Assembly: GCA_000827325.1 (NCBI GenBank)
Contig: KN832886.1
Location: 466,925 to 530,924 of the forward strand
Length of the DNA stretch: 64,000 nt
Reading direction: 5' to 3'
DNA from: Oidiodendron maius Zn
Taxonomy: Eukaryota; Ascomycota; Leotiomycetes; Myxotrichaceae
The notes beneath the pieces are model-generated. The model ran no database searches and was not told where the DNA came from. It saw only the letters and a list, made by a program, of their open reading frames with translations. How positions within the stretch are numbered: position 1 is the first letter of the stretch; the number at the start of each line of letters is the position of its first letter. Below, piece by piece: positions 1 through 64,000 of the stretch. Both the position numbers and the translations under genes were made by a program.

Positions 1-468
1 CTCGTTGGCCTTTTTAACAGGATCGCCAATGAGCACAACTGCGCGAATGGCATTGTAAGCAGCACTAGTCGTGTCATTGAAGTAATTCATCGTGATAGCT
101 GACGCTGTAGCTCCTTGTGAGTATCCAAGCAGAGCATATTTTTGACACGGACAAGACTTTAGACCAGCCTCTATATAGCTGCGGATATTCTCTGCACCTT
201 CAACCTCCGTCCCATTATCAGCAGCAGGGTACACCGTATCATACTCCACGCCTCCAGGGACATTAGTTAATGTCTGGTTGATCATGCCGGCCAGTGATGG
301 ACATGGGCCCTGAGCCTCAAAGGTGCCTCGAGTCGATATCAAGACGTAATTGTAGCACGAAGCCGCTCTATGCACCTTTTCAGTGCTTTGATGAGAGGGT
401 AAAGCTGCTGCAAAATAAGAAGCTGAGATCAGGAGCAGAAAGTGTTCGAAGTGAGTGAGTAGTTTCAT
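1..468 (-). CDS. Cutinase (CE5 family), 3' end outside window
   Basis: Secreted serine esterase that hydrolyses cutin or related plant polyester or acetyl esters. The reading frame starts at the ATG at 468 and runs uninterrupted for about 156 codons to the window edge. Seen: an N-terminal hydrophobic signal peptide (about residues 1-21, ending AAALP), a Cys before the first beta strand (SCYNYVLISTRGT, residues 37-49), and the nucleophile motif GYSQG near residue 120 followed by ATASAITMNYFND. Paired cysteines (SCPCQKY) precede it. The catalytic Asp (GDP, visible as VVLIGDPV) is inside the window, but the His and the C-terminus are outside. No intron is visible in this part. The gene diverges from the Zn2Cys6 regulator at 764. 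Acetylxylan esterase (same CE5 family) is the main alternative. Confidence 0.85.
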   Translation of the reverse strand, partial: MKLLTHFEHFLLLISASYFAAALPSHQSTEKVHRAASCYNYVLISTRGTFEAQGPCPSLAGMINQTLTNVPGGVEYDTVYPAADNGTEVEGAENIRSYIEAGLKSCPCQKYALLGYSQGATASAITMNYFNDTTSAAYNAIRAVVLIGDPVKKANE

Positions 469-763
469 GATGATTAGCGAATAACTGTATGAGAAGATGC
501 TTTTTGAAAAACTGGAAATAATTGTCGTAATCCTGATGTTAGAGTACATCAAGCCTCAGCTTAGGTAGGGGGAAAAGGTCAGCCGCTACCCCGCATTAGG
601 TGAACGCCAAGGGACGGTTCCGCTCGTATTTATAATTGCCTTGTTCCGTTAGTCTAAGGTTCTCTTTCTCCCGTACGCGACATCCAAGGACGGCTCAGCT
701 CGTATTTATAGTTGCCTTGTTCCGTTAGCCGGCAATTCTCTTTCTACTGCAAGTAGCTCTACC
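469..763. promoter_or_regulatory. Divergent promoter with a duplicated TATA-containing block
   Basis: This 295-bp spacer separates the cutinase from the regulator. It holds an imperfect direct repeat of about 60 bp: copy 1 at about 609-668 and copy 2 at about 687-746, offset 76 bp. Both contain GCTCGTATTTATA, then TTGCCTTGTTCCGTTAG, then TTCTCTTTCT. The second copy ends 17 bp before the regulator's ATG. Duplicating a TATA-like core plus a CT-rich tract could give two initiation regions (inference). Confidence 0.6.
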
Positions 764-2349
764 ATGTCCTCTGAGCTCGCAGTGCCAGCAGCTCGTCGTC
801 GCACCCCTCACAAGAACTCTGTTAATGGTTGCCGTACATGCAAGTAAGGCATAGTCGAGATTACTATTTGTGGAGGAGTTTTACAGGCGCAGCTGACGTA
901 CAATATAGGGATCGCCATATTAAATGCGACGAGACTAGGCCAGTGTGCCATCGCTGCTCAAAAAGCCGTCTCGAATGTGGAGGATTCACGGCACCAGTCA
1001 CGCATGGTCATCGAAAGTGTCGGAAGAAGTTTGCTATCGTGCTGCATCCACTATCAGGGCCACAAAAACCCTTTCTCATTGAACCTTCCGATCCAAGTGG
1101 GCAAGAGCATCTGAACTTTTTTTTTATTGAGACTGCTCCTTTGTTAAACTCAGTCCTACATCTCGATCTATGGAAGAACATTGCCGCCCGAGCTACTACC
1201 GCCGAATCGGCTCTTAGAGAGTCCATAATCGCACTTTCATGGCAGCATCAGATCTACGCCCAGTCCGTGTCAGGCATTGATGATTCAAGCACGATTCTCG
1301 CCGGCTCTCAAGCTTACCTTCGAGCTATTTCCGCTCTTCACTCCTCGCTATCAATTGCCGACTTTAATACGGAGCTCGCATTGCAGTCGTGTCTATTGCT
1401 TATCATTGTTGAGTCTCTCAGAAAGAATCAACCTGCACTTCTTGTTCACCTACGTGCCGGTCTTTCTATAATCAAAACCAATGCAATATCTGATAAAGTG
1501 CTTACCGCATTCTATGGGGTTGGCGTCAGCACTCTCCTCAATAACCATGATGTCTCAACATTTCACCTACTGGAGGAGACCATCTTAACTCGCACTCACG
1601 ACTTCCGTCCACATTTAAGCTTGAGAGATCTGTCCTGTAACGTAACAACCCTCATTGTCGAAGTATATCGATACTGCTCACAGGGAATCCTTGATGATGA
1701 TGCGCTATCTACTCTGGGCACCATTCAATCTAAAGAAAGCCTTCTTCGGCGAATAGCGGATCTCGAAGCATACAATAATGCTTCACAAGCTGGGACGGAT
1801 GAACAACAGAGGTTTAAGGTATTACTCATGGCAAGGTTGCTAATCGCGGGCGTTATGGTCAAATGTAGTGTGACGCGTTGCCAGACAAGTTACGATCTCT
1901 ACCATAATGAGTTCCTTCAAGCTGTTAGACTTTGTGCCGTCTATCTAGGTAACAAACGTCGGAATGACTTTTTTACAATAAATTCCGGAATTATTGCGAC
2001 ATTGAATCTTATCGCTATGCTATGCCGGGACAAGAGCATACGTTTAGAAACCCTAAAACTTTTGAGCCTTTGCCCCCGGCACGATGGTCCCTGGGATGCT
2101 CAAGCAACATACAACTTGGTCCATGCTGTTATTAGTTTTGAAGAAAACCGCGCTCCAGAGCTTGGAGACCAAATCACAATACCAGACGAGGCGAGGGTGT
2201 ATATTGTGCTCCCGGAGGCGTACAGTGAAACGCTCATGCCCCACAGCCTAAAAGTCTTATACAAGCCAGCTACCTGCACTGGATTCGCGATAGAGGAAAT
2301 TCTTGTCCGCAACTTAGTGGGAAATACCAACACGCTTTGCGATAGATAG
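764..2349 (+). CDS. Zn2Cys6 fungal transcription factor
   Basis: Nuclear DNA-binding regulator of about 506 aa. Exons 764-843 and 909-2349; the 65-nt intron (GTAAGG...ATAG) splits the zinc cluster at the usual place, between the second and third cysteines. After splicing the cluster is perfect: Cys23, 26, 33, 40, 43 and 50 (C-x2-C-x6-C-x6-C-x2-C-x6-C), with a basic RHIKC core. The rest resembles the helical 'fungal specific transcription factor' region, with many LL/IA helices and no other motif. The ATG at 764 was chosen because it begins the frame that supplies the first two cysteines. The neighbouring divergent cutinase is a plausible target, but that is inference only. Confidence 0.85.
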
Positions 2350-2645
2350 ACTATGATTGGATAAGAAGGTATCATAAGCCAACCAATGATGTGACACAGG
2401 TCCTGATGGTGGTTCTCTACACATCCAATCAGTAGGCCTTGGGATAAATTCTATTATGGTACGAGGAAACCTTGGTATTATTCGACAAAATTCTTGGTTT
2501 GGCTCAAGGCCGCTCAGGGCCTCCGACGATATCCTTAATGCTTGAACTGCAATCAAGAGCAGGTGTCACTATCTAACTTGAGGAAGCGAGCTAGAAATGC
2601 TTACGGACTTGTGGCTGAAGTTGTTGAGTGCAAATAATATTGTCT
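2350..2645. other. Intergenic, 3' flank
   Basis: No convincing gene. Short reading frames here lack homology-like features and codon structure. Confidence 0.4.
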
Positions 2646-2649
2646 CTCC

Positions 2650-3520
2650 ACAGGTGGCTTCAAAGATGTGATAACTTCGACCCAACTGTGGATTCATGAT
2701 CCGGAAATCGATGCGACATTAGAATTCTGTTTGGGCCAATCCGGATTATATGTCGACATCGAGAAACTGAGCCTGTGGGTGGAATGATACCAGCGACAAG
2801 GACAGGAACTATGCCCAAGTTGGGGACAGGGAAGGTAACCCTAACTCTAAGAGACTGCAGCATCGACAGGCAGACTATCATGGACGAGAGCAATTCGGAT
2901 ACATCAACAGCACCCTGTGGCGTGAAGCCAAGGATCATGGTATTGGCGAAATAGTCGAAGAGGAGGTCTTTGGTGCGGCAGCTGATTCTGCCGGATCGAC
3001 TGCTGTTTCCCCCCCTGCCTCCCTCTCGAGTGGAATTCTGGGCACTAAGGAGAGCCTTCTGGAGTATCATCCATCCGCCACGGACGCCACACGACTCTGG
3101 AAGATATATGCGAAGAACGTGGAACCTCTCTACAAATTTCTATAGACCCCATCAGCACAGAATCTCGTCGCAACAAGATGCCAATAGGGTCAAATACATG
3201 CAGTCCCTCGATCCATCGTGGACGCCTAACAACACGGTACTTCTAGCTGATATACAAGGCTTCGCGCCTCTAACTCAGATGTTGATACCAACGCCATTCA
3301 TTACAGGCATGGCTTTTAATGCATAGTGCGCTAAGAGGGGCACGGATGCCAATACTGCGCTTTCAGCTTTTGGTCCTGCGGACTGGAGTTTTGGTGGCAG
3401 GGTTAGAAACATGCCGTCATCATAAACAGCAGCGGAATATTTCTACTACAGTATATGGATGGTCTCATCACTCTGCAGCAAAAATCTCAGTGCCCACCGC
3501 TGCGTAGAGTCTTACAGGAA
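2650..3520 (+). pseudogene. Decayed fungal regulator (Fungal_trans-type middle domain)
   Basis: Relic of a Zn2Cys6-type regulator, without its DNA-binding end. In one frame around 2885-3150 it reads REQFGYINSTLWRE, then, after a low-complexity linker, LEYHPSATDATRLWKIYAKN followed by VEPLYKFL. The last part resembles the start of the fungal transcription-factor middle homology region (LW-x-IY-x-xNV-x-P). Stops and frame changes follow: the same segment reads on as FYRPHQHRISSQQDANR in another frame, and TAG/TAA codons interrupt the rest. No zinc cluster was found upstream. The identification rests on a short motif, so it is tentative. Confidence 0.4.
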
Positions 3521-3779
3521 AGGCAATAGTCAATAGGAGATATAAGCTTACTTTACTCAATGATGTCGGATTCTATATCACCGGAAGAAGGATAAAATAA
3601 GCCGTATAAAATATATAGCAAAAGTCAGGTGTCTGTACCAACTCCACTATATGGCGGCAGCAATAAAATTATATGAAGAATTCGCTATGCGCCAGAAACA
3701 GTAGATCGTAGGTATGATATCGCTCTTGGTCATTAGTATACTGTAGATATCCACAATATCTTGCGTCTAACCAAATATA
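3521..3779. other. TA-rich intergenic
   Basis: TA-rich DNA with no coding signal. Confidence 0.4.
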
Positions 3780-4564
3780 CTATAGTACACGAGGGAAACC
3801 AAAAGATGTCCTAAGTTCTCTTGAAATTCTTTCCCATGTTGCTGTATCATGATTAGTAAATTCTTTCTCATCCCAATAATTAGGCCCCTTGGGGACTGTG
3901 AACTCTTCCTTCCAAGATTCCCTCCACTTAGACTCCGGGGGATATGGTGATCTATCGAATTGTAGACGTCTCTCATAATCGAGAGGTTTGTATGTACCGG
4001 TAAGGGTATCGTTATACTTCATTGCGGGCAGGGGGAATCTGCCTTGCTCTATTCTAACGGTAAATGATCTAGGGGTATCAAAGGCATCATCTGTAAGACA
4101 GCCACCATTTAATAGCGGATGGCCTAGTGGGCCTTTTAGTGATACCCCAGGAGGGGGGCGATTCCGAAGAATGATTTCGAGATGAAGCTGGCCGAGAAGA
4201 CGTGAGCTTTGTGGCTCTTGCGGTGTTTGTGTTTGGTGAGGGTCTTCAGATTCGAATTGTTTGATAGTGGCCCCTGTACACTTCCACTCGAAGTGGGCAA
4301 AAACAGAAATGTGAAATCCACCACCAGCAGATAACTTGACCTAAGAGTTAGTATATATTTTATTGATAATATAATAGAAGGGATACAAACCAAGCCTATA
4401 TAGTCCTTATGAAAAACAATCCAGACATGCTCTAGGTCAACGGACTATTTTCCGTCCCCTTCATGAAGAATTGAGCAAAGCGCTTCCTGGTCTAATAGCG
4501 TGTTCGAAAGCGTTTCTTTGGCTGATAGTATAATCGAAGGCGCTTCTTTGTTGCTGATGTCCAT
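3780..4564 (-). pseudogene. Uncharacterised protein gene with internal stop
   Basis: I do not recognise the family. The ATG at 4564 opens a frame reading through 4391, then a 50-nt intron (4341-4390, GTTTGT...CTTAG), then 3780-4340. The splice joins VWIVFHKDYIGL to VKLSAGGGFHISVFAHFEWK in phase, so the model is coherent over about 245 codons. A single TAG lies in exon 1 (near 4448, after HEGDGK), so the gene is broken or starts later. Exon 1 begins with three 10-residue repeats (KEAPSIILSA, KETLSNTLLD, QEALCSILHE) from a 30-bp tandem repeat at 4480-4569. The C-terminal part is rich in aromatic and charged residues (PLDYERRLQFDRSPYPPESK; FTVPKGPNYWDEKEF). No signal peptide or membrane segment is seen. 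Confidence 0.45.
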
Positions 4565-5799
4565 ATTGATGTAGGTGTGTTTGTAATCTAAGCCGGATGG
4601 AAGGCTCAGGGAGTGACAGGCGTAACTAGGCGAAGAGCGTGAATATATTGGAAGCTTATTGGTAGTGAATACTAACTTTAGCTAACTCGGAATAGAGTGG
4701 GATGTAGCACAGGAAGAGTGGAGACGGGACGAACTGCGTGGACTTTCCCCTTGCGGGTAAGCAAAGGTTATAAGTGTGACGGCCCTGGAGCAGATATCAC
4801 GACCCAACGCAAAGCCCACAGGTAAAGAGCTGTATTTCACTCGAATACTAAAGTAAGGAGCAACTAGCTAGGTGCGCAGAGGTTTAATATAAGTGCGCAC
4901 ACAGACCTCCAGCTAGGTGACGCACGTGCCATCACTTTGCCCCCCTTAAAAAGAGCTGGTCTCCAGCATCTAGCATTACATTTCACCCCCTTACAGCTTC
5001 TCGAGGTCCGAATCCCATTGTGCATCATCATTGATATCTCGAATCACCCGTCTGCCGGTTTGTCGTTTTGCTGGCTTAGTACCGATCGCGTTAATTTCAA
5101 TGGCACTAAGGTCCATGGGATCATTGTGTTGCTAGGACTTGTGGCGTGCGAGGGTAGGGATGATTCTAGAATGGTTACTAGAATCAGAGACAGGGGAGAA
5201 CGATACGCTTAATCCAGGGCCCGCAAGTTGTTGAACGATCCGGACAAAATCAGGGTATTTGGCCACAGATCTATTGCCACATTGCATTAAGGCGGGGGAC
5301 TCTCTGACCGCTTGAGCACCTCAAAATTAAGGACTAGACACTAGGCTCTTTGGACGGCTATAATCGACGTATATGATTCGCTATCACTTAAACGCTCTTC
5401 TCTGCTCGACAACACGAAGTTCTTCCCATTGCCCTTCCTAGACTCTTATGTTCTGTATGACCGACATTACCCCGTCCTCTACTTAGTATTTCCATAATGG
5501 CCATTTCATTTTTCAAAACAAAATAAAATACCTTCAATATATTAGGACGAGAAATTTAAAGCCCCTGGAGCCACGTAGAGCGATAATACTAGTTCTAAAA
5601 CAATAGGCAGATCGTATCAAGATCTTTGTCCTATCCGCACAAGGCTTCTGTTCCGGACGCTGTGGATCGTGATTCTATCTCAAGCCTTCTCAAATATATA
5701 CATGTGGGGAACACTAAAAAACTTTCAGACTGATATTACAATCTTTTGTAGATATATCCACTACAAAGTCGTGGCTACACGAACATACAGTGGCAATAT
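4565..5799. other. Intergenic, 1.2 kb
   Basis: No supportable gene. Short frames on both strands (for example 4937-5212) start from weak codons and look like chance. Confidence 0.4.
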
Positions 5800-6445
5800 T
5801 TAACCCGGCACCTGCATCATCTGTAGTTAGATACAGTAATGTCGTTTCCTCATCGGGAGTTCTTAACGATATATATCACCATACCAAGGTCATCCATCAG
5901 AGGCCAATAATAAACTTTGGGAGGATCTGTATAGCTGTGAGCCTCGTCTAGATTCACCGAAAAATTTAATTTAGCACCGATGCAAGATTCTAGTCGGCAT
6001 CACTAGAATACCCGTGAAGAAAGCAGCTTAATTGATCAACAGGACTGTTCCAATATCAGACGATCCGGGCTACTATGCAGTGGCGCTAGATGTCTTTCAG
6101 CAATTGCATTGCCTGGTAAGTTAGGCATCTTGCTGACGCTTGATTAATGATGTATTGCTTACCCTGTCTTTTGCAGAACATGATTGGAAAGTGTATTTGG
6201 TCCGACGAGAAGATGCCCGCTGAAGGCGAAATGGGTCCGACTTGCATGGATCACTGTATCGACTGGATCAGACAAAGTCTCATGTGTTTGAGCGACATTA
6301 AACCGCTCCCATATGCCTTGTATACTCATTACCAAATGGCCCTTCCGGCAACAGGAGTGATTCGTAGGTGCCGTGAATTTGAGGCGCTGCGGGGATGGGC
6401 TCGGAGCGTTAGTCTTTTATTTTTAACATTTCAATTCATGTAGAT
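5800..6445 (+). pseudogene. UstYa-like (DUF3328) protein, decayed
   Basis: UstYa-family proteins are copper-type oxidases or cyclases in fungal RiPP and other secondary-metabolite pathways, usually with an N-terminal membrane anchor and two HxxHC motifs. Seen: a degenerate frame from about 5803 (APASSVVRYSNVVSSSGVL), then in another frame YQGHPSEANNKLWEDLY (about 5883-5930), then GITRIPVKKAA, a TAA stop, LINRTVPISDDPGYYAVALD and VFQQLHCL. A 61-nt intron (GTAAGT...TTGCAG, about 6116-6176) follows. The next exon reads NMIGKCIW, TCMDHCIDWIRQSLMC, then YALYTHYQMALPATGV and EALRGWAR. Both HxxHC motifs have lost their first His (QQLHC and CMDHC). Frameshift, stop and motif loss all indicate a dead gene. 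Confidence 0.8.
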
Positions 6446-7027
6446 GATCCTCTTGGCAACATTGTGATATAGGTGTCGGATTTATCCTAGAGAGCCGAGT
6501 TGTGAAGAATCCAATGGAGATCCAAACATCGAGACGGGACATGGTGCCTGTGTATGAATTTCATGCGTAATTAAGTATCTACTATATAAAATATGGGCAT
6601 CGGGCTGCATTCAGAGTTCTATAATTATCTCTAGATTCGTTGGAAGTACGCTAAGGTTGTCAAATAATCAAAGATCGTTGATAAAAGTGGCTCTACCCCA
6701 TCCCCCACACACCCTTCGTCCGATCTAGGGATTCTCGTTTCCTGGCCTTCCACTAGCTCCTAGTATTGCCACAGTATGTAGAGTCATCCCAGGAAAATTA
6801 TCCGATTCGATGCATTAAGCACCTACCTATCTTAGATAGCGGGGACACTATATTTTGCGGCGAAGCTGTTATCGAGGATTGTTGCCTCTAATCTTCCCCC
6901 ATCAAAGAGGGAGAAATCTTCCCTGGATATTGGAACACTTCAACTCTATTTTGTATCTACTTCTTTGTTGCGCTTGTAGGGTATGCCCGGCTGAGGACAA
7001 ATTCTCGAGTCTGGAGCACCCAACGCC
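6446..7027. other. Intergenic
   Basis: Sequence between the UstYa relic and the next gene. No coding signal that I can support. Confidence 0.4.
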
Positions 7028-7717
7028 ATGTTCTTTACAAGGGAGAAGCCGTATAGTCTATTGATGGAAGGAGAGGGGCCGGACGTAGAACAAAAACCAG
7101 GCCATACCTTCCTGCAGAGCTGCAAACGTCCTATTATAATCGCAATCTTGCTCGGATGGGTGTTATTGACCGCCTACTTGGCAGTATGGACCTTTATCAT
7201 TCCTACACATAGCCAATCGCGCATCTCATCGTGCGGGAACACGTCGACCTCTGCCCGCCAGCAAGGATGTTCTTTCGACATGATCTCATTTTCCTGGCAA
7301 GCTCCTGAATGCTATAATGAAGCTTTGGTCTCTGAATTCATGGCCTGGAACAACTGGACATTCTATACGGAGATGCGCGGGAATGTGACTGTGCCAAGAG
7401 AAGTAGCAATCCAAGGCGAACAGGGTCTGTGGGTATCTTGGGAATACCATCTGGTACACTGCACGTTTGTGTGGAGGCAGATGCAAATTGGTTATGAGCG
7501 CGGTTGGATCGACTCACATGTGCGATCCTACCCTCATACCTTACACTGTCAGAAAATGCTATTCCTGGAGGGATTAGAACCAGATGACTACATGATTTAT
7601 GCTGTCGTGCAGTTTCCAGCTTGTGAGAAATTTGGTCCTGAAAAGAATTGGGAGGACCTATCTCCAGAGCTCAGGCGCATGGGCCACCATTCTGGGCATC
7701 AACATATGACGAATTGA
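7028..7717 (+). CDS. Single-pass membrane protein with two HxxHC motifs
   Basis: Fungal membrane protein of 229 aa, uninterrupted. Seen: a short cytosolic N-terminus, one transmembrane helix at about residues 33-58, then an extracytosolic domain with Cys70 and Cys81, a PPEC-type Cys95, and two HxxHC motifs: HLVHC (141-145) and HTLHC (170-174), spaced 29 residues apart and joined by FVWRQMQIGYERGWIDSH. This layout (anchor plus paired HxxHC) resembles UstYa/DUF3328 proteins, although the surrounding sequence belongs to a separate, widespread fungal hypothetical family. It lies about 0.6 kb downstream of the UstYa-like pseudogene on the same strand. Enzymatic activity is inference. The ATG at 7028 gives a normal N-terminus. 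Confidence 0.75.
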   Translation: MFFTREKPYSLLMEGEGPDVEQKPGHTFLQSCKRPIIIAILLGWVLLTAYLAVWTFIIPTHSQSRISSCGNTSTSARQQGCSFDMISFSWQAPECYNEALVSEFMAWNNWTFYTEMRGNVTVPREVAIQGEQGLWVSWEYHLVHCTFVWRQMQIGYERGWIDSHVRSYPHTLHCQKMLFLEGLEPDDYMIYAVVQFPACEKFGPEKNWEDLSPELRRMGHHSGHQHMTN

Positions 7718-8774
7718 GGACAAAAATGAAGGCAGATAGAATAAGAACCCTCTTAGCAAAGATTCTTGACAGGTTGAGAGGCCTGTGTTCTCACGGCTCT
7801 GTTCTGAACAAGGTTTATTAAGGATTCTCGAGGAGGATATCGGGGTTTACTAATGAGGTGTAGAGAAGTTTAATATGACTTTATAAAGAGTCATTGGAAT
7901 GATTTATATAGCAGGTGGAATAGGTCTATAAAAGATAAGTGGAAGTACAAGTCAAATATAGTGCTAAGCATATACTTTCTACTACATATTATATAAATCT
8001 AATCCCCTACGCTAATCAGTAAGAGAATGGAATACATCCACGGAAAACGGTGAATAAAAACGACCGAACGTTATTAACCAATATCTTCTCTCTTATAGGT
8101 AGGATATTCCGACACCTAGTACTGGAATATCCTCATCGTCAACTTCAACCCCCATCTCTACTTATAATATTGTATAGTCTTGCGAGAGACAAAGTCCTGG
8201 GCTTTTCTATCTACGCATTGACTCCATTATACCCTCAGTCTATCATGCCCAAAGGCCAGCCATAAAGCGCTCTTTCGCTCGTTATACTCGCTTCCGCACT
8301 GTGAGCATTCCGCCTCTGATTGATAGATCACGGCTCTGTGACTGCCTCGGCATGCCGGGCCTAAGAGTGCTGCTGTGAAGGAGTATAGTGACGTATAGCA
8401 ATCACAGGTGGGCGATTGTCATACTGGAGGGTGAATCTCAGAAGGCGTGTGGCGTGGCATTTGTAGAGATGCTGGACCTCTAGCCGATCTACGGAGCCAA
8501 GACCCTACTTCTTTCACAAACGAAGACCTAAGGAGAGGTATTGATCGGTGCTTTAGGCTCTATTTTTAATATCTGTCTTAATTTTTTAAAAGTTCTAAGT
8601 ACAAAATTCTATAACCAGATTTCCCGGACGATCGTGATGTCACTCCTTTTCATCCAACAGACTCCTGATATATATAACTACAAGTGATCAGTGATCAGAA
8701 ACTGGACATCTGCCCTTTTTAAATAGAATTTACAACTTTACTTATATATTTAAACTAGTAATATATCCTTTATT
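7718..8774. other. Intergenic, 1.05 kb
   Basis: AT-rich with no gene I can support. The stretch at 8260-8530 is more GC-rich and may be an old repeat fragment, but I could not assign it. Confidence 0.4.
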
Positions 8775-9379
8775 GACTAGGGCTTCAAGCACATATGTCA
8801 CGATGTCTCAGAAGCAGTGGCAATATACGCAATAGCATACGACTGTATAGTCGTAATGGCTTACGCATGTTGCCACATAAGCAGGCTTATAATAAGCGTT
8901 GCGCTCTGTAGTCTAAACCCCTAAGTTGTCTCTGCATCACTCAATAGTCAATATAACTGAGTTTCACCTTGATTCCGAACTACGACCTGTGCATCACCGA
9001 ACCTCTGATCAAGATCCTTTATAAGAATTACATATATTCATTATAGTCTATTTTAGTCTATAGGGTTTACTATATATTGCTAAAATACTTCTAAGATTAC
9101 TTTATAGGTATAACCCTTAATATTAAGACTATAATAATATCTTGATCAGAGGTTCGGTATTGCACAGGTTGTAGTTAGGAATCAAGGTGAAACTCAGTTA
9201 TATTGATTATTGAGTGATGCAGAGACAACTAAGGGGATTAGACTACAGAACACAACGCTTATTATATACCTGCTTAGGTAGCAACATGCGTAAGCCTTTA
9301 CGACTATACAGTCGTATGCCATTGTGTATGTTGCCACTAATTCTGAGATATCGTGATATGTATGCTTGAAGCCCTAGCC
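8775..9379. mobile_element. Foldback/MITE-like element with arms of about 240 bp
   Basis: Two long inverted arms, left 8775-9016 and right 9138-9379, flank an AT-rich loop of about 120 bp. Read outward to inward, both arms begin CTAGGGCTTCAAGC, share GCATACGACTGTATAGTCGT, GTTGTCTCTGCATCACTCAA and ATATAACTGAGTTTCACCTT, and end ACCGAACCTCTGATCAAGAT. They differ by scattered substitutions, many of them transitions. There is no coding capacity, so the element would be non-autonomous. An (ATT)n run directly follows the right arm, and a clear target-site duplication is not visible. One related arm recurs at 53101-53432. Confidence 0.8.
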
Positions 9380-9381
9380 AA

Positions 9382-9403
9382 TTATTATTATTATTATTAT
9401 TAT
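9382..9403. repeat. (ATT)n microsatellite
   Basis: About seven uninterrupted ATT units immediately beside the foldback element. Confidence 0.8.
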
Positions 9404-9804
9404 CCTCCGCAATGGCTTAGTGCCGCAGTACTTCTACACAATAATGTCCTATATACAAAGGCTAACGCAACCTCTCGGAAGAATCCTTACTGATATATAT
9501 ACCCCCTTGTAATACAGGCAATAATCGGGAGGCCTAGGTAAACTCGTCCAGTAGCAACTCTAGACCAAACTTCCTCCTTCTCTATAGGATCAGACCACTA
9601 TCCCTGCCCCTGGTGTCCAGCCCTGTCTCTTACTCAGTTCTGTTCTTAGATGGCTATCGGGGGGGGCTAGTCGCTTCGCTACTTGATTGGTCGCGGTTGT
9701 AAGGCCCTATCACCCTAGTCTCAAGCTCTTTTGGTTGTGTATCAATAATTTAGTCTTTATCGTTTCTAGAGGCTTACCTCTCTAGAAAAGTAGGGTTTTA
9801 TCTA

Positions 9805-9917
9805 GGTTCTCGGTTAGGCAACTGCTGCTGTGGTATCCGGGAGCAGAAGCCGGGGCCAAGGTTCTCGGTTAGGCAAAAACCGCTGCTGTAATAACCGGGA
9901 GCAGAATCCGGGTTCAA
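9805..9917. repeat. Tandem repeat, 55-bp period, two copies
   Basis: Two units beginning GGTTCTCGGTTAGGCAA at 9805 and 9860. Each continues with a GCTGCTGT segment, CCGGGAGCAGAA and TCCGGG or GCCGGGG. They lie just below the tRNA-like sequence and may be the body of a SINE-like unit. Confidence 0.7.
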
Positions 9918-9983
9918 GCTAGGCCTAGGGGGAGCAGTCCTAGGTGAACTAGCTAGTTATCTTCTGGGAGGCAACAGAAGAGG

Positions 9984-10103
9984 TGCCTAGAGCTGGATTC
10001 GAACCAACATCCCTTATGTACCACATCCGAGCGAGCGGGACGAGACTCGTTAGTCGCGACGACTTTTGGGACACGAGGCGCACGACCGCTGCGCCATCCA
10101 GGC
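9984..10103 (-). other. tRNA-like sequence, possible SINE head
   Basis: On the minus strand this reads GCCTGGA at the 5' end and TCTAGGC plus a discriminator A at the 3' end, a full 7-bp acceptor stem with one G-U pair. The D-arm GCGC/GCGC encloses an A-box-like TGGCGCAGCGG, and the T-arm carries a perfect B-box GGTTCGAATCC. The middle is about 120 nt minus the usual 73, and I could not fold a normal anticodon arm. It is therefore either a tRNA gene with a large intron or long variable arm, or a tRNA-derived SINE head whose body extends to lower coordinates through the 55-bp tandem repeat. The amino acid is not assignable. Confidence 0.55.
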
Positions 10104-10503
10104 TTGGGTATTAATTACATAATACAAAGATTTAGTGAGCATCCTGGTCTCTATCAAATGCATAGACGTAAATCATATAAGATTAGCTTGGGTGGACAGC
10201 ATCATAGCGGGTGGCATAAAACAGGCCATGATGAAGCTCCTGCTGGAGAATTCGGCGGAACAATATCCATACCGGGACCTTTAGCTCGCTGGAGACCCTC
10301 AAGAATCCACTGTTACTGATTGTTGCTTTGAGGCAGACTATGAGTCTAGGTTGTCTCACTCCAACAAGTAGGGGGGGCACTACATGGCCATATATGCTCA
10401 TAGACGAACCTTTACCTACTTGGTTTGCTATGGTAGAAGCAGATTTGGCTATGTTCTTTAATTAGCTTAGAGTAAAACATGAATAGTTTATAAGTATTTG
10501 GTG
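10104..10503. other. Intergenic
   Basis: Between the tRNA-like sequence and the dehydrogenase 3' end. Short frames on both strands have no recognisable motif. Confidence 0.35.
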
Positions 10504-12151
10504 CTACAACATGCTTTTTGGCATAAATTTCATTGCCTGTCTCACGCCTAGATCCCCCAAGATCTCCTCAGTACCGCCAAGAATAGAGTCAAACTTGTAT
10601 GTTCGGTTAAACATCTCGATTAACCTTCCCATTCCTGTTTGCGTAATTCCCCTCCCTCCAAAAATCTGCACAGCTTCATCAGCAATCTCATGCGCCGATC
10701 TTGAGGCAAACATCTTCATAAGAGCTATCGGCCCAGCAAGATGCTTGTTCTGCTCTGAATAGGATAGATTATTCATCTGGTAAGTTATATTTTCAATGTA
10801 GGCCTGAGTGGATTCGCAGTGAGCGATCATCTTTGCTAATCTGTCCCAGGGGTTATTCATGATGAGAGCTAGAGAGAGATGAAAATCTTACTTTTGACGG
10901 ATGACAGGCTGGTCAATAAGCCTCTTACCAAACACTTTCCGTTGATTTGACCACTTCAAACATTCTTCTGTTACAAGTCTCGACATGCGTATCGAGCCTG
11001 CAATAATTGTCCAGCGCTCGTGGTTAAAATTACCCATAATGACGGAAAATCCTTTATTCTCTTGTCCAAGTAAGTTCGTGACAGGGACCTTAACGTTGTC
11101 GAAGAAGATATTTGCCGTTCCTGCTGCAGCTGAATAAGACGTTTTGATGGGTGTTGTCTCAACGCCAGGTCCACGCTCGATGAATAGCACTGATATGCCC
11201 TTGTCTGTCTTTACTGCAGTGACAAAGTAATCGCTGAAATGCCCGTTAGTTATCCACTTCTTTGTTCCGTTCACGATATAATGCCTCCCATCTGCTGTCT
11301 TCTTGGCAGTGGTGCGGATGCCAGCAACGTCGGAACCGGCGAACGCTTCACTGATTGCAAGGGCGAGTTTTTTCTTGCCAGAGAAGCAATCTTTTACTAT
11401 CTGATTCTTCCACACCTCGTCCGGGGCCCAGTTCACGACTGCTGTGAGGCCAATGATCATGCCTCCGAGATTTCCTGCCAAGAATTAGAAGCTGGGTCAA
11501 AGCCTTATTAAATGGTAGCGAATACAGACCATCCTGAAACCCCCTATATCCAATTCGTGCCATTTCCTGCACGACAATTAAATCGTGAAAATAGTCGAAC
11601 TCTTCGCCCTTGACGACACCTCCCAGGATGTCGACGCCGTGAAGATGCTTCCCGGGTCCAAACCTTGTCTGAGTTATCCCAGCGTCATACATTAGCTTCA
11701 ACAGGTCATCGCTGATAAACTCGCCACTCTTCTCTTTCTCTGCTGCCTCGGGCGTAATGTATGCATCCACAAATTTCCGCATTGCCTTCCGTAGTGCGTG
11801 GTGACTAGCTTTGTAGTACGGGCTCGAGAGGTGCGGTGTCAGCCATGTCGGCTCACCATACGGCATCAAGCTCAAGTCACCCGGGTTGTGAGCAAGAACT
11901 GAAGGCTTCTCATTAGTAATGGACCCGACCTTCAGGTGTGAGTACTTCTGGATAACTTCATGCCGATGCAGATTATAGAAGTCACTTGTGCAATCCGTGC
12001 CGGCTATCTGCAGCAGCACAGCCTCGCCGCCCGGATGGGCATCCGCAAAATCGGTGAGATCATAGACGCTGGTGTCTATTATGCACCAGAGGCTCTGGCG
12101 GCTATCCTTGCGAGCAACTTGTTCCCGTGTGAAAGATCCTATTTGAGCCAT
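10504..12151 (-). CDS. Cytochrome b5-acyl-CoA dehydrogenase fusion
   Basis: Flavoenzyme of 513 aa. Exons 11530-12151, 10892-11474 and 10504-10840; introns of 55 and 51 nt keep phase. Residues 1-80 are a cytochrome b5 domain with the haem motif HPGG (His39) and a second His in LHRHE. The remainder is a full acyl-CoA dehydrogenase: N-terminal helices, the beta-domain signature AISEAFAGSDVAG and WITNGHFSDYF, and the C-terminal AVQIFGGRGITQTGMGRLIE, ending LGGTEEILGDLGVRQ. Such b5 fusions are common in ascomycetes; b5 probably serves as an electron partner. No signal peptide or clear targeting sequence is seen. The gene diverges from the nitronate monooxygenase gene at 12971. Confidence 0.9.
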
Positions 12152-12970
12152 TTTGATAGTACACCATGAATACTACGCACTCCAATTCAGAGGTGAATAG
12201 GAGACCAGAGTGGAGTGGGAATAAATGCCACGTAATAAGGTCACATAATAATTGAACTTTAGCTTAAATACTTGACAGATTGCCGCGGTCTGTTCAGTAA
12301 TCGGGATTCTGATATTGATTGTCGGTTAATTACTTCTAAGCTGTTGCCAAGCGAGGCTTCAGCATCATGAAAGATCTTACCATACAGGATGAAACTGCAT
12401 TCTTCTCACGTGGGCCACTACAAATGCTGCGCCGGTTAAAATGCACATTGAATCCTAATGTTTTGGTAATTATCCGAAAAGATGAAGCATTGGGAGCCAC
12501 ATTTCGCCCTTGTTCCTGTCCACAAATATTGCTAACAAATTGCTACTGTGCAATCCGCTCACCACGCTGGTAAAGCCCTCCAACTTATAAACAGAAGTCT
12601 TCACATAGGTCTAATTTGGAGAACGTTTCAACATTATGTGCTTTGGGTGCGCTATCTTTAAGCGGCAAAAGGTTGCTTCGCTTCCATTTATAATGACAGG
12701 ATGATTACTATCTTCAACCTCGGCACAGGTTTTCGGCTGCAGTATTACAGAAGAATAATTTATACTTGGGTAAACCCGAGTCTTGCATATTACGTGTCTC
12801 ATGTTAACATATTTTGTCCCTCGCGAATATATCTGTGATTACTATTCTCTGAGCTCGGCATAGACTTGCAGATATATTCTTCCTGAACATTGTGCACCTC
12901 TCTTCGAATAAAATTAGCTTTTCTTACTTACATATAACGTTGACTGCAGTAATTTTGTCCCGCAATTGAG
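12152..12970. promoter_or_regulatory. Shared divergent promoter region
   Basis: This 819-bp spacer separates two divergent oxidative genes. Short frames inside it (for example 12367-12573) lack support. No clear operator was recognised. Confidence 0.4.
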
Positions 12971-14032
12971 ATGGGATTCGACACTCCTTTAACCCGTAGA
13001 CTTGGCATCCGTGTTCCAGTCGTGCAGGGTGGCCTCCAATGGGTCGCTTATGCAGAACTTGCAGCAGCTGTTAGCAATGCCGGTGGCCTAGGAATCATTA
13101 ACGCTCTCACGCAACCGGATCAAGAACACCTGCGTCGTGAGATCAGGAAAACAAGAGAGCTCACAAAACGTCCATTCGGTGTCAATCTCACTCTCCTTCC
13201 AGCCCTGAATCCTCCGGATTATCCGGCTTTTGCAGAGGCGATCATAGATGAAGGCGTTCGTATCGTTGAGACAGCAGGCAATAGCCCTGGACCGATCATT
13301 AAGCAGCTTAAAGCTGCTGGAATTATAGTTATTCACAAAGCAACCACTATTAGGCATGCAAAAGCAGCTATCAAACTCGGTGTCGATATTCTCTCGATCG
13401 ACGGCTTCGAGTGCGCCGGCCACGTCGGCGAGTCTGACATCGCGTCCTTGATCCTCAATAGCCGCGCACGTCAGGAACTTGGTGATGTGCCATTCATCGC
13501 GTCTGGCGGCTTCGCAGATGGATATGGTCTCATGGCAGCACTGAGTCTGGGCGCTGCAGGAATTAACATGGGCACGCGATTTATGTGCACGGTCGAAGCT
13601 CCCATTCACTTGAATGTCAAGCAGGCTATTGTGGATGCAGATGAGCATCAGACGACTCTGATATTGAGACGTTGGAAGAATACCAGTCGAATGTATTCAA
13701 ATAATGTAACGGCTAAAACAGTTGAGGTTGAGGTCAATAGTCGAACGGGGGAGTTTACCGAAGTCGCTCCTCTCGTCAGTGGGGCTAGAGGACGTGAGGT
13801 TCTTGTTGACGGCGATATCCACCATGGTGTACGTTATCCGACTCCTTACATCCAGAAACCGCTTTGCTAACTGCTGAAACAGGTTTGGTATGCGGGGCAA
13901 GTGATGGGTCTTATCCATGATATTCCGACATGCGCAGAACTCATCAGTCGTATCGAGGATGAGGCAGGTAACACGCTTGCAAGACTTGCGTTGTCCAGTT
14001 CTAGTGCAAGCGAATCTAGGAGTAGACTGTAG
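12971..14032 (+). CDS. Nitronate monooxygenase (2-nitropropane dioxygenase family)
   Basis: FMN-dependent enzyme that oxidises alkyl nitronates such as propionate-3-nitronate. Exons 12971-13828 and 13883-14032; the 54-nt intron (GTACGT...AACAG) joins GDIHHG to VWYAGQVMGLIHDIPT, exactly restoring the family's C-terminal motif. The product is 335 aa. Seen: the N-terminal PVVQGGLQWVAYAELAAAVS and NAGGLGIIN signature, GVNLTLLP, the active-site region GFECAGHVGE with the expected His (about residue 151), and the phosphate-binding IASGGFADG followed by GAAGINMGTRF. No transit peptide is evident. It diverges from the acyl-CoA dehydrogenase; the flavoenzyme nitroalkane oxidase also belongs to that superfamily, so a joint role is possible but unproven. 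Confidence 0.92.
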
Positions 14033-14458
14033 ATGATCCAAATAATGCCATTAACTTTATTCGAAGAGTAAAATCGACTGATTGAAGTGGCCGCAAGTTA
14101 TACAAGTAAAGTGGTCTGAGTCACGTCGTCCACCACCATGAACGCTCTTGTGATATAGATTCGATTAGGTTATAGCCCAGGCGGGAAGCACTAAGAGATA
14201 CCTAGTTGTCAGGACATGGCAAGAACAGGTCAGGCAGCAGTTATTGAAAAGTGCCGGGCAGTAGCTGGTTTGCAAGGCTGCAGTAGGAAGTGGAATCAGG
14301 TGATGCAATCCGTACTAGCTGCCCTTTTAAGCTTAGCCGGGCGTATTAAACTTCATTCATTCCATAGCCTCGTCTGTTCAGCTGTTCAGTTCAGATGGGA
14401 TAATTGCCAAGTCATAACTTAGGGCAGCAGATATTATATAAGACTACAGTACGACATT
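14033..14458. other. Intergenic
   Basis: 3' flank of the monooxygenase and 5' flank of the HET gene. No gene seen. Confidence 0.4.
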
Positions 14459-17047
14459 ATGGAAGACAGCCTCCTCGGCAGAAATGCTGTTCCAGATGTG
14501 GAAAACTACTCCTACACGCCGCTTCCCACGCCGACGTCCATCCGACTTCTCCGCATCGGCGAGCGAGATGACGCCGGATTTCTTCGCTGCTCGATTAAAA
14601 TAGTGGACTTGGCAGACGCTCCATGGTACTATGCATTTTCATACACCTGGGGGAACCCCCATGCCATCTCTCGAGAAGACCATGCCATTACCAAGCACTA
14701 CAATGCGATAAGCCCGGAGTATGCGCCAGATGCCAAGCAGGCGATCCTGTGTGATGGAAAAGTCATGTATATCAATAGGAATTTATACGATGCATTCTGT
14801 GATGTCCCTCGAGATGCGTGGCGGAAGTTCATCAACAAGAGAAATCCAGACAATGGATGGACCAGACTACACCTCTGCGTGGCGAAGAACCTTGTAAATG
14901 ACACTATGGAAACCGCTCGACAGTTGTTGTGTTCAGGCATTGATCTCGATGCCACTGATGCTATTGGGGCGACGGCGCTCTACTGGGCAGCAAGGATTGG
15001 TAAGTTGGACATGGTCAAGTTACTTGTGGAGGCCGGTGCGCAGATCGACATCGCAAATAAACACAATAAGACAGCGTTAGACTACGCCCGCGAGATCCCT
15101 CATCAGCCTGTAGTCGAGTATCTCGAAAAAATAAAGGCCGAGCGGCGATTGAGGCCGTCTATGGAACTGATTAGGCATGGCCCCGAGGTTTGGGCCTGGA
15201 TAGATCAAGTCTGCATTAACCAAGAAGATCTCGTGGAGCGCAACTCGCAAGTGCAAATTATGGACCAGATATATTTCACGGCGACTTTTACCCTGATTTG
15301 GCTTGGGCGAGAGGACTCATATACCCAGTTGGCAATTTCTACGGCGGCTAGGATAGCTCCCGCCGGAGAGCGTTTTGTTAACAGTGATATTCGACCATAT
15401 TCCGAAAACAGTGAGGTGGTATTTACTAGAGCAGGCATGCCCTACATCTCGATGGAAGAATGGGACAGTCTCGCCGCTCTCTTTATGCGACAATATTTTT
15501 CTCGGCTCTGGGTGGTACAGGAAAATGCCCTCTCTCATATACTTGTAGGTTACTGTGGTGGCGTTGAAATTCCATTGGAGGATGTCTTTCGAGCTGCCCA
15601 ACTTGTTAGATATCGACAGGAGAAGATTGGGCTCGCACTTTCCGCAAAATACGTTCCCCTCAACGAGGTATCATACTATATCGAGAGTCCCATCATAACG
15701 GTTATTGGTTGGAAGGACCTATGGCAGAAAGGTATGGGCTCTGGCAAGGACCGAGAGGCAACAGAGAATAATCTCATATTTGACACATGGCACCTCCGAA
15801 CCACGGACCCACGAGATCAGATTTATGCCTTATTTGGCCTTGTCAATCTTCATGCATGGATGACTCGAGATCCGAAGGCGAATTTTATCAAACTGAAAGC
15901 AGACTATAAAAAATCTGTAGAGCAAGTGTATGCAGAGGCGACTAAACGTCTTATCACTCAGAGAGAGAATCTCTCAATTCTCTCTGCCGTCGTTGATCAT
16001 TCGATCCGCAAGATCAGCACTCTACCATCTTGGATCCCGGACTATAGTTTGCCATATACAGCGATGCTCTGTTTCGCTTACCACGCAGCGGGTAGACTGC
16101 CCGTCCCATCACCTCTGTACGCATCCTCCGTCCCCTGGGACCAATTGAAAGTACGTGGGTTGCAGATTGCTACCGTCCTCCGCACCGGCACCACAACATC
16201 TGGACCTGGAGATCCTCGTGGCGTGTTCGATCCTTCGTGGCTCGAATTAACTCTCATGATTCCGACAAAATACCACCATACGCATCAGTCACGAACCGAA
16301 GCCCTCTGGCGAACCCTCTGTATAAACAAAGATGTCCATAACTCCACGCCAGCACCAGGAAGCTACCGTGAGGGTTTCCGTGAAGTAATAACTAGAGCGC
16401 TGGTACAATGTTCGTGGCACATAGGCCAGTCCAGGTCCGGGTCTTCAGACACCATGTTGGAATCTAGTCTTCAAGATGCCGTCGGTACCATCCAACGGCT
16501 CTGTCCTTCTCCAGACTACTCCGACCTGCCGGACGATAATTTGGAAAAAGAGTTCAGCGACCCATCTCATCCGTTCTTCTCTCAAGACTACCAGTCGGCA
16601 TTTTTTACACTGTTCAAGGCTCACATCCTCTCCATAACGGAAGGGCCACACACCAGCATCCCGACTCTGGATCATCTCCTTGAAGCAGAGGAAGACTTGG
16701 TGACCCATGGTGAGCTTCCGTTAACTCCAATACTGGGGACGAATCCAGTACTATCGACGACTGCAAAATTCGAATTTGTGAATGCGTACCGGCTGCGGGT
16801 CGGCCGGAGGAGATTATTCGTCACTACGGACCGGTTTATAGGCCTGGGCCTCGCCGGTACGCGAGAAGGCGATACGGTATGGGTCTTGCCTGGTGCCGGA
16901 GCCGCATTTATTTTGCGAAAGCAAGAAAACGATGATGGAGATGATGACAGATACATGTTTATTGGAGAAGCCTACTTGCATGGAGCCATGGATGGAGAAG
17001 CAGCAGACGGGAAGGAGGGCGAAATGAGAGATATAGTACTAGTATGA
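14459..17047 (+). CDS. HET-domain protein with ankyrin repeats inserted in the HET domain
   Basis: Intronless 862-aa protein. HET domains act in fungal vegetative incompatibility and NLR-linked cell death. The domain is split: block 1 is WYYAFSYTWGNP (about 57-67) with AILCDGKVMYINRNLYDAFC (95-114); block 2 is VWAWIDQVCINQEDLVERNS (244-263) with FTLIWLG (277-283) and, downstream, FSRLWVVQE. Between the blocks (about 132-228) are two to three ankyrin repeats, with GWTRLHLCVAK, GATALYWAARIGKLDMVKLL and NKTALDYARE visible. The C-terminal half has the usual HET follow-on features (DPRDQIYALFGL, LPSWIPDY) and ends with GDTVWVLPGAGAAFILR, typical of these proteins. The start was chosen as the first ATG of the open frame. 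Confidence 0.88.
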   Translation: MEDSLLGRNAVPDVENYSYTPLPTPTSIRLLRIGERDDAGFLRCSIKIVDLADAPWYYAFSYTWGNPHAISREDHAITKHYNAISPEYAPDAKQAILCDGKVMYINRNLYDAFCDVPRDAWRKFINKRNPDNGWTRLHLCVAKNLVNDTMETARQLLCSGIDLDATDAIGATALYWAARIGKLDMVKLLVEAGAQIDIANKHNKTALDYAREIPHQPVVEYLEKIKAERRLRPSMELIRHGPEVWAWIDQVCINQEDLVERNSQVQIMDQIYFTATFTLIWLGREDSYTQLAISTAARIAPAGERFVNSDIRPYSENSEVVFTRAGMPYISMEEWDSLAALFMRQYFSRLWVVQENALSHILVGYCGGVEIPLEDVFRAAQLVRYRQEKIGLALSAKYVPLNEVSYYIESPIITVIGWKDLWQKGMGSGKDREATENNLIFDTWHLRTTDPRDQIYALFGLVNLHAWMTRDPKANFIKLKADYKKSVEQVYAEATKRLITQRENLSILSAVVDHSIRKISTLPSWIPDYSLPYTAMLCFAYHAAGRLPVPSPLYASSVPWDQLKVRGLQIATVLRTGTTTSGPGDPRGVFDPSWLELTLMIPTKYHHTHQSRTEALWRTLCINKDVHNSTPAPGSYREGFREVITRALVQCSWHIGQSRSGSSDTMLESSLQDAVGTIQRLCPSPDYSDLPDDNLEKEFSDPSHPFFSQDYQSAFFTLFKAHILSITEGPHTSIPTLDHLLEAEEDLVTHGELPLTPILGTNPVLSTTAKFEFVNAYRLRVGRRRLFVTTDRFIGLGLAGTREGDTVWVLPGAGAAFILRKQENDDGDDDRYMFIGEAYLHGAMDGEAADGKEGEMRDIVLV

Positions 17048-19116
17048 GCAATGAAGTTGGAGAGTGAATAGAGAATTAACGGGAGTGGATTTTGTGTGAA
17101 GTGAGCAGCCAGAGATGACGCAGTTTTCCTAAGTCACAGATGCATATACCCATACCAGAATTCGGCCCATCTCTGCACTGAAAGCATTAAATTTATATTT
17201 CCTGTAGATACGTGTCTTCTAATAACCCCTCGGACCGCTTGGATCCATGAACCAAGCCCAGACTCGCGATTTTCTCGCGAGGCTCTGGTTTGACCAGTCC
17301 TCGCGCCGTCACTTCACTAACTCACGTTCGCTGAAACCACCAACATAATTGTGGTGCTGTTGCTACCCGCGCCACCCATATAATTATCTTCTGCCGCTAC
17401 TCGCCTGCCCATCACAACTGAGTGCCTTTTCTCGCCTCTTTCCTTTGCGCATTTCAGCTAAATGCTCCTCCTGGGTTACGATGCGTTAGCTAAGTCTTAC
17501 TCTCTGGAGCACAAATACTCTTGTCCACCAATTTTATTATACCCTGCGCTATGCCTACAGTGATGGGAAGACTCTGATATTAATCTGCGGGCTACAACAA
17601 AGACTTTATTTATAACCGACTCCGCCTATATACCACTTCTGATGCACAAGCTTTCTAGTCTGCTCTGAGATAGATCTAGTTTGGCGTGAGGCACTAACCA
17701 ATTTAATCTTGTTTCCCTCATCCGACGACTGATGGCAAAGTCTTCCCCACCACCTAGCTACAAAACCTAGTAGATGACGGAGTTCAAGTACGAGCGAATT
17801 GGTCATTCTCTGTGGGCGTGCTGCTGAATGGTTGCCACCAAGGAAAATAATTATCGTTTCCAAAAGCCATTCTTATCTAAATCATGGACCATCACAAAAT
17901 CGTTCCTGAAAACTCTGTACCAAATTTATTCAAATTTATACTCCATTCTTATACTTCTGTAGAGACCAACGCAATCGCGACTAAACTTTGCTAAATCGTG
18001 GGTACCGTTCCTCTTTTAGAACGAATGACTTAGTACAGCTTTAGTAACCTCCGCTACGGTATATTTTCCTACGGATTCGTGCGAATAACCTCAAGAAAAA
18101 GATTTTAATACAGTGACAAAGCTCTACCAATAGTCAGACTCATTATGGGTTTACTTTTCTGTATATCACGATTTGGAAAAGAAATCAAGAATCAATTATC
18201 CCAAACGCAATTTGCGTCAAGCAAGGGCAGTATAGCTTTCAATTATTAAGACTTGGTAATGCATTATACGGATCACAAGCAATAGGAATCCCTCCTCTGA
18301 CCAGTGCTTTGGTCACCACCTTCCATCATCACATCACCATATTCAACACCATCTCCATCACCATCTCCATCACCATCTCCATCACCATCTCCATCACCAT
18401 CTCCATCACCATCTCATCGCCATCCTCATCGCTATCCAGAACTGTTCAGCATACTCGCAACATGGCTATAGACATTCAAAAAGACACATAGTACTCCTTC
18501 ACACTCCCTCGGTCATTTTATCCCTCTCCGGTCACCGTTTACTTTGTCCATTTTCAACTCAATACCCGCCCCCTGAACAAAAGGCGCTAGTCTGCCGCTC
18601 CATCCCCCCTGAACGCTACTAAATATGGGCATAATGGCTTTTTGAAAGGAGAGTGAATGATCTCCTCCAGCCTTCCCTAGTCCCCTGGATGGACGAGGCT
18701 CCTTACTGGAGGCCGTCAGCCTCAGAGGTCGCAGGCGCATAATATAAAACGAAGAGATATGCGGGACGAACCTCTTTGATGCAAATAAGATCACAGTGGT
18801 TTGTCGCAAATGGTAAGGCACAATCGATGCCCTGGCTCAGGCCGTTCAGCTGAGTAGCTCTTTCTTTTGAACTAGACAGCCATCTTACATGCCGGGTGAC
18901 TTTCTCTCTTTCAATGCTCTCGCAGATTGATCTTGCGGATCGTCGATTGCGTTGACTCATTCGAAAGGAACGAACATCTCCTGTCGTTACTCGTATCTCT
19001 CCAGCTTTGCACATAACTTTCTGGATTGGTGCGCCAATTGTGATAGACAAGATCGCACTAGGCTATTGCTACACAAAAACTTTTCAAAGTCTTTTTATGC
19101 CAATCGCCCGCCTGCC
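17048..19116. other. Intergenic, 2.07 kb
   Basis: No supportable gene in about 2 kb. It contains the 12-bp minisatellite at 18342-18416. Frames around 18513-19050 on the minus strand show no motif. Confidence 0.4.
18342..18416. repeat. 12-bp minisatellite, about 6 units
   Basis: The unit ATCACCATCTCC is repeated about six times almost perfectly. The first imperfect units are CACCATATTCAACACC. One frame encodes an ITIS repeat, but it has no credible gene context. Confidence 0.85.
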
Positions 19117-19785
19117 ATGCTTTCATCTCTTCTCATCTTGGTGCTATCCAACGCTCTAGGTAGCACCTTGACCACACGCGCTACCGAAATACCTCTTTCG
19201 CTCTACACCGACGAGTCGTGCTTGACGCCCAGCACCTCCGCTCCCAACATAACCCTCGGACTCAATGTTTGCACCGTCACCACCGGGCTAGAATCATTCA
19301 TACTACCTGTCACTCCTTGCATCAGCGGGAATGTCGCAGTCTGGGGCTTCACTGACAATGCGTGCGCAAACTTAGGAACAGGCTCCTGGGAAATCAGCGC
19401 GACGCACTGCTATGCAAGCAGCAGCAATGGTGCCATCGCGGCGATCATGTTAACCTGTGATGCTAACGCAGATGAGACGGAGCCGAGCGCAGCGACGGCA
19501 ACAACGACTGTCTCTGTTGGGCCTGTGGCAAATTCCTATCCTACATCTACGACGACTCCCAGCAGTAGCTCTGACTCGACGCCAAATTCGAATACCAATC
19601 CGTGGGATAACCTCAAAATTGGCACGCGTGTTGGCATCATTGTCGTCGCCTCGCTTGCAGGACTTTGTTTCACGTATCTGGTTGTGCGCCGTGTTAGGAA
19701 TCCACCAGCACAGGTTCAGGAAAGGAGGTTTGAATGGGTTGATATTCCGGTAACACAGAACGTTCGAGTTCTCAGAGAAGTGTGA
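19117..19785 (+). CDS. Small secreted-type single-pass membrane protein
   Basis: Unrecognised 222-aa protein. The ATG at 19117 is preferred because it begins directly with a signal peptide (MLSSLLILVLSNALGS); the upstream extension of the frame lacks such features. Seen: an extracellular domain with six cysteines (LYTDESCL, NVCTV, TPCISG, NACANL, HCYAS, LTCDA), a Ser/Thr-rich stalk (about 125-160), a transmembrane helix (about 171-190, VGIIVVASLAGLCFTYLVV), a basic stop-transfer RRVR and a short cytosolic tail. The layout resembles fungal cell-wall sensor or anchor proteins such as the one at 60297, but the sequences differ. Confidence 0.7.
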   Translation: MLSSLLILVLSNALGSTLTTRATEIPLSLYTDESCLTPSTSAPNITLGLNVCTVTTGLESFILPVTPCISGNVAVWGFTDNACANLGTGSWEISATHCYASSSNGAIAAIMLTCDANADETEPSAATATTTVSVGPVANSYPTSTTTPSSSSDSTPNSNTNPWDNLKIGTRVGIIVVASLAGLCFTYLVVRRVRNPPAQVQERRFEWVDIPVTQNVRVLREV

Positions 19786-20449
19786 ATATATGAGAAAGTC
19801 CAGTTGTCGACGGGAATTATGTATGGGAAGATTGAGAGTAACGCGGCTCGCCTCGCGTCGAAGAATATGATGTTTGATTTGGGTGTGCTGGGCTCCGATA
19901 CAGCGTCTTGGGTGTATATACCGTCATTGATGAGACATACAGTTGAATGTTGGCTGTTGTTCGTTTGAAGGAAGGGAAAGCCGGAGACAGCTCCTCACTA
20001 GGTGACTCGACATTGAGTGACGCTAACAGCCTTACCATCTATAATAATGAAACCTTAATGACCATAGTCAACTTCTCAAAACTCATTTCTATGAAGTGAC
20101 GATTGAGCCTCTGGGCCACGTACCGCTTCCCTCTATTGAGTCCTTTCTAAACACAGATAGGTAAGCATTTCTGAATCTGAACTCATAGAAAGACTTGAGC
20201 TGAGCTTCAAGTGGAGATCAATAAGCTGCCGAACAGAAAGAGAAGAAGATCCAACCGACAATGTCTTCAGTGTGTATCGCTCGTACTTTGCAGTTTCATC
20301 TACTCTACCATACCGTCTCGAAATCTCCATTTGACCATGATTTCAAAGTTTCAGAGAGAGAAGATATCTCTACCCTGTTTGCAGCTTGCTTCACATGCGA
20401 GTAGAACCATACCCTTTGCTTATTCTTTGTACTCGCGGCTAGGCTTGAT
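19786..20449. other. Intergenic
   Basis: 3' flank and intergenic DNA. No supportable gene. Confidence 0.4.
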
Positions 20450-20785
20450 TTGGAATGCGAGGCCTTCGACATTAAGAACGCCTTTACGGAATCGCACCTA
20501 GAGGGAAAAATCTGGCTCAGGGCTCCTAATAGAGTACAGGTTAAGAAGAACTATGCCCTTCGCGCTCTAAGAAGCCTATACGGGTTGAAGCAAGCAGGAT
20601 GAGACTACAACCTCCTACTTAGGAAAGAACTGCTTGAAATGGGATTCATGCAGAGCCTTACAGTCTCTTGTTTATATATCTACCGGGAGCGTAAGCTCTA
20701 GCTACTTATTTACGTGGACGACATCGCTGCGGCTGCCCTAAAGAGCAGCGATATTAGTTGGTTCTTTACTCGACTCTTCTGAGTT
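20450..20785 (+). mobile_element. Ty1/Copia reverse transcriptase fragment
   Basis: A decayed piece of a Copia-type polymerase. The frame reads AFDIKNAFTESHLEGKIWLR, then YALRALRSLYGLKQAG, a stop, LLRKELLEMGF, and LLIYVDDIAAAA. The DIKNAF block, the SLYGLKQA block and the YVDD active-site block are in the correct order and spacing for the family. Two stops (after KQAG and RKL) and missing flanks show it is a relic. No LTR is recognised nearby. Confidence 0.85.
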
Positions 20786-21207
20786 CGATCCCAAGCCTCT
20801 AGAGGAGGGAATATGAGTGTAGAGTTGTATAAGGAGATATGTGAGACGATGGGTGAGAAGATGGGTGAGCAGACCTGAGCCGAAGCTGGCAGGCACGTGA
20901 GCTTGGTAGTTGGGAGGCGTCGAGATTCCGGTCATAAAACACTTATTCCAGTAGTGGGTTTTACAGAGATACAAATCATATCAACTTAATTTAATCTAGC
21001 CATTGTTCTACAAGATAGTAGGAACATCATATCGCTACCAATATTCCGCTTGATAGTTAAATTCAGGATTGCACAGCGCATCAATCAGAAAGACTGCGAA
21101 TTTGTGGCTAGAAAAGATCTATTTGCTTGCTATATTCCAAATATATGGAATATAATAGCAGCCTTTTCGTGATATATCAGATAGCGTTCTTCTCATTATC
21201 AACAATC
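20786..21207. other. Intergenic
   Basis: No gene seen. Confidence 0.4.
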
Positions 21208-22470
21208 TCATGGGAATTGAATTTCTCGCGGATCAGTGGCGAAGGAAGCCTCCCTCGAATTTTTCGTCCACCAAAGATACAGCGGAGTAACCCACTCCAT
21301 AATCTTCGTGGCCAAGAATCCGGTGTCCTTATTGGTATCCCATCCAAAGGATGCATCTTTGTAGGCATCATTAATTGTCTTCCGCCTGATCTTTTCATAG
21401 AAAAGGAGTGCTGCCTTTGGACTCGCCAACCCAAAGTGTGAAAGGACACACGAGAAGATCAAGGCATCTTCAAGAGCATACCCTATACTCTCCCCTTTAG
21501 GAGGCATCTAAAGGGTTAGCAATGTCAGGTGGTGTGGAGATTGTCTTACAGCATGTGCAGAATCGCCCAGGAGGATGACACGATCTGTAGACCATTTCCC
21601 GTCTGGAGGTAAGACATAGACTGGGAATAAGAACCATTCGTCTGCATTTTGGACTAAGTGAGTCATATGTGGCAATACTGACTTCTCGAATCTGCTGCGG
21701 ATATTCTCCTTAATAGCCTCCTGATCTTTCCCCATGGCTCTCCAGCCTTCTTTCGAGATTTCCTCCTTTGACTCCATCATTGCAGCAATATAGACTCGCT
21801 GCCTTGTATCATCACAATAGGTCGTTAGGAGAGCTCCAGAGCTAGACATTGTCAAAGCCGTGTCATTGAAGAACTTTTTTTCTTCTGACTTGGCAAACCC
21901 ATAAGCTGAGGAAACTCCAGAGTATTTGGGAACGCGAGCTGGCTCGATTTGCGTCCTGGTGGCTGAATGAATACCGTCGCAGCCTAAGACTAGATCGCCA
22001 GTTGCATCCGTGCCGTCTCCGAATTTTACCATCACAGACTGGGTGGTTTCGTGGAGAGCTGTGAGTTTCTTGTCATATTCGATCTGAATACCCATTTTCA
22101 GCGCAACATGGATCATCGCTTTCATGAGCTCTGATCTCATCACCCTCCGCCCGCGATATCCTCCAAACCCATTCCCGTCTCCATTATAGTCGATGGTGCC
22201 AAGGCTGGCACCAGTGTGCAACGAAAATACCTGAATCGACTTGATTTCGCATCCAACTTTCCTCGTTTTGAGGACATCCAGGATACCAAGGAAATCAAGG
22301 CATCGTAGTGCATTTGGGGTAAGGTTTACAGCACCGCCGATATCGCCGGGTTGATTTCGAAGTTCGAAGACTGTAATATCCAGCTGAGTGGAGAAAGCTT
22401 TGGAGAGGGCGATGGCAGATGCAATGCCAGCTGCCCCGCCGCCAATAATGAGGATTTTGAATGGGGCCAT
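21208..22470 (-). CDS. FAD-dependent aromatic monooxygenase (salicylate hydroxylase-like)
   Basis: Group A flavoprotein hydroxylase of 406 aa using FAD and NAD(P)H. Exons 21550-22470 and 21208-21507; the 42-nt intron (GTAAGA...CTTTAG) restores the FAD-binding motif GDSAHAMPPKGES across the junction. Seen: the N-terminal dinucleotide-binding motif GGGAAG (residues 10-15), a mid-domain DG motif (GCDGIHSATR, 163-172) and the GD motif (302-307). The substrate is unknown; relatives act on salicylate or polyketide phenols. No targeting sequence is seen. The product ends DPREIQFP. The gene stands alone, with no obvious cluster partner. Confidence 0.9.
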
Positions 22471-24364
22471 ATTTGAAGATTGCAGGTCTGGTGGGTGACG
22501 GCAAGTGGTTTAAGTAAGAATCGGACGTTTTGACCCGAAGGCAATCGCTAAGGGAGGAGCCAAGATATGTCCCGCGCAGCCAAGACTTCAGCCGAAAGGT
22601 TGCAGTTGAAAATGCCTGGGGTTACACGTCATCTCTGTCCTGCAAATCAACCCTTCAGTCTGTTGCCTCAGAGGTAACCGAAAACCCGCAGTAATTTAAT
22701 TAAGACTTAAAAATTCAGTTGAAGTTTAAATTAGTAGTTTATGTACTTTGTATACCCGCCCTCATGTGGTATGTACCAACCCCGGCCGAGTGCATAACGC
22801 CAGGTACAAACCTTACCACCCAAGTCAGGGAGTGCCGCTCTAAGAGATTGCGCTAGAGAGACTATTTCTATCTTTTGTGGCGGATTTCTCGCTCTCTTAA
22901 CCTCTGTCCAGGCAAATTACAGAACTTTTATGCTGGCACAGGCGATAGCTTTTAGCAAAATGGCCGTCTTTCAAACTACTAGCGCAGGAAGTAGGGCGTA
23001 TAGTTACAGAACGATGGGAGCCCATGGCACTGTAGTGGCATACAGCATTGATCTCAATCAAGCAAGACACCAAGACACTTATAACCATCTCCATGAAGAT
23101 ATGGTCTGCAGCTCCGGCTCTGGCACATCTGAATTCTCACTAACATCGCCTCTAAAGAGCGCGAGGGCCATAAGAAGTGCGAGGCGAGCCAGGAGAACCG
23201 CCTGTGGGAATTGAATAGCTGGGTATGGTGGGGCAGCGACGGCAGATGCTAATACCAGTACACCAGGAAAGGGTATCCAGACAGCAAGACTGTGGACGTA
23301 AGTTCTGTAGTTTGTCCAGAATAATCACCTCGCTTTGCCTCGCGGTCGCCCCTCCTCACCCGCCCTTCACGCGCAGTCTCCACCACCTCACCTTCGCTCG
23401 CCACCCACTAGTAGCTCGGAAATTCTTAGTCACCCTCTGCGTGGGGTCCCATCCCGGAGCACTATTGAGAATGTCAAGTCCTGGCGAGCAGGATCATATG
23501 GAGTCAGGACGGGTCCCCAGTGATCAGAATGGGCTCCCTATTATTAGAATAGCTCAACGCCCTACCTCCCCTATGTTTAACTAAGACGGGAGTTTGGTCT
23601 CTTATATGCGTGTTTTATTTAGCCATTATAGTCCTTTAGCTCTTAAACCCCTTTCTTCATCCCTTTATTTTTTTTACTTTTCATCTACTTCTCAAACTTC
23701 ACACTCTTGATCATTTTATTCATTTAGAATATAGTTGGTGCAGGTACAATGACTCTGTTTGGGGATGATTGGCTTTATAAGCATGGGACATCCCAATAGT
23801 TGGCCGGTGTAAGCCAGCCGACAATTAGATTCTCGACAAACCTGTTGGATATTTGTTGCACATCGCAGATACTGTTCAGCCCTATTCCTCTACTCAGAAT
23901 GACACACAACCTGGGCTGGGCTTACTGTCGAGTGTTGTCGCCGCTCAATCTACCATCCCACTCCTTCTCGTAGGCTTCAAATTTTCAAACCTGTCATTGC
24001 TGCGGTATAGTCTCCAGAATCCTACCCAGCATGCACTGGACCCTACCTGACATGAAAACAGGATACGACGCGACAAATTACACGCTGACGTGCACACCAA
24101 CTGTCGATACGGTAGGTCGAATACTCTCATTCTCTGCTCAACCCCGTGACCTCCAGGGACCTCTTCTCCATATCTCCAAGAGCAACATCAACGTAAATTT
24201 TGACTGCTTGTTTTGAACGAACTTCTTATTAACTTCTTATTGTCTATATTCCAGTAATATATAATAAAGTTTATATTAATTAAAGTGCAATGTATTATTA
24301 TAGACAAGTCTTTTGATTTTTACAATACAATCTAGGTTCGAGGTTCTCTGTTAAGTCAAAAATA
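22471..24364. other. Intergenic, 1.9 kb
   Basis: Several short frames overlap on both strands (22897-23584), but none shows a motif or a coherent splice model. I see no gene. Confidence 0.4.
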
Positions 24365-25459
24365 TCAATTTTGACAAATAGTACTCTCCAACTCTCTTAA
24401 TATCTCCTTCTTAATATCCTCATCCGCCCAGCTCATCTCAACTGCATTCTGCACCAACTTGGCCATGTCCCGTTTTGTAAATTGGCAATACTCATGTACC
24501 TTCATCATATTCCCGTCAATCCAGACATTATGCATGTACGTAGGATCATCACTATTGATACAGAACTTGACACCTTCATCCCATAATCTCCGGATCTTGG
24601 GAAACAACACTTCAGTTGCCTGTCGCCGATGATACGCATGTGGGCAGAGCGTCAGCCCGATTCCCCGGCTCTTCAGCCCCTGAATGAGGTCCATACGATC
24701 AAGAGCATTGAGACCATGGTCAATCCGATCGGTTCCTGTGCCCGCACATATGTCAAAGATCGCCTCGTGCATGTGTTCCGCGGCATCTTTCTGGTCGACG
24801 TCGCAGTGCATCGTGAGGTGGAGACCGTCCTCCTTAGAGAGTAGAAAGGCTTCCTCGAACAGTCCCGGGGGTCGATTATACTCATTGCTGGCCAGTCCAA
24901 CCGCATGGAAAAGCCCCTTGCCCCGTCCGTCCTTCGTCCTGGCCCACGGCAGCGCCGCACGATAGGCTTTGAGACCGTCCTCTAAAGGCTCGTCGCGGAG
25001 AAAGCAGAAGATCCAGTTACTCGGGACCCCGAATCTCTCGGCGCCGTCTCGTTGGGCACGTAGATATCCATTGAGGACCGTTTCAGCCGGCACACCGCGT
25101 CTGGTATGAGCCTGTGTGTCGAAGAAAGGTTCCACGTAGCGGACGTTCATCTCGCGTGCCTTTTCAAGGTATGCCATTGCCAGCTCGTAAAAGTCGTCTT
25201 CGGTGCAGAGGACTTGACACCCGGCAAAGTATGCTTCCAGGAATGTCGGGGCGCCATTGTCTCCATTGACCTCGCGACGATGGTTATAGGTCACATTGTA
25301 TGAATCCACCAGCTCCTCGTACGTAGCGTATGGCAAGGGAATATTATTACGATGCGCGAGCTTCCATCGCAAAGCCGGTGTGAGTGTTCCTTCGATGTGG
25401 ATGTGCAGCTCGACTTTGGGGAGAGAGGCGATGAAGGGGGAGATTTCGAGACCGTTCAT
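24365..25459 (-). CDS. Adenosine/adenine deaminase family protein, atypical catalytic motif
   Basis: Metal-dependent hydrolase of 364 aa, intronless. Seen: the metal-binding opening VELHIHIEG (His19 and His21), AVGLASNE (usual substrate loop, about 187-193), His218 in MHCDVDQ, RIDHG with His248, and the terminal NSDDP (302-306). In typical adenosine deaminases the His218 segment reads HAGE, where the Glu is the proton donor; here it is HCDV, so that Glu is absent. Other fungal members of this sub-family may share it. The exact substrate (adenosine, adenine or another amine) cannot be decided. It diverges from a permease gene at 25720. Confidence 0.82.
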   Translation of the reverse strand: MNGLEISPFIASLPKVELHIHIEGTLTPALRWKLAHRNNIPLPYATYEELVDSYNVTYNHRREVNGDNGAPTFLEAYFAGCQVLCTEDDFYELAMAYLEKAREMNVRYVEPFFDTQAHTRRGVPAETVLNGYLRAQRDGAERFGVPSNWIFCFLRDEPLEDGLKAYRAALPWARTKDGRGKGLFHAVGLASNEYNRPPGLFEEAFLLSKEDGLHLTMHCDVDQKDAAEHMHEAIFDICAGTGTDRIDHGLNALDRMDLIQGLKSRGIGLTLCPHAYHRRQATEVLFPKIRRLWDEGVKFCINSDDPTYMHNVWIDGNMMKVHEYCQFTKRDMAKLVQNAVEMSWADEDIKKEILRELESTICQN

Positions 25460-25719
25460 GATGGGGGATATAAATTAATGGAAGTTTCGAAAATCACGAC
25501 AAGCTTAAAATCGAAATAAATAAAATACATTTCTTATGAAAAGACATAGTAAGCTCAATTACCTAATTAAGCTCATGTTCTTATCTCAATCTTCGGCAGA
25601 TTCCGCACAGCAGTGGGGTGGTGAAAATATTACCAGATAAGACCGTGTCTTACATATATACGCGTGAGTGTGTGTGTGTACGTCGACGACAACAACATCA
25701 ATTACACACGGGGGTTCTC
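25460..25719. promoter_or_regulatory. Shared divergent promoter
   Basis: A 260-bp spacer between the deaminase and transporter start codons. The transporter leader contains a TATATATAC stretch at about 25654. The two are probably co-regulated (inference). Confidence 0.5.
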
Positions 25720-27308
25720 ATGGCGACCTTGACCTCTTTAGATGCAACAGCCACTACGGCCTTGGAAGCCAATAATGACGGGGCAGCTATGGCGCGCCGG
25801 GTGTTGCGCAAAGTCGACTTCCGTTTGATCCCTCTGCTCTTCATCACGTACATGCTTAATTTCATGGACAAGACGATTCTGTCGAGCGCATCGGTGTTTG
25901 GTCTGAGCAGTGACACGGTATGTGTATATCTATACTGCAACATCACTTTGGATCCTGTGGACTGACAAACGTACAGCATCTTGTCGGCCAGCAATATAGC
26001 TGGGTGTCGAGCATCTTCTATTTTGGCTACTTCTTCTGGGAATATCCCACCAACATCTTGATCGCCAGGCTGCCTGTTGCCAAGTACCTAGCCATCAACA
26101 CCTTCTTCTGGGGTGCTATCGTGGCCCTCACGGCGGCATGCGTCAACTATGGCGGTCTGCTCGCTGTGCGCTTCCTGCTTGGCGTCGCGGAGGCCACCAT
26201 CACTCCAGCCTTCATGTTCATCACCACGACCTGGTATACGCGTGACGAGATTCCATTTCGCACTGGAATCTGGTTTTCAGGAAATTCTATTGGTGGCCTC
26301 GTCGCAGGTCTACTGGCATATGGCTTGGGCCACATTGAACATCCTCTCCATCCCTGGATGTGGATGTTCATCGTCCTGGGCGTCGCTACATTCCTCTGGG
26401 GATTCGTGATGCTGGCTTTCCTCCCGGATGACATCTCCAACGCTAAATTCCTGACCCCGGAGGAACGCGAATTCATGACCAACAGAGTTATTATTGCCGG
26501 TACTGGGAGCACCGAGAAGACGTCCTGGAGATGGGACCAGACCCGAGAGTGCTTGATTGATCCCAAGACGTGGTTTATCTTTGCCATAGTAATCCTCACC
26601 CAGATCCCCAACGGAGGCACCCAGAACTTTGCGAACCTGGTCATTGTATCTTTTGGTTTTACGTCTCTGCAATCCACCCTGATCAACATCCCTTCGAGCG
26701 TCATCAGCGCTACAACAATCGCGGTGACGGGTTGGCTCGCGGGACGATACCGTCAGATGGCCTGCATCCTGATCGTGTGCGTCGTCACACTGCCGGTGAT
26801 CGGAAGTGCTCTGATCTATGCACGAGCCCATGTGGCCCGCGGCGGTCAGTTGTTTGGCTACTTCCTCCTGGCAACGGGGCCCAGTGCCATGCCGTTGGCC
26901 ATGTCGCTGGTCCAAGCCAACTACAAAGGCGTCACCAAGAAGATGACCATAACTGCCATGATATTTATTGCATACTGCGCTGGAAATATTGCCGGGCCAC
27001 AGTTCTTCAAGAAGAGCGAGGCTCCAAATTACCCGACGGCGTTCCGGGCCATCTTGATATGTTATATCATTGCAGCAGCCTTGGCACTATCACTGCGGGT
27101 TTATCTTCAGCTGCTCAACAAGAAGAGGGATCGTGACGAGGGCGTGCAAGGCAGCGCCGGTATGTCTGGTGCGGTAGCAAGCGGAAAGCTTCCTGAGATG
27201 CACAGCAAGAGCGACATGGCGGAAGTGGTGAGATCTGTTGCCCTGCAGCCGGAGGATTATGACGATGTGACAGATTGGAATACTGTTGGCTTCCGGTACC
27301 GTGTTTAG
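25720..27308 (+). CDS. MFS anion:cation symporter (allantoate-permease-like)
   Basis: Twelve-helix plasma-membrane transporter of 509 aa. Exons 25720-25917 and 25977-27308; the 59-nt intron (GTATGT...TACAG) joins GLSSDT to HLVGQQYSWVSSIFYFG. This resembles the Dal5/TNA1-type family, which carries allantoate, ureidosuccinate, nicotinate and other anions. Seen: RKVDFRLIPLLFITYMLNFM before helix 1, GQQYSWVSSIFYFGYFFWEY, and family signatures around WYTRDEIPFRTGIWFSGNSI and SWRWDQTRECLIDPKTW. The start at 25720 (MATLTSLD) places the conserved first helix normally. The divergent deaminase suggests a purine or nitrogen-source role. Confidence 0.88.
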
Positions 27309-27955
27309 CTTTGCCTATACATTCCATAAATGGCAAACGTCTCAAATACCATACTTGTATGCATTTAATTTTCATACACTATACGTTTAATACTGCCTCA
27401 TGCTCATATACCATACTTCTGAAAATTATGGTATATCAGATATAAAGTTTATTCCATGTTGATCATAATAGAAGCCCTTGTTCTCACGCGCTTCTAATTC
27501 CTTTTCTATTTATATTTAGGTTACTCTGCCTCTGAAATATGGCTACACTAAGTTGCACACAAATCACCTCATATACCCTTGTCTCTAAGCATCGTAGATA
27601 TACCCCGAAGTTTTCTTACAGAGACCTTTAGATTCTCTTCTCCTACTTTCCATTGCATCTTGGCCCAAGATCCGCTGGCAAAGCAGTCGGGGCTAGAATC
27701 TGTCTTCGTTGTCTGCCCTAACCAAGATGTTGTTTGAACAACGTCATACCCTCCGCAACCGTTGTATTCTGCTCATACTAGATGGAAATCGATGCTGTGC
27801 TTATTGTACCAAGACCTCCTCTTCATATCGCAAATGTTGCCCCTCCATCATGTGTGATCGATAGGTAGCGGCTTGGTGAGTTGGTAGGAAGATGAAGTTT
27901 GTGTAGTCTCAGGGCGTTTTCTCAGTAGCTTGTCTAATTTTTGTTAGTGACTCAC
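27309..27955. other. Intergenic
   Basis: No supportable gene. The minus strand may carry the decayed 3' part of the adjacent metallo-beta-lactamase pseudogene, but I could not follow the frame. Confidence 0.35.
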
Positions 27956-28560
27956 GGATGGACCAAGTTATGAGTACATCATGTATGATCCAGCCTCGTT
28001 CTCAAGCAAGGATGTACCCCCCTCTGGCCGCACACAATTGTGTCAAGACTTTAGCATGCGTTACAGTTCCAGCAGTCGCGATTGCTTTCGCGTCAGACCA
28101 ACGGTCTTTGAGTTGTCGAATTCCAAACAAGTGATCGCCGTGGCCGTGGGTAATGTAATATAGATGTACGTCAACTTCTTAGAAGGGGCAATTTCCTCCA
28201 TTCATTCAATAAACTCTTTAGCTTGGTCTTCTGAAATATGCGTATTCACATATACCGCTGCCAAGTCGCCGTGAATCAGCGCACAGTATATGGGCGACCA
28301 TCTACCAAAATCTCCAAGAGTTGCCAATATAGCGGAAATTCCTGTGTGCCGCCAATGCGTTCTAATTAACTCTCGTAGATGTCGTGGACAGGGCGATGTT
28401 ATACCGCTCCTTCAATCCTTAATAATACATTTGCTAACAAGAGTAACGTGCGTCCCTGAGTCGCGAGAAACCCCAGGTGCCGAGAACTCAACAGCATCTT
28501 GCCCTAGAACAATGCCATTTTTCAGCTGAGAGCGAGGATATTCTCGGAATAACTACTGCG
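27956..28560 (-). pseudogene. Metallo-beta-lactamase-fold hydrolase, decayed
   Basis: On the minus strand, frames read LKNGIVLGQDAVEFSAPGVS near 28530-28460, AVYVNTHISEDQAKEFIE with a TGA where related proteins have Trp (FIE-stop-MEEIAPSKKLTY), and then, after a frameshift at about 28155, ITHGHGDHLFGIRQLKDRWS and DAKAIATAGTVTHAKV. HGHGDH is the metal-binding HxHxDH motif. A candidate first intron begins GTAAGC at about 28617. Stop and frameshift show the gene is broken. Its 5' part and promoter are duplicated in inverted orientation at 34905-35484. Confidence 0.75.
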
Positions 28561-29035
28561 ATCTGCAAGCTATATTTTCGTGTCAATATCAAATGGAAGT
28601 AACTCCTGCTTACCACACAATACTGCTTTCCAATATAAGTGAAGTTTTAAATCAAATCGCTCCAGCCAGCCTTAGCTGTCGAGCCGTTGACTAATGTTCT
28701 CAAAGTTCTTATATAGTATAGATTAACGTATAGAGACGCTATCCCGAGATTTCCCGCCTCATTCCTACAGTGCTCGCGCAATTACAGCCATTGTTGTCGC
28801 AACAACTGAAACCCATGGGCAGGGATTACAACCACGATGCGTCCGAAAGCAGTATAGCGACAAAGCGGGGTCATGCTTTGCTACATCAGATGAAGTGGCT
28901 TGTCTGTTCAATTAAGCGCCTCCTCTCGTGACGTTAGGCGCCTGGGTGCTCCGCTGCTCGCACTCTTGCACACAACCACTGCCTATATAAGCACCTGTCC
29001 CCCCGTACCCCCCTATGCACTCAATCGAAATCTCC
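28444..29035 (+). repeat. Left copy of a long inverted duplication
   Basis: About 590 bp that match the reverse complement of 34905-35484, with scattered substitutions and small indels. Shared landmarks, read left to right here: TAACGTGCGTC, GCGAGAAACCC, TTTTCAGCT, ATATTCTCGGAAT, AATATCAAATGG, TGCTTACCA, GCGCAATTACAG or its counterpart, GGGCAGGGAT, CATCAGATGAAGTGG and CCTATATAAGCA. The copy spans the 5' part of the lactamase relic and the promoter plus 5' leader of the HET gene at 29058, so it is a divergent-promoter cassette. Confidence 0.8.
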
Positions 29036-29057
29036 TGCAGCAGTTGTTCACGCAGAC

Positions 29058-31260
29058 ATGACATCAGATCTATATGTCTACCTCCCTCTCGACGTTGGCC
29101 AAGAAGAGATTCGCCTCTTCATTCTTTCGCCTGGACACTACGATGACCCGATCCAGGGGGTGATACGCCACACCCCCCTGCCGGAGTTGAGCTACCTTCC
29201 AGATAATCGACTGTCGCTTAAGGAGCTGCGAGCTTCTCTGGTCCCTCCGTGGAGGGCATTCGAAACAGTCGAGCACAGATACATCTTTGAAGAAGATGAA
29301 AAAGACGAGTGCTCTTGGGTCCACCCAAACCCCCTCTTCGAGCAAAAGCTCTATGCAGGATATGGAAGAGACCCAGATCCGGAGTATGAACCAAAATATG
29401 AAGCCTTGTCCTATGTTTGGGGATCTCAAGAAATCCCGGAAATACTGTCTATCCAAGATCAGTCAGGAAGCCTCCGTACACTCCCCATCACTCAGAACCT
29501 GGCTATTGCTCTTCGGCATCTTCGACACCGAGAAAATCCGCGAACGCTCTGGGTGGATGCGATTTGTATCAATCAAAGCGACATTAGCGACAAGAATTAT
29601 CAAGTTCCACGAATGAGATTCATCTACAAGTTTGCTCAAAGAACAATATTCTGGCTGGGGCCTTCCTCCGAATCTAGCTCTCATGCACTCTCTACACTAA
29701 GCCATCTTGGCAAACAAATTGAGATCACAGTCGACGACTGGCGACTGCGCTCTGCAGAGGCTACTCATCCTGATTGGTACCATAGCCGAACGACATTGCC
29801 ATATAGCCAAGAAACATGGCAGGCTCTCGACAATCTACTCAAACGACCGTGGTTCGGAAGACTCTGGGTCATACAAGAGGTAAAGCTCAGCAACCGATTT
29901 GCGCTTGTCCAGTGTGGGGCCGAAACACTCAGTTGGAGTCTGTTTCAACGTGCGCTACGGTGTCTCTTCTACAAGACAATGCCCACCGCAGAATTGACCG
30001 ACCGAATAAGTGGTACGACCCCTTTCATATACGACAGCGTGACTTTTGCTGGCATTCTTTCGCGGGCCAGGCAGAAAGGATGCTCAAACCCCTTAGATCG
30101 CGTTTACGGGGTCCTGAGTTTGACCCCTCAATGTATCGCCGACAAGCTGCACGTCGACTATTCGCTTTCCCCAGCAGATGTTTTCAAGCAGAGCTTCCTA
30201 GCAGACTTGAAACAAATCGGCCGCTTGGATTTCTTGCAGTACGTTTCATTAGAGCGTGTTACGGCGAACCTTCCGACATGGGTGCCAGACTGGGCATTTC
30301 CGCCAAAGTTTGCAAAAAGGAGATACTACAGTAGTTTCTGCAGTGGTTTCTCGGCTGCTCACGCACAAAACCACTCGTCACGTCTTCTTGACGTTGTGGG
30401 AATCAAGATCGCTACTGTGGAAACGACGAGCCCACTTTTGACAGATGATCTTGACCAAGTATCACACGTCATCCGACAATTCGACCCACCGGCCTTGGAG
30501 GGAATCAATTACATCAATGGCGATTCTTCTCTCGACTGTTTCGTCCGAACGCTCACCATGGGTCTCATCAAAGACCTTTATCCGCTTTCCGATGCCTTTG
30601 GTTCTCTAGAGCACTGGAAGAAAATACTGAAAAAATTGGCAACGAATGACACTGATTTCCAAAGCGACGGCAGTACTAGTCGACTCCGGTACATTCTTGC
30701 GGAAATACAAGGTCGCATGATGGTCACTCCCCAAGAAGGCTACTTCGGGTTGGCTTCTGATGGCGTGCAGAGAGGTAGGGTTTCACTGAACACTGTGTAA
30801 GTAATTCGGCATCTCATTGATCATAGGTGATGAAATATGCGTGGTTCTAGGTTGCCACATGCCAATTGTCCTACGACCACTTTTACCGATGGCGAACCCT
30901 ACCGGTAACGAGTATGAGGTGATAGGCGTCTGCTATGTAGATGGGGTCTCGCACGGGGAGAGCCTGCTCGGTCCTATTCCAACACCGTGGCAGCTGCGAA
31001 TCATTTTTGACGATCTCGGCATCTTCACACCGCAATTCGTGAACGCAGACTCCGGGGAGACAACATTTGAGGATCCGAGGCTAGCAACCGTCCCTAGAGA
31101 CTGGGAGGAGCTCGAAGCCATTCGATCGCCTGGAGATCCGACTTTATTCAAGAGATTCCACAACAAAATCTCCGGAGAGATAATCAATTCGGATCCTAGA
31201 ATGTCTCCGGAAGCGTTAGAGCAAAGAGGTGTTAAGCTGCAAACGTTTACCCTAGTTTAA
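29058..31260 (+). CDS. HET-domain protein (heterokaryon incompatibility type)
   Basis: 716-aa protein. Exons 29058-30774 and 30827-31260; the 52-nt intron (GTAGGG...CATAG) joins VQRG to DEICVVLGC, the conserved C-terminal block of this family. Seen: HET domain from about residue 114 with YEALSYVWGSQE, TLPITQNLAIALRHLR, LWVDAICINQSDISDKNYQV and RTIFWLG (to about 201), then RPWFGRLWVIQEV. Downstream are the expected NPLDRVYGVLSL and LPTWVPDW. HET domains trigger growth arrest or cell death when partner alleles differ. The promoter has TATATAAG at 28984. The coding frame is intact, unlike its neighbours. A decayed NLR lies 1.1 kb downstream on the same strand; such NLRs often partner HET proteins. 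Confidence 0.9.
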
Positions 31261-32368
31261 TCTTCAGAAGACTCCAATTATCAGCCTTTTTCTTCCTCGT
31301 TTTCACTGCAGATTGAGCCACACACAAGACTCCCTCTCGCTCATATCCTCGGCATCTATTCGCTCATATCCTCGGCATCTATTCCGCATAGAGAGTTTTA
31401 TCCATGGTAACTAGTCAATCCTACGAGAACCATCCAGCTAGCAAATGTCACGGTCTGGAAGCCATCCCATGTCATCTATTACACCAAGAACGCACGAATC
31501 TAGCATGTGGGTTGCTGGAGCCGCCGGGTGCTAAAAGTATCAGGGGATATTCCAAGGAACATGACTAACGTGACCGCGGTATTAAAACAGGAGACTACCT
31601 AGATAGTACACAGTACCGTACTTACCCTAGTAGAAGGTATAATTGCGGCAGACGGGACCAAAGGAAGCAAATAAGAGCAAAGTGTATTTAGAGCTAAGGG
31701 AAGCCCTTCGGTTGAAACGCCTCTTGGCATCCTCGGTGTTGGGGCGTTGTCGCCTTAGCCTGCGGTGTTGTAGCCTCAGTGCGGTGTTGCAGGACAACGG
31801 CTATGTCTTGAGATCGCGCTGCAGGCGCTCTCTTTCTCTTTTCCTCTTCTTTAGCTTAGACTTATTCGAGTAATACCATTCTTTGCTCACTTCGACTTAC
31901 GCTGGTTTCAGTTTGAAAGTTGGTGCCGAAATTGCGGCCAAGCTGGACATATTCGAGGCAGTCAACGGCATTGTTGAAGAGGCCGGCAAGGGCGAGAACG
32001 CCGATAGCGAGGCCAGCTGGTTCCATCGAAGGATGCAGAGGCAGGGGATTACGGAAGCTACTCGGGCAAACTAGCGAAAGTGGTGCTGGTGCGATGTGCG
32101 GCCCGAAGCGGGGCTATTTGACTCTAAAGTCCTCTCTGAGGGCGAAGCGCAATGGCTGTACTGGCGTCCAAGCTTGCGCATGGGGTTTGCCGCCCAGGAA
32201 TCGTTCAGCTGTGGCTGCTGCTGCTCGACAGCCATGCAACGCTGTCTTGGAATCATCCACTACGGCTATCATAGAGATGCATCTTCAATCAAGTCATTCT
32301 CAACTTACAAGTAGCTTGTTTCATCATTCTTCCTCTTTGACGCATGACTCTCCGTCCCTCTGGCTAGG
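31261..32368. other. Intergenic with a short tandem duplication
   Basis: No gene I can support. A 23-bp unit, CGCTCATATCCTCGGCATCT plus ATT, is repeated exactly twice at about 31338-31383. Frames at 31643-32310 show no known motif. Confidence 0.4.
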
Positions 32369-34815
32369 ATGGCCACACCAGCCGATCCTCCTGTCGGCAT
32401 CACCAACGCAGGAGGAAAGGTTGCGATCCAGGCAGTCAACTACAATGCCCATGGAGAGACTGTCGTGAAGTAAGTTCTTCCAGGTTGATTATTTCTACTC
32501 ACAGCCCTGCTGACACGACTTACTCACTGATAGCGTTGGGCGCGACGAGGATCTACTCACCCGACTACCGTACGCTGCCGAAGCACCCTTCAACTCCTAC
32601 GCGAAGCAACACGAACCCACCTGCCTCCCCGACACCAATGTCGATCTCCTCCAAACGATATACAATTGGGCTGATGGACAAGATGAGCGGTGCATCTTCT
32701 GGCTGAACGGCCTTGCTGGCACGGGGAAGTCGACGATTGCTCGGACTGTCGCCCGCAAGTACTTCGATGAGTAGCGTCTCGGAGCCAGCTTCTTCTTCTC
32801 AAGAGGCGGCGGAGATGTCGGCCATGCTGGCAAGTTCTGCATGACTGTTGCGGTTCAGCTTACAGGACGCATTTCGACTCTCCGTCAGTATATGTATGAC
32901 ACCATTATAGAGCACGGCGATATTGCAAAGCTGTCACTCCATAACCAGTAGCAAGAGCTAGTCCTCAAACCGCTATCGAAGCTAAGCGAGGACTCCTGTC
33001 TGCCATTGTACATTTTTGTTATTGATGCACTCGATAAGTATAAGAACGATAACGATATTCGTACAATTCTATATCTCCTGTCTAAAGTTCACTCTCTGAA
33101 TGCAGTCCGGCTATAAATCCTTCTTACAAGCAGGCCTGAGATTCCGATCCGCTATAGGTTCTACTAGATCCCTAATACAGAACATCAAGTCTTTATTCTC
33201 TATAATATATCACCGTCAATTATAGACTATAACATTTATATCTTTCTGAAACACAGCTTTAAACATCTCTGACAAGTATAATCTCTGGATACCGGCTGAC
33301 CAGGCGAAGAGGTCATTATATATTAGGTCTAGATTGCAAGTGGACTGTTTATCTGGGCTGCAACTGTATATCGGTTCGTTTATAAAGGGTAACGATTTAC
33401 AGCGAAAAGACTTGTTACAATTCTTCAGAGTAGTAATAGCGCTCTAATAGGACCAGAGAAACACCTTGATAAGATTTATACTACTATCCTTAAACACTCA
33501 ATTCCGGAAGAGTTCACGAATAACGAGAGAGAAGAGGCTTCTTATATGTTAAGGTAGATCCTTGAGTGTATAGTCACCCTCTCCTCACCTCTTTCTGTAT
33601 ACTCTCTTGGCAAGCTGCTCTGAGTCATGGAAGGAGATATTAATCAGACTTTAGATAACCTACACTCTATCCTCGACGTTCTTAAGGATCAGACCCGACC
33701 CCTTTATCTCTACTATCTATCATTCCGTGACTTCCTCCTCGATCAAAAGAGATATACAGATTCAAATTTCTAGGTGGACAAGAGGCAAGTACATCAGGCG
33801 TTAGTAGAGAGCTGTATACGGCTTATATTGAACTCCCTTAAGCAAGACATCTGTAGGCCGGAAGCTCCTGGCGCGCTTGTTGCCGAAGTGGAGAACAATC
33901 GAGTAGATAGATGTCTCCCTCTAGAAGTTCAGTACGCTTGCCTCTACTGAGTCGAGCATCTCCAGAAGAGCGACGTTCAGCTTCACGACGACGACGACGA
34001 CGAAGTCCATGAATTTCTACAGACTCACTTTCTTCATTGGCTCGAGGCGCTCAGCTGGATGCGGAGGATGTCTGAAGGGATCCTCGCCATCAGAAGTCTA
34101 GATTCTATTGCGCTTGTGAGTCTGCTATGCTCCTAGCTCGTCTAGAGAATACCACTAACACTTAATGCCGACATCCAGCTGTCTTCAACTGTCCGCCTTC
34201 ATTCACGACATAAAGCGATTCACCCTCAACGGTCGGCCGGCGATCGAGCAGGCTCCCCTGCAAACATATAGTAGTGCACTCATTTTCGCACCTGACAAGA
34301 GCTTGGTGAAGAAACAGTTCGAAGATGAGATACTTAAGTGGATGAAAAGATTGGCCAAAGTCCAAGAAGACTAGAGTGCATCGCTCCAGACTCTCGAGGG
34401 CCACGGCGACGGGGTCACGTCGGTGGCATTCTCGCCGGACGGCGCGCTGCTGGCGTCGGGTTCGAGCGACAAGACGGTGCAGCTGTGGGACGCGGCCACG
34501 GGTGCCGCACTCAAGACGATCGCGCTTGCCTCCTTCGTCAACGTCCTCTTGTTCAGTTCGGATGAATCTTTCATAGAGACTAATCATGGGCTTCTGCACG
34601 TCGAAGGCCTGCAAGGTCGCGACGCGCTCGGCGTCGAGCCGCCGCCGGACGTACTCTGATCTCAACCTCACATCTTTGTAGACAGGAATTGGGTTCTGCG
34701 GCGCTCGCAAAAGCTTCTCTGGCTCCTTATCGGTTATCGCGGAAACTGCTCAGCCGTTAGAGGTGGCATTCTTGTGTTGGGGCACAACGACGGCTGACTC
34801 ACATTCATGGAGATT
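32369..34815 (+). pseudogene. NACHT-WD40 NLR (NWD/STAND protein), decayed
   Basis: Relic of a fungal NOD-like receptor. The ATG at 32369 opens a short N-terminal exon (to 32469), a 64-nt intron follows, then a frame reads TNVDLLQTIYNWADGQDERC and the P-loop GLAGTGKSTIARTVARKYF, ending at a TAG at 32772. The NACHT frame continues beyond as LGASFFFSRGGGDVGHAGKF, PLYIFVIDALDKYKND (Walker B) and ILLTSRPEIPIRYRF, and later HLDKIYTTILKHSIPEEF, with many stops. After an intron near 34120-34182 come LSSTVRLHSRHKAIHP or, in the family frame, LSAFIHDIKRFTLNGRPAIE, then one GC-rich WD40 unit ([20 protein letters not shown] and [12 protein letters not shown]), and a C-terminal cap with DRNWVLRRSQKLLWL. 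Only one WD repeat remains. Confidence 0.88.
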
Positions 34816-34904
34816 GGCCGGCATGGCTAGGATTACTTGGGGCCGCATCTACGTAAGCGTAGCTAGCATGTTGCAGTTTGATTATTAGTATTTTATTTTC
34901 CTAG

Positions 34905-35484
34905 AATCTCTATTGCATAGAGGGGTCCGAGGGAACAGATGCTTATATAGACAATGGTGGTGGATTCACGGATGATTCTGGAAAGTGAGAGGCGCTTAAC
35001 GTCTACGAGGGAAGGTGGTTAGCAACCACTTCATCTGATGTGGCGAAGCATGCCCCCCCCCTTTTTCGCTATACTGCTGCTTTTGGACGCGTCGTGGTTG
35101 TGATCCCTGCCCGTAGATTGCAGTTGTTGCGAGAACAATGACTGCAGTAGCGCAAGCACTATAGGAACGAGGTGGTAAGTCTCACGATTGCGTCTCTGCA
35201 CATTTATCTATACTGTAGGAGAATTTTGGGAAGATTAGCTAACTGCTCGATAGCTGAGGCCGGCCAGAGTGACCGGATTCAAACTGCGCTCACACTTGAA
35301 AGCTATATTACATGGTAAGCAGAAGCTACTCCCATTTGATATTGATATTAAAATGTAACTAGTGAGTCGCATTATTCATTCCGAGAATATCATTGCTCTG
35401 AGCTGAAAACTGACATTGTTATGAGGTAAGGTGTCGGCGAGTTCTCGGCACGTAGGGTTTCTCGCGTCATAGCGACGCACGTTA
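34905..35484 (-). repeat. Right copy of a long inverted duplication
   Basis: Reverse complement of the block at 28444-29035, about 80% similar by eye. It contains a CTTATATA box at 34942 matching the HET-gene TATA in the left copy, and GTAAGCAGAAG at about 35312 matching the lactamase first-intron donor. No HET or lactamase coding region follows on either side, so this is an orphan copy of the divergent promoter. Confidence 0.8.
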
Positions 35485-35801
35485 GAATAGGTTTTTTCAG
35501 GACGTATGTTATTGTTAATTTATTACCTTAATAGATATTGCAGCGTACCTAATTATAATATAGAATGGCACTGCACATGTCATAGGAAACACAGCATTCA
35601 TGAAAGCCAGCCTAACATCTTTGCACGCTAATTCCCAGGCATCAAATAATAAATTTTACTGTGTATATAAACCATCTACTGTTGCGCTACCCATAAGGGC
35701 TTCAGTCAGAGGCATCTAATATAATATAGTGGTTGTCCCCAGCGCAGGTGACTACAGCGTCCTCATGACTTGTCGAGCATCCAAGATTTGCAAATATGCA
35801 C
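35485..35801. other. Intergenic
   Basis: AT-rich. No gene seen. Confidence 0.4.
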
Positions 35802-37539
35802 CTAGAAAAGGTTCTTAGGATAGAATGAATTAAAACACAAAAGGGAAGGTTTACCTGCAACCCTCCATATCCGATTCTTCACTTTCAATGAAGCTCTAAG
35901 GGTTTCCAGTGACCGCAAATTCTCTTCACTTGGATTTTCGCGGTTGAGTCGAATATACACTGTAGCTGCTTTGTACGGAGAATGCAATACTAGTGGGGAA
36001 ACTTCTTTGAAAGATCCAGGCCCAGAATTGAGAAAGGTTTGTGAGCTGACCACGATACTTTTCGCTATTTGCCGTGCCATTTCTGAGTCATATGTGTCGC
36101 TCCTACTGGAAGTTGGTGCTAATTTTGACGTACCAGAAGTCGTGTAGAGCATTAACAACGCACTGCTTAAGTCAATTCACGTAAAATGAAGGATAGAGAA
36201 TCAATCAGTATACTTCCGGCAGATGTCTACGGGTGAGCAGCATGTGAACCCTCTTCTCTCGCCTTCTAGATCACAAAGTGTGATCGCAGCTTGGAGAGTA
36301 CGGCCGAGCTGCAGCGACTCTTCAACCTGCATAGACATGTTTGAAAATTGCTCGGACTTATGTCGAAAAACACAACAGAGAAGGTAAGTTGATAGAGCTA
36401 GTCGACCATACCTTCCCATATCTGCATCGCTAGTGGTTAATAAATTGATCGGATGGTTATTTGTTACTACCTGCATTGTTTATCGTTATTACATCAATAT
36501 GAAATTAGAGGGAAGAATTAGGTCACCAACACCATCATCCCATGCCGAATCATCTACTGGCAAGAGATGCTGTGACGTCGGATCTTTCGTTATCAAAGTT
36601 CGACTGGGCCAACCTAAACTCGCGACCCTAACAAAATTCAGTATAAGGTGGCTGTTGATATCTCCACCGAGGGGACATTATTCCAAACCTTTCTAAGATG
36701 ATTATTGCCCACCACACTCTTCTCCGTTCTTCTTCCTCCACCCAAGTAAATTGAGAAGTCGTACGAGCCGTCAGTTCTCTCTCAAGATCCAATGCGATCC
36801 CACGAGTTGCGCATGCTCCAATTGTAAGATTCGCTGATGGATATATCCCGTGGCCGAGTTCGTAAATAGCAACCAGCAAGTTTGCTTGCAAGACTTGAAG
36901 CGTAAAGATACCGGCCGCCTCAATTTCAACGATGAAATGTTTTGCCGAGAGATAGTCATGGGTTTGAGGATCACTGATCTTTTCGGAAGGCATCCACGTA
37001 AAGATCTTCATGCAAAAGCACAACAGCAAAATGTCGGTTTTTGGCGGCGCCAAAGGACTAAGGTGGCGCGTATAAAATAGCTGTTTCGAGATGATAGGCA
37101 TGAAGGGGTGGGTGTGATCGAAGAATCGCGACGCAATGTGGTGAATCTCCGAATCATTTCCAAGGAGTATGTTAAGTTGCAGAGAAAGTGGAAGAGAAGG
37201 ATTTGGAATCTCAACCAGACTCTGCTGAAAGACATCGCGGTCAAGAAAGTAAACACTCGGAAAGCGTGTTTTCTGAGAGAGAACACCTAGTTGGTTAACA
37301 TCTCGAGATATGTCGCTGGAGACCTGATCCCCATGATCTGCATATCGACAGGCCCGATTCTTGAAGCTGTGTAGTATGAGCCTAATACCCTTAGGCCTGG
37401 CTATGGAGCGATCCAAGTACCTTGCACAAAGGGAACATTGAGGGAGCCTCCTGTCACATTTCCTCTTCCTCGTTTTGCATATCTCGCAGGCGTGAAGTGC
37501 ATAACCGCCTGTTCCTTTAAATGTCGAGGCCCATTCCAT
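35802..37539 (-). CDS. Zn2Cys6 fungal transcription factor, five exons
   Basis: Nuclear regulator of 503 aa by my splice model: 37421-37539, 36689-37366, 36531-36627, 36214-36470 and 35802-36162, all in phase. The ATG at 37539 starts MEWASTFKGT. The first 54-nt intron lies inside the zinc cluster; after splicing, cysteines fall at 18, 21, 28, 35, 38 and 46. The middle region carries the Fungal_trans features: FFDHTHPFMPIISKQLF, ACATRGIALDLERE, EEEERRRVWWAIIILER, and VASLGWPSRTLITKDPTSQ with LPVDDSAWDDG across later junctions. The third intron donor (GTTGGT at 36530) is weak, so that junction is the least certain. Targets are unknown; the nearest genes are a dehydrogenase and the HET/NLR block. 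Confidence 0.8.
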
Positions 37540-38190
37540 TTTCCCCCGGATCCAATGGAATCGAACACGTATAACTGGCAATCCGACAATTGCTGAGGAC
37601 TAAAAATGATGCTTACGGGGTGGACAGCAGTGAAAATTTGGACTGGGACGGAAACTCCACCTTGCGGTTTCCTGCATGCCGTTCCTATTAATACATCTAA
37701 ATGATATAGCCAATAACGGCGTATTTTTATGGCTTAAATTCCGTCTGGTAGCTGCGGCGGATGAGCGGAAAATCCGTCAACGCCACTTGAAGCATGATTA
37801 GTGATCACTATTTTGGGATCACGTTATCACTTTGTCTTTGCTGAAAGGAACCGTGTAAGACTAGTTGACATGCGTACTCCTCATACTAAGAAGCATGTCA
37901 GCAGCTAGGAGGCGGGTGGGTGGTGGGTGGAGGGCGGGATTCCCGCTTGACTTCCCTGAAACTTACCATAGCTCTACAGAGTCAATGGTGAGGTGTCACA
38001 AGCTTCCAAGGGTAAACACCAGAAGTCTTCTACATGTCAAGACAGACGTCCTCTTTAAGAACTATATAGATATGCCGCCTCGGTCGATTTCTTAGAATCG
38101 TCAATCATTTATCCTTTCACCTAGGCAGCATCAACGTCAGATAACACATCTCAATCACATCAATTTTAGCACCTTCTATATCTCAACAAC
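37540..38190. other. Intergenic between divergent genes
   Basis: Spacer between the regulator and the dehydrogenase. It holds a TGATTAGTGATCACTATTTTGG-type palindromic stretch (GTGATCAC near 37800), a possible dyad, but nothing specific. Confidence 0.4.
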
Positions 38191-39105
38191 ATGGCCTCAG
38201 TACAATCTGTCTTGGTATTTGGAGCCAGTCGTGGTATTGGACTTGGACTTGTTCAACAAGCTGTGGGTATGAAATCATGTCCACGAGAAATGGGGGGCTC
38301 ACAGTATCCTGCAGCTTGTAACTCACCAAACAGCAACTATATTTGCAACGGCCAGAGACCCCACTAGAGCAGTATCCTTGGTTACACTCTCAGAGAAGAG
38401 CAACGGTCGGGTGAAAATTATAGTCGCCGATGCCGTCGACCCCAAGTCAATTGAGCATGTAGCTGAGGATATTAAGAAAACTAATAGCGCTCTGGATCTC
38501 GTAATCTACAATTCCGGAGTATCGAACGGTTTCGGCAATCTGCTCGACGTAGGAATTCAAGGTCTCAAGGACAACTTTGATGTCAACGTCTTCGGTGCAT
38601 ACTACGCGGCGGTCGCATTCGTCCCCTTACTTTTGAAATCTACCTACACAAAGAAGTCTCTTGTTCTCTTATCGTCAACATTTGGTTCTCTGGCTTTAAG
38701 CACCCAGATTCTGGCTGCCCACGAGAAGATTCAGGGCGCTACTGGTTATGATGCTACGGCTCTATATAATATTTCTAAAGTAAGGTACCCGTGATTTGGA
38801 GCACCACATAGCAATTACTAAGACATACAGACTGCCCTAAACCAACTTGGGGTTCAATTAGATCATGTCCTGCGCCCACAAGGTGTGTTGGTATTGCTAG
38901 TTCATCCCGGTATAGTGTCGACAGACATGAATCCTTTCGGGGGGATCTCACCAGAGGAAAGTGCCAGTGGCATGTAAGTCAATAAAAATCGATACTCGAG
39001 GAATATTATATCTTACTGCCGATTAGCCTCAAAGTCGTCGAGTCCTTTCCTTCCGCGCCAGGCAAAAATTTCGTCGGATATGACGGTCAAGTGCTGCCGT
39101 GGTGA
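38191..39105 (+). CDS. Short-chain dehydrogenase/reductase (C-factor-like)
   Basis: NAD(P)-dependent oxidoreductase of 247 aa. Exons 38191-38266, 38334-38779, 38831-38973 and 39027-39105, all in phase. Seen: the Rossmann motif GASRGIGLG (residues 11-19), FATARDP, VADAVDPKSIEHVAEDI, an NSG in place of the usual NAG (IYNSGVSN), the catalytic YNISK (Tyr170 and Lys174) ending exon 2, and VHPGIVSTDMNPFGG. The last exon reads VVESFPSAPGKNFVGYDGQV and ends LPW. The layout resembles small fungal CsgA/C-factor-like SDRs. The substrate is unknown. Confidence 0.85.
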
Positions 39106-40060
39106 ACAATAACCTTGTGTATCACAAGTTTCAAGAGGGGAGTGGCCGCCAAAGGGTCTCGAGGTGCTACTTGATGAAATAATATCAAAATATATGAAAT
39201 AAGATCGTGTAGCGTGTTGGAAAAGATAGTTGCGCAGATATGTGTTGCGTACTTAGAGCGCGTCTTATACGCATTGGCATAATCAAGCCAAATGTCTTCA
39301 CCAAACGCTACTCAATCGAATTGAAATGAGGACCGAGTTACAACACCCATTCAGCTCCTCTGTACGCATCATCGTTTTGGTAGCATTGAGCAGGTGCAGC
39401 TGGCCCGCACTAAGCCTCGCACGGAGACCCGTCTTTGTTGGGGTACTCTACCTTAGTATTACATTATGCTAATATAGTAATTATATATCTGTTCAGAGTG
39501 TGACGTAGGAGAGCGATAAGATGTGGAATCATAATATTTATTGTATAGTATTAATTAAAGTACTAGACCGTAATCATTTATAGATAACATCTATTGGACT
39601 ACTATTGATTCCCTAGATTAAGTAAGTTTATAGTTTAATTGCTGAAGATTTTAGCACGCCTTAGTCCCTTCAGTATTTCTTTTAGAGTATTAAATCTAGA
39701 ATATTGTTCGTGTTCATATTCATACAGGTTCTCTTACTTTAAAATTAGCCATCTTTATAGGCCTAGACTACTAGAGTAATGCGACCCTCATTTCAAGCCA
39801 AAAGAGTTTTGTTTAGTGGAGACAAATTGATTTGAATTAGTTGTGTCGATGAGGAGTGCGCTAATCGCACAAGTTATGGTCTATTGTGTCATCAGGGAGT
39901 CTTGGTTAAGTCTGTCAATTGACCCGATGCACTGGACAGGGATCGCTTTCAATGAGAAATAATTTGCTTTTAATTACAGTGCAGGTTTTGTGAACGAGTT
40001 AGACCCAGAATCGCATTTGGTAGGGGGAGCAATAGCTTCCATCCACCCCCACTAAGCTTT
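39106..40060. other. Intergenic, partly TA-rich
   Basis: 39420-39800 is TA-rich with no reading frame. No gene supported. Confidence 0.4.
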
Positions 40061-41515
40061 TCAAGCTACTACAAAGCTTACCATAGATAAGGCAGGAATT
40101 GATGTTGTAAATGTTCCTTCTCTACTCATTTGGAATGGTGATAATTGTGTTAAGTTATGAGCGTTGTCGGTCAGATACGGTTGGACCCAAGATTTGCCGT
40201 CACTGCCTTTTAATTGCAGATCGATAGTGTATACAGTAGTAGCAGCGCTGATAACCTGAATAGCCACATTCCCATCTCGATTCAAGAAGGAACTGACCGT
40301 CAAGAGAGGGTCCGTGCTTGTAGCTTCTACACGACGAGCCCCCGGCCTTGCAAATTTGCTGAACTGAGCAAAAGCCCAGAATCGCTTGCTTGGAACAACG
40401 GTGTTACCAATCATGTTGATAAGAGCACTGTTGCTGGTAGAGTTTTCAGCACCCTCCCAGTAAAGAAAGGCGCTGACGTTGGCCGATACAAATGCGACCT
40501 GTATATTTCTTGCCCATGTGAGGCCTTCACCTGGGCCTCCATTCTCGTAAAAAGTATACGGCGTGTAATCCCCAGTTAAATCTGCCCACTCAGTCATCCA
40601 GGTCTTCAGATGTGTGCTAAGGGTGAAATTTGGCACTGATGAATAGCCATGTCCTGTAATGACACTCAAGTAGTTGACTGCTGGGTCCGGACCGGCCTGA
40701 AGTCCTGGCAGCATCGCCTCCTGCTCCTGCCATCCAACCCCATCACAGCAATTTATTTTCAGGTCTAGTCCGGAAGCTTTAATAGTTTTCGCTAGGACAC
40801 GAATAAATTCCGCTGCTTGGGTGCCATCGGATAGCATAGAGGCGTAGGTCACATCAAGTTGGGGTTCATTCAGGAACCCGATATTGGTGACTTTTACGCC
40901 GGATTCCTCGTAAAACCGTGCCCACTGAACAAGGTAATTGGCATAAGCCTGCATCCAGTTTCCCGTAGCGCAAGTGGCGTTGGAGACGCCACACAGATAT
41001 CCACCGTTGTTCTCATCGTTGTTGGTCTTCATGTATCCAGGAGCGGACCAGGCATTGCCGTAAAGTGTTTGAAGGCCCCGGCCATACGCTTGCTGCGCAA
41101 GTGGGAACTGACCGCTGTTGTTGTGGTTCCATATGTAGTGAGGCTGTGCACTTGGAGAACCCGGGCTGAATGGTTCAATTGAATCCATGAAATTGCTCGC
41201 GGAGCTGTTGCTAGAGCCAATTCCATTCCGAAGTATTGTGAAACCAGCCCCGCGCTCCTCACTAAACATGAGGTCTAGCACATAATTTGTGTTTTCGGGA
41301 GACAGACCGTCCTTTCCAAAGATATCATACGCACGTTGGAAGGCTTCAGAGCAACCAAAGCCATCCACTTCTTGATACTGAATGTTTGCATCGACGAGGA
41401 CAGACACGGTAGGTGGTGATGAGTGCCTTGGACTATGCTTTGGAGAGGCGAAAGCAAACGACTGGCGAACGACTGGTAGCAGCAGAACCGATAATATGGC
41501 AGTACGGAGAGGCAT
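40061..41515 (-). CDS. GH30 family glycosidase (xylanase-type, subfamily 7-like)
   Basis: Secreted retaining glycosidase of 484 aa, intronless, acting on xylan or related beta-linked polymers. Seen: a signal peptide (about 1-23), the family opening VDGFGCSEAFQRA (about 50-62), ILRNGIGSS (94-102), the acid/base Glu in FLNEPQ (Glu217), the nucleophile Glu in WMTEWADL (Glu309), and FLYWEG. A C-terminal beta-domain ends SMVSFVVA. The pattern FGCSEAFQRA and NEPQLDVTYASM is typical of fungal GH30_7 xylanases; beta-1,6-galactanase (GH30_5) is a less likely alternative. It is unlinked to, but in the same window as, the GH67 alpha-glucuronidase that acts on the same substrate class. Confidence 0.87.
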   Translation of the reverse strand: MPLRTAILSVLLLPVVRQSFAFASPKHSPRHSSPPTVSVLVDANIQYQEVDGFGCSEAFQRAYDIFGKDGLSPENTNYVLDLMFSEERGAGFTILRNGIGSSNSSASNFMDSIEPFSPGSPSAQPHYIWNHNNSGQFPLAQQAYGRGLQTLYGNAWSAPGYMKTNNDENNGGYLCGVSNATCATGNWMQAYANYLVQWARFYEESGVKVTNIGFLNEPQLDVTYASMLSDGTQAAEFIRVLAKTIKASGLDLKINCCDGVGWQEQEAMLPGLQAGPDPAVNYLSVITGHGYSSVPNFTLSTHLKTWMTEWADLTGDYTPYTFYENGGPGEGLTWARNIQVAFVSANVSAFLYWEGAENSTSNSALINMIGNTVVPSKRFWAFAQFSKFARPGARRVEATSTDPLLTVSSFLNRDGNVAIQVISAATTVYTIDLQLKGSDGKSWVQPYLTDNAHNLTQLSPFQMSREGTFTTSIPALSMVSFVVA

Positions 41516-42957
41516 TGTGGAATTTCAGGTCAGTGTAGTGATGAGCTCCCCACATCTGGGCTAAGACCCGACTACGAAACTGGCTTCAGCAAACAATTTA
41601 TGCCTTGTTCCTGAAAAGCAAGCAGCAATCCCAGGGGTGGACTAGAAAAGCTCTCGAATGCAGCTGTCAATAGTGCCTGTTCCTGACCGCCGGATAATGC
41701 TCTGATATTAGCCTGTTCTCCGGGCCCAGTCTCTGTGGGCCCGGAGCTCCCCTCTGAACTGTTCGCGTACAAACTATTTTCCGACCTCTCCCCCCAACTT
41801 TTATTTTACCAGGGCTCATGCGATGTTTGCTAGCATGTGTATTTGGGCTCAGGTAAGCCCCCCCCCCCAGGGATGCTCTAGCCGATTCCGTGACGCGTGC
41901 AATGCGGGGTTCCTCCCACTAACGAGCTTCCACAGCAGCTTGCTGAGAATCGTGGGGGTGTTTGCATTTAGCCAAGCCGGTGCCCGGAGCTAGCACATAT
42001 GTGTCAGAGGGAGACGGTCGGCTGCTGGGAAAATGTCATCCAAAAAGGGTTGGCAGGTTTTCCTGTGGTAGCTGGAAGAACTAGTAATAACCTGACAGCA
42101 TCTGTTGCTTCCATCCATCAAAATTATTGTTTCAGTAGCAGGCGCCATCCGAGCTCTACCATCATTCTGATTCAAGGTCAGCCCTCTCAAAGGAAGGCGG
42201 AGAAAGTTGTTATCAACCCTACCACCGGAGAGCATGTAGAGAACCCCTGTCTTCTCTGTAATCTAATAGAGCCGCCCAGGCCACTCCATAGACAACTATG
42301 CAGTGAGTGTAGAAATTACATAGTAAAATATATAGTTGTAAATCGTCTTAACTGTCTCCTATCCTGTAGGCGAAGGTGGTATGGCAATGCAAAACCACTC
42401 TACATCACACATGACCTGTATGAAGAAAAATATGATGAAAGTTGATAGGCACCCGAAACTATCCCTTCGTTATTAAACGATCTTTGCTTGTTCCAATATT
42501 TTCGGAATTTACTATGAAGATGACGTCCATGATAACGGGTTATATCCTAGGTGAAATGTAAGAGAATTAGTTATTAGACCCCACTAACTGGTTTTAAAGA
42601 ACCCACTCTTTGAACGGGTTCATAATATATGGCAACAGAGCACACCCTTAATGGAGAGCAAGAAGAAACGCAACCTATTGGCATGTGGGAGATAAGAGCA
42701 CGATACGGGGATTCTTACAAAGGTCAAGGGAGAATCCTATCACCTAGATACAAGGCTCTGTCATTACTATGGGATTAGGTAAGAACTTAGCTACACGCAC
42801 GATTAATTATATTAGCTGATTGCTAAATGCAGTTAAGGTTTAGGCGGGGTCAGCCATTGGTATCATTCGGGGGTTAGTATAGCCACTGCTACCCTCACGT
42901 ATAGGGATATAGTTGATACTGTGATGGCTACAATGGCTATCTGGATGTCCAATAAAC
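41516..42957. other. Intergenic with possible HET-like scrap
   Basis: A GC-poor spacer. A frame at 41999-42445 has an ATG and CxxC pairs (PCLLC, LCSEC) but no recognised domain, so I leave it out as a gene. Near 42750 a frame reads RYKALSLLWD, a weak match to the HET start YEALSYVWG. A C-run sits at about 41869. Confidence 0.3.
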
Positions 42958-43145
42958 TCAGGTAGAGCATATATATGGCTTAAAGCTGAAGATGTATCTT
43001 AGCATCGTTCGGGATTTCATTACTGGGTTGGTTCCGGTTTTGGGTAATATAGTGGACGCGTTATGCGAAGCCAATATTCGAAATGCAGTTATGCATGAAA
43101 AATATTTCCGCGAGGACGATAAAAAAACACATAGGAATTGATTGG
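42958..43145 (+). pseudogene. DUF4112 domain fragment
   Basis: The plus frame at about 42985-43141 reads LKMYLSIVRDFITGLVPVLG, then NIVDALCEANIRNAVMHEKY, then FREDD, and stops at a TGA. This matches the core of the fungal DUF4112 domain (I-x-x-D-F-x-x-G-L-x-P-x-x-G-D-x-x-D-A, then AN-x-RNA). The preceding half of the domain is only hinted at in another frame upstream (about 42845-42950), so this is a fragment. Confidence 0.6.
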
Positions 43146-44346
43146 GCTTCAACCCTACACTTGATTCTAGTTATCCGGCGAATATGGTTGCAGCCGAAGA
43201 AGGGGGTTAGGACCATACATCATGAGCTTAATAAATTTAGACAAAGTTATCTCTATTGATACGAGTCTTTTATAGAACACAATGGTTCACAACAATAGAT
43301 AGACAGCACTGACTGAACAATGGACGAATAATAATGAATGGACAAGAGATGGACAAAATACACCCGACTGCGCAAAGTGCTTCCTCGGCTGCCCTCTAAA
43401 GAACCAAGGTTTCAACCCTCAGTAATACGATCATGAAATGACAAATTAAATAAACTGTAGTAATAAGCTGTCTACTCCTCTAAACACACCTGTTTATTTC
43501 TCGATTGAATGTCTGGCGGCTATGATTTTTATAGTTACAAGTAAAGTCTCCTATTTAGGTATTTGGTGAGGTTTTGCTTAGGCCGGGTTTAATTTGTTTG
43601 TCCGTAGCCTGCAAGGCTACAAGCGCACCTATTACAGCTAGCCAACCAAGCAAGCCTGTTCGGATTTTCAGATCTTGCTACGAGTAATACTTTCTGCCGT
43701 ACAGTGCATCTGCTTAACTCCCGTGGCAGGTAGCTATGGGCCAGGCAGAAATTTTCCACCGTAATGTATCCGTATCCAGCTCTAGATCGCAGCGAATGGT
43801 ATGCACACACAATACTAGCTCTTGCCTGGACATCTTACCTTGGCTTACACCCATGTTTAGTCTGATGCCCGGCCCACAGGTCAGATTTTCCCATGTGGCC
43901 ACAGTATTCCTGCGTACTAGTATGCCATGATCTCTGGTTAAATGTAATATCTCGACAGGAAGCCGAGGGTGATATTAGCCTAAAGTTCAACTAGTGTCCC
44001 GGAAACCCGGCACTATGGTAAGCTCGCTACATGGCGAGAAAGTCTAGCAAGGCTTCGGCGCGGGCTTGGCAGGGTCCAAGGCGGGGTACACGACAAGCAA
44101 GGCGGTGCGCGGCAGGCTACGAGAGTGCTCCCTACCCGTCTCTGGGGCAAGGAGACGATATGCAGCTTGGGCTGGAGCGGGGATCGTATATCTAGATTAT
44201 CAACGCCCTCTTCCTCTTGGCGATCCTCTTCTGTCTTTTGCATCACATAGAGGGAGTTCCGTCTTCTGGGCAGCGTCTCTTCAGGCTTTTCCCTGACCTG
44301 ACTTGTGGTCTCATCTGTTCCCTCCTGCTCTTTTCCTCTCTTCACC
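43146..44346. other. Intergenic, 5' flank of transporter
   Basis: No gene. A compositional change occurs near 44000, where GC content rises toward the transporter. Confidence 0.4.
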
Positions 44347-45984
44347 ATGGCGGAGAAGGAAACCTCTACCGGCACGGCCGCACAAAACGACAATGTCGAG
44401 GCCGTTAGGGACATTGGATTAGGTGGATGGGTCCGAACCGCCTCGGCGCGCCAGGCCACCGAGGCTGAGCACTCCCTCACAATCATCCAGGGTATCAAGA
44501 TGTACCCTCAGGCGTGCTTCTGGGCTTGCGTCGTCTCCCTGGTTTACATCATGGACGGTTACGACACCGCCCTCATGGGCTCCCTATTCGCCTTCCCTAA
44601 CTTCCAGGAGCGTTTCGGCGTCCCCCAAGTCCACAAACCCGGCTCATTCCAGGTCCAAGCCAAGTGGCAGACAGCCCTTGGCCTGGCCAGTCCGCTCGGT
44701 AACATCGTCGGTATCATCGTTAACAGCTACATGACGGAGCGTATCGGCCACAAGCGCTCCGTACTCATTACCCAGTTCTTTCTCACGGGCTTCATCTTCA
44801 TCTCATTCTTCGCGCCTAGCGTAGAAGTTCTCTTTGTGGCTCAGCTGCTCTGCGGTTTCGCTTGGGGTGTGTTCTACACCCTCGCTCCAGCCTACGCCTC
44901 CGAAGTCACCCCGGTCGTACTGCGCGCCTACCTCGAGACCTTTGTCGTCCTCTGCTCGGGCATCGGCCAGCTTATCTCATATGGTGTGCTTGACGGGCTG
45001 CTCGGCAATACCACCATTTGGGCCTGGCGTATCCCCTTCGGTGTGCAGTGGGTGTGGACTATCATCATTGTACCACTTGTCGCACTGGCCCCCGAGTCCC
45101 CTTGGTGGTTAGTCCGCAAGGGCCGCCTGGAGGACGCTGTTAAGTCTATGAAGCGGTTGTCTTCAAACCAAGATGAGACCCAAATTCGCAACGCTCTGGC
45201 GCTAATGGTAGAGACCACTGAGCTGGAGCGTAGCATGACCGAGGGCGCCAGCTACATTGACTGTTTCCGCGGCGACAACCTTTGGCGCACCGAGATTGGC
45301 TGCTTCGTCTGGCTTTCGCAGGTCTTAGTCGGCTTTGGCATCACTTCCTATGCCACATACTTCTTTGAGCAGGCTGGCCTTGCCCCAGCCAACGCCTATA
45401 AGCTGACGGTGGGCCAGGGTGGCCTACACTTCGTGGCCGTGGCACTTTCGGTCTTCATCACGGCACGGTATGGACGGCGGTCCATCTACATGGTTGGATG
45501 CCTCATCATGTCATGCAGCATGTTTGTCATTGGGTTTATGGCCATTCCCACCCAGACACAAGGCATAGGTTATGGCTCGGCAGCCATGTACTATGTCTGG
45601 TATGCAACTTATGAGGCGACCATCGGGCCCATCGCCTATATCGTCGTCGGCGAGGTCTCTTCGACACGCCTGCGCTCCAACAGCATCGCGCTGGGAAGGA
45701 ACGCCTACAATGTCGTCAACATCGCTGCCACTTGTGTGGTTCCCCACCTGCTAAATCCGAACGCGAGTGACTGGAGGGGCAAGGCGGCTTTCCTGGCCGC
45801 TGGCTTTGGCATTTGCTGCGCCGTCTGGGGCTGGTTCCGTCTGCCAGAGCTCAAGGACCGCACGTACGAGGAGCTTGACATTCTCTTCTCCAAACGTCTC
45901 AGAGCGCGCGACTTTGCCAAGTACGAGTTCAACCGGGAGGTTGAGATCGAGGCCAAGTTGGCCGACTTCGAGCATCACGAATGA
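44347..45984 (+). CDS. MFS sugar transporter, alpha-glucoside type
   Basis: Plasma-membrane proton:sugar symporter of 545 aa, intronless. The ATG at 44347 (MAEKETSTGT) follows a CACC context; an upstream alternative in the same frame is unlikely. Seen: the sugar-porter signatures MDGYDTALMGSLFAFPNF in helix 1, TERIGHKRS between helices 2 and 3, PESPWWLVRKGRLEDAVKSM after helix 6, ITARYGRRSIYMVG, and PELKDRTYEELDILF at the end, as in maltose/alpha-glucoside transporters (MAL-type). The coding region is distinctly GC- and C-ending-codon-rich compared with most genes here. It is followed on the same strand by a similarly GC-rich epimerase. Confidence 0.88.
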   Translation: MAEKETSTGTAAQNDNVEAVRDIGLGGWVRTASARQATEAEHSLTIIQGIKMYPQACFWACVVSLVYIMDGYDTALMGSLFAFPNFQERFGVPQVHKPGSFQVQAKWQTALGLASPLGNIVGIIVNSYMTERIGHKRSVLITQFFLTGFIFISFFAPSVEVLFVAQLLCGFAWGVFYTLAPAYASEVTPVVLRAYLETFVVLCSGIGQLISYGVLDGLLGNTTIWAWRIPFGVQWVWTIIIVPLVALAPESPWWLVRKGRLEDAVKSMKRLSSNQDETQIRNALALMVETTELERSMTEGASYIDCFRGDNLWRTEIGCFVWLSQVLVGFGITSYATYFFEQAGLAPANAYKLTVGQGGLHFVAVALSVFITARYGRRSIYMVGCLIMSCSMFVIGFMAIPTQTQGIGYGSAAMYYVWYATYEATIGPIAYIVVGEVSSTRLRSNSIALGRNAYNVVNIAATCVVPHLLNPNASDWRGKAAFLAAGFGICCAVWGWFRLPELKDRTYEELDILFSKRLRARDFAKYEFNREVEIEAKLADFEHHE

Positions 45985-46687
45985 TCAGTGGCTATCGTCC
46001 TGTACTTCTCAAAGGGTTGTCGTCCTAGGGTAGGGTGGGACATTGGGATTAGCCTCGATGGATATACACGGGTTTCTGTTTACCCTGTTCTCTTTAATCC
46101 ACCTTTGTCAATCTACCTAGATAGCTACAACAAAATTGATTCAAAAATCATGATACCCCTAGTCAGGCACTGAGAAGTGTGCATGTCGATGAATCGTCGA
46201 GGTTGCCACCGTGATCACACTCAGGTACATAGACGCGACCTTTACCGAGAATGCATTCTCCATCACCCTTTCACAGAGGTTTTGCTCATTCCCCAACATG
46301 TACAATGCTCTGATTAGTGTATTCGGGATCATCATGACCGCTATGGCCGTTACAAGGCAGAGTTATCATCGACTTAACAAAGCTTCCCGTGCACAGGTGT
46401 GATGGCCTAACAGTGGCGAGCCCACCACTGGAGCTCTCTCTGGCGTCCAACACGGAGCCATAGAGCCAAGAATGCTGAATATGGTGGATTAGATGCGCCT
46501 ACCAGGCCAGGTAAGACCTATCCACTACCCCTCAATTATAGCGTGGCATTTATCCACGAATGCGGGCAAGGTGGGGGTACCTACATGACTCCCCGTCATC
46601 GGAACCATTATAAGTTCAAATACTTTTCTCCTTTTACAGAACTGTGCCGAGCGGCGGCATCTTGGGGACTCATCGCAATAAGGTAAA
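45985..46687. other. Intergenic
   Basis: Spacer between two GC-rich genes. No gene supported. Confidence 0.4.
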
Positions 46688-47683
46688 ATGCTGTCAGCCA
46701 ACAGCAAGCTCCGGATCCTGGTTTTCGGTGGCACAAACTTTGTCGGCCAAGCCACGGTTGTCGAAGCGCTCGCCCGCGGCCATGACGTTACGACCTTCAA
46801 CCGCGGTACGAAGCCCGCCCCTGAAGGTGCAAAGGCCATTGTTGGTGACCGCCTGGCTCCCGATGGTTACAAAGGCCTAGACGGACTGACGTTCGACACT
46901 GTTATCGACACTTGGTGGGGCGACCCCGTTGCCGTCCGCTCAGCCGTTGCTACACTCTCCGGTCGTATATCCCACTATATCTACATCTCGACTATCAGCG
47001 TCTACGACAGGGGCCGCACAAAACCCCCACTGTCTGAAGAGTCGCCGCTGCTAGACCCCGATCACTGCGATTTCACTTACGGTGCCGACAAACGGAGCGG
47101 GGAGATAGCTGCCGAAGGTGCTAATGTTCCGGTCTTAATCCCGCGTCCTGGGGTAATCGTTGACCCACGCGAGGGCATCGACGGTCGTCTTCACTGGTGG
47201 CTAGGGCGAATGGAACGAGGTGGTCTGACTTTAGCACCCGGTCCTCGAGACAACGGGCTGCAGTATGTAGACGTGCGAGATCTGGCCGCATTTGTGGTGA
47301 CGGGAGCCGAGACAGGCCTTAGCGGCGTCTATAACCTCCTGAGCCAACCGAAGCATACCACGATCGGTGAGCTGCTGGACACGGCCAATTCCATCGCCGG
47401 CGGCCGAGCCCAGTTGATCTGGAAGGATCCGGAAACCATTCTTAAAGCAGGCATTTCACCGTGGTCCGAGTTACCGTGCTGGCACCCTCCTGGGCTGGAA
47501 CATGACTGGGTATGTAATTGCAAGGCTGAGAAGGCCTTTGCTATAGGCTTTCGAGCTAGGCCGGTGCGAGAAACACTCGCCGATTCTTGGGCATGGCTTC
47601 AGACCCAAACCGAAAAACCTCCTATTTATGGTAGAAAATGGGGTCTTGATCCAGCCAAGGAGGCAGCAGTGCTTGGCGAGTAG
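46688..47683 (+). CDS. NAD-dependent epimerase/dehydratase (extended SDR), bacterial-like
   Basis: Cytosolic Rossmann-fold oxidoreductase of 331 aa, intronless. Seen: VFGGTNFVGQATVVEALARG at the N-terminus (GGTxFVG, the nucleotide-binding loop), GDR after strand 4, VIDTWWGDP, YIYISTISVYDRG, and IPRPGVIVDP. The catalytic YxxxK is replaced by YGADK (Y-G-A-D-K, about 139-143), which still supplies Tyr and Lys. Its closest known style is the short actinobacterial reductase-type epimerases (NRG, VGDR and GLQYVDVRDLA motifs), so horizontal origin is plausible. No signal peptide. It ends AKEAAVLGE. Substrate unknown. Confidence 0.8.
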   Translation: MLSANSKLRILVFGGTNFVGQATVVEALARGHDVTTFNRGTKPAPEGAKAIVGDRLAPDGYKGLDGLTFDTVIDTWWGDPVAVRSAVATLSGRISHYIYISTISVYDRGRTKPPLSEESPLLDPDHCDFTYGADKRSGEIAAEGANVPVLIPRPGVIVDPREGIDGRLHWWLGRMERGGLTLAPGPRDNGLQYVDVRDLAAFVVTGAETGLSGVYNLLSQPKHTTIGELLDTANSIAGGRAQLIWKDPETILKAGISPWSELPCWHPPGLEHDWVCNCKAEKAFAIGFRARPVRETLADSWAWLQTQTEKPPIYGRKWGLDPAKEAAVLGE

Positions 47684-48925
47684 CTTCAAGCTGAATGTGG
47701 CCAAGTTGAAGCAACATTCATGACGGGATATCCTTCGCAAGTGCTTCGGAGCTCTGAGAACTGAGCTGGTGTTGGCGCCGGAAGCTAGGTCGGGAGCTAT
47801 ACACACCTCTTCGTAATCGTATATATCGCCTAAGTCGGCGATGTTATACAGGACAGCGTTATCGTGGTCCCACAACCCGGCATGCCGTCGGCTTGAAAGG
47901 TTATCGAGTTGGCGATCGACCAAGCTATCTTAGTGTCAGTATATTGCAAGAGGTTTTCGCACTCGGCCCTATATGGATATATTCGTACGTGGCGTCGATA
48001 TGCAGGTCCTGCACGGCCGACTTTCCTGTCGACAGGCCTTTCTAGAGTTTTCTAGTTAATACACGAATGCGCTTTATCATCGTGGGTGAGACCTCTTCGA
48101 GCCGGCTTCGATCGAAAACCATTGCCCGGGGTCGAAATATCTATGAACTATTTAGCACCAGTTTCATTTGTAGCACCAGACGTTCTCAACCCCGCTAAAG
48201 GCAACTAGAAAGATAAATCAAATTTTGTAGCAAGGGTGACGGCGTCTCTTGTGCACTCTGTGGGCATTCTTCCACCTTCCAGAGTGCAAAGTTAGGTCCT
48301 GCGAGGAACTTGATATCATGAACGCCAAGATACTCAAGGCTTGGGAGTTTTCGGAGTGCGAGATAGATCACCAAGTTCACATTAAGATGAAGCCTCGTAG
48401 CCTTGAAGATAGAGAGTGATCAATATACTTATATACAAATATGTTGTCCAAATCCTATTCTACAGAAATACGCTCACGTTCATGTCGAATGCCATACAGT
48501 ACTACCTCTCCCTCCCTCAAAAAGGCCTGTAAGTAACTCCTTGGAGGTGACCGCCGGTTTTACTTCATATCTAGTTATTACCTCTTGCCAAACAACTGAT
48601 TATCTGCATTAAGTTTCAAGTTATCCAATTACTACATTACCTTGTAGCATGAAACTTGGTAAAGAGAAGTGAAATAATTGAGAATCAAAATAGAGATACC
48701 TGAAATGAACAATCAGCCATATGCAACAGTAGTTGACTAATGACTTTTAGAAGTCTAAACATCTATATTTAAGAAAGTGTGCGAGAGCAACTATTCTCCT
48801 CTATGCTAAATTGTAATTAACAGCATGATAAAGCCGTGACTATCGAGTTTCCAGAGGCTGCCCATCTCTTAAACATTCCACAAATCAACATTCCGACTTA
48901 ATTTGGCTATAATCAGCCAGGTAGG
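47684..48925. other. Intergenic with possible LRR/F-box scrap
   Basis: No supported gene. At about 48240-48390 the minus strand reads LRKLPSLEYLGVHDIKFLAG then NFALWKVEECPQ, faintly like the LRR part of fungal F-box proteins. Confidence is too low for a gene call. Confidence 0.3.
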
Positions 48926-51403
48926 TTAATCTACAATCCCCTGCGGCAAGATAGAAATATAATCTAATGGCGCGAACTCAGAACCATCTGGTTGGCCAAC
49001 AATTTTAAGTATGTTGCCCTGCTCAATGTTGAGTCCTCGGAAAGTGACGCGAGTCGCCGAGTGGCCGTCAAGATATTCTGAGAAATCATGCCCTAGCTTG
49101 TCTTCTAGGTCACCACTCCACTTCCCAACCGACTTCTCATTAAGGAAAATCTCGTACTCTGATTTACCCCCTAAGTGATCGTAGTAATTCACTGCGATAT
49201 CGTATGTGCCTGAAAGGAAGTTAAGGGCGGACTTTGCTACACCAGGTGCGTCTTTTGATATGGTTATGATAGCTTTGCCGCCGGACGCTGCCTCAGCTGG
49301 GGAGACAGATACAATCTTATACCCGTCTAACTCCATGTCCTCTGCTTCTATGCGCCAAGGGTGGTTCCCGACACGATTTGCGTCATCGGGAATGCCGCAC
49401 TTGGCAATATAGAATCCGTTAACTGCGTCACGCCACACAATGGAGTGGCCGGCCTGGTAAGCCAAACGGAGAGCGACATGCTCAAAACGTTCATCGTCAA
49501 TCAACCCTTTCAAAGCAGCCCATTGGGCAGGAAATGTCTGAGCTGTCTCTGCTCCAGTGTAGTGCGCGTCGTAGAAGTGCTGGATAACGGTCTTGCCTGA
49601 TTTCAGCTTTTGGGTGTACGGCACATGGTGGAACCACAATAGAAGCTCGTCAGGCGTTGTCTCAATGTTGTCAAATATTTCTGCCACTTCTAGTGGATAC
49701 TGACCAGAATTTTTAGTTCCAGTCGACAAAGTGCGATCCATTCCGATAGAATGTGCGTTGGCGCGTGTCCACTGGCCCCAGCCATTGCCGTCTTGGGAGC
49801 CAGGACTTGGGCCGAAGTGAGTGTACAAAATATCGCACAAGGTCTGAATACCGAGATTTCCAGTATAATTCTCATATGCTGGCCATGATTCCATCGAAAT
49901 TTTGGTGACCGTATCGACGATGGTCTTATCAATGCCAAAGGTTAATCTTGCCCAGTCTTGGACTATATCGACTGCATTGTCTGATGAGTTCCAAGCTAGG
50001 CGGCCATAGCCATATAAGTTTGCCATGGCCATATGACTTCCAAGCCAAGTTGTATCATTGCCCACATTGACAACAGCCGCATATCCGCACCGTCCCCAAT
50101 TCAAACGCTGGCCAGATACTATGTCGCTCACAATGGACGACTTCCCATCAATTCGCATATCAAAGTCGAGTATCGTTTTCCACAGCGGCGGTTGGTAGAC
50201 AACGTGAGACTGTTGGCCAAGATACTCCTGAGCAACCATAAACTCGATTACAGCATTTGTTTGCCGCAAGTTAGCAAACAATGGTGATGGAGGCTCGCGA
50301 ACTTGGAAGTCAATAGGGCCAAATTTTATTTGAATTACCACGTTGTCGTCGAATTGCGTATCTAAGTCCTTGAAGTAGTCAACGGCTGCATTTGCTCGGT
50401 CGTTTTTCCAATCAGACTCATCCAGGTGATGGTTGTATACAAACGCCCTATACATGACGACACCGTCGCCATGAGGTTTAAGAGCCCGGGCAAACATATT
50501 GGCACCATCAGCTAGGGTACGATTGTATGTCAACGGGCCTGGCTGACCTTCCGAGTTTGCCTTGATTAGGTAACCAAGTAGGTCGGGAACAACCTGATAG
50601 ACCAGTGTAGTTATGTTACTCCACCACTTGATCACTTGAGGGTCCAGCGGATCAGATGTAGAAAGACCGCCGAGCTCCCTTGGAGAGTCAAAATAAAGTG
50701 AGATGCCGATGCGAATACCATACGGCCGCATAGCATTAGCGATACGAGCGAGTCCCTTTAAGTTCAAAGGGTTAAGGAGGTTGTAACCAGCGTTAACATT
50801 ATTGACAATTGCCCCATTCAAGCGAATTGAAGCTAGCAGACGAGCATATTGAGCAACGCGTGTCAAGTCGTCCAGAACAACTCCATTTTTGAAAAATATG
50901 GATTTGCCGCCATAGCCCCTCTCTATGCTTCCATCTAGGTTATCCCATTGATTCGCCCATCTTATCGGTGCGTTCGGGTTGGATGCGTAGGCAACCTGAG
51001 AGAAGTTGCCCTGTGCCAACATCGAGAGGTACTCAAATGCGCCGTAGAGGGCGGCACGTTCATTCTGACCCAGGATTTGAACAGTTTCCCCTTTCGTGCT
51101 CAGCCAAAATCCATCCTCCTTTAGTTTTGGTATTTCTTGTGCGTTCCCTCCTGCAGAAGAGAATGAGGCCACAGTGCCGATGATAATTGTCGACGTTACT
51201 ATGGTTGTGGCGAACAAGATATCTATTTGTTGGTTAAGGATCCTATTGATACCATCTTGAAGCTCCTTTGCGGCAGTATACACAGGACTCGTTTCGCTGC
51301 TGCTCAGGGCCACAATTCTTGAAAGTTGCTTATGCTTGATTCGGATGTCACTAGGTAGTGCTGCATATCGCAGCCAAGCATCAATACCATTCTCTGGAGT
51401 CAT
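48926..51403 (-). CDS. aguA: GH67 alpha-glucuronidase
   Basis: Releases (4-O-methyl)glucuronic acid from xylo-oligosaccharides. Intronless, 825 aa from the ATG at 51403 (MTPENGIDAWLRYA). Family blocks are all present: NAPIRWANQWDNLDGSIERG, YARLLASIRLNGAIVNNVNA, GIRIGISLYFDSPRELGG, YLIKANSEGQPGP, the catalytic-site region IKFGPIDFQVREPPSPLF, SQEYLGQQSH, and WGQWTRANAHSIGMDR. It ends DYISILPQGIVD. The fungal enzyme is normally secreted, but here the start falls at the first residues of the mature protein and no signal peptide is visible; the upstream extension lacks an ATG. An unseen first exon is possible. It diverges from the SGNH esterase at 51766. Confidence 0.9.
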   Translation of the reverse strand: MTPENGIDAWLRYAALPSDIRIKHKQLSRIVALSSSETSPVYTAAKELQDGINRILNQQIDILFATTIVTSTIIIGTVASFSSAGGNAQEIPKLKEDGFWLSTKGETVQILGQNERAALYGAFEYLSMLAQGNFSQVAYASNPNAPIRWANQWDNLDGSIERGYGGKSIFFKNGVVLDDLTRVAQYARLLASIRLNGAIVNNVNAGYNLLNPLNLKGLARIANAMRPYGIRIGISLYFDSPRELGGLSTSDPLDPQVIKWWSNITTLVYQVVPDLLGYLIKANSEGQPGPLTYNRTLADGANMFARALKPHGDGVVMYRAFVYNHHLDESDWKNDRANAAVDYFKDLDTQFDDNVVIQIKFGPIDFQVREPPSPLFANLRQTNAVIEFMVAQEYLGQQSHVVYQPPLWKTILDFDMRIDGKSSIVSDIVSGQRLNWGRCGYAAVVNVGNDTTWLGSHMAMANLYGYGRLAWNSSDNAVDIVQDWARLTFGIDKTIVDTVTKISMESWPAYENYTGNLGIQTLCDILYTHFGPSPGSQDGNGWGQWTRANAHSIGMDRTLSTGTKNSGQYPLEVAEIFDNIETTPDELLLWFHHVPYTQKLKSGKTVIQHFYDAHYTGAETAQTFPAQWAALKGLIDDERFEHVALRLAYQAGHSIVWRDAVNGFYIAKCGIPDDANRVGNHPWRIEAEDMELDGYKIVSVSPAEAASGGKAIITISKDAPGVAKSALNFLSGTYDIAVNYYDHLGGKSEYEIFLNEKSVGKWSGDLEDKLGHDFSEYLDGHSATRVTFRGLNIEQGNILKIVGQPDGSEFAPLDYISILPQGIVD

Positions 51404-51765
51404 ATTGAGAGCCACGGAACCGGGTTCCCAAGTGATAAAATCGGAATCGCACGTAGATACCTGAATCCGCAAGGACAAAGCTGTATCTTACCTACCTGAC
51501 ATTAAAAGGACATGCCCATGTTCAAGCTACCCCTCAGAACCCCACACATCAGAATTTGACCAAGGTGGGGGGATAGCCATCGTGTTTAGCCTAATTACAT
51601 TACAGAACTAACGCTTACCGTACATCCGAATGCAGAGATAAATCCACCACTCTTATGCGAGAGCATAATACTGCAATAAATCGGGTCTAGAATATTGAAA
51701 AGTTTTGCTGTGAGACAAAACGTTCGAGACCTGCAAGGCTACCATTAACTAGTCTATCCAACAAT
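51404..51765. promoter_or_regulatory. Shared divergent promoter, GH67/esterase
   Basis: A 362-bp spacer between the two start codons. No GGCTAA-type XlnR site was recognised with confidence. Sharing implies joint control (inference). Confidence 0.45.
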
Positions 51766-53078
51766 ATGGCATCTCGCGACGGTAACCACTGGGTTGCCGT
51801 TTGGACGGCAATGCCTCAATTGACAGAAGATGACAACATGCCGCCGGCTCCATTTGTAAGGTTCACCAATGTTAGGATTGATCAAGGACCCGGTAAAGAT
51901 TAATAAAATGCTAGAAACAATCGGACTTGATATTTCACAATTGTACAATTCGTCAAACTTTGCGCGTATCGACAGGTGGCCAGCATCTTCGAGTCAAGAT
52001 CTCCAACACTTTCGGTCTTAGCGATCTTCGAGTGGCAGCAGTAACTATCGCCATCCCCAAAGCAAAAGAAAGCGGGCGGCCAATGGCTGGTTCCAGAGCC
52101 ATTCTCCTGGATACTGTCCAACCTCTATCGTTCAATCATGAATCGTTCATTGATATACCTAGCGGAGCTCTCGTAGTCTCGGACCCAGTGCGCTTCTCCG
52201 TTCACCCGACACAAGTCATTACTGTCAGTATATTCATGCGCAACGGGCAGACTGGTGGGCAAGTAACTTCTCATCCTGGCAGTCGTACGGAGACCTGGAT
52301 GTCGCACGGTAATCATACCATGGCAGAGGATATGAATGGTCCTAATACGCAAAGTACCTTTCACTGGTACTTTCTCTCAGGCGTTGAAGTATGGCAGCCA
52401 GCACAAAATTGTGCGTTAGTCCTTGTGGGAGACAGCGTGACAGATGGAAGGTGTAGTACCGATAACCAGAATAACCGCTGGCCAGATCTTCTATTTGATC
52501 TCATGCTTCGTCATAAGTTTGCTCAAAATATCGCCGTACTCAACCAAGCCGCAGGTGGAAACAGAATACTCCGGGATGAGAAGGGACCTAATGTCCTCAG
52601 CCGTCTTGATCGTGACGTATTTGCCCAGCCTGGGGTTCGCTATGTTATGATTTTTCATGGCGCGAACGATATAGGAACCGCCGATTCTGATACCCAGAGT
52701 CAACAAGTCATCGGAGACCGATTAATCCAGGCATACAGACAAATCATCTCCAGAGTGCATGCCTTCGGTATCCCTGTCTTCTGCTCAACCATTGGCCCCT
52801 TTATGGCCCCCAACACGAGTATTCAATCTTACGCAGAACCTACAAGGGAGCGAACGCGACAGAGAATAAATCGTTGGATAAGGGTTTCGGGGGCTTTTGA
52901 TGCTGTTATCGATTTTGACCGTGTTCTTCGAGACCCTTATAACCCTTCTTATCTGAATCCCGAGTATAATTCCGGTGACTATCTTCATCCGAACGTCAAG
53001 GCATTTCACGCTATGGCGGGAGTATTTCCACTAGATATTTTCGATAAATTTTCAAATGGTATTGAAATGTTTGATTAG
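51766..53078 (+). CDS. SGNH/GDSL hydrolase (esterase)
   Basis: Serine esterase of 417 aa. Exons 51766-51855 and 51915-53078; the 59-nt intron (GTAAGG...GCTAG) joins MPPAPF to KQSDLIFHNCTIRQTLRV, restoring the family's N-terminal beta-domain. All four SGNH blocks are present: GDSVTDG (Ser204), AAGGNR (Gly), GANDIG (Asn281) and SGDYLHPN (Asp385 and His388). Homologues are usually secreted; here residues 1-30 (MASRDGNHWVAVWTAMPQLT) match the mature start with no signal peptide. It pairs divergently with GH67. Deacetylation of xylan fragments is a reasonable guess. Confidence 0.88.
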
Positions 53079-53100
53079 GGCTTGATATTATTTCTTGAAG

Positions 53101-53432
53101 TAGAGGTTCAGTAGTGCGCAGGTTGTAGTCAGGAATCAAGGTGAAAACTCAGTTATATTGACTATAGGCTTTCGGCATAGCAGTATGCAGAAAGGCTTTC
53201 GGCATAGCTGATATGCTGAAAGCAGTGAATAACTTAAAATGATGCAGAGATAACTTAAGGAACCTCCTTAGGAATGCAATACAGTCCTTATATATATGCT
53301 TCCAGTCTTGTAGGACTCGTAAGCTCTATATGCAAGCTCAATGCAAGAGGACTGAGCACTCAATGTATAGGCTCTGTGCGTGTATCAGTGCGGTATCACC
53401 TTTCATATGCTTGAGGACCTGATATCAGTCAA
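53101..53432 (+). repeat. Repeat related to the 8775-9379 foldback arm
   Basis: Shares AGAGGTTC, GCGCAGGTTGTAGT, GGAATCAAGGTGAAA and CTCAGTTATATTGA with the right arm of the foldback element, in the same orientation, and ends with the similar TATGCTTGAGG. An internal extra segment duplicates AGGCTTTCGGCATAGC twice (53166-53212). Only one arm is present. Confidence 0.75.
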
Positions 53433-54424
53433 CATTATTTATAGAAATCAAGTTTCTTAAAATCGGATTAAACCGATATATCTTAAGTTTAGCGGCATAG
53501 ACACGACAATTAAATAGACTTAATCGTTGCTTACATTGCTTAGAATCGCTCTCTTAATAAGACCAGAAAAAAGGCCAGTATTTAGCTGGGTATAGGCCCT
53601 AGTGAAAATATATTTATTTTACTACCTTTTTCTTTAAGTAATTTCTTCTCTAACACTCTCTTTTTACTTCTAACCTTTATCCTTAGATTAGACTTTAATA
53701 GACTTGAGTATTATAGTAGAATTTATAGCTTATTATAAAGTACTATTATAATTACTATAATAGTCTATATACTTAAAGGGAGAGAATACTTAGAATATTA
53801 ATATCTTAATTATATAGAGTAAGATAGATGACTAGTTAATAAATGATAATAAGATATAGGACAGCTACAGGGCTTATTAATTAGTCACTAGAGAATTAAA
53901 CTAATTAAGTATATTTATCCTGGGAAATCTTAAGTGAACTAAACACTGCCTTTCCTTAAAAAGGAGGTTAGCCGTTTATATATAGTAACCAGTGCCTTCC
54001 TCGTGGCCCTTTGTTCAATCACCTAATATATAGTATTTAATTGGCCTCGTTTTCACGATACTGATTTGCTTAGCTAGGCATCAGCCCATAACTACACTTG
54101 CCATCTTTATAAAATGTATTCAACTCTCTGAACGTAGCTCGGTTCATTAAATTTTATAAGGCAGGCATCTTTAGCTTGTAGTAGTCCTCTAGTCCTAAAG
54201 CTGCTATTTATTGCCAATCCCCAGACACAGTTTGTCCTATATAACCTAAGAGAAGATTGCACAAAGTGCCGTATATTTCGAGTGTTATGGTAGCTGTATT
54301 GGCAAGTGGAATTGACAGGAGGGATAAGACAAATATTCTACAGTTGGTGGCAGATCTTATATGAAAAGAGCCGGGCAATGTCCTTTCGCTTTATTCAGCT
54401 TATCACATAGTATCCGCCTCTAAT
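53433..54424. other. Strongly TA-rich, no gene
   Basis: About 1 kb rich in TA dinucleotides, notably 53540-53950, consistent with RIP-mutated repeat DNA. No coding frame. Confidence 0.5.
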
Positions 54425-56515
54425 ATGCCTTATACAATAGTGTCTAGTCTGGAGCACCAGCCAGAGTCAAGTCCAGCAATGGAGTTAATTACGGAGAATG
54501 GGGATACTACCCATACCTCGCCCGGTGCTGTGGAATGGCGCCACTTGACCGTGCCTCCTGAATTCATGGAGCAATACGAGATATCTGATGATATGCTTGC
54601 TGACTGTGTTGCGCTGGACGAGGATTTCACGCCAGACCTTACAAGCATGGAAATCACAGACCCCCACGGATATGCCGCTTTTGAGCCAACCATGTCAGGA
54701 AATTCACCTATTAATCCCGGAACTGGTTTTGAAGCTTCTACCGAACGCAACGATATGCAAACCGGCTACTCCCGTCCTCCTCATATGGCCCAAGATTGCT
54801 CCACTCGTGAACAGGAGCATTTATTCGGCATCATCGAGGTGGAACTTCTCTCCATGAGTGTCGACGAACTCTTGAGCAGGAGGAGGGACTCGGAACGGCC
54901 TTACGATGGATGCATGCCCCTATCCATACTTGATCTTATCGAGTGCACAGTCCGCGACTTTAAATACGACAAGGTCCGACCCGGATGCCCGTGTCCGAAT
55001 ATTGCGGAAGAGAATCTCGAGGCACTCAAGTCCTTCAACGTGGACTTTGATGAAGATCCTGCCGGGGACCAGGCCTCGATTATACGCCAAGTGATGGACG
55101 AGACCATGAACAACTTTAGACGTGGTATCGAGGAGAGACGCGAAACTGCCTTGCATGTGGCTGCATCGCGCGGAGATTTTGAGCACGTGAAAAGGCTGAT
55201 CGAAGAACTTGATGTTGATGCCTTGGACTCAGACTGTGAAACTCCCTTGCAGCTGGCGACATGGAATAAGAGCCGCAGTATTGTACGTGCCCTTCTGCAA
55301 GCAGGGGCCAAGCTAGAGAATCTTAGCGGGAGATACGGAACGGCAATGGACATCGCTTCTCGTCTAGGGGACGTGTATATGGTCCAGATCTTCATTGATA
55401 AAGGAATGAAGCTTGCGCATTGTTCCAGTTCGCTAGTTGTCGCCGCTCAATACAGACAACACGAAGTAGTCAAGCTACTACTTAGCCACAAGGTAGATCC
55501 AAATTCCGAAGACCCTCATTCTGGTGCCGCCGTGAACTCTCGAGAACATCGATTTCAACAAACTCCTCTCCACTTAGCAGCCGAAGCAGGGCATGTAGCT
55601 GTTGTTGGATACCTAGTCGGCGTGAATGCTAACGTCAATGCTCGAGGTAATCCAGCAGCTGGAAGTGTGCTTCACGCAGCTTGTCGGGGCGGTCATCTGG
55701 CTGCTGTCCAGCACTTACTCCACCACGGTGCCGATATTAATTATTCCGCCGGCTACAGTGGCGTGCCTCTACAAGCAGCCGCCGCGTCTGGGAGCCTGGA
55801 AGCGGTACATCTGCTACTCGGAAGCGGCATGGACATAAATGAGCGAAGCAGCAGCGATAGCACCCCATTGCTCGCAGCTATCAAGGAGAAGCGCTACGCC
55901 GTGGCGAAAGCACTTCTCATACATGGCAGAGTTGACTCACAGAGTTTCGAAGACGCGCTGTACTACGCAGCCCAGCACGGACGAGACAACCTCGTCTCCC
56001 TCCTCCTTCAACAAAACCCATACCCCGTCTTCAAAATGACTAACCTTGGCACTGCTCTCCACGCCGCCTGCATCGGCTACCTGAACGACCGTATCGAGAA
56101 CCAAGTCCACGACCCGAAAACCGGCGAACTGCTCAGCGAGACGCGCCGACGCCGATTCGTTGCCGCCGACGGCCACGCGCGCGTCGTGCAACTGCTTTTG
56201 GACCATGGCGCCGACATTAAGGCTGTGGATAACAAGGATGGTAAGACCCCGCTGCACTGGGAGTGTTGCGCCAGAGGGCAGACATCGTCACGTTACTTCT
56301 GCAGCGCGGAGCGGATATCGAGGGCACAGATAATCATCTCCGGACGCCGCTGCTGCAGGCTGCATCGTGTGGGTATCTATCTATGGTGCGTCTTCTGCGG
56401 TCGAAAGGGGCGCGGATCGATACAACAGATCGGTGGGGCCATACGCCGCTGTGGTGTGCGACGCAAAGGTCGCATACGGCGGTGGCTGCGGCGGAATGGT
56501 GCTGGTCATGACTCG
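54425..56515 (+). pseudogene. Ankyrin-repeat protein, frameshifted near C-terminus
   Basis: About 220 aa of unrecognised N-terminal sequence, then a long ankyrin array. The ATG at 54425 is the first of an open frame. Repeat units visible in order include RETALHVAASRGDFEHVKRL, CETPLQLATWNKSRSIVRAL, QQTPLHLAAEAGHVAVVGYL, AGSVLHAACRGGHLAAVQHL, GVPLQAAAASGSLEAVHLL and SDSTPLLAAIKEKRYAVAKA, then HARVVQLLLDHGADIKAVDN and KTPLHWE. At about 56255-56263 the frame breaks; the next frame continues with clean repeats (ADIVTLLLQRGADIEGTDNH, LRTPLLQAASCGYLSMVRLL and WGHTPLWCATQRSH) to a stop at about 56511. A one-base indel explains the join. It may be a recent mutation or an assembly error, so the gene may be alive. 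No signal peptide. Confidence 0.75.
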
Positions 56516-56618
56516 GCAAGTTTGTGATTGTTCGTCATATGCATTCATAGACGAGACTTGATCTCTGGCGGTGTTGGGGTAGAGCGCCATGGTGTATCAC
56601 TGTATGGGTAATGGTCCC

Positions 56619-56978
56619 CTAGATTAATGGATAGTCAAAGTGTGCCTGCATATCTCGATCTGTCATGTTTACCATCGCGAGGGTACTTGCTCGACGACCC
56701 GCCTCTGCGAATGCGGATGCTGAGGCCGTGCCACGACAAGTCGAAGACGGCGATACAGAATACGTTGACTGCGAGGTAGAGTAGTACATGGCAACGCCCG
56801 CTCGGGTCCATGGCCCAAGGATGTGGTATCGATGAAGGACGTATGGGTACGTGAGATGGTTCGAGATAAATAGGGAGACACGAGTAAAGAAGGGAATGAC
56901 ATAGGGAGGGAGGTGAACGAGAGCAAGGAGTGAAAAGGTGCCGCCTGCGGCAACAGCATAGATCTGAATAGGATGCAT
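56619..56978 (-). pseudogene. Ferric-reductase-like N-terminal fragment
   Basis: The ATG at 56978 opens 119 codons: MHPIQIYAVAAGGTFSLLAL, then LTYPYVLHRYHILGPWTRAG, ending AEAGRRASTLAMVNM and a short tail. These blocks are those of fungal ferric-reductase-like transmembrane proteins before the haem-binding helices. Between WTRAG and AEAGRR another frame supplies the expected LLYLAVNVFCIAVFDLS, so two compensating frameshifts or a cryptic intron separate them. The remaining several hundred residues are missing. Fragment or pseudogene. Confidence 0.65.
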
Positions 56979-57382
56979 AACGAGTGGAGTCGGGAAGGAA
57001 TCGCGAGAAAAGAGTGTGGTGAAGGAGTAAGGAGAAAAGAATGAATAGGAGAGAGATGAGTGGACTAGTTGACCGAAGGACAGAAAGGTTTATATTTAAG
57101 GCTATGAATACCGTAGGTGATCCTTTAGCTAGAGACTTAAGCTTAATCCATCCTCTACCTCGAGGTCCTCTGTGGTTGTATCCCACGTCCAGCCATATTG
57201 CAGAGCATTGAGCTCGAACTTATGCTTACCATTCGGATCTATATAGTCCTCATGGTTGGGCGAGCAGGCCCTCGCCAAGTCATGCAGAGCCGCGAAGCTC
57301 AGGAGCTTTCCTTTTTGCTTTAATGAGCTATTTGTTGCTTTCTTCTCCGAGTTCTTGAGTCAAGCCATCCCTTTATATAATT
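56979..57382. other. Unassigned, coding-like on minus strand
   Basis: At about 57150-57330 the minus strand reads LSFAALHDLARACSPNHEDY, then FELNALQYGWTWDTTTEDLE, which has protein-like composition but no family I recognise. It is not continuous with a start codon. Confidence 0.3.
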
Positions 57383-58850
57383 TCACGGCGTAGCACACAG
57401 GCCCATATCGGCCAGAAGATCTCCCGCAATCACATCAATCCCTCCGCCGTCGTTGTCCTCAATACCAAAGAGGACAAACAGCACGTCGTCAATGTACCCG
57501 TAGTATCCCAAGCCGGCTTGCTTCCAGCTTACTGAAGTGATATAGAACATCTGCGTCTGATCTAAGGTCTTATTCTCTTCGGGGGTCTTCCATTCGCCCG
57601 GCTTGCCGCGTCCACTAATCCAGAAGGGCTTTGTCGATATTCCGTGGATAGCAAAGGGTGGTTGTTGCTGGAAGAGCATCACGTAAGGCTCATAGACAGC
57701 ATGTCCGTCGTAACCTTTCTTCACTTGAAAGATAGCTAGGACAAATGTGTTAGAGTCATCTGGCTTACACGTTGGGTCTGCTCGTTTACAGAGCGTGATT
57801 GAAATGGAGTTCGTCGCCTGGTGTATTCGTTCGCTTGGGGCAAGCTTAGGCATATGTCTCGCCATACAAGCGTCATCATTTGCAGCGGCCTGTGGTGCTA
57901 GATTCGGTCCCACCGAGCCATCTTTCGACATCTGGGCGAACACGCGCTTTGGAGAAATATCATAATGCGCATATATATTCTCATCCTTATCCCAGAAGAC
58001 AAAGTAGTTTTTCTCAAAGATGCTATATTCCCCCCCAGGACGCTGGATCTCTGTTGGATTCCTAAACAATTCTGGGTCAAAAAACTCAAAGGGCCAATCT
58101 GTTAGGATTCTAAAGTCCTGGATCCACAGACCCAAACATGTGTATTGAGAGAGGGCGCCATAGATAGCAAACGGCCCTGTTGGTCCGTAGAAGATACGGG
58201 CATCGTGGGGCCCTACGGCGAAATTGAAGTACCCTATGTCACCAGTACAATTGCCGCCGCCCTTTATAAAAGTAAGCTTTACTATCTCAATCGTGAAGGT
58301 GTGCTCTTACTAGTGTCTTCCCTATAGACAAGACCAGTGGAGAATCTATGCATGAAAGCACTCCGCCCTTCAAGGTCGCTGTACATACCAACTCTGCAAA
58401 CCAGACCGAGGCTTCAACTGGGTGGTCGTCTAGCTGACCGACGATAACCCAGTGGTCTTTCAAAGTCGGATGGGAAATAGCGTTAGGATTGATACCGCGG
58501 CGTGGGGAGAAGTCGATCTTGAAGTACTTCCGGTCCGAGGTCGAGACGGAGAAGATCTCGCGATGCTCGCCTTCTGTATATCCGGCATGGGGATGGCCGA
58601 TATGCGTGGGCTGACCTTCCGATGCTTGCTGCAGCGACGCCGACGCGCCGCTCGAGCTTGGTAATGGGAGAGGGGTCGAGGGCCATCCATATAGCGTAAG
58701 GAACAGAATAACAGTCAACACAGCGAGTGCGAGGAATGGCCGGAGACACCTGGCCAACATTGAAAGAGGTCGACAGTGGCGTCTACCGAAGATACGCCGC
58801 CAACGACCCAGAGAAGAGGCGGTTGCAGGGTGGTTAGGCGGGAATCTCAT
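57383..58850 (-). CDS. Type II membrane protein, uncharacterised fungal family
   Basis: 472-aa protein. Exons 58311-58850 and 57383-58261; the 49-nt intron (GTAAGA...TAAAG) joins SIGKTL to GGGNCTGDIGYFNFAVGPHD in phase. Seen: a basic N-terminus, a single transmembrane helix (about 37-55) and a long lumenal domain with HREIFSVSTSDRKYFKIDFS, VWFAELVC, HDARIFYGPTGPF, EKNYFVFWDKDENIYAHYDI and CMARHMPKLAP. It ends GIDVIAGDLLADMGLCATP. The layout resembles Golgi- or plasma-membrane-anchored fungal proteins of unknown function. The ATG at 58850 is the first in frame. Confidence 0.8.
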
Positions 58851-59598
58851 GCCACCAGGTTAACGTGGGTGGGAATGAGGAGGGAGGAGCCACGACCAGC
58901 GAATTTCGAGTAGAGGGTGAAGAGAGAATAGTAGTCAGGAGATTTAATGCATGCGGCAAGCGCCAAAAAGTTCGGTCGGGTTGGGACTACTAACACTTCA
59001 CGTGCCTGATGTGGTCCAGGGGGCAAGCCAGCCTTCAGTCTTGTAGGGAATTTGTCGATATGGCCAGGACAGTGTTGCAGTTGTAAGATACAGAGATACC
59101 TCTGCACTGTTTTCTAATACAAGATAGAGAGAGGAGAGCCATTCGAGAACAGGGCGTTGTCTGCGTGTGGTACTTGACCAAAAGGTGGGAACATCAAACA
59201 CCAACAAAGGAAAATCAACTCCTCATCTCGGCAGAATCTGTATTAGAAAGGGATGTGGGGGGTAAGAGTACACAAGCCAGTGTTGGCTAGGTGGTACAAA
59301 ACGCCACACTGGCATTGAGTGGACGGCCGCCTTTTCCGGACGACAAAAGTACCGAATATTATTACTACTTACATGGTAATCTGCGCTATCGCAATCTTAA
59401 CTAGTCTAGATGGGAGAAGATGGCATCGTCCTGCCCTGTAGGTGGGCCCATTCATGGTCGCCAGGTCTCGTCATAGGCTGTCAGATCCAACTGGCGCGAC
59501 TCGGCAAGGAGCTGAAGAGCTGAGAATCAAGTGTCAAGGTAGCCGCGCGCATCGGCACGCAAAACAGCGGTGCGATTGGTGGCCGTGCCCCGGAGATT
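58851..59598. other. Intergenic
   Basis: 5' flank of the membrane protein. No gene supported. Confidence 0.4.
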
Positions 59599-59820
59599 GG
59601 CGATACCCCTATCCCCTCGTCCGGTATGAAAAACCATAACTAGCAGGGGTTTAGCTGAATACGCACCTGTAATTCGTTCAGAAGAAAAAATGCATAATAT
59701 TATGCTTTACTATCCCGTATTCGGTCAAATTCATAATCTTATGAAGATCGCTAACAAATAAATGAGATGTGTTACTAGTTGTGGTTTTTCATACCGGACG
59801 AGGCGATACCCCTATACCCC
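59599..59820. mobile_element. Small MITE-like inverted-repeat insertion
   Basis: Terminal inverted repeats of about 29 bp: CCTCGTCCGGTATGAAAAAC to CTAG at 59615-59643, and its complement at 59775-59803. They enclose 131 bp of AT-rich DNA. Outside them, GGCGATACCCCTATCCCC (59599-59616) and GGCGATACCCCTATACCCC (59802-59820) form a direct repeat, so the structure looks like an insertion with a long target-site duplication or a nested repeat. Confidence 0.65.
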
Positions 59821-60296
59821 TTACTATTTTAGACCAACTAATGCTCTGTGCCTTATTGCGTGCTATTAATAGTGAAATTTGAAGTTTGGTTTTGTTTTTT
59901 TTAAATTGCTAGTAGTTTCTCTAAGGCTTAGTTCCTATTGTTTTAATCCATACTAGACTGCTGTATCTTATCTGAAAATATACTGCCTAGAGGTAAATGC
60001 ATGGAGAAAACTTGGCCATATATATCCATATCTATCCAGATATTTCCATACGTGTCCATATGCTGCTCGGGACCACCTAGCAGCTACAGATAGCAGCACA
60101 TCCGGGCTATGTGAAGATGCCCGTCAAGAATTGCTTGGCACTAAACTCTCCAGGTTGGGTTAAAACATGTTATATTCAGTATCAGCCTGCAGCCAGGGGT
60201 AGCCGGAACTCAAAACCCCTCCCGTTCCCGCGATTCGCGGCAGCGCCCGGTTTGCCTCTTTTTGTCGTTGAAATTTGTGCTCAATTTCTGGTAAAG
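59821..60296. other. Intergenic, 5' flank
   Basis: Contains short repeated TCCATA elements near 60020-60060. No gene. Confidence 0.4.
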
Positions 60297-61426
60297 ATGT
60301 TCTTTTCCGCATACTGCTCAGCCGCGATTGTGGTCTTGCTATTACAGCGAGCAGTTGCGCAGACATTTCAAAGTAGCTGGATATCCCCAGTTGGTACTGA
60401 TCCCGATTTCCAACAAACTTTCACAAATGGCGATATATTAGCGGTTGCTTGGGAAGGCTGGAATTCCAGTGATAGGACACAAGCTTTTGGAGAGGAAACC
60501 ACGACTGCGGATTTATGGGTGACATCTTTCAACTTTGCTTTATCCTCATTTAGTCAACTACTGATTAGTATGTACGAGATCTGTCCTCTTTGTCCTGGTA
60601 TTATAAATTCGGTCTAATGTGGTCGTGATGAACAGAGAGCCAAAATGTCGCTGGGCCTGGCTCTTATAGCTGGACCATTAACATCGACGCGACAGACCTC
60701 GCTGCCACGGCGGAATACGTGCTGCGAATGACGACCCCAGGGAAAAACTATGACAATCAGTTTGTAGGAGTGCTAAATATACCTTCCCCTGGGTTTATTG
60801 TGCTTCAACAGCCCATTGCTTCATCCTCTAGCAGCTCTGCTCCACCCAGTACTGCAGAGCAATCACCTACCGCTGCCTTAAAGACGAGTACCAGTAGTAG
60901 CTCTACTATAGCTACTACGACGGACAGCTCAAAAAGCTCGACTTCGACGATTGTGGCTTCAACATCGAGTACTGCCTCGGCTCCGACTTCAGCTTCGAGT
61001 TCGAGTTCGAGTTCGAGTTCGAGTTCGAGTTCGAGTTCGAGTTCGAGTTCGACTATGGCTTCGAGTTCGACTTTGGCTTCGGCTTCGGCTGTGGCTTCGT
61101 CCTCGTCTTCGCCCTCGCCCTCGACATCGCCTTTGACATCGTCCTCGACCACAAACGCCACGACGACTCTCAAAACCAGCACCATAGCCGGTATCGCAGT
61201 TGGATGTTCCATTGGGGCCATCGCTGTTACGGTGCTACTTTGGTTTCTATTTCGACGATATTGGGGTAGATTACGACCGCCCCTTTCACCTTACGACACA
61301 AAAGACTATTTTGCTATTCCACTGCGCCCTCGTACGCCGCCTTTAATGGAACTGCCTACAATGGTCCCGGAGTTTGCTACGGAATCAAATATGACTGAAC
61401 TTCCGATTTCGCATAGTCCAAGATGA
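60297..61426 (+). CDS. Ser-rich single-pass membrane protein (cell-wall sensor-like)
   Basis: 353-aa protein. Exons 60297-60567 and 60636-61426; the 68-nt intron (GTATGT...AACAG) is in phase and joins QLLI to KSQNVAGPGSYSWTI. Seen: a signal peptide (1-21, ending RAVAQ), a beta-rich extracellular domain (SWISPVGTDPDFQQTFTNGD), a Ser/Thr-rich stalk including an uninterrupted Ser run, a transmembrane helix (about 273-295), and a proline-rich cytosolic tail with FRRYWG. The organisation matches fungal mechanosensor or WSC-like surface proteins, though no WSC Cys motif is present. The Ser run is coded by a hexamer repeat at 60994-61057 and would vary in length. Confidence 0.8.
60994..61057 (+). 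repeat. (TTCGAG)n hexanucleotide repeat in coding sequence
   Basis: About ten TCGAGT units encode a poly-Ser run (alternating TCG and AGT serine codons) in the membrane-protein stalk. The antisense frame reads as a Glu/Leu run and is spurious. Confidence 0.9.
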
Positions 61427-61699
61427 CGTATTATATCTCTGTTAATTGGATCTTAAAGCATTCTACACTATAACCCAAAGGACGAAAATATTTCTTGATT
61501 GTACATTATAAAGTGGCATGGCTTAGTGCGGGCGAAAATTATGGCTCGCAGGCGTTCACGGAGGTACATTTTTTTGATAATCGAGCCTTCACGGGAGATA
61601 GACAGCATTCTTCCAAATATGTATATACACCAGCTAAGAATTTATATAACTTAACTATCCCTTGGGAGTCTTCTTACAATAACCACCATATTTAGTAGT
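61427..61699. other. Intergenic
   Basis: 3' flank of the membrane protein. No gene. Confidence 0.4.
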
Positions 61700-62185
61700 G
61701 TGTAGGTCTCGGTGCAGATGGTACCTGCCAATGTAGCGAAGACGCCCGTTGCTTTGTGCAGGATGCTTCCGTTAGTTGCTTGCCACGACTTCGGCGTGAC
61801 GGAGGAGTTCCTATACTTCGACTTTATCGATGCAGTTGACCTTTCAGCCTACTCTCAGCCATTTGACGAGACACCCTCTGACAGCGCCAACAAAGCACCC
61901 TCATCCATTGTGGACGGGGAAGATCACGGCTCTGAAGATGATGGTGCCATCAGGGAGCTTCCAGTATTTCGGCGCAATGGAGGAGATCCTATGGATCTTA
62001 ACTTGAGCCATGTCGACCTTACACCCTACTTGCATAGCGGCACATCCGTTAACACTACGCGGACTGGCAGCTTTGCATGAGCAAAACATTGTTCACACGG
62101 GTAAGCCACGCAACCATCCCCAGAGCGTAGATCATCTCGACGGCGATTAATGCGCTGTAGACATCAAACCCAACAATATTCTAGT
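61700..62185 (+). pseudogene. Protein-kinase-like fragment
   Basis: The plus strand at about 62050-62190 reads LRGLAALHEQNIVHT, then an 80-nt intron (GTAAGC...CTGTAG, about 62099-62178), then DIKPNNILV, giving the kinase catalytic loop HTDIKPNNIL (equivalent to HRDLKPxN). Upstream (about 61760-61860) a frame reads VACHDFGVTEEFLYFDFIDA, possibly the preceding lobe. The match ends abruptly within a few codons at the point where inverted TPR sequence begins, so it is truncated. Confidence 0.6.
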
Positions 62186-62189
62186 CACC

Positions 62190-62425
62190 ACCGCTGTTTC
62201 CAGCAGTTGGAGTGCCTCCTGCCGTCGACCAGCATTGCTATACCTGTTGGCAAGATTGTGCATCGAGCGAAGGGTATCTGGATGTTCCTCCCCTAGCGTC
62301 CACTTGCGAGCCACCACCACTGTTTCTATCAGTTGGAGCGCCTCCTGCAGTCAACCGTCCTTACTATAGCTAATGGCAAGAGAGTACATTGATCTGAGGG
62401 TGCCTAGATGTTCCTCTCTAGCGTC
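62190..62425 (-). pseudogene. Tetratricopeptide (kinesin-light-chain-type) repeat fragment
   Basis: On the minus strand, two 42-residue TPR units: one reads GEEHPDTLRSMHNLANRYSN then GRRQEALQLLETAVVTR; the other reads EEHLGTLRSMYSLAISYS with LQEALQLIETVVVARKW, interrupted by stops. Such repeats form the sensor end of many fungal NB-ARC/TPR NLRs. Only two repeats remain; no nucleotide-binding domain is nearby. Confidence 0.7.
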
Positions 62426-63176
62426 CTCTTAAGCTGCCACTACCATTTCTGTTTATCTTAGTGCAATTCATGAATTCACTCTTATATATAGGATAGAATT
62501 AGATTAATATATAGAAGAGAAGTATACTTATAATACTAGTAACTATAGTATTATATCTTAAAGTAAATAACTAAAAGAAGAGTTAGATAACGCTATAGTA
62601 GATATTATAGTTAAGTATATATTACAGGTTGGACCCGTGAGATATCTTGGTGCCTAGAGCACCTGCAATTTCTTCATCCTTTCTGAATTATCGTACGATA
62701 CGTTGCCTAGGCAACTAAGTAATATTTGTATTTATACTAGAGTAGTAGAGAGTTCTTCTCTCTTTAGTTTTCTCCTCCTTGTTAATATAGAGGTTTATTA
62801 TTAACTACAGAAATCTATTGCAGCCCCTAACAATTCCTTCTTAGGAAGCTAACTAACTATAGACTAGCTGTTAATAATACTATAATAAATTTGCAGTATA
62901 GAGGCTAGTGAAAAATATAATAGCAGATGTATTCTAGGTACTAGTATAAATAGTTGAGCAGTGTAAGGTCTAAGGTAAAGAGAAGACTAGCTTTACCCTT
63001 AGCGGCTGTTAGGTGCCTATAGAAAGATTAGATGATTTCTTGAAAAGTCAACTATCTGGGGTTAGACTAGAACCTTCTAGCATGTTTATCTCCTATTTTC
63101 TCCTTAGATTTAATCTTCTAACGTCTATTAGATTAGCTACACCTCCAAATCTTAGCGTCTTTATTCTCGAATACTC
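62426..63176. other. TA-rich intergenic
   Basis: 62480-63000 is rich in TA dinucleotides with no reading frame, consistent with RIP-degraded DNA. Confidence 0.5.
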
Positions 63177-64000
63177 TCATGAAGTCTCCAATCTCACAAA
63201 AGCGACCTCTAGATATGCCTTATTTGGGCCGCTTAACAACGTCTCCTTCTTTCCTTTTAGCGCCATGTCGAAGAAGTCCGAGATATATACAGTCTCAATA
63301 CTCATGCTTCTCACCCCATTAATCGTCCCTATCAAACTATCAACTGGACCCGGGTCAGTCTGCCTAACCCCACTGATATCCGCTAATAGCGGAAGATCAG
63401 TAAATGTCGCCTTAGTACTATTCGTGAGACTGAGCTCTACCCTCCAATCCTGGTTATCGAGTCGATCCGTGATGTTCCACCATTGAGTGAAGGAAGGCTC
63501 ATTATTAGGCCCTGGTAAACTGTTGTGATCTATATTATCCCACAGCATGAAAAACTTCTTACCAGACCCCATTCCCTCAGTGAGTACGGCACCATAGTAA
63601 GTGCCATCGAGATTCACTCCGCCTGCGATCCGACCGGGATGACCGTTCAATGAATCGTTGAGCATAGCCTGCGCCGCTACCGCCTGGTGGCTCACAACGC
63701 CGAATTTCATTTCGCAGTCGTCTTTTTTACTTACAGCTCCCGAATAATCTATATAAATCTCATTAGCTGAAAGTATTCGAACAGTCTAGAGCTTACCGCG
63801 GTGCCACGTAGAGTTTATGGGTAGGTTTGAAAATGGGAAGGGCATGGCCCCAGGCACCCAGTGAGCATTCTTCCTTTGTCATGATACGGAGCTATTGTGA
63901 ATTTGCTTCTAGTCTACCAATGTAGTTTACCTGCTCCGTGAGTTCCTTACCTTTGGTGAACTGGTCAATAATGAAGAGTATATCTTGTACTTGGACGTTC
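63177..64000 (-). pseudogene. PAF-acetylhydrolase-like protein lacking catalytic residues, 5' end outside window
   Basis: Alpha/beta-hydrolase family (platelet-activating-factor acetylhydrolase type). The last exon (63177 to about 63766) reads MKFGVVSHQAVAAQAMLNDS, AGGVNLDGTYYGAVLTEGMG, EPSFTQWWNITDRLDNQDWR, ATFTDLPLLADISGV and DSLIGTINGVRSMSIETVYI. At the window edge another exon reads VQDILFIIDQFTK, expected a little upstream. In the family the nucleophile elbow is GHSxGG; here it is SHQAVA, so the Ser and flanking glycines are missing. The catalytic His preceding TFTDLPLL is also replaced (STKATF). The Asp (NLDG) is present. The splice structure between 63767 and 63960 is unclear (a 30-nt gap is too short), so this is probably a pseudogene or a non-catalytic homologue. 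Confidence 0.65.

Follow-up and report, generated by a model that had tools for sequence, protein, structure and literature searches.

Positions 28444–35484 of the window, the 64,000-nucleotide stretch of Oidiodendron maius Zn DNA analyzed here, very probably contain a DNA transposon 7.04 kb long, old and non-autonomous, whose cargo would move with its ends. It would be a divergent, long-armed branch of a Tc1/mariner family, which we take to be of the Fot1 subgroup. Members of this family are dispersed in the host genome, with inverted ends, sharp TA borders and unrelated outside flanks, and one of them holds an uninterrupted transposase frame.

The inverted repeat in the window

An earlier sequence-only reading had described two inverted copies of one segment at 28.4 and 35.5 kb, had proposed a comparison of the window with itself, and had set 100 bp of identity as the length below which the duplication should be given up. 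Self-BLAST of the whole window bore the two copies out. Positions 34914–35484 on the minus strand (the right arm) aligned with positions 28444–29019 on the plus strand (the left arm) over 587 columns, well above that length, with 75% identity including gaps (E = 1.7e-105), and the pair ranked second among the off-diagonal nucleotide matches in the 64 kb. In a global alignment of the two arms, 438 of 558 ungapped columns were identical, with 81 transitions, 39 transversions and 29 gap columns. Since the arms stand at 78% identity, recent gene conversion between them is unlikely. RIP was rejected as the source of their divergence: 22 of the 81 transitions were in a CA/TG context and the indices were close to the window average, giving no clear signature.

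Both arms end abruptly on their outer side at TAACGT, at 28444 on the left and at 35484 on the right. The terminal TA lies at 28444–28445 on the left border, where it is possibly one half of a TA target duplication, and at 35483–35484 on the border of the right arm. The inner limit of the left arm was located at ~29019–29025, ~33 bp upstream of the HET start codon at 29058. Each arm bears a TATATAAG box (TATA box), at 28984–28991 on the plus strand in the left arm and at 34942–34949 on the minus strand in the right arm, as the sequence-only reading had stated. The left box is a possible HET promoter element, and the left arm may act as the promoter of the HET gene. Two other element types were discarded as explanations of the arms, namely solo LTRs, given that TG...CA ends are absent and inward-facing pairs are present, and a Helitron, which had been considered for a hairpin-like stretch seen by eye near the end and was abandoned after a DDE transposase turned up.

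Between the copies lie the two genes reported earlier, of which the HET gene is intact and the NACHT-WD40 NLR is dead. The HET gene (29058–31260, plus strand; PF06985, E = 1.2e-34) has exons at 29058–30774 and 30827–31260 and encodes 716 aa, its frame being open after removal of one intron with splice sites picked by eye. Its best other match in the genome was 33% identical, with no close paralogue. The dead NLR consists of a NACHT (NPHP3_N) part at 32655–33134 on the plus strand (C17:499579–500058; PF24883, 1.8e-22) with three internal stops, and a WD40 remnant at 34378–34656 on the plus strand (PF00400, E = 1.8e-15). A tblastn search with the transposase from contig C30 found no transposase trace in the window at a threshold of 0.01. 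Outside the left arm, at about 28140 on the minus strand, lies an HGHGDH-like motif that was seen by eye and previously called a lactamase relic.

Recurring ends and a transposase in the host genome

The host genome comprises 45.9 Mb in 58 contigs, with the window on contig C17. As a query, the left arm found the right arm and, with a weaker match, a copy at C1:5583437 (E = 5.7e-7), while blastn with the right arm found the left arm only and no third copy. The C1 copy opens at TAACGT, 16 bases past an ORF resembling asparagine synthase by eye, and no HET gene was seen among its surrounding ORFs. Used as a query in turn, it retrieved further copies on C4, C11 and C8, and the C4 copy retrieved an inverted partner 4.5 kb away (pair C4:501267–505780). 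The C4 pair was the earliest hint of the arms being transposon ends.

A first end pattern of 28 bases gave 58 matches in the genome and 1 in the reversed control, and a second pattern gave 97 and 0, respectively; merged, the two yielded 113 distinct ends. Adjacent ends no more than 12 kb apart faced inward in 19 cases, outward in 3 and in the same direction in 5. TA opened 27 of the 28 ends in 14 tabulated pairs, a count that is biased by the TA held in the second search pattern itself, and 17 of the 18 ends in the nine pairs from the first pattern, which held no TA. The border TA would represent a true target duplication or, as no empty insertion site was seen in this genome of one strain, the nested C18 copy included, may belong to the element end.

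Fifteen of the 19 inward pairs were read. Their terminal repeats measured 27–70 bp in 12 pairs, ~200 bp in the C13 pair, and at least ~500 bp in the pairs of the window and C4. In C30:84806, C5 and C25, which we term recent copies, the repeats were identical at 44–45 of 45 positions. The two ends of many elements diverge past the first ~45 bases and were designated types X and Y. Compared with the copy at C30:84806, type X was examined in nine other elements and aligned from base 1 over 334–552 bp in seven of them, with shorter or broken alignments in two, and type Y aligned over 312–998 bp in seven of eight elements and over 97 bp in one. The majority sequence of the terminal repeats contains two GTGCCGAAAA motifs with a putative role in transposase binding. 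Outside the ends, 24 flanking segments, each 80 bp long and together covering 12 of the 15 elements (all except C4, C18:351322 and C30:84806), showed no mutual similarity at E 0.01.

The element at C30:84806–91836, with 44 of 45 terminal repeat positions identical, carries an uninterrupted frame of 596 aa that matched DDE_1 (2.9e-33) and HTH_Tnp_Tc5 (2.1e-5), beside a HET-WD40 frame. Related transposase pieces are located within the C25 and C3 pairs and, by search position, within an unread pair on C31. In the remaining copies read, tblastn with the C30 transposase found none. A transposase-like frame in C5 (L061:5994–6692, identified by eye) was rejected as the family enzyme: among its relatives, it alone lies within a read pair. 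This frame had no Pfam match at 0.01 and no useful PDB match, and together with the C5 NLR it sits within a second, inner repeat pair (TGTGCACCCC).

The ACGT termini, the flanking TA, the repeat length and the combination of DDE_1 with HTH_Tnp_Tc5 agree with the Tc1/mariner elements of Sclerotinia, and we assign the family to Tc1/mariner. No compact form with a lone transposase ORF was encountered; the elements read were 3.1–9.6 kb long with host genes inside, and the family therefore counts as a Tc1/mariner variant.

Cargo of the family and membership of the window element

HET, NLR or HeLo genes were found in 12 of the 15 pairs read and other genes in three. With the window excluded, given that the family was found through it, 11 of 14 pairs carry HET, NLR or HeLo genes. 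Besides the window element, HET genes were found with NB-ARC and TPR frames in C4, alone in C30:140922, with NACHT and WD40 in C30:152273 and C18:351322, as a HET-WD40 frame (read in part) in C30:84806, and as a partial gene in C13. NACHT genes without a HET gene were found in C1:2463687 and C15, and in C18:374890 (read in part) with ankyrin-like repeats seen by eye. The C5 element carries an NB-ARC/NACHT gene with a weak hydrolase match, and C17:302042 a HeLo piece next to a zinc-finger frame. The other cargo consists of an enoyl-CoA hydratase and frames without a Pfam match in C25, a short-chain dehydrogenase in C3, and a zinc-cluster factor and an alpha/beta hydrolase in C2; these three of the 15 read pairs count against the reading favored here. 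Outside the 15 are four pairs, C1:868057 (0.44 kb), C4:156412, C18:922105 and C31:70249. The C31 pair contains, by search position, an NPHP3_N match with one stop as well as its transposase pieces, and the other three contain no place from the best 150 HET or the best 150 NPHP3_N candidates.

The HET domain of C30:84806 was recognized by blastp against the other cargo HET proteins (53–63%), the Pfam matches listed for it being WD40-type models. The HET regions of C4, C13, C18:351322, C30:152273 and C30:84806 were 53–70% identical to one another. The HET proteins of the window and C30:140922 were 26% identical, and the NACHT proteins of C1 and C15 were 28% identical. The cargo thus spans several gene lineages, through either repeated capture or long coexistence.

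The position of HET and NLR genes relative to the 113 ends was examined with the best 150 of 481 HET candidates and the best 150 of 218 NPHP3_N candidates. Within 5 kb, a HET/NLR place was found on the inner side only at 34 ends and on the outer side only at 4 (p = 6e-7), against an expectation of 3.6 ends on either side under uniform scatter. The four outer cases were two C18 ends, C30:84806 and C34:123800. With the same best-150 lists, the counts were 26 inner and 2 outer at 3 kb, and 33 and 7 at 8 kb. As both ends of one element are non-independent, the test on the 75 ends outside inward pairs is safer, and it gave 17 inner and 2 outer at 5 kb (p = 7e-4, best-150 lists).

Spread of the HET and NLR genes by segmental duplication, with the repeated ends as merely conserved flanks, would suit the large size of both families here (481 and 218 candidates, the best 150 of each scored) and the 53–70% identity among some cargo genes. 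We nevertheless consider it very improbable: the same ends surround non-homologous genes (HET-only, HET-NACHT-WD40, HET-NB-ARC-TPR, NACHT, HeLo, short-chain dehydrogenase and enoyl-CoA hydratase), the outside flanks are unrelated, and a transposase frame is present.

The window arms were compared with the transposon family by means of profiles. A profile built from five copies (C1, both C4 arms, C11 and C8) matched the left arm at positions 1–440 (E = 3.9e-32) and the right arm at positions 1–385 (E = 2.9e-28), while the next match in the window had an E value of 0.74 and the top match in its reversed sequence one of 2.5. With the first 120 positions removed (four copies), both arms were still matched at 8.7e-10 and 1.3e-7. 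Past 109 bp of the C1 copy, its pairwise comparison with the arms did not rise above background, whereas the comparison with the five-copy profile did. A further profile, which covered the outermost 44 bases of 26 ends with the window and C4 left out, ranked the left arm (1.1e-4) and the right arm (5.8e-4) first and second in the window, ahead of values of 0.38 for the next match and 0.41 in the reversed sequence. With the profiles of types X and Y, the transposase-bearing type, the arms shared only ~42–51 bases. From the match to the family profiles, the ~50 bases shared with X and Y, and the lack of a transposase trace, we infer that the window element is old and non-autonomous and represents a long-armed branch of the family.

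It is even less probable that the transposon family is real but the window arms form a separate inverted repeat that resembles it by chance. The short match to the X and Y ends and the absence of a third copy in blastn with the right arm would be compatible with such a coincidence, but the five-copy profile matched both arms, also past its first 120 positions, and the 26-end profile placed them at the top of the window.

Among 40 other HET-bearing loci, at 37 distinct places, a single one matched a 127-bp model of the end, and there the repeat is directed away from the HET gene; the 40 loci extend only 1.5 kb past the HET domain, which limits the reach of the comparison. The least probable account is the one offered by the sequence-only reading, in which an inverted duplication copied the divergent lactamase/HET promoter together with both genes and the second pair of genes later disappeared: the left arm does stop just short of the HET gene and bear a TATA box, but both borders are sharp, as in the copies read, and the same inward-facing end recurs genome-wide around different genes, including NLR-only and other cargo, and in several of the loci checked without a HET gene.

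Proposed movement and comparison with known systems

For the transposon that we favor, the DDE transposase of the family would recognize the ACGT-starting ends, excise the element and insert it at TA, with cut-and-paste on the terminal repeats as the most likely mode. An enzyme of the C30 type would move these copies, and the content between the ends would move along; in most copies read, this is a single HET, NLR or HeLo gene or a few of them, replacing or lying beside the transposase gene. Such movement would spread allorecognition genes. The predominance of HET and NLR cargo could reflect capture bias, selective retention or an advantage to the element.

How fungi enlarge and renew their HET and NLR repertoires is described as an open question in PMC12258605, with an expected conflict with RIP-type repeat defences. 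The cargo of the present family suggests a route for the spread of self/non-self recognition genes. More tentatively, and at somewhat less than even chance, this presumed Fot1-type lineage is a vehicle that repeatedly takes up and scatters whole HET, NLR and HeLo genes from several unrelated lineages, and contributes substantially both to this genome's large HET/NLR repertoire and to differences in presence or absence at incompatibility loci. If so, new incompatibility loci could be transposon insertions. One route of repertoire renewal becomes testable with a small transposon family that can be recognized by sequence, carries HET/NLR cargo and includes a copy bearing a transposase.

Plant Pack-type transposons are terminal-repeat elements with host genes, mostly as fragments from many gene families, in place of the transposase. 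The family described here differs in carrying mostly HET and NLR genes, several with long open frames. Among fungal elements, the Tc1/mariner transposons of Sclerotinia sclerotiorum have, according to PMC4188875, ACGT termini, a TA target, terminal repeats of 36–70 bp, and a transposase with DDE and HTH_Tnp_Tc5 domains. Our family resembles them in its ACGT termini, flanking TA, short repeats and transposase domains. The Sclerotinia elements are, however, 1.8–2.3 kb long with a single transposase ORF (PMC4188875), whereas the elements here are 3.1–9.6 kb long, mostly lack a transposase and carry host genes.

Starships are cargo-carrying mobile elements of fungi with NLR genes among their recurrent cargo, as outlined in PMC12506042 and PMC12134995. 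They measure 170–196 kb (Sanctuary) and up to ~700 kb and use a DUF3435 tyrosine recombinase (PMC12506042, PMC12134995). They are thus much larger than the 3.1–9.6 kb elements here and use a different enzyme (PMC12506042), and both the size and the DDE transposase of our family argue against Starship identity.

None of the titles and abstract openings listed by searches of the open-licence PMC literature described a Tc1/mariner element with HET/NLR cargo. The nearest published precedent that we found, judged from sections of PMC12506042 and PMC6737239, is ToxTA (formerly ToxhAT) of wheat-associated fungi, a Tc1/mariner-like element of ~14 kb with a TA duplication, 74-bp terminal repeats and cargo genes that include a patatin-TPR gene assigned to the NLR family. 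The likeness is one of description: in those sections, ToxTA appears as one element known for ToxA and not as a dispersed family of HET and NLR carriers (PMC12506042, PMC6737239), which is what the elements reported here form.

A possible nested element on C5 and a nested insertion on C18

Within the TAACGT element of contig C5, at 826-6759 of extract L061, we found two further inverted repeats of 40 bp (TGTGCACCCC). These inner repeats flank the NLR as well as a transposase-like frame of a different type, and the unit that they bound is possibly a second type of transposon carrying an NLR, nested in the TAACGT element. On contig C18, the end-pattern search showed that the element at C18:351322-358218 was surrounded by a second, outer pair of ends (C18:350819-359290), which is a nested insertion.

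HET and NLR repertoire and a palindrome in the window

The HET and NLR families were large in the O. maius genome, with at least 150 HET places (150 scored of 481 candidates) and at least 150 NPHP3_N places (150 scored of 218 candidates), both counts being lower bounds.

Self-comparison of the 64-kb window gave as its strongest off-diagonal match a near-perfect palindrome of 611 bp at 8772-9382, whose arms were 83% identical. Two related pieces were located near 53.1 kb (53087-53165), and together with the palindrome they probably represent another small repeat element.

Possible subfamilies of arms and ends

Two dispersed arm copies, at 1501-2013 of extract L052 and 1501-1878 of extract L053, were 88% identical over 368 bp and had a junction in common to ~190 bp of other sequence, as would be expected of an internally deleted subfamily. 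The end-pattern search also recovered an exact end variant, TAACGTCTATCCCTGCGTGCCGAGACGCAC, common to four ends (C1:213555, C5:1954325, C14:72046, and C30:114331), which would mark a further, putative subfamily of ends.

A short inward pair on C1

End-pattern searches identified an inward-facing pair of ends just 0.44 kb apart at C1:868057-868498, resembling a MITE in its arrangement.
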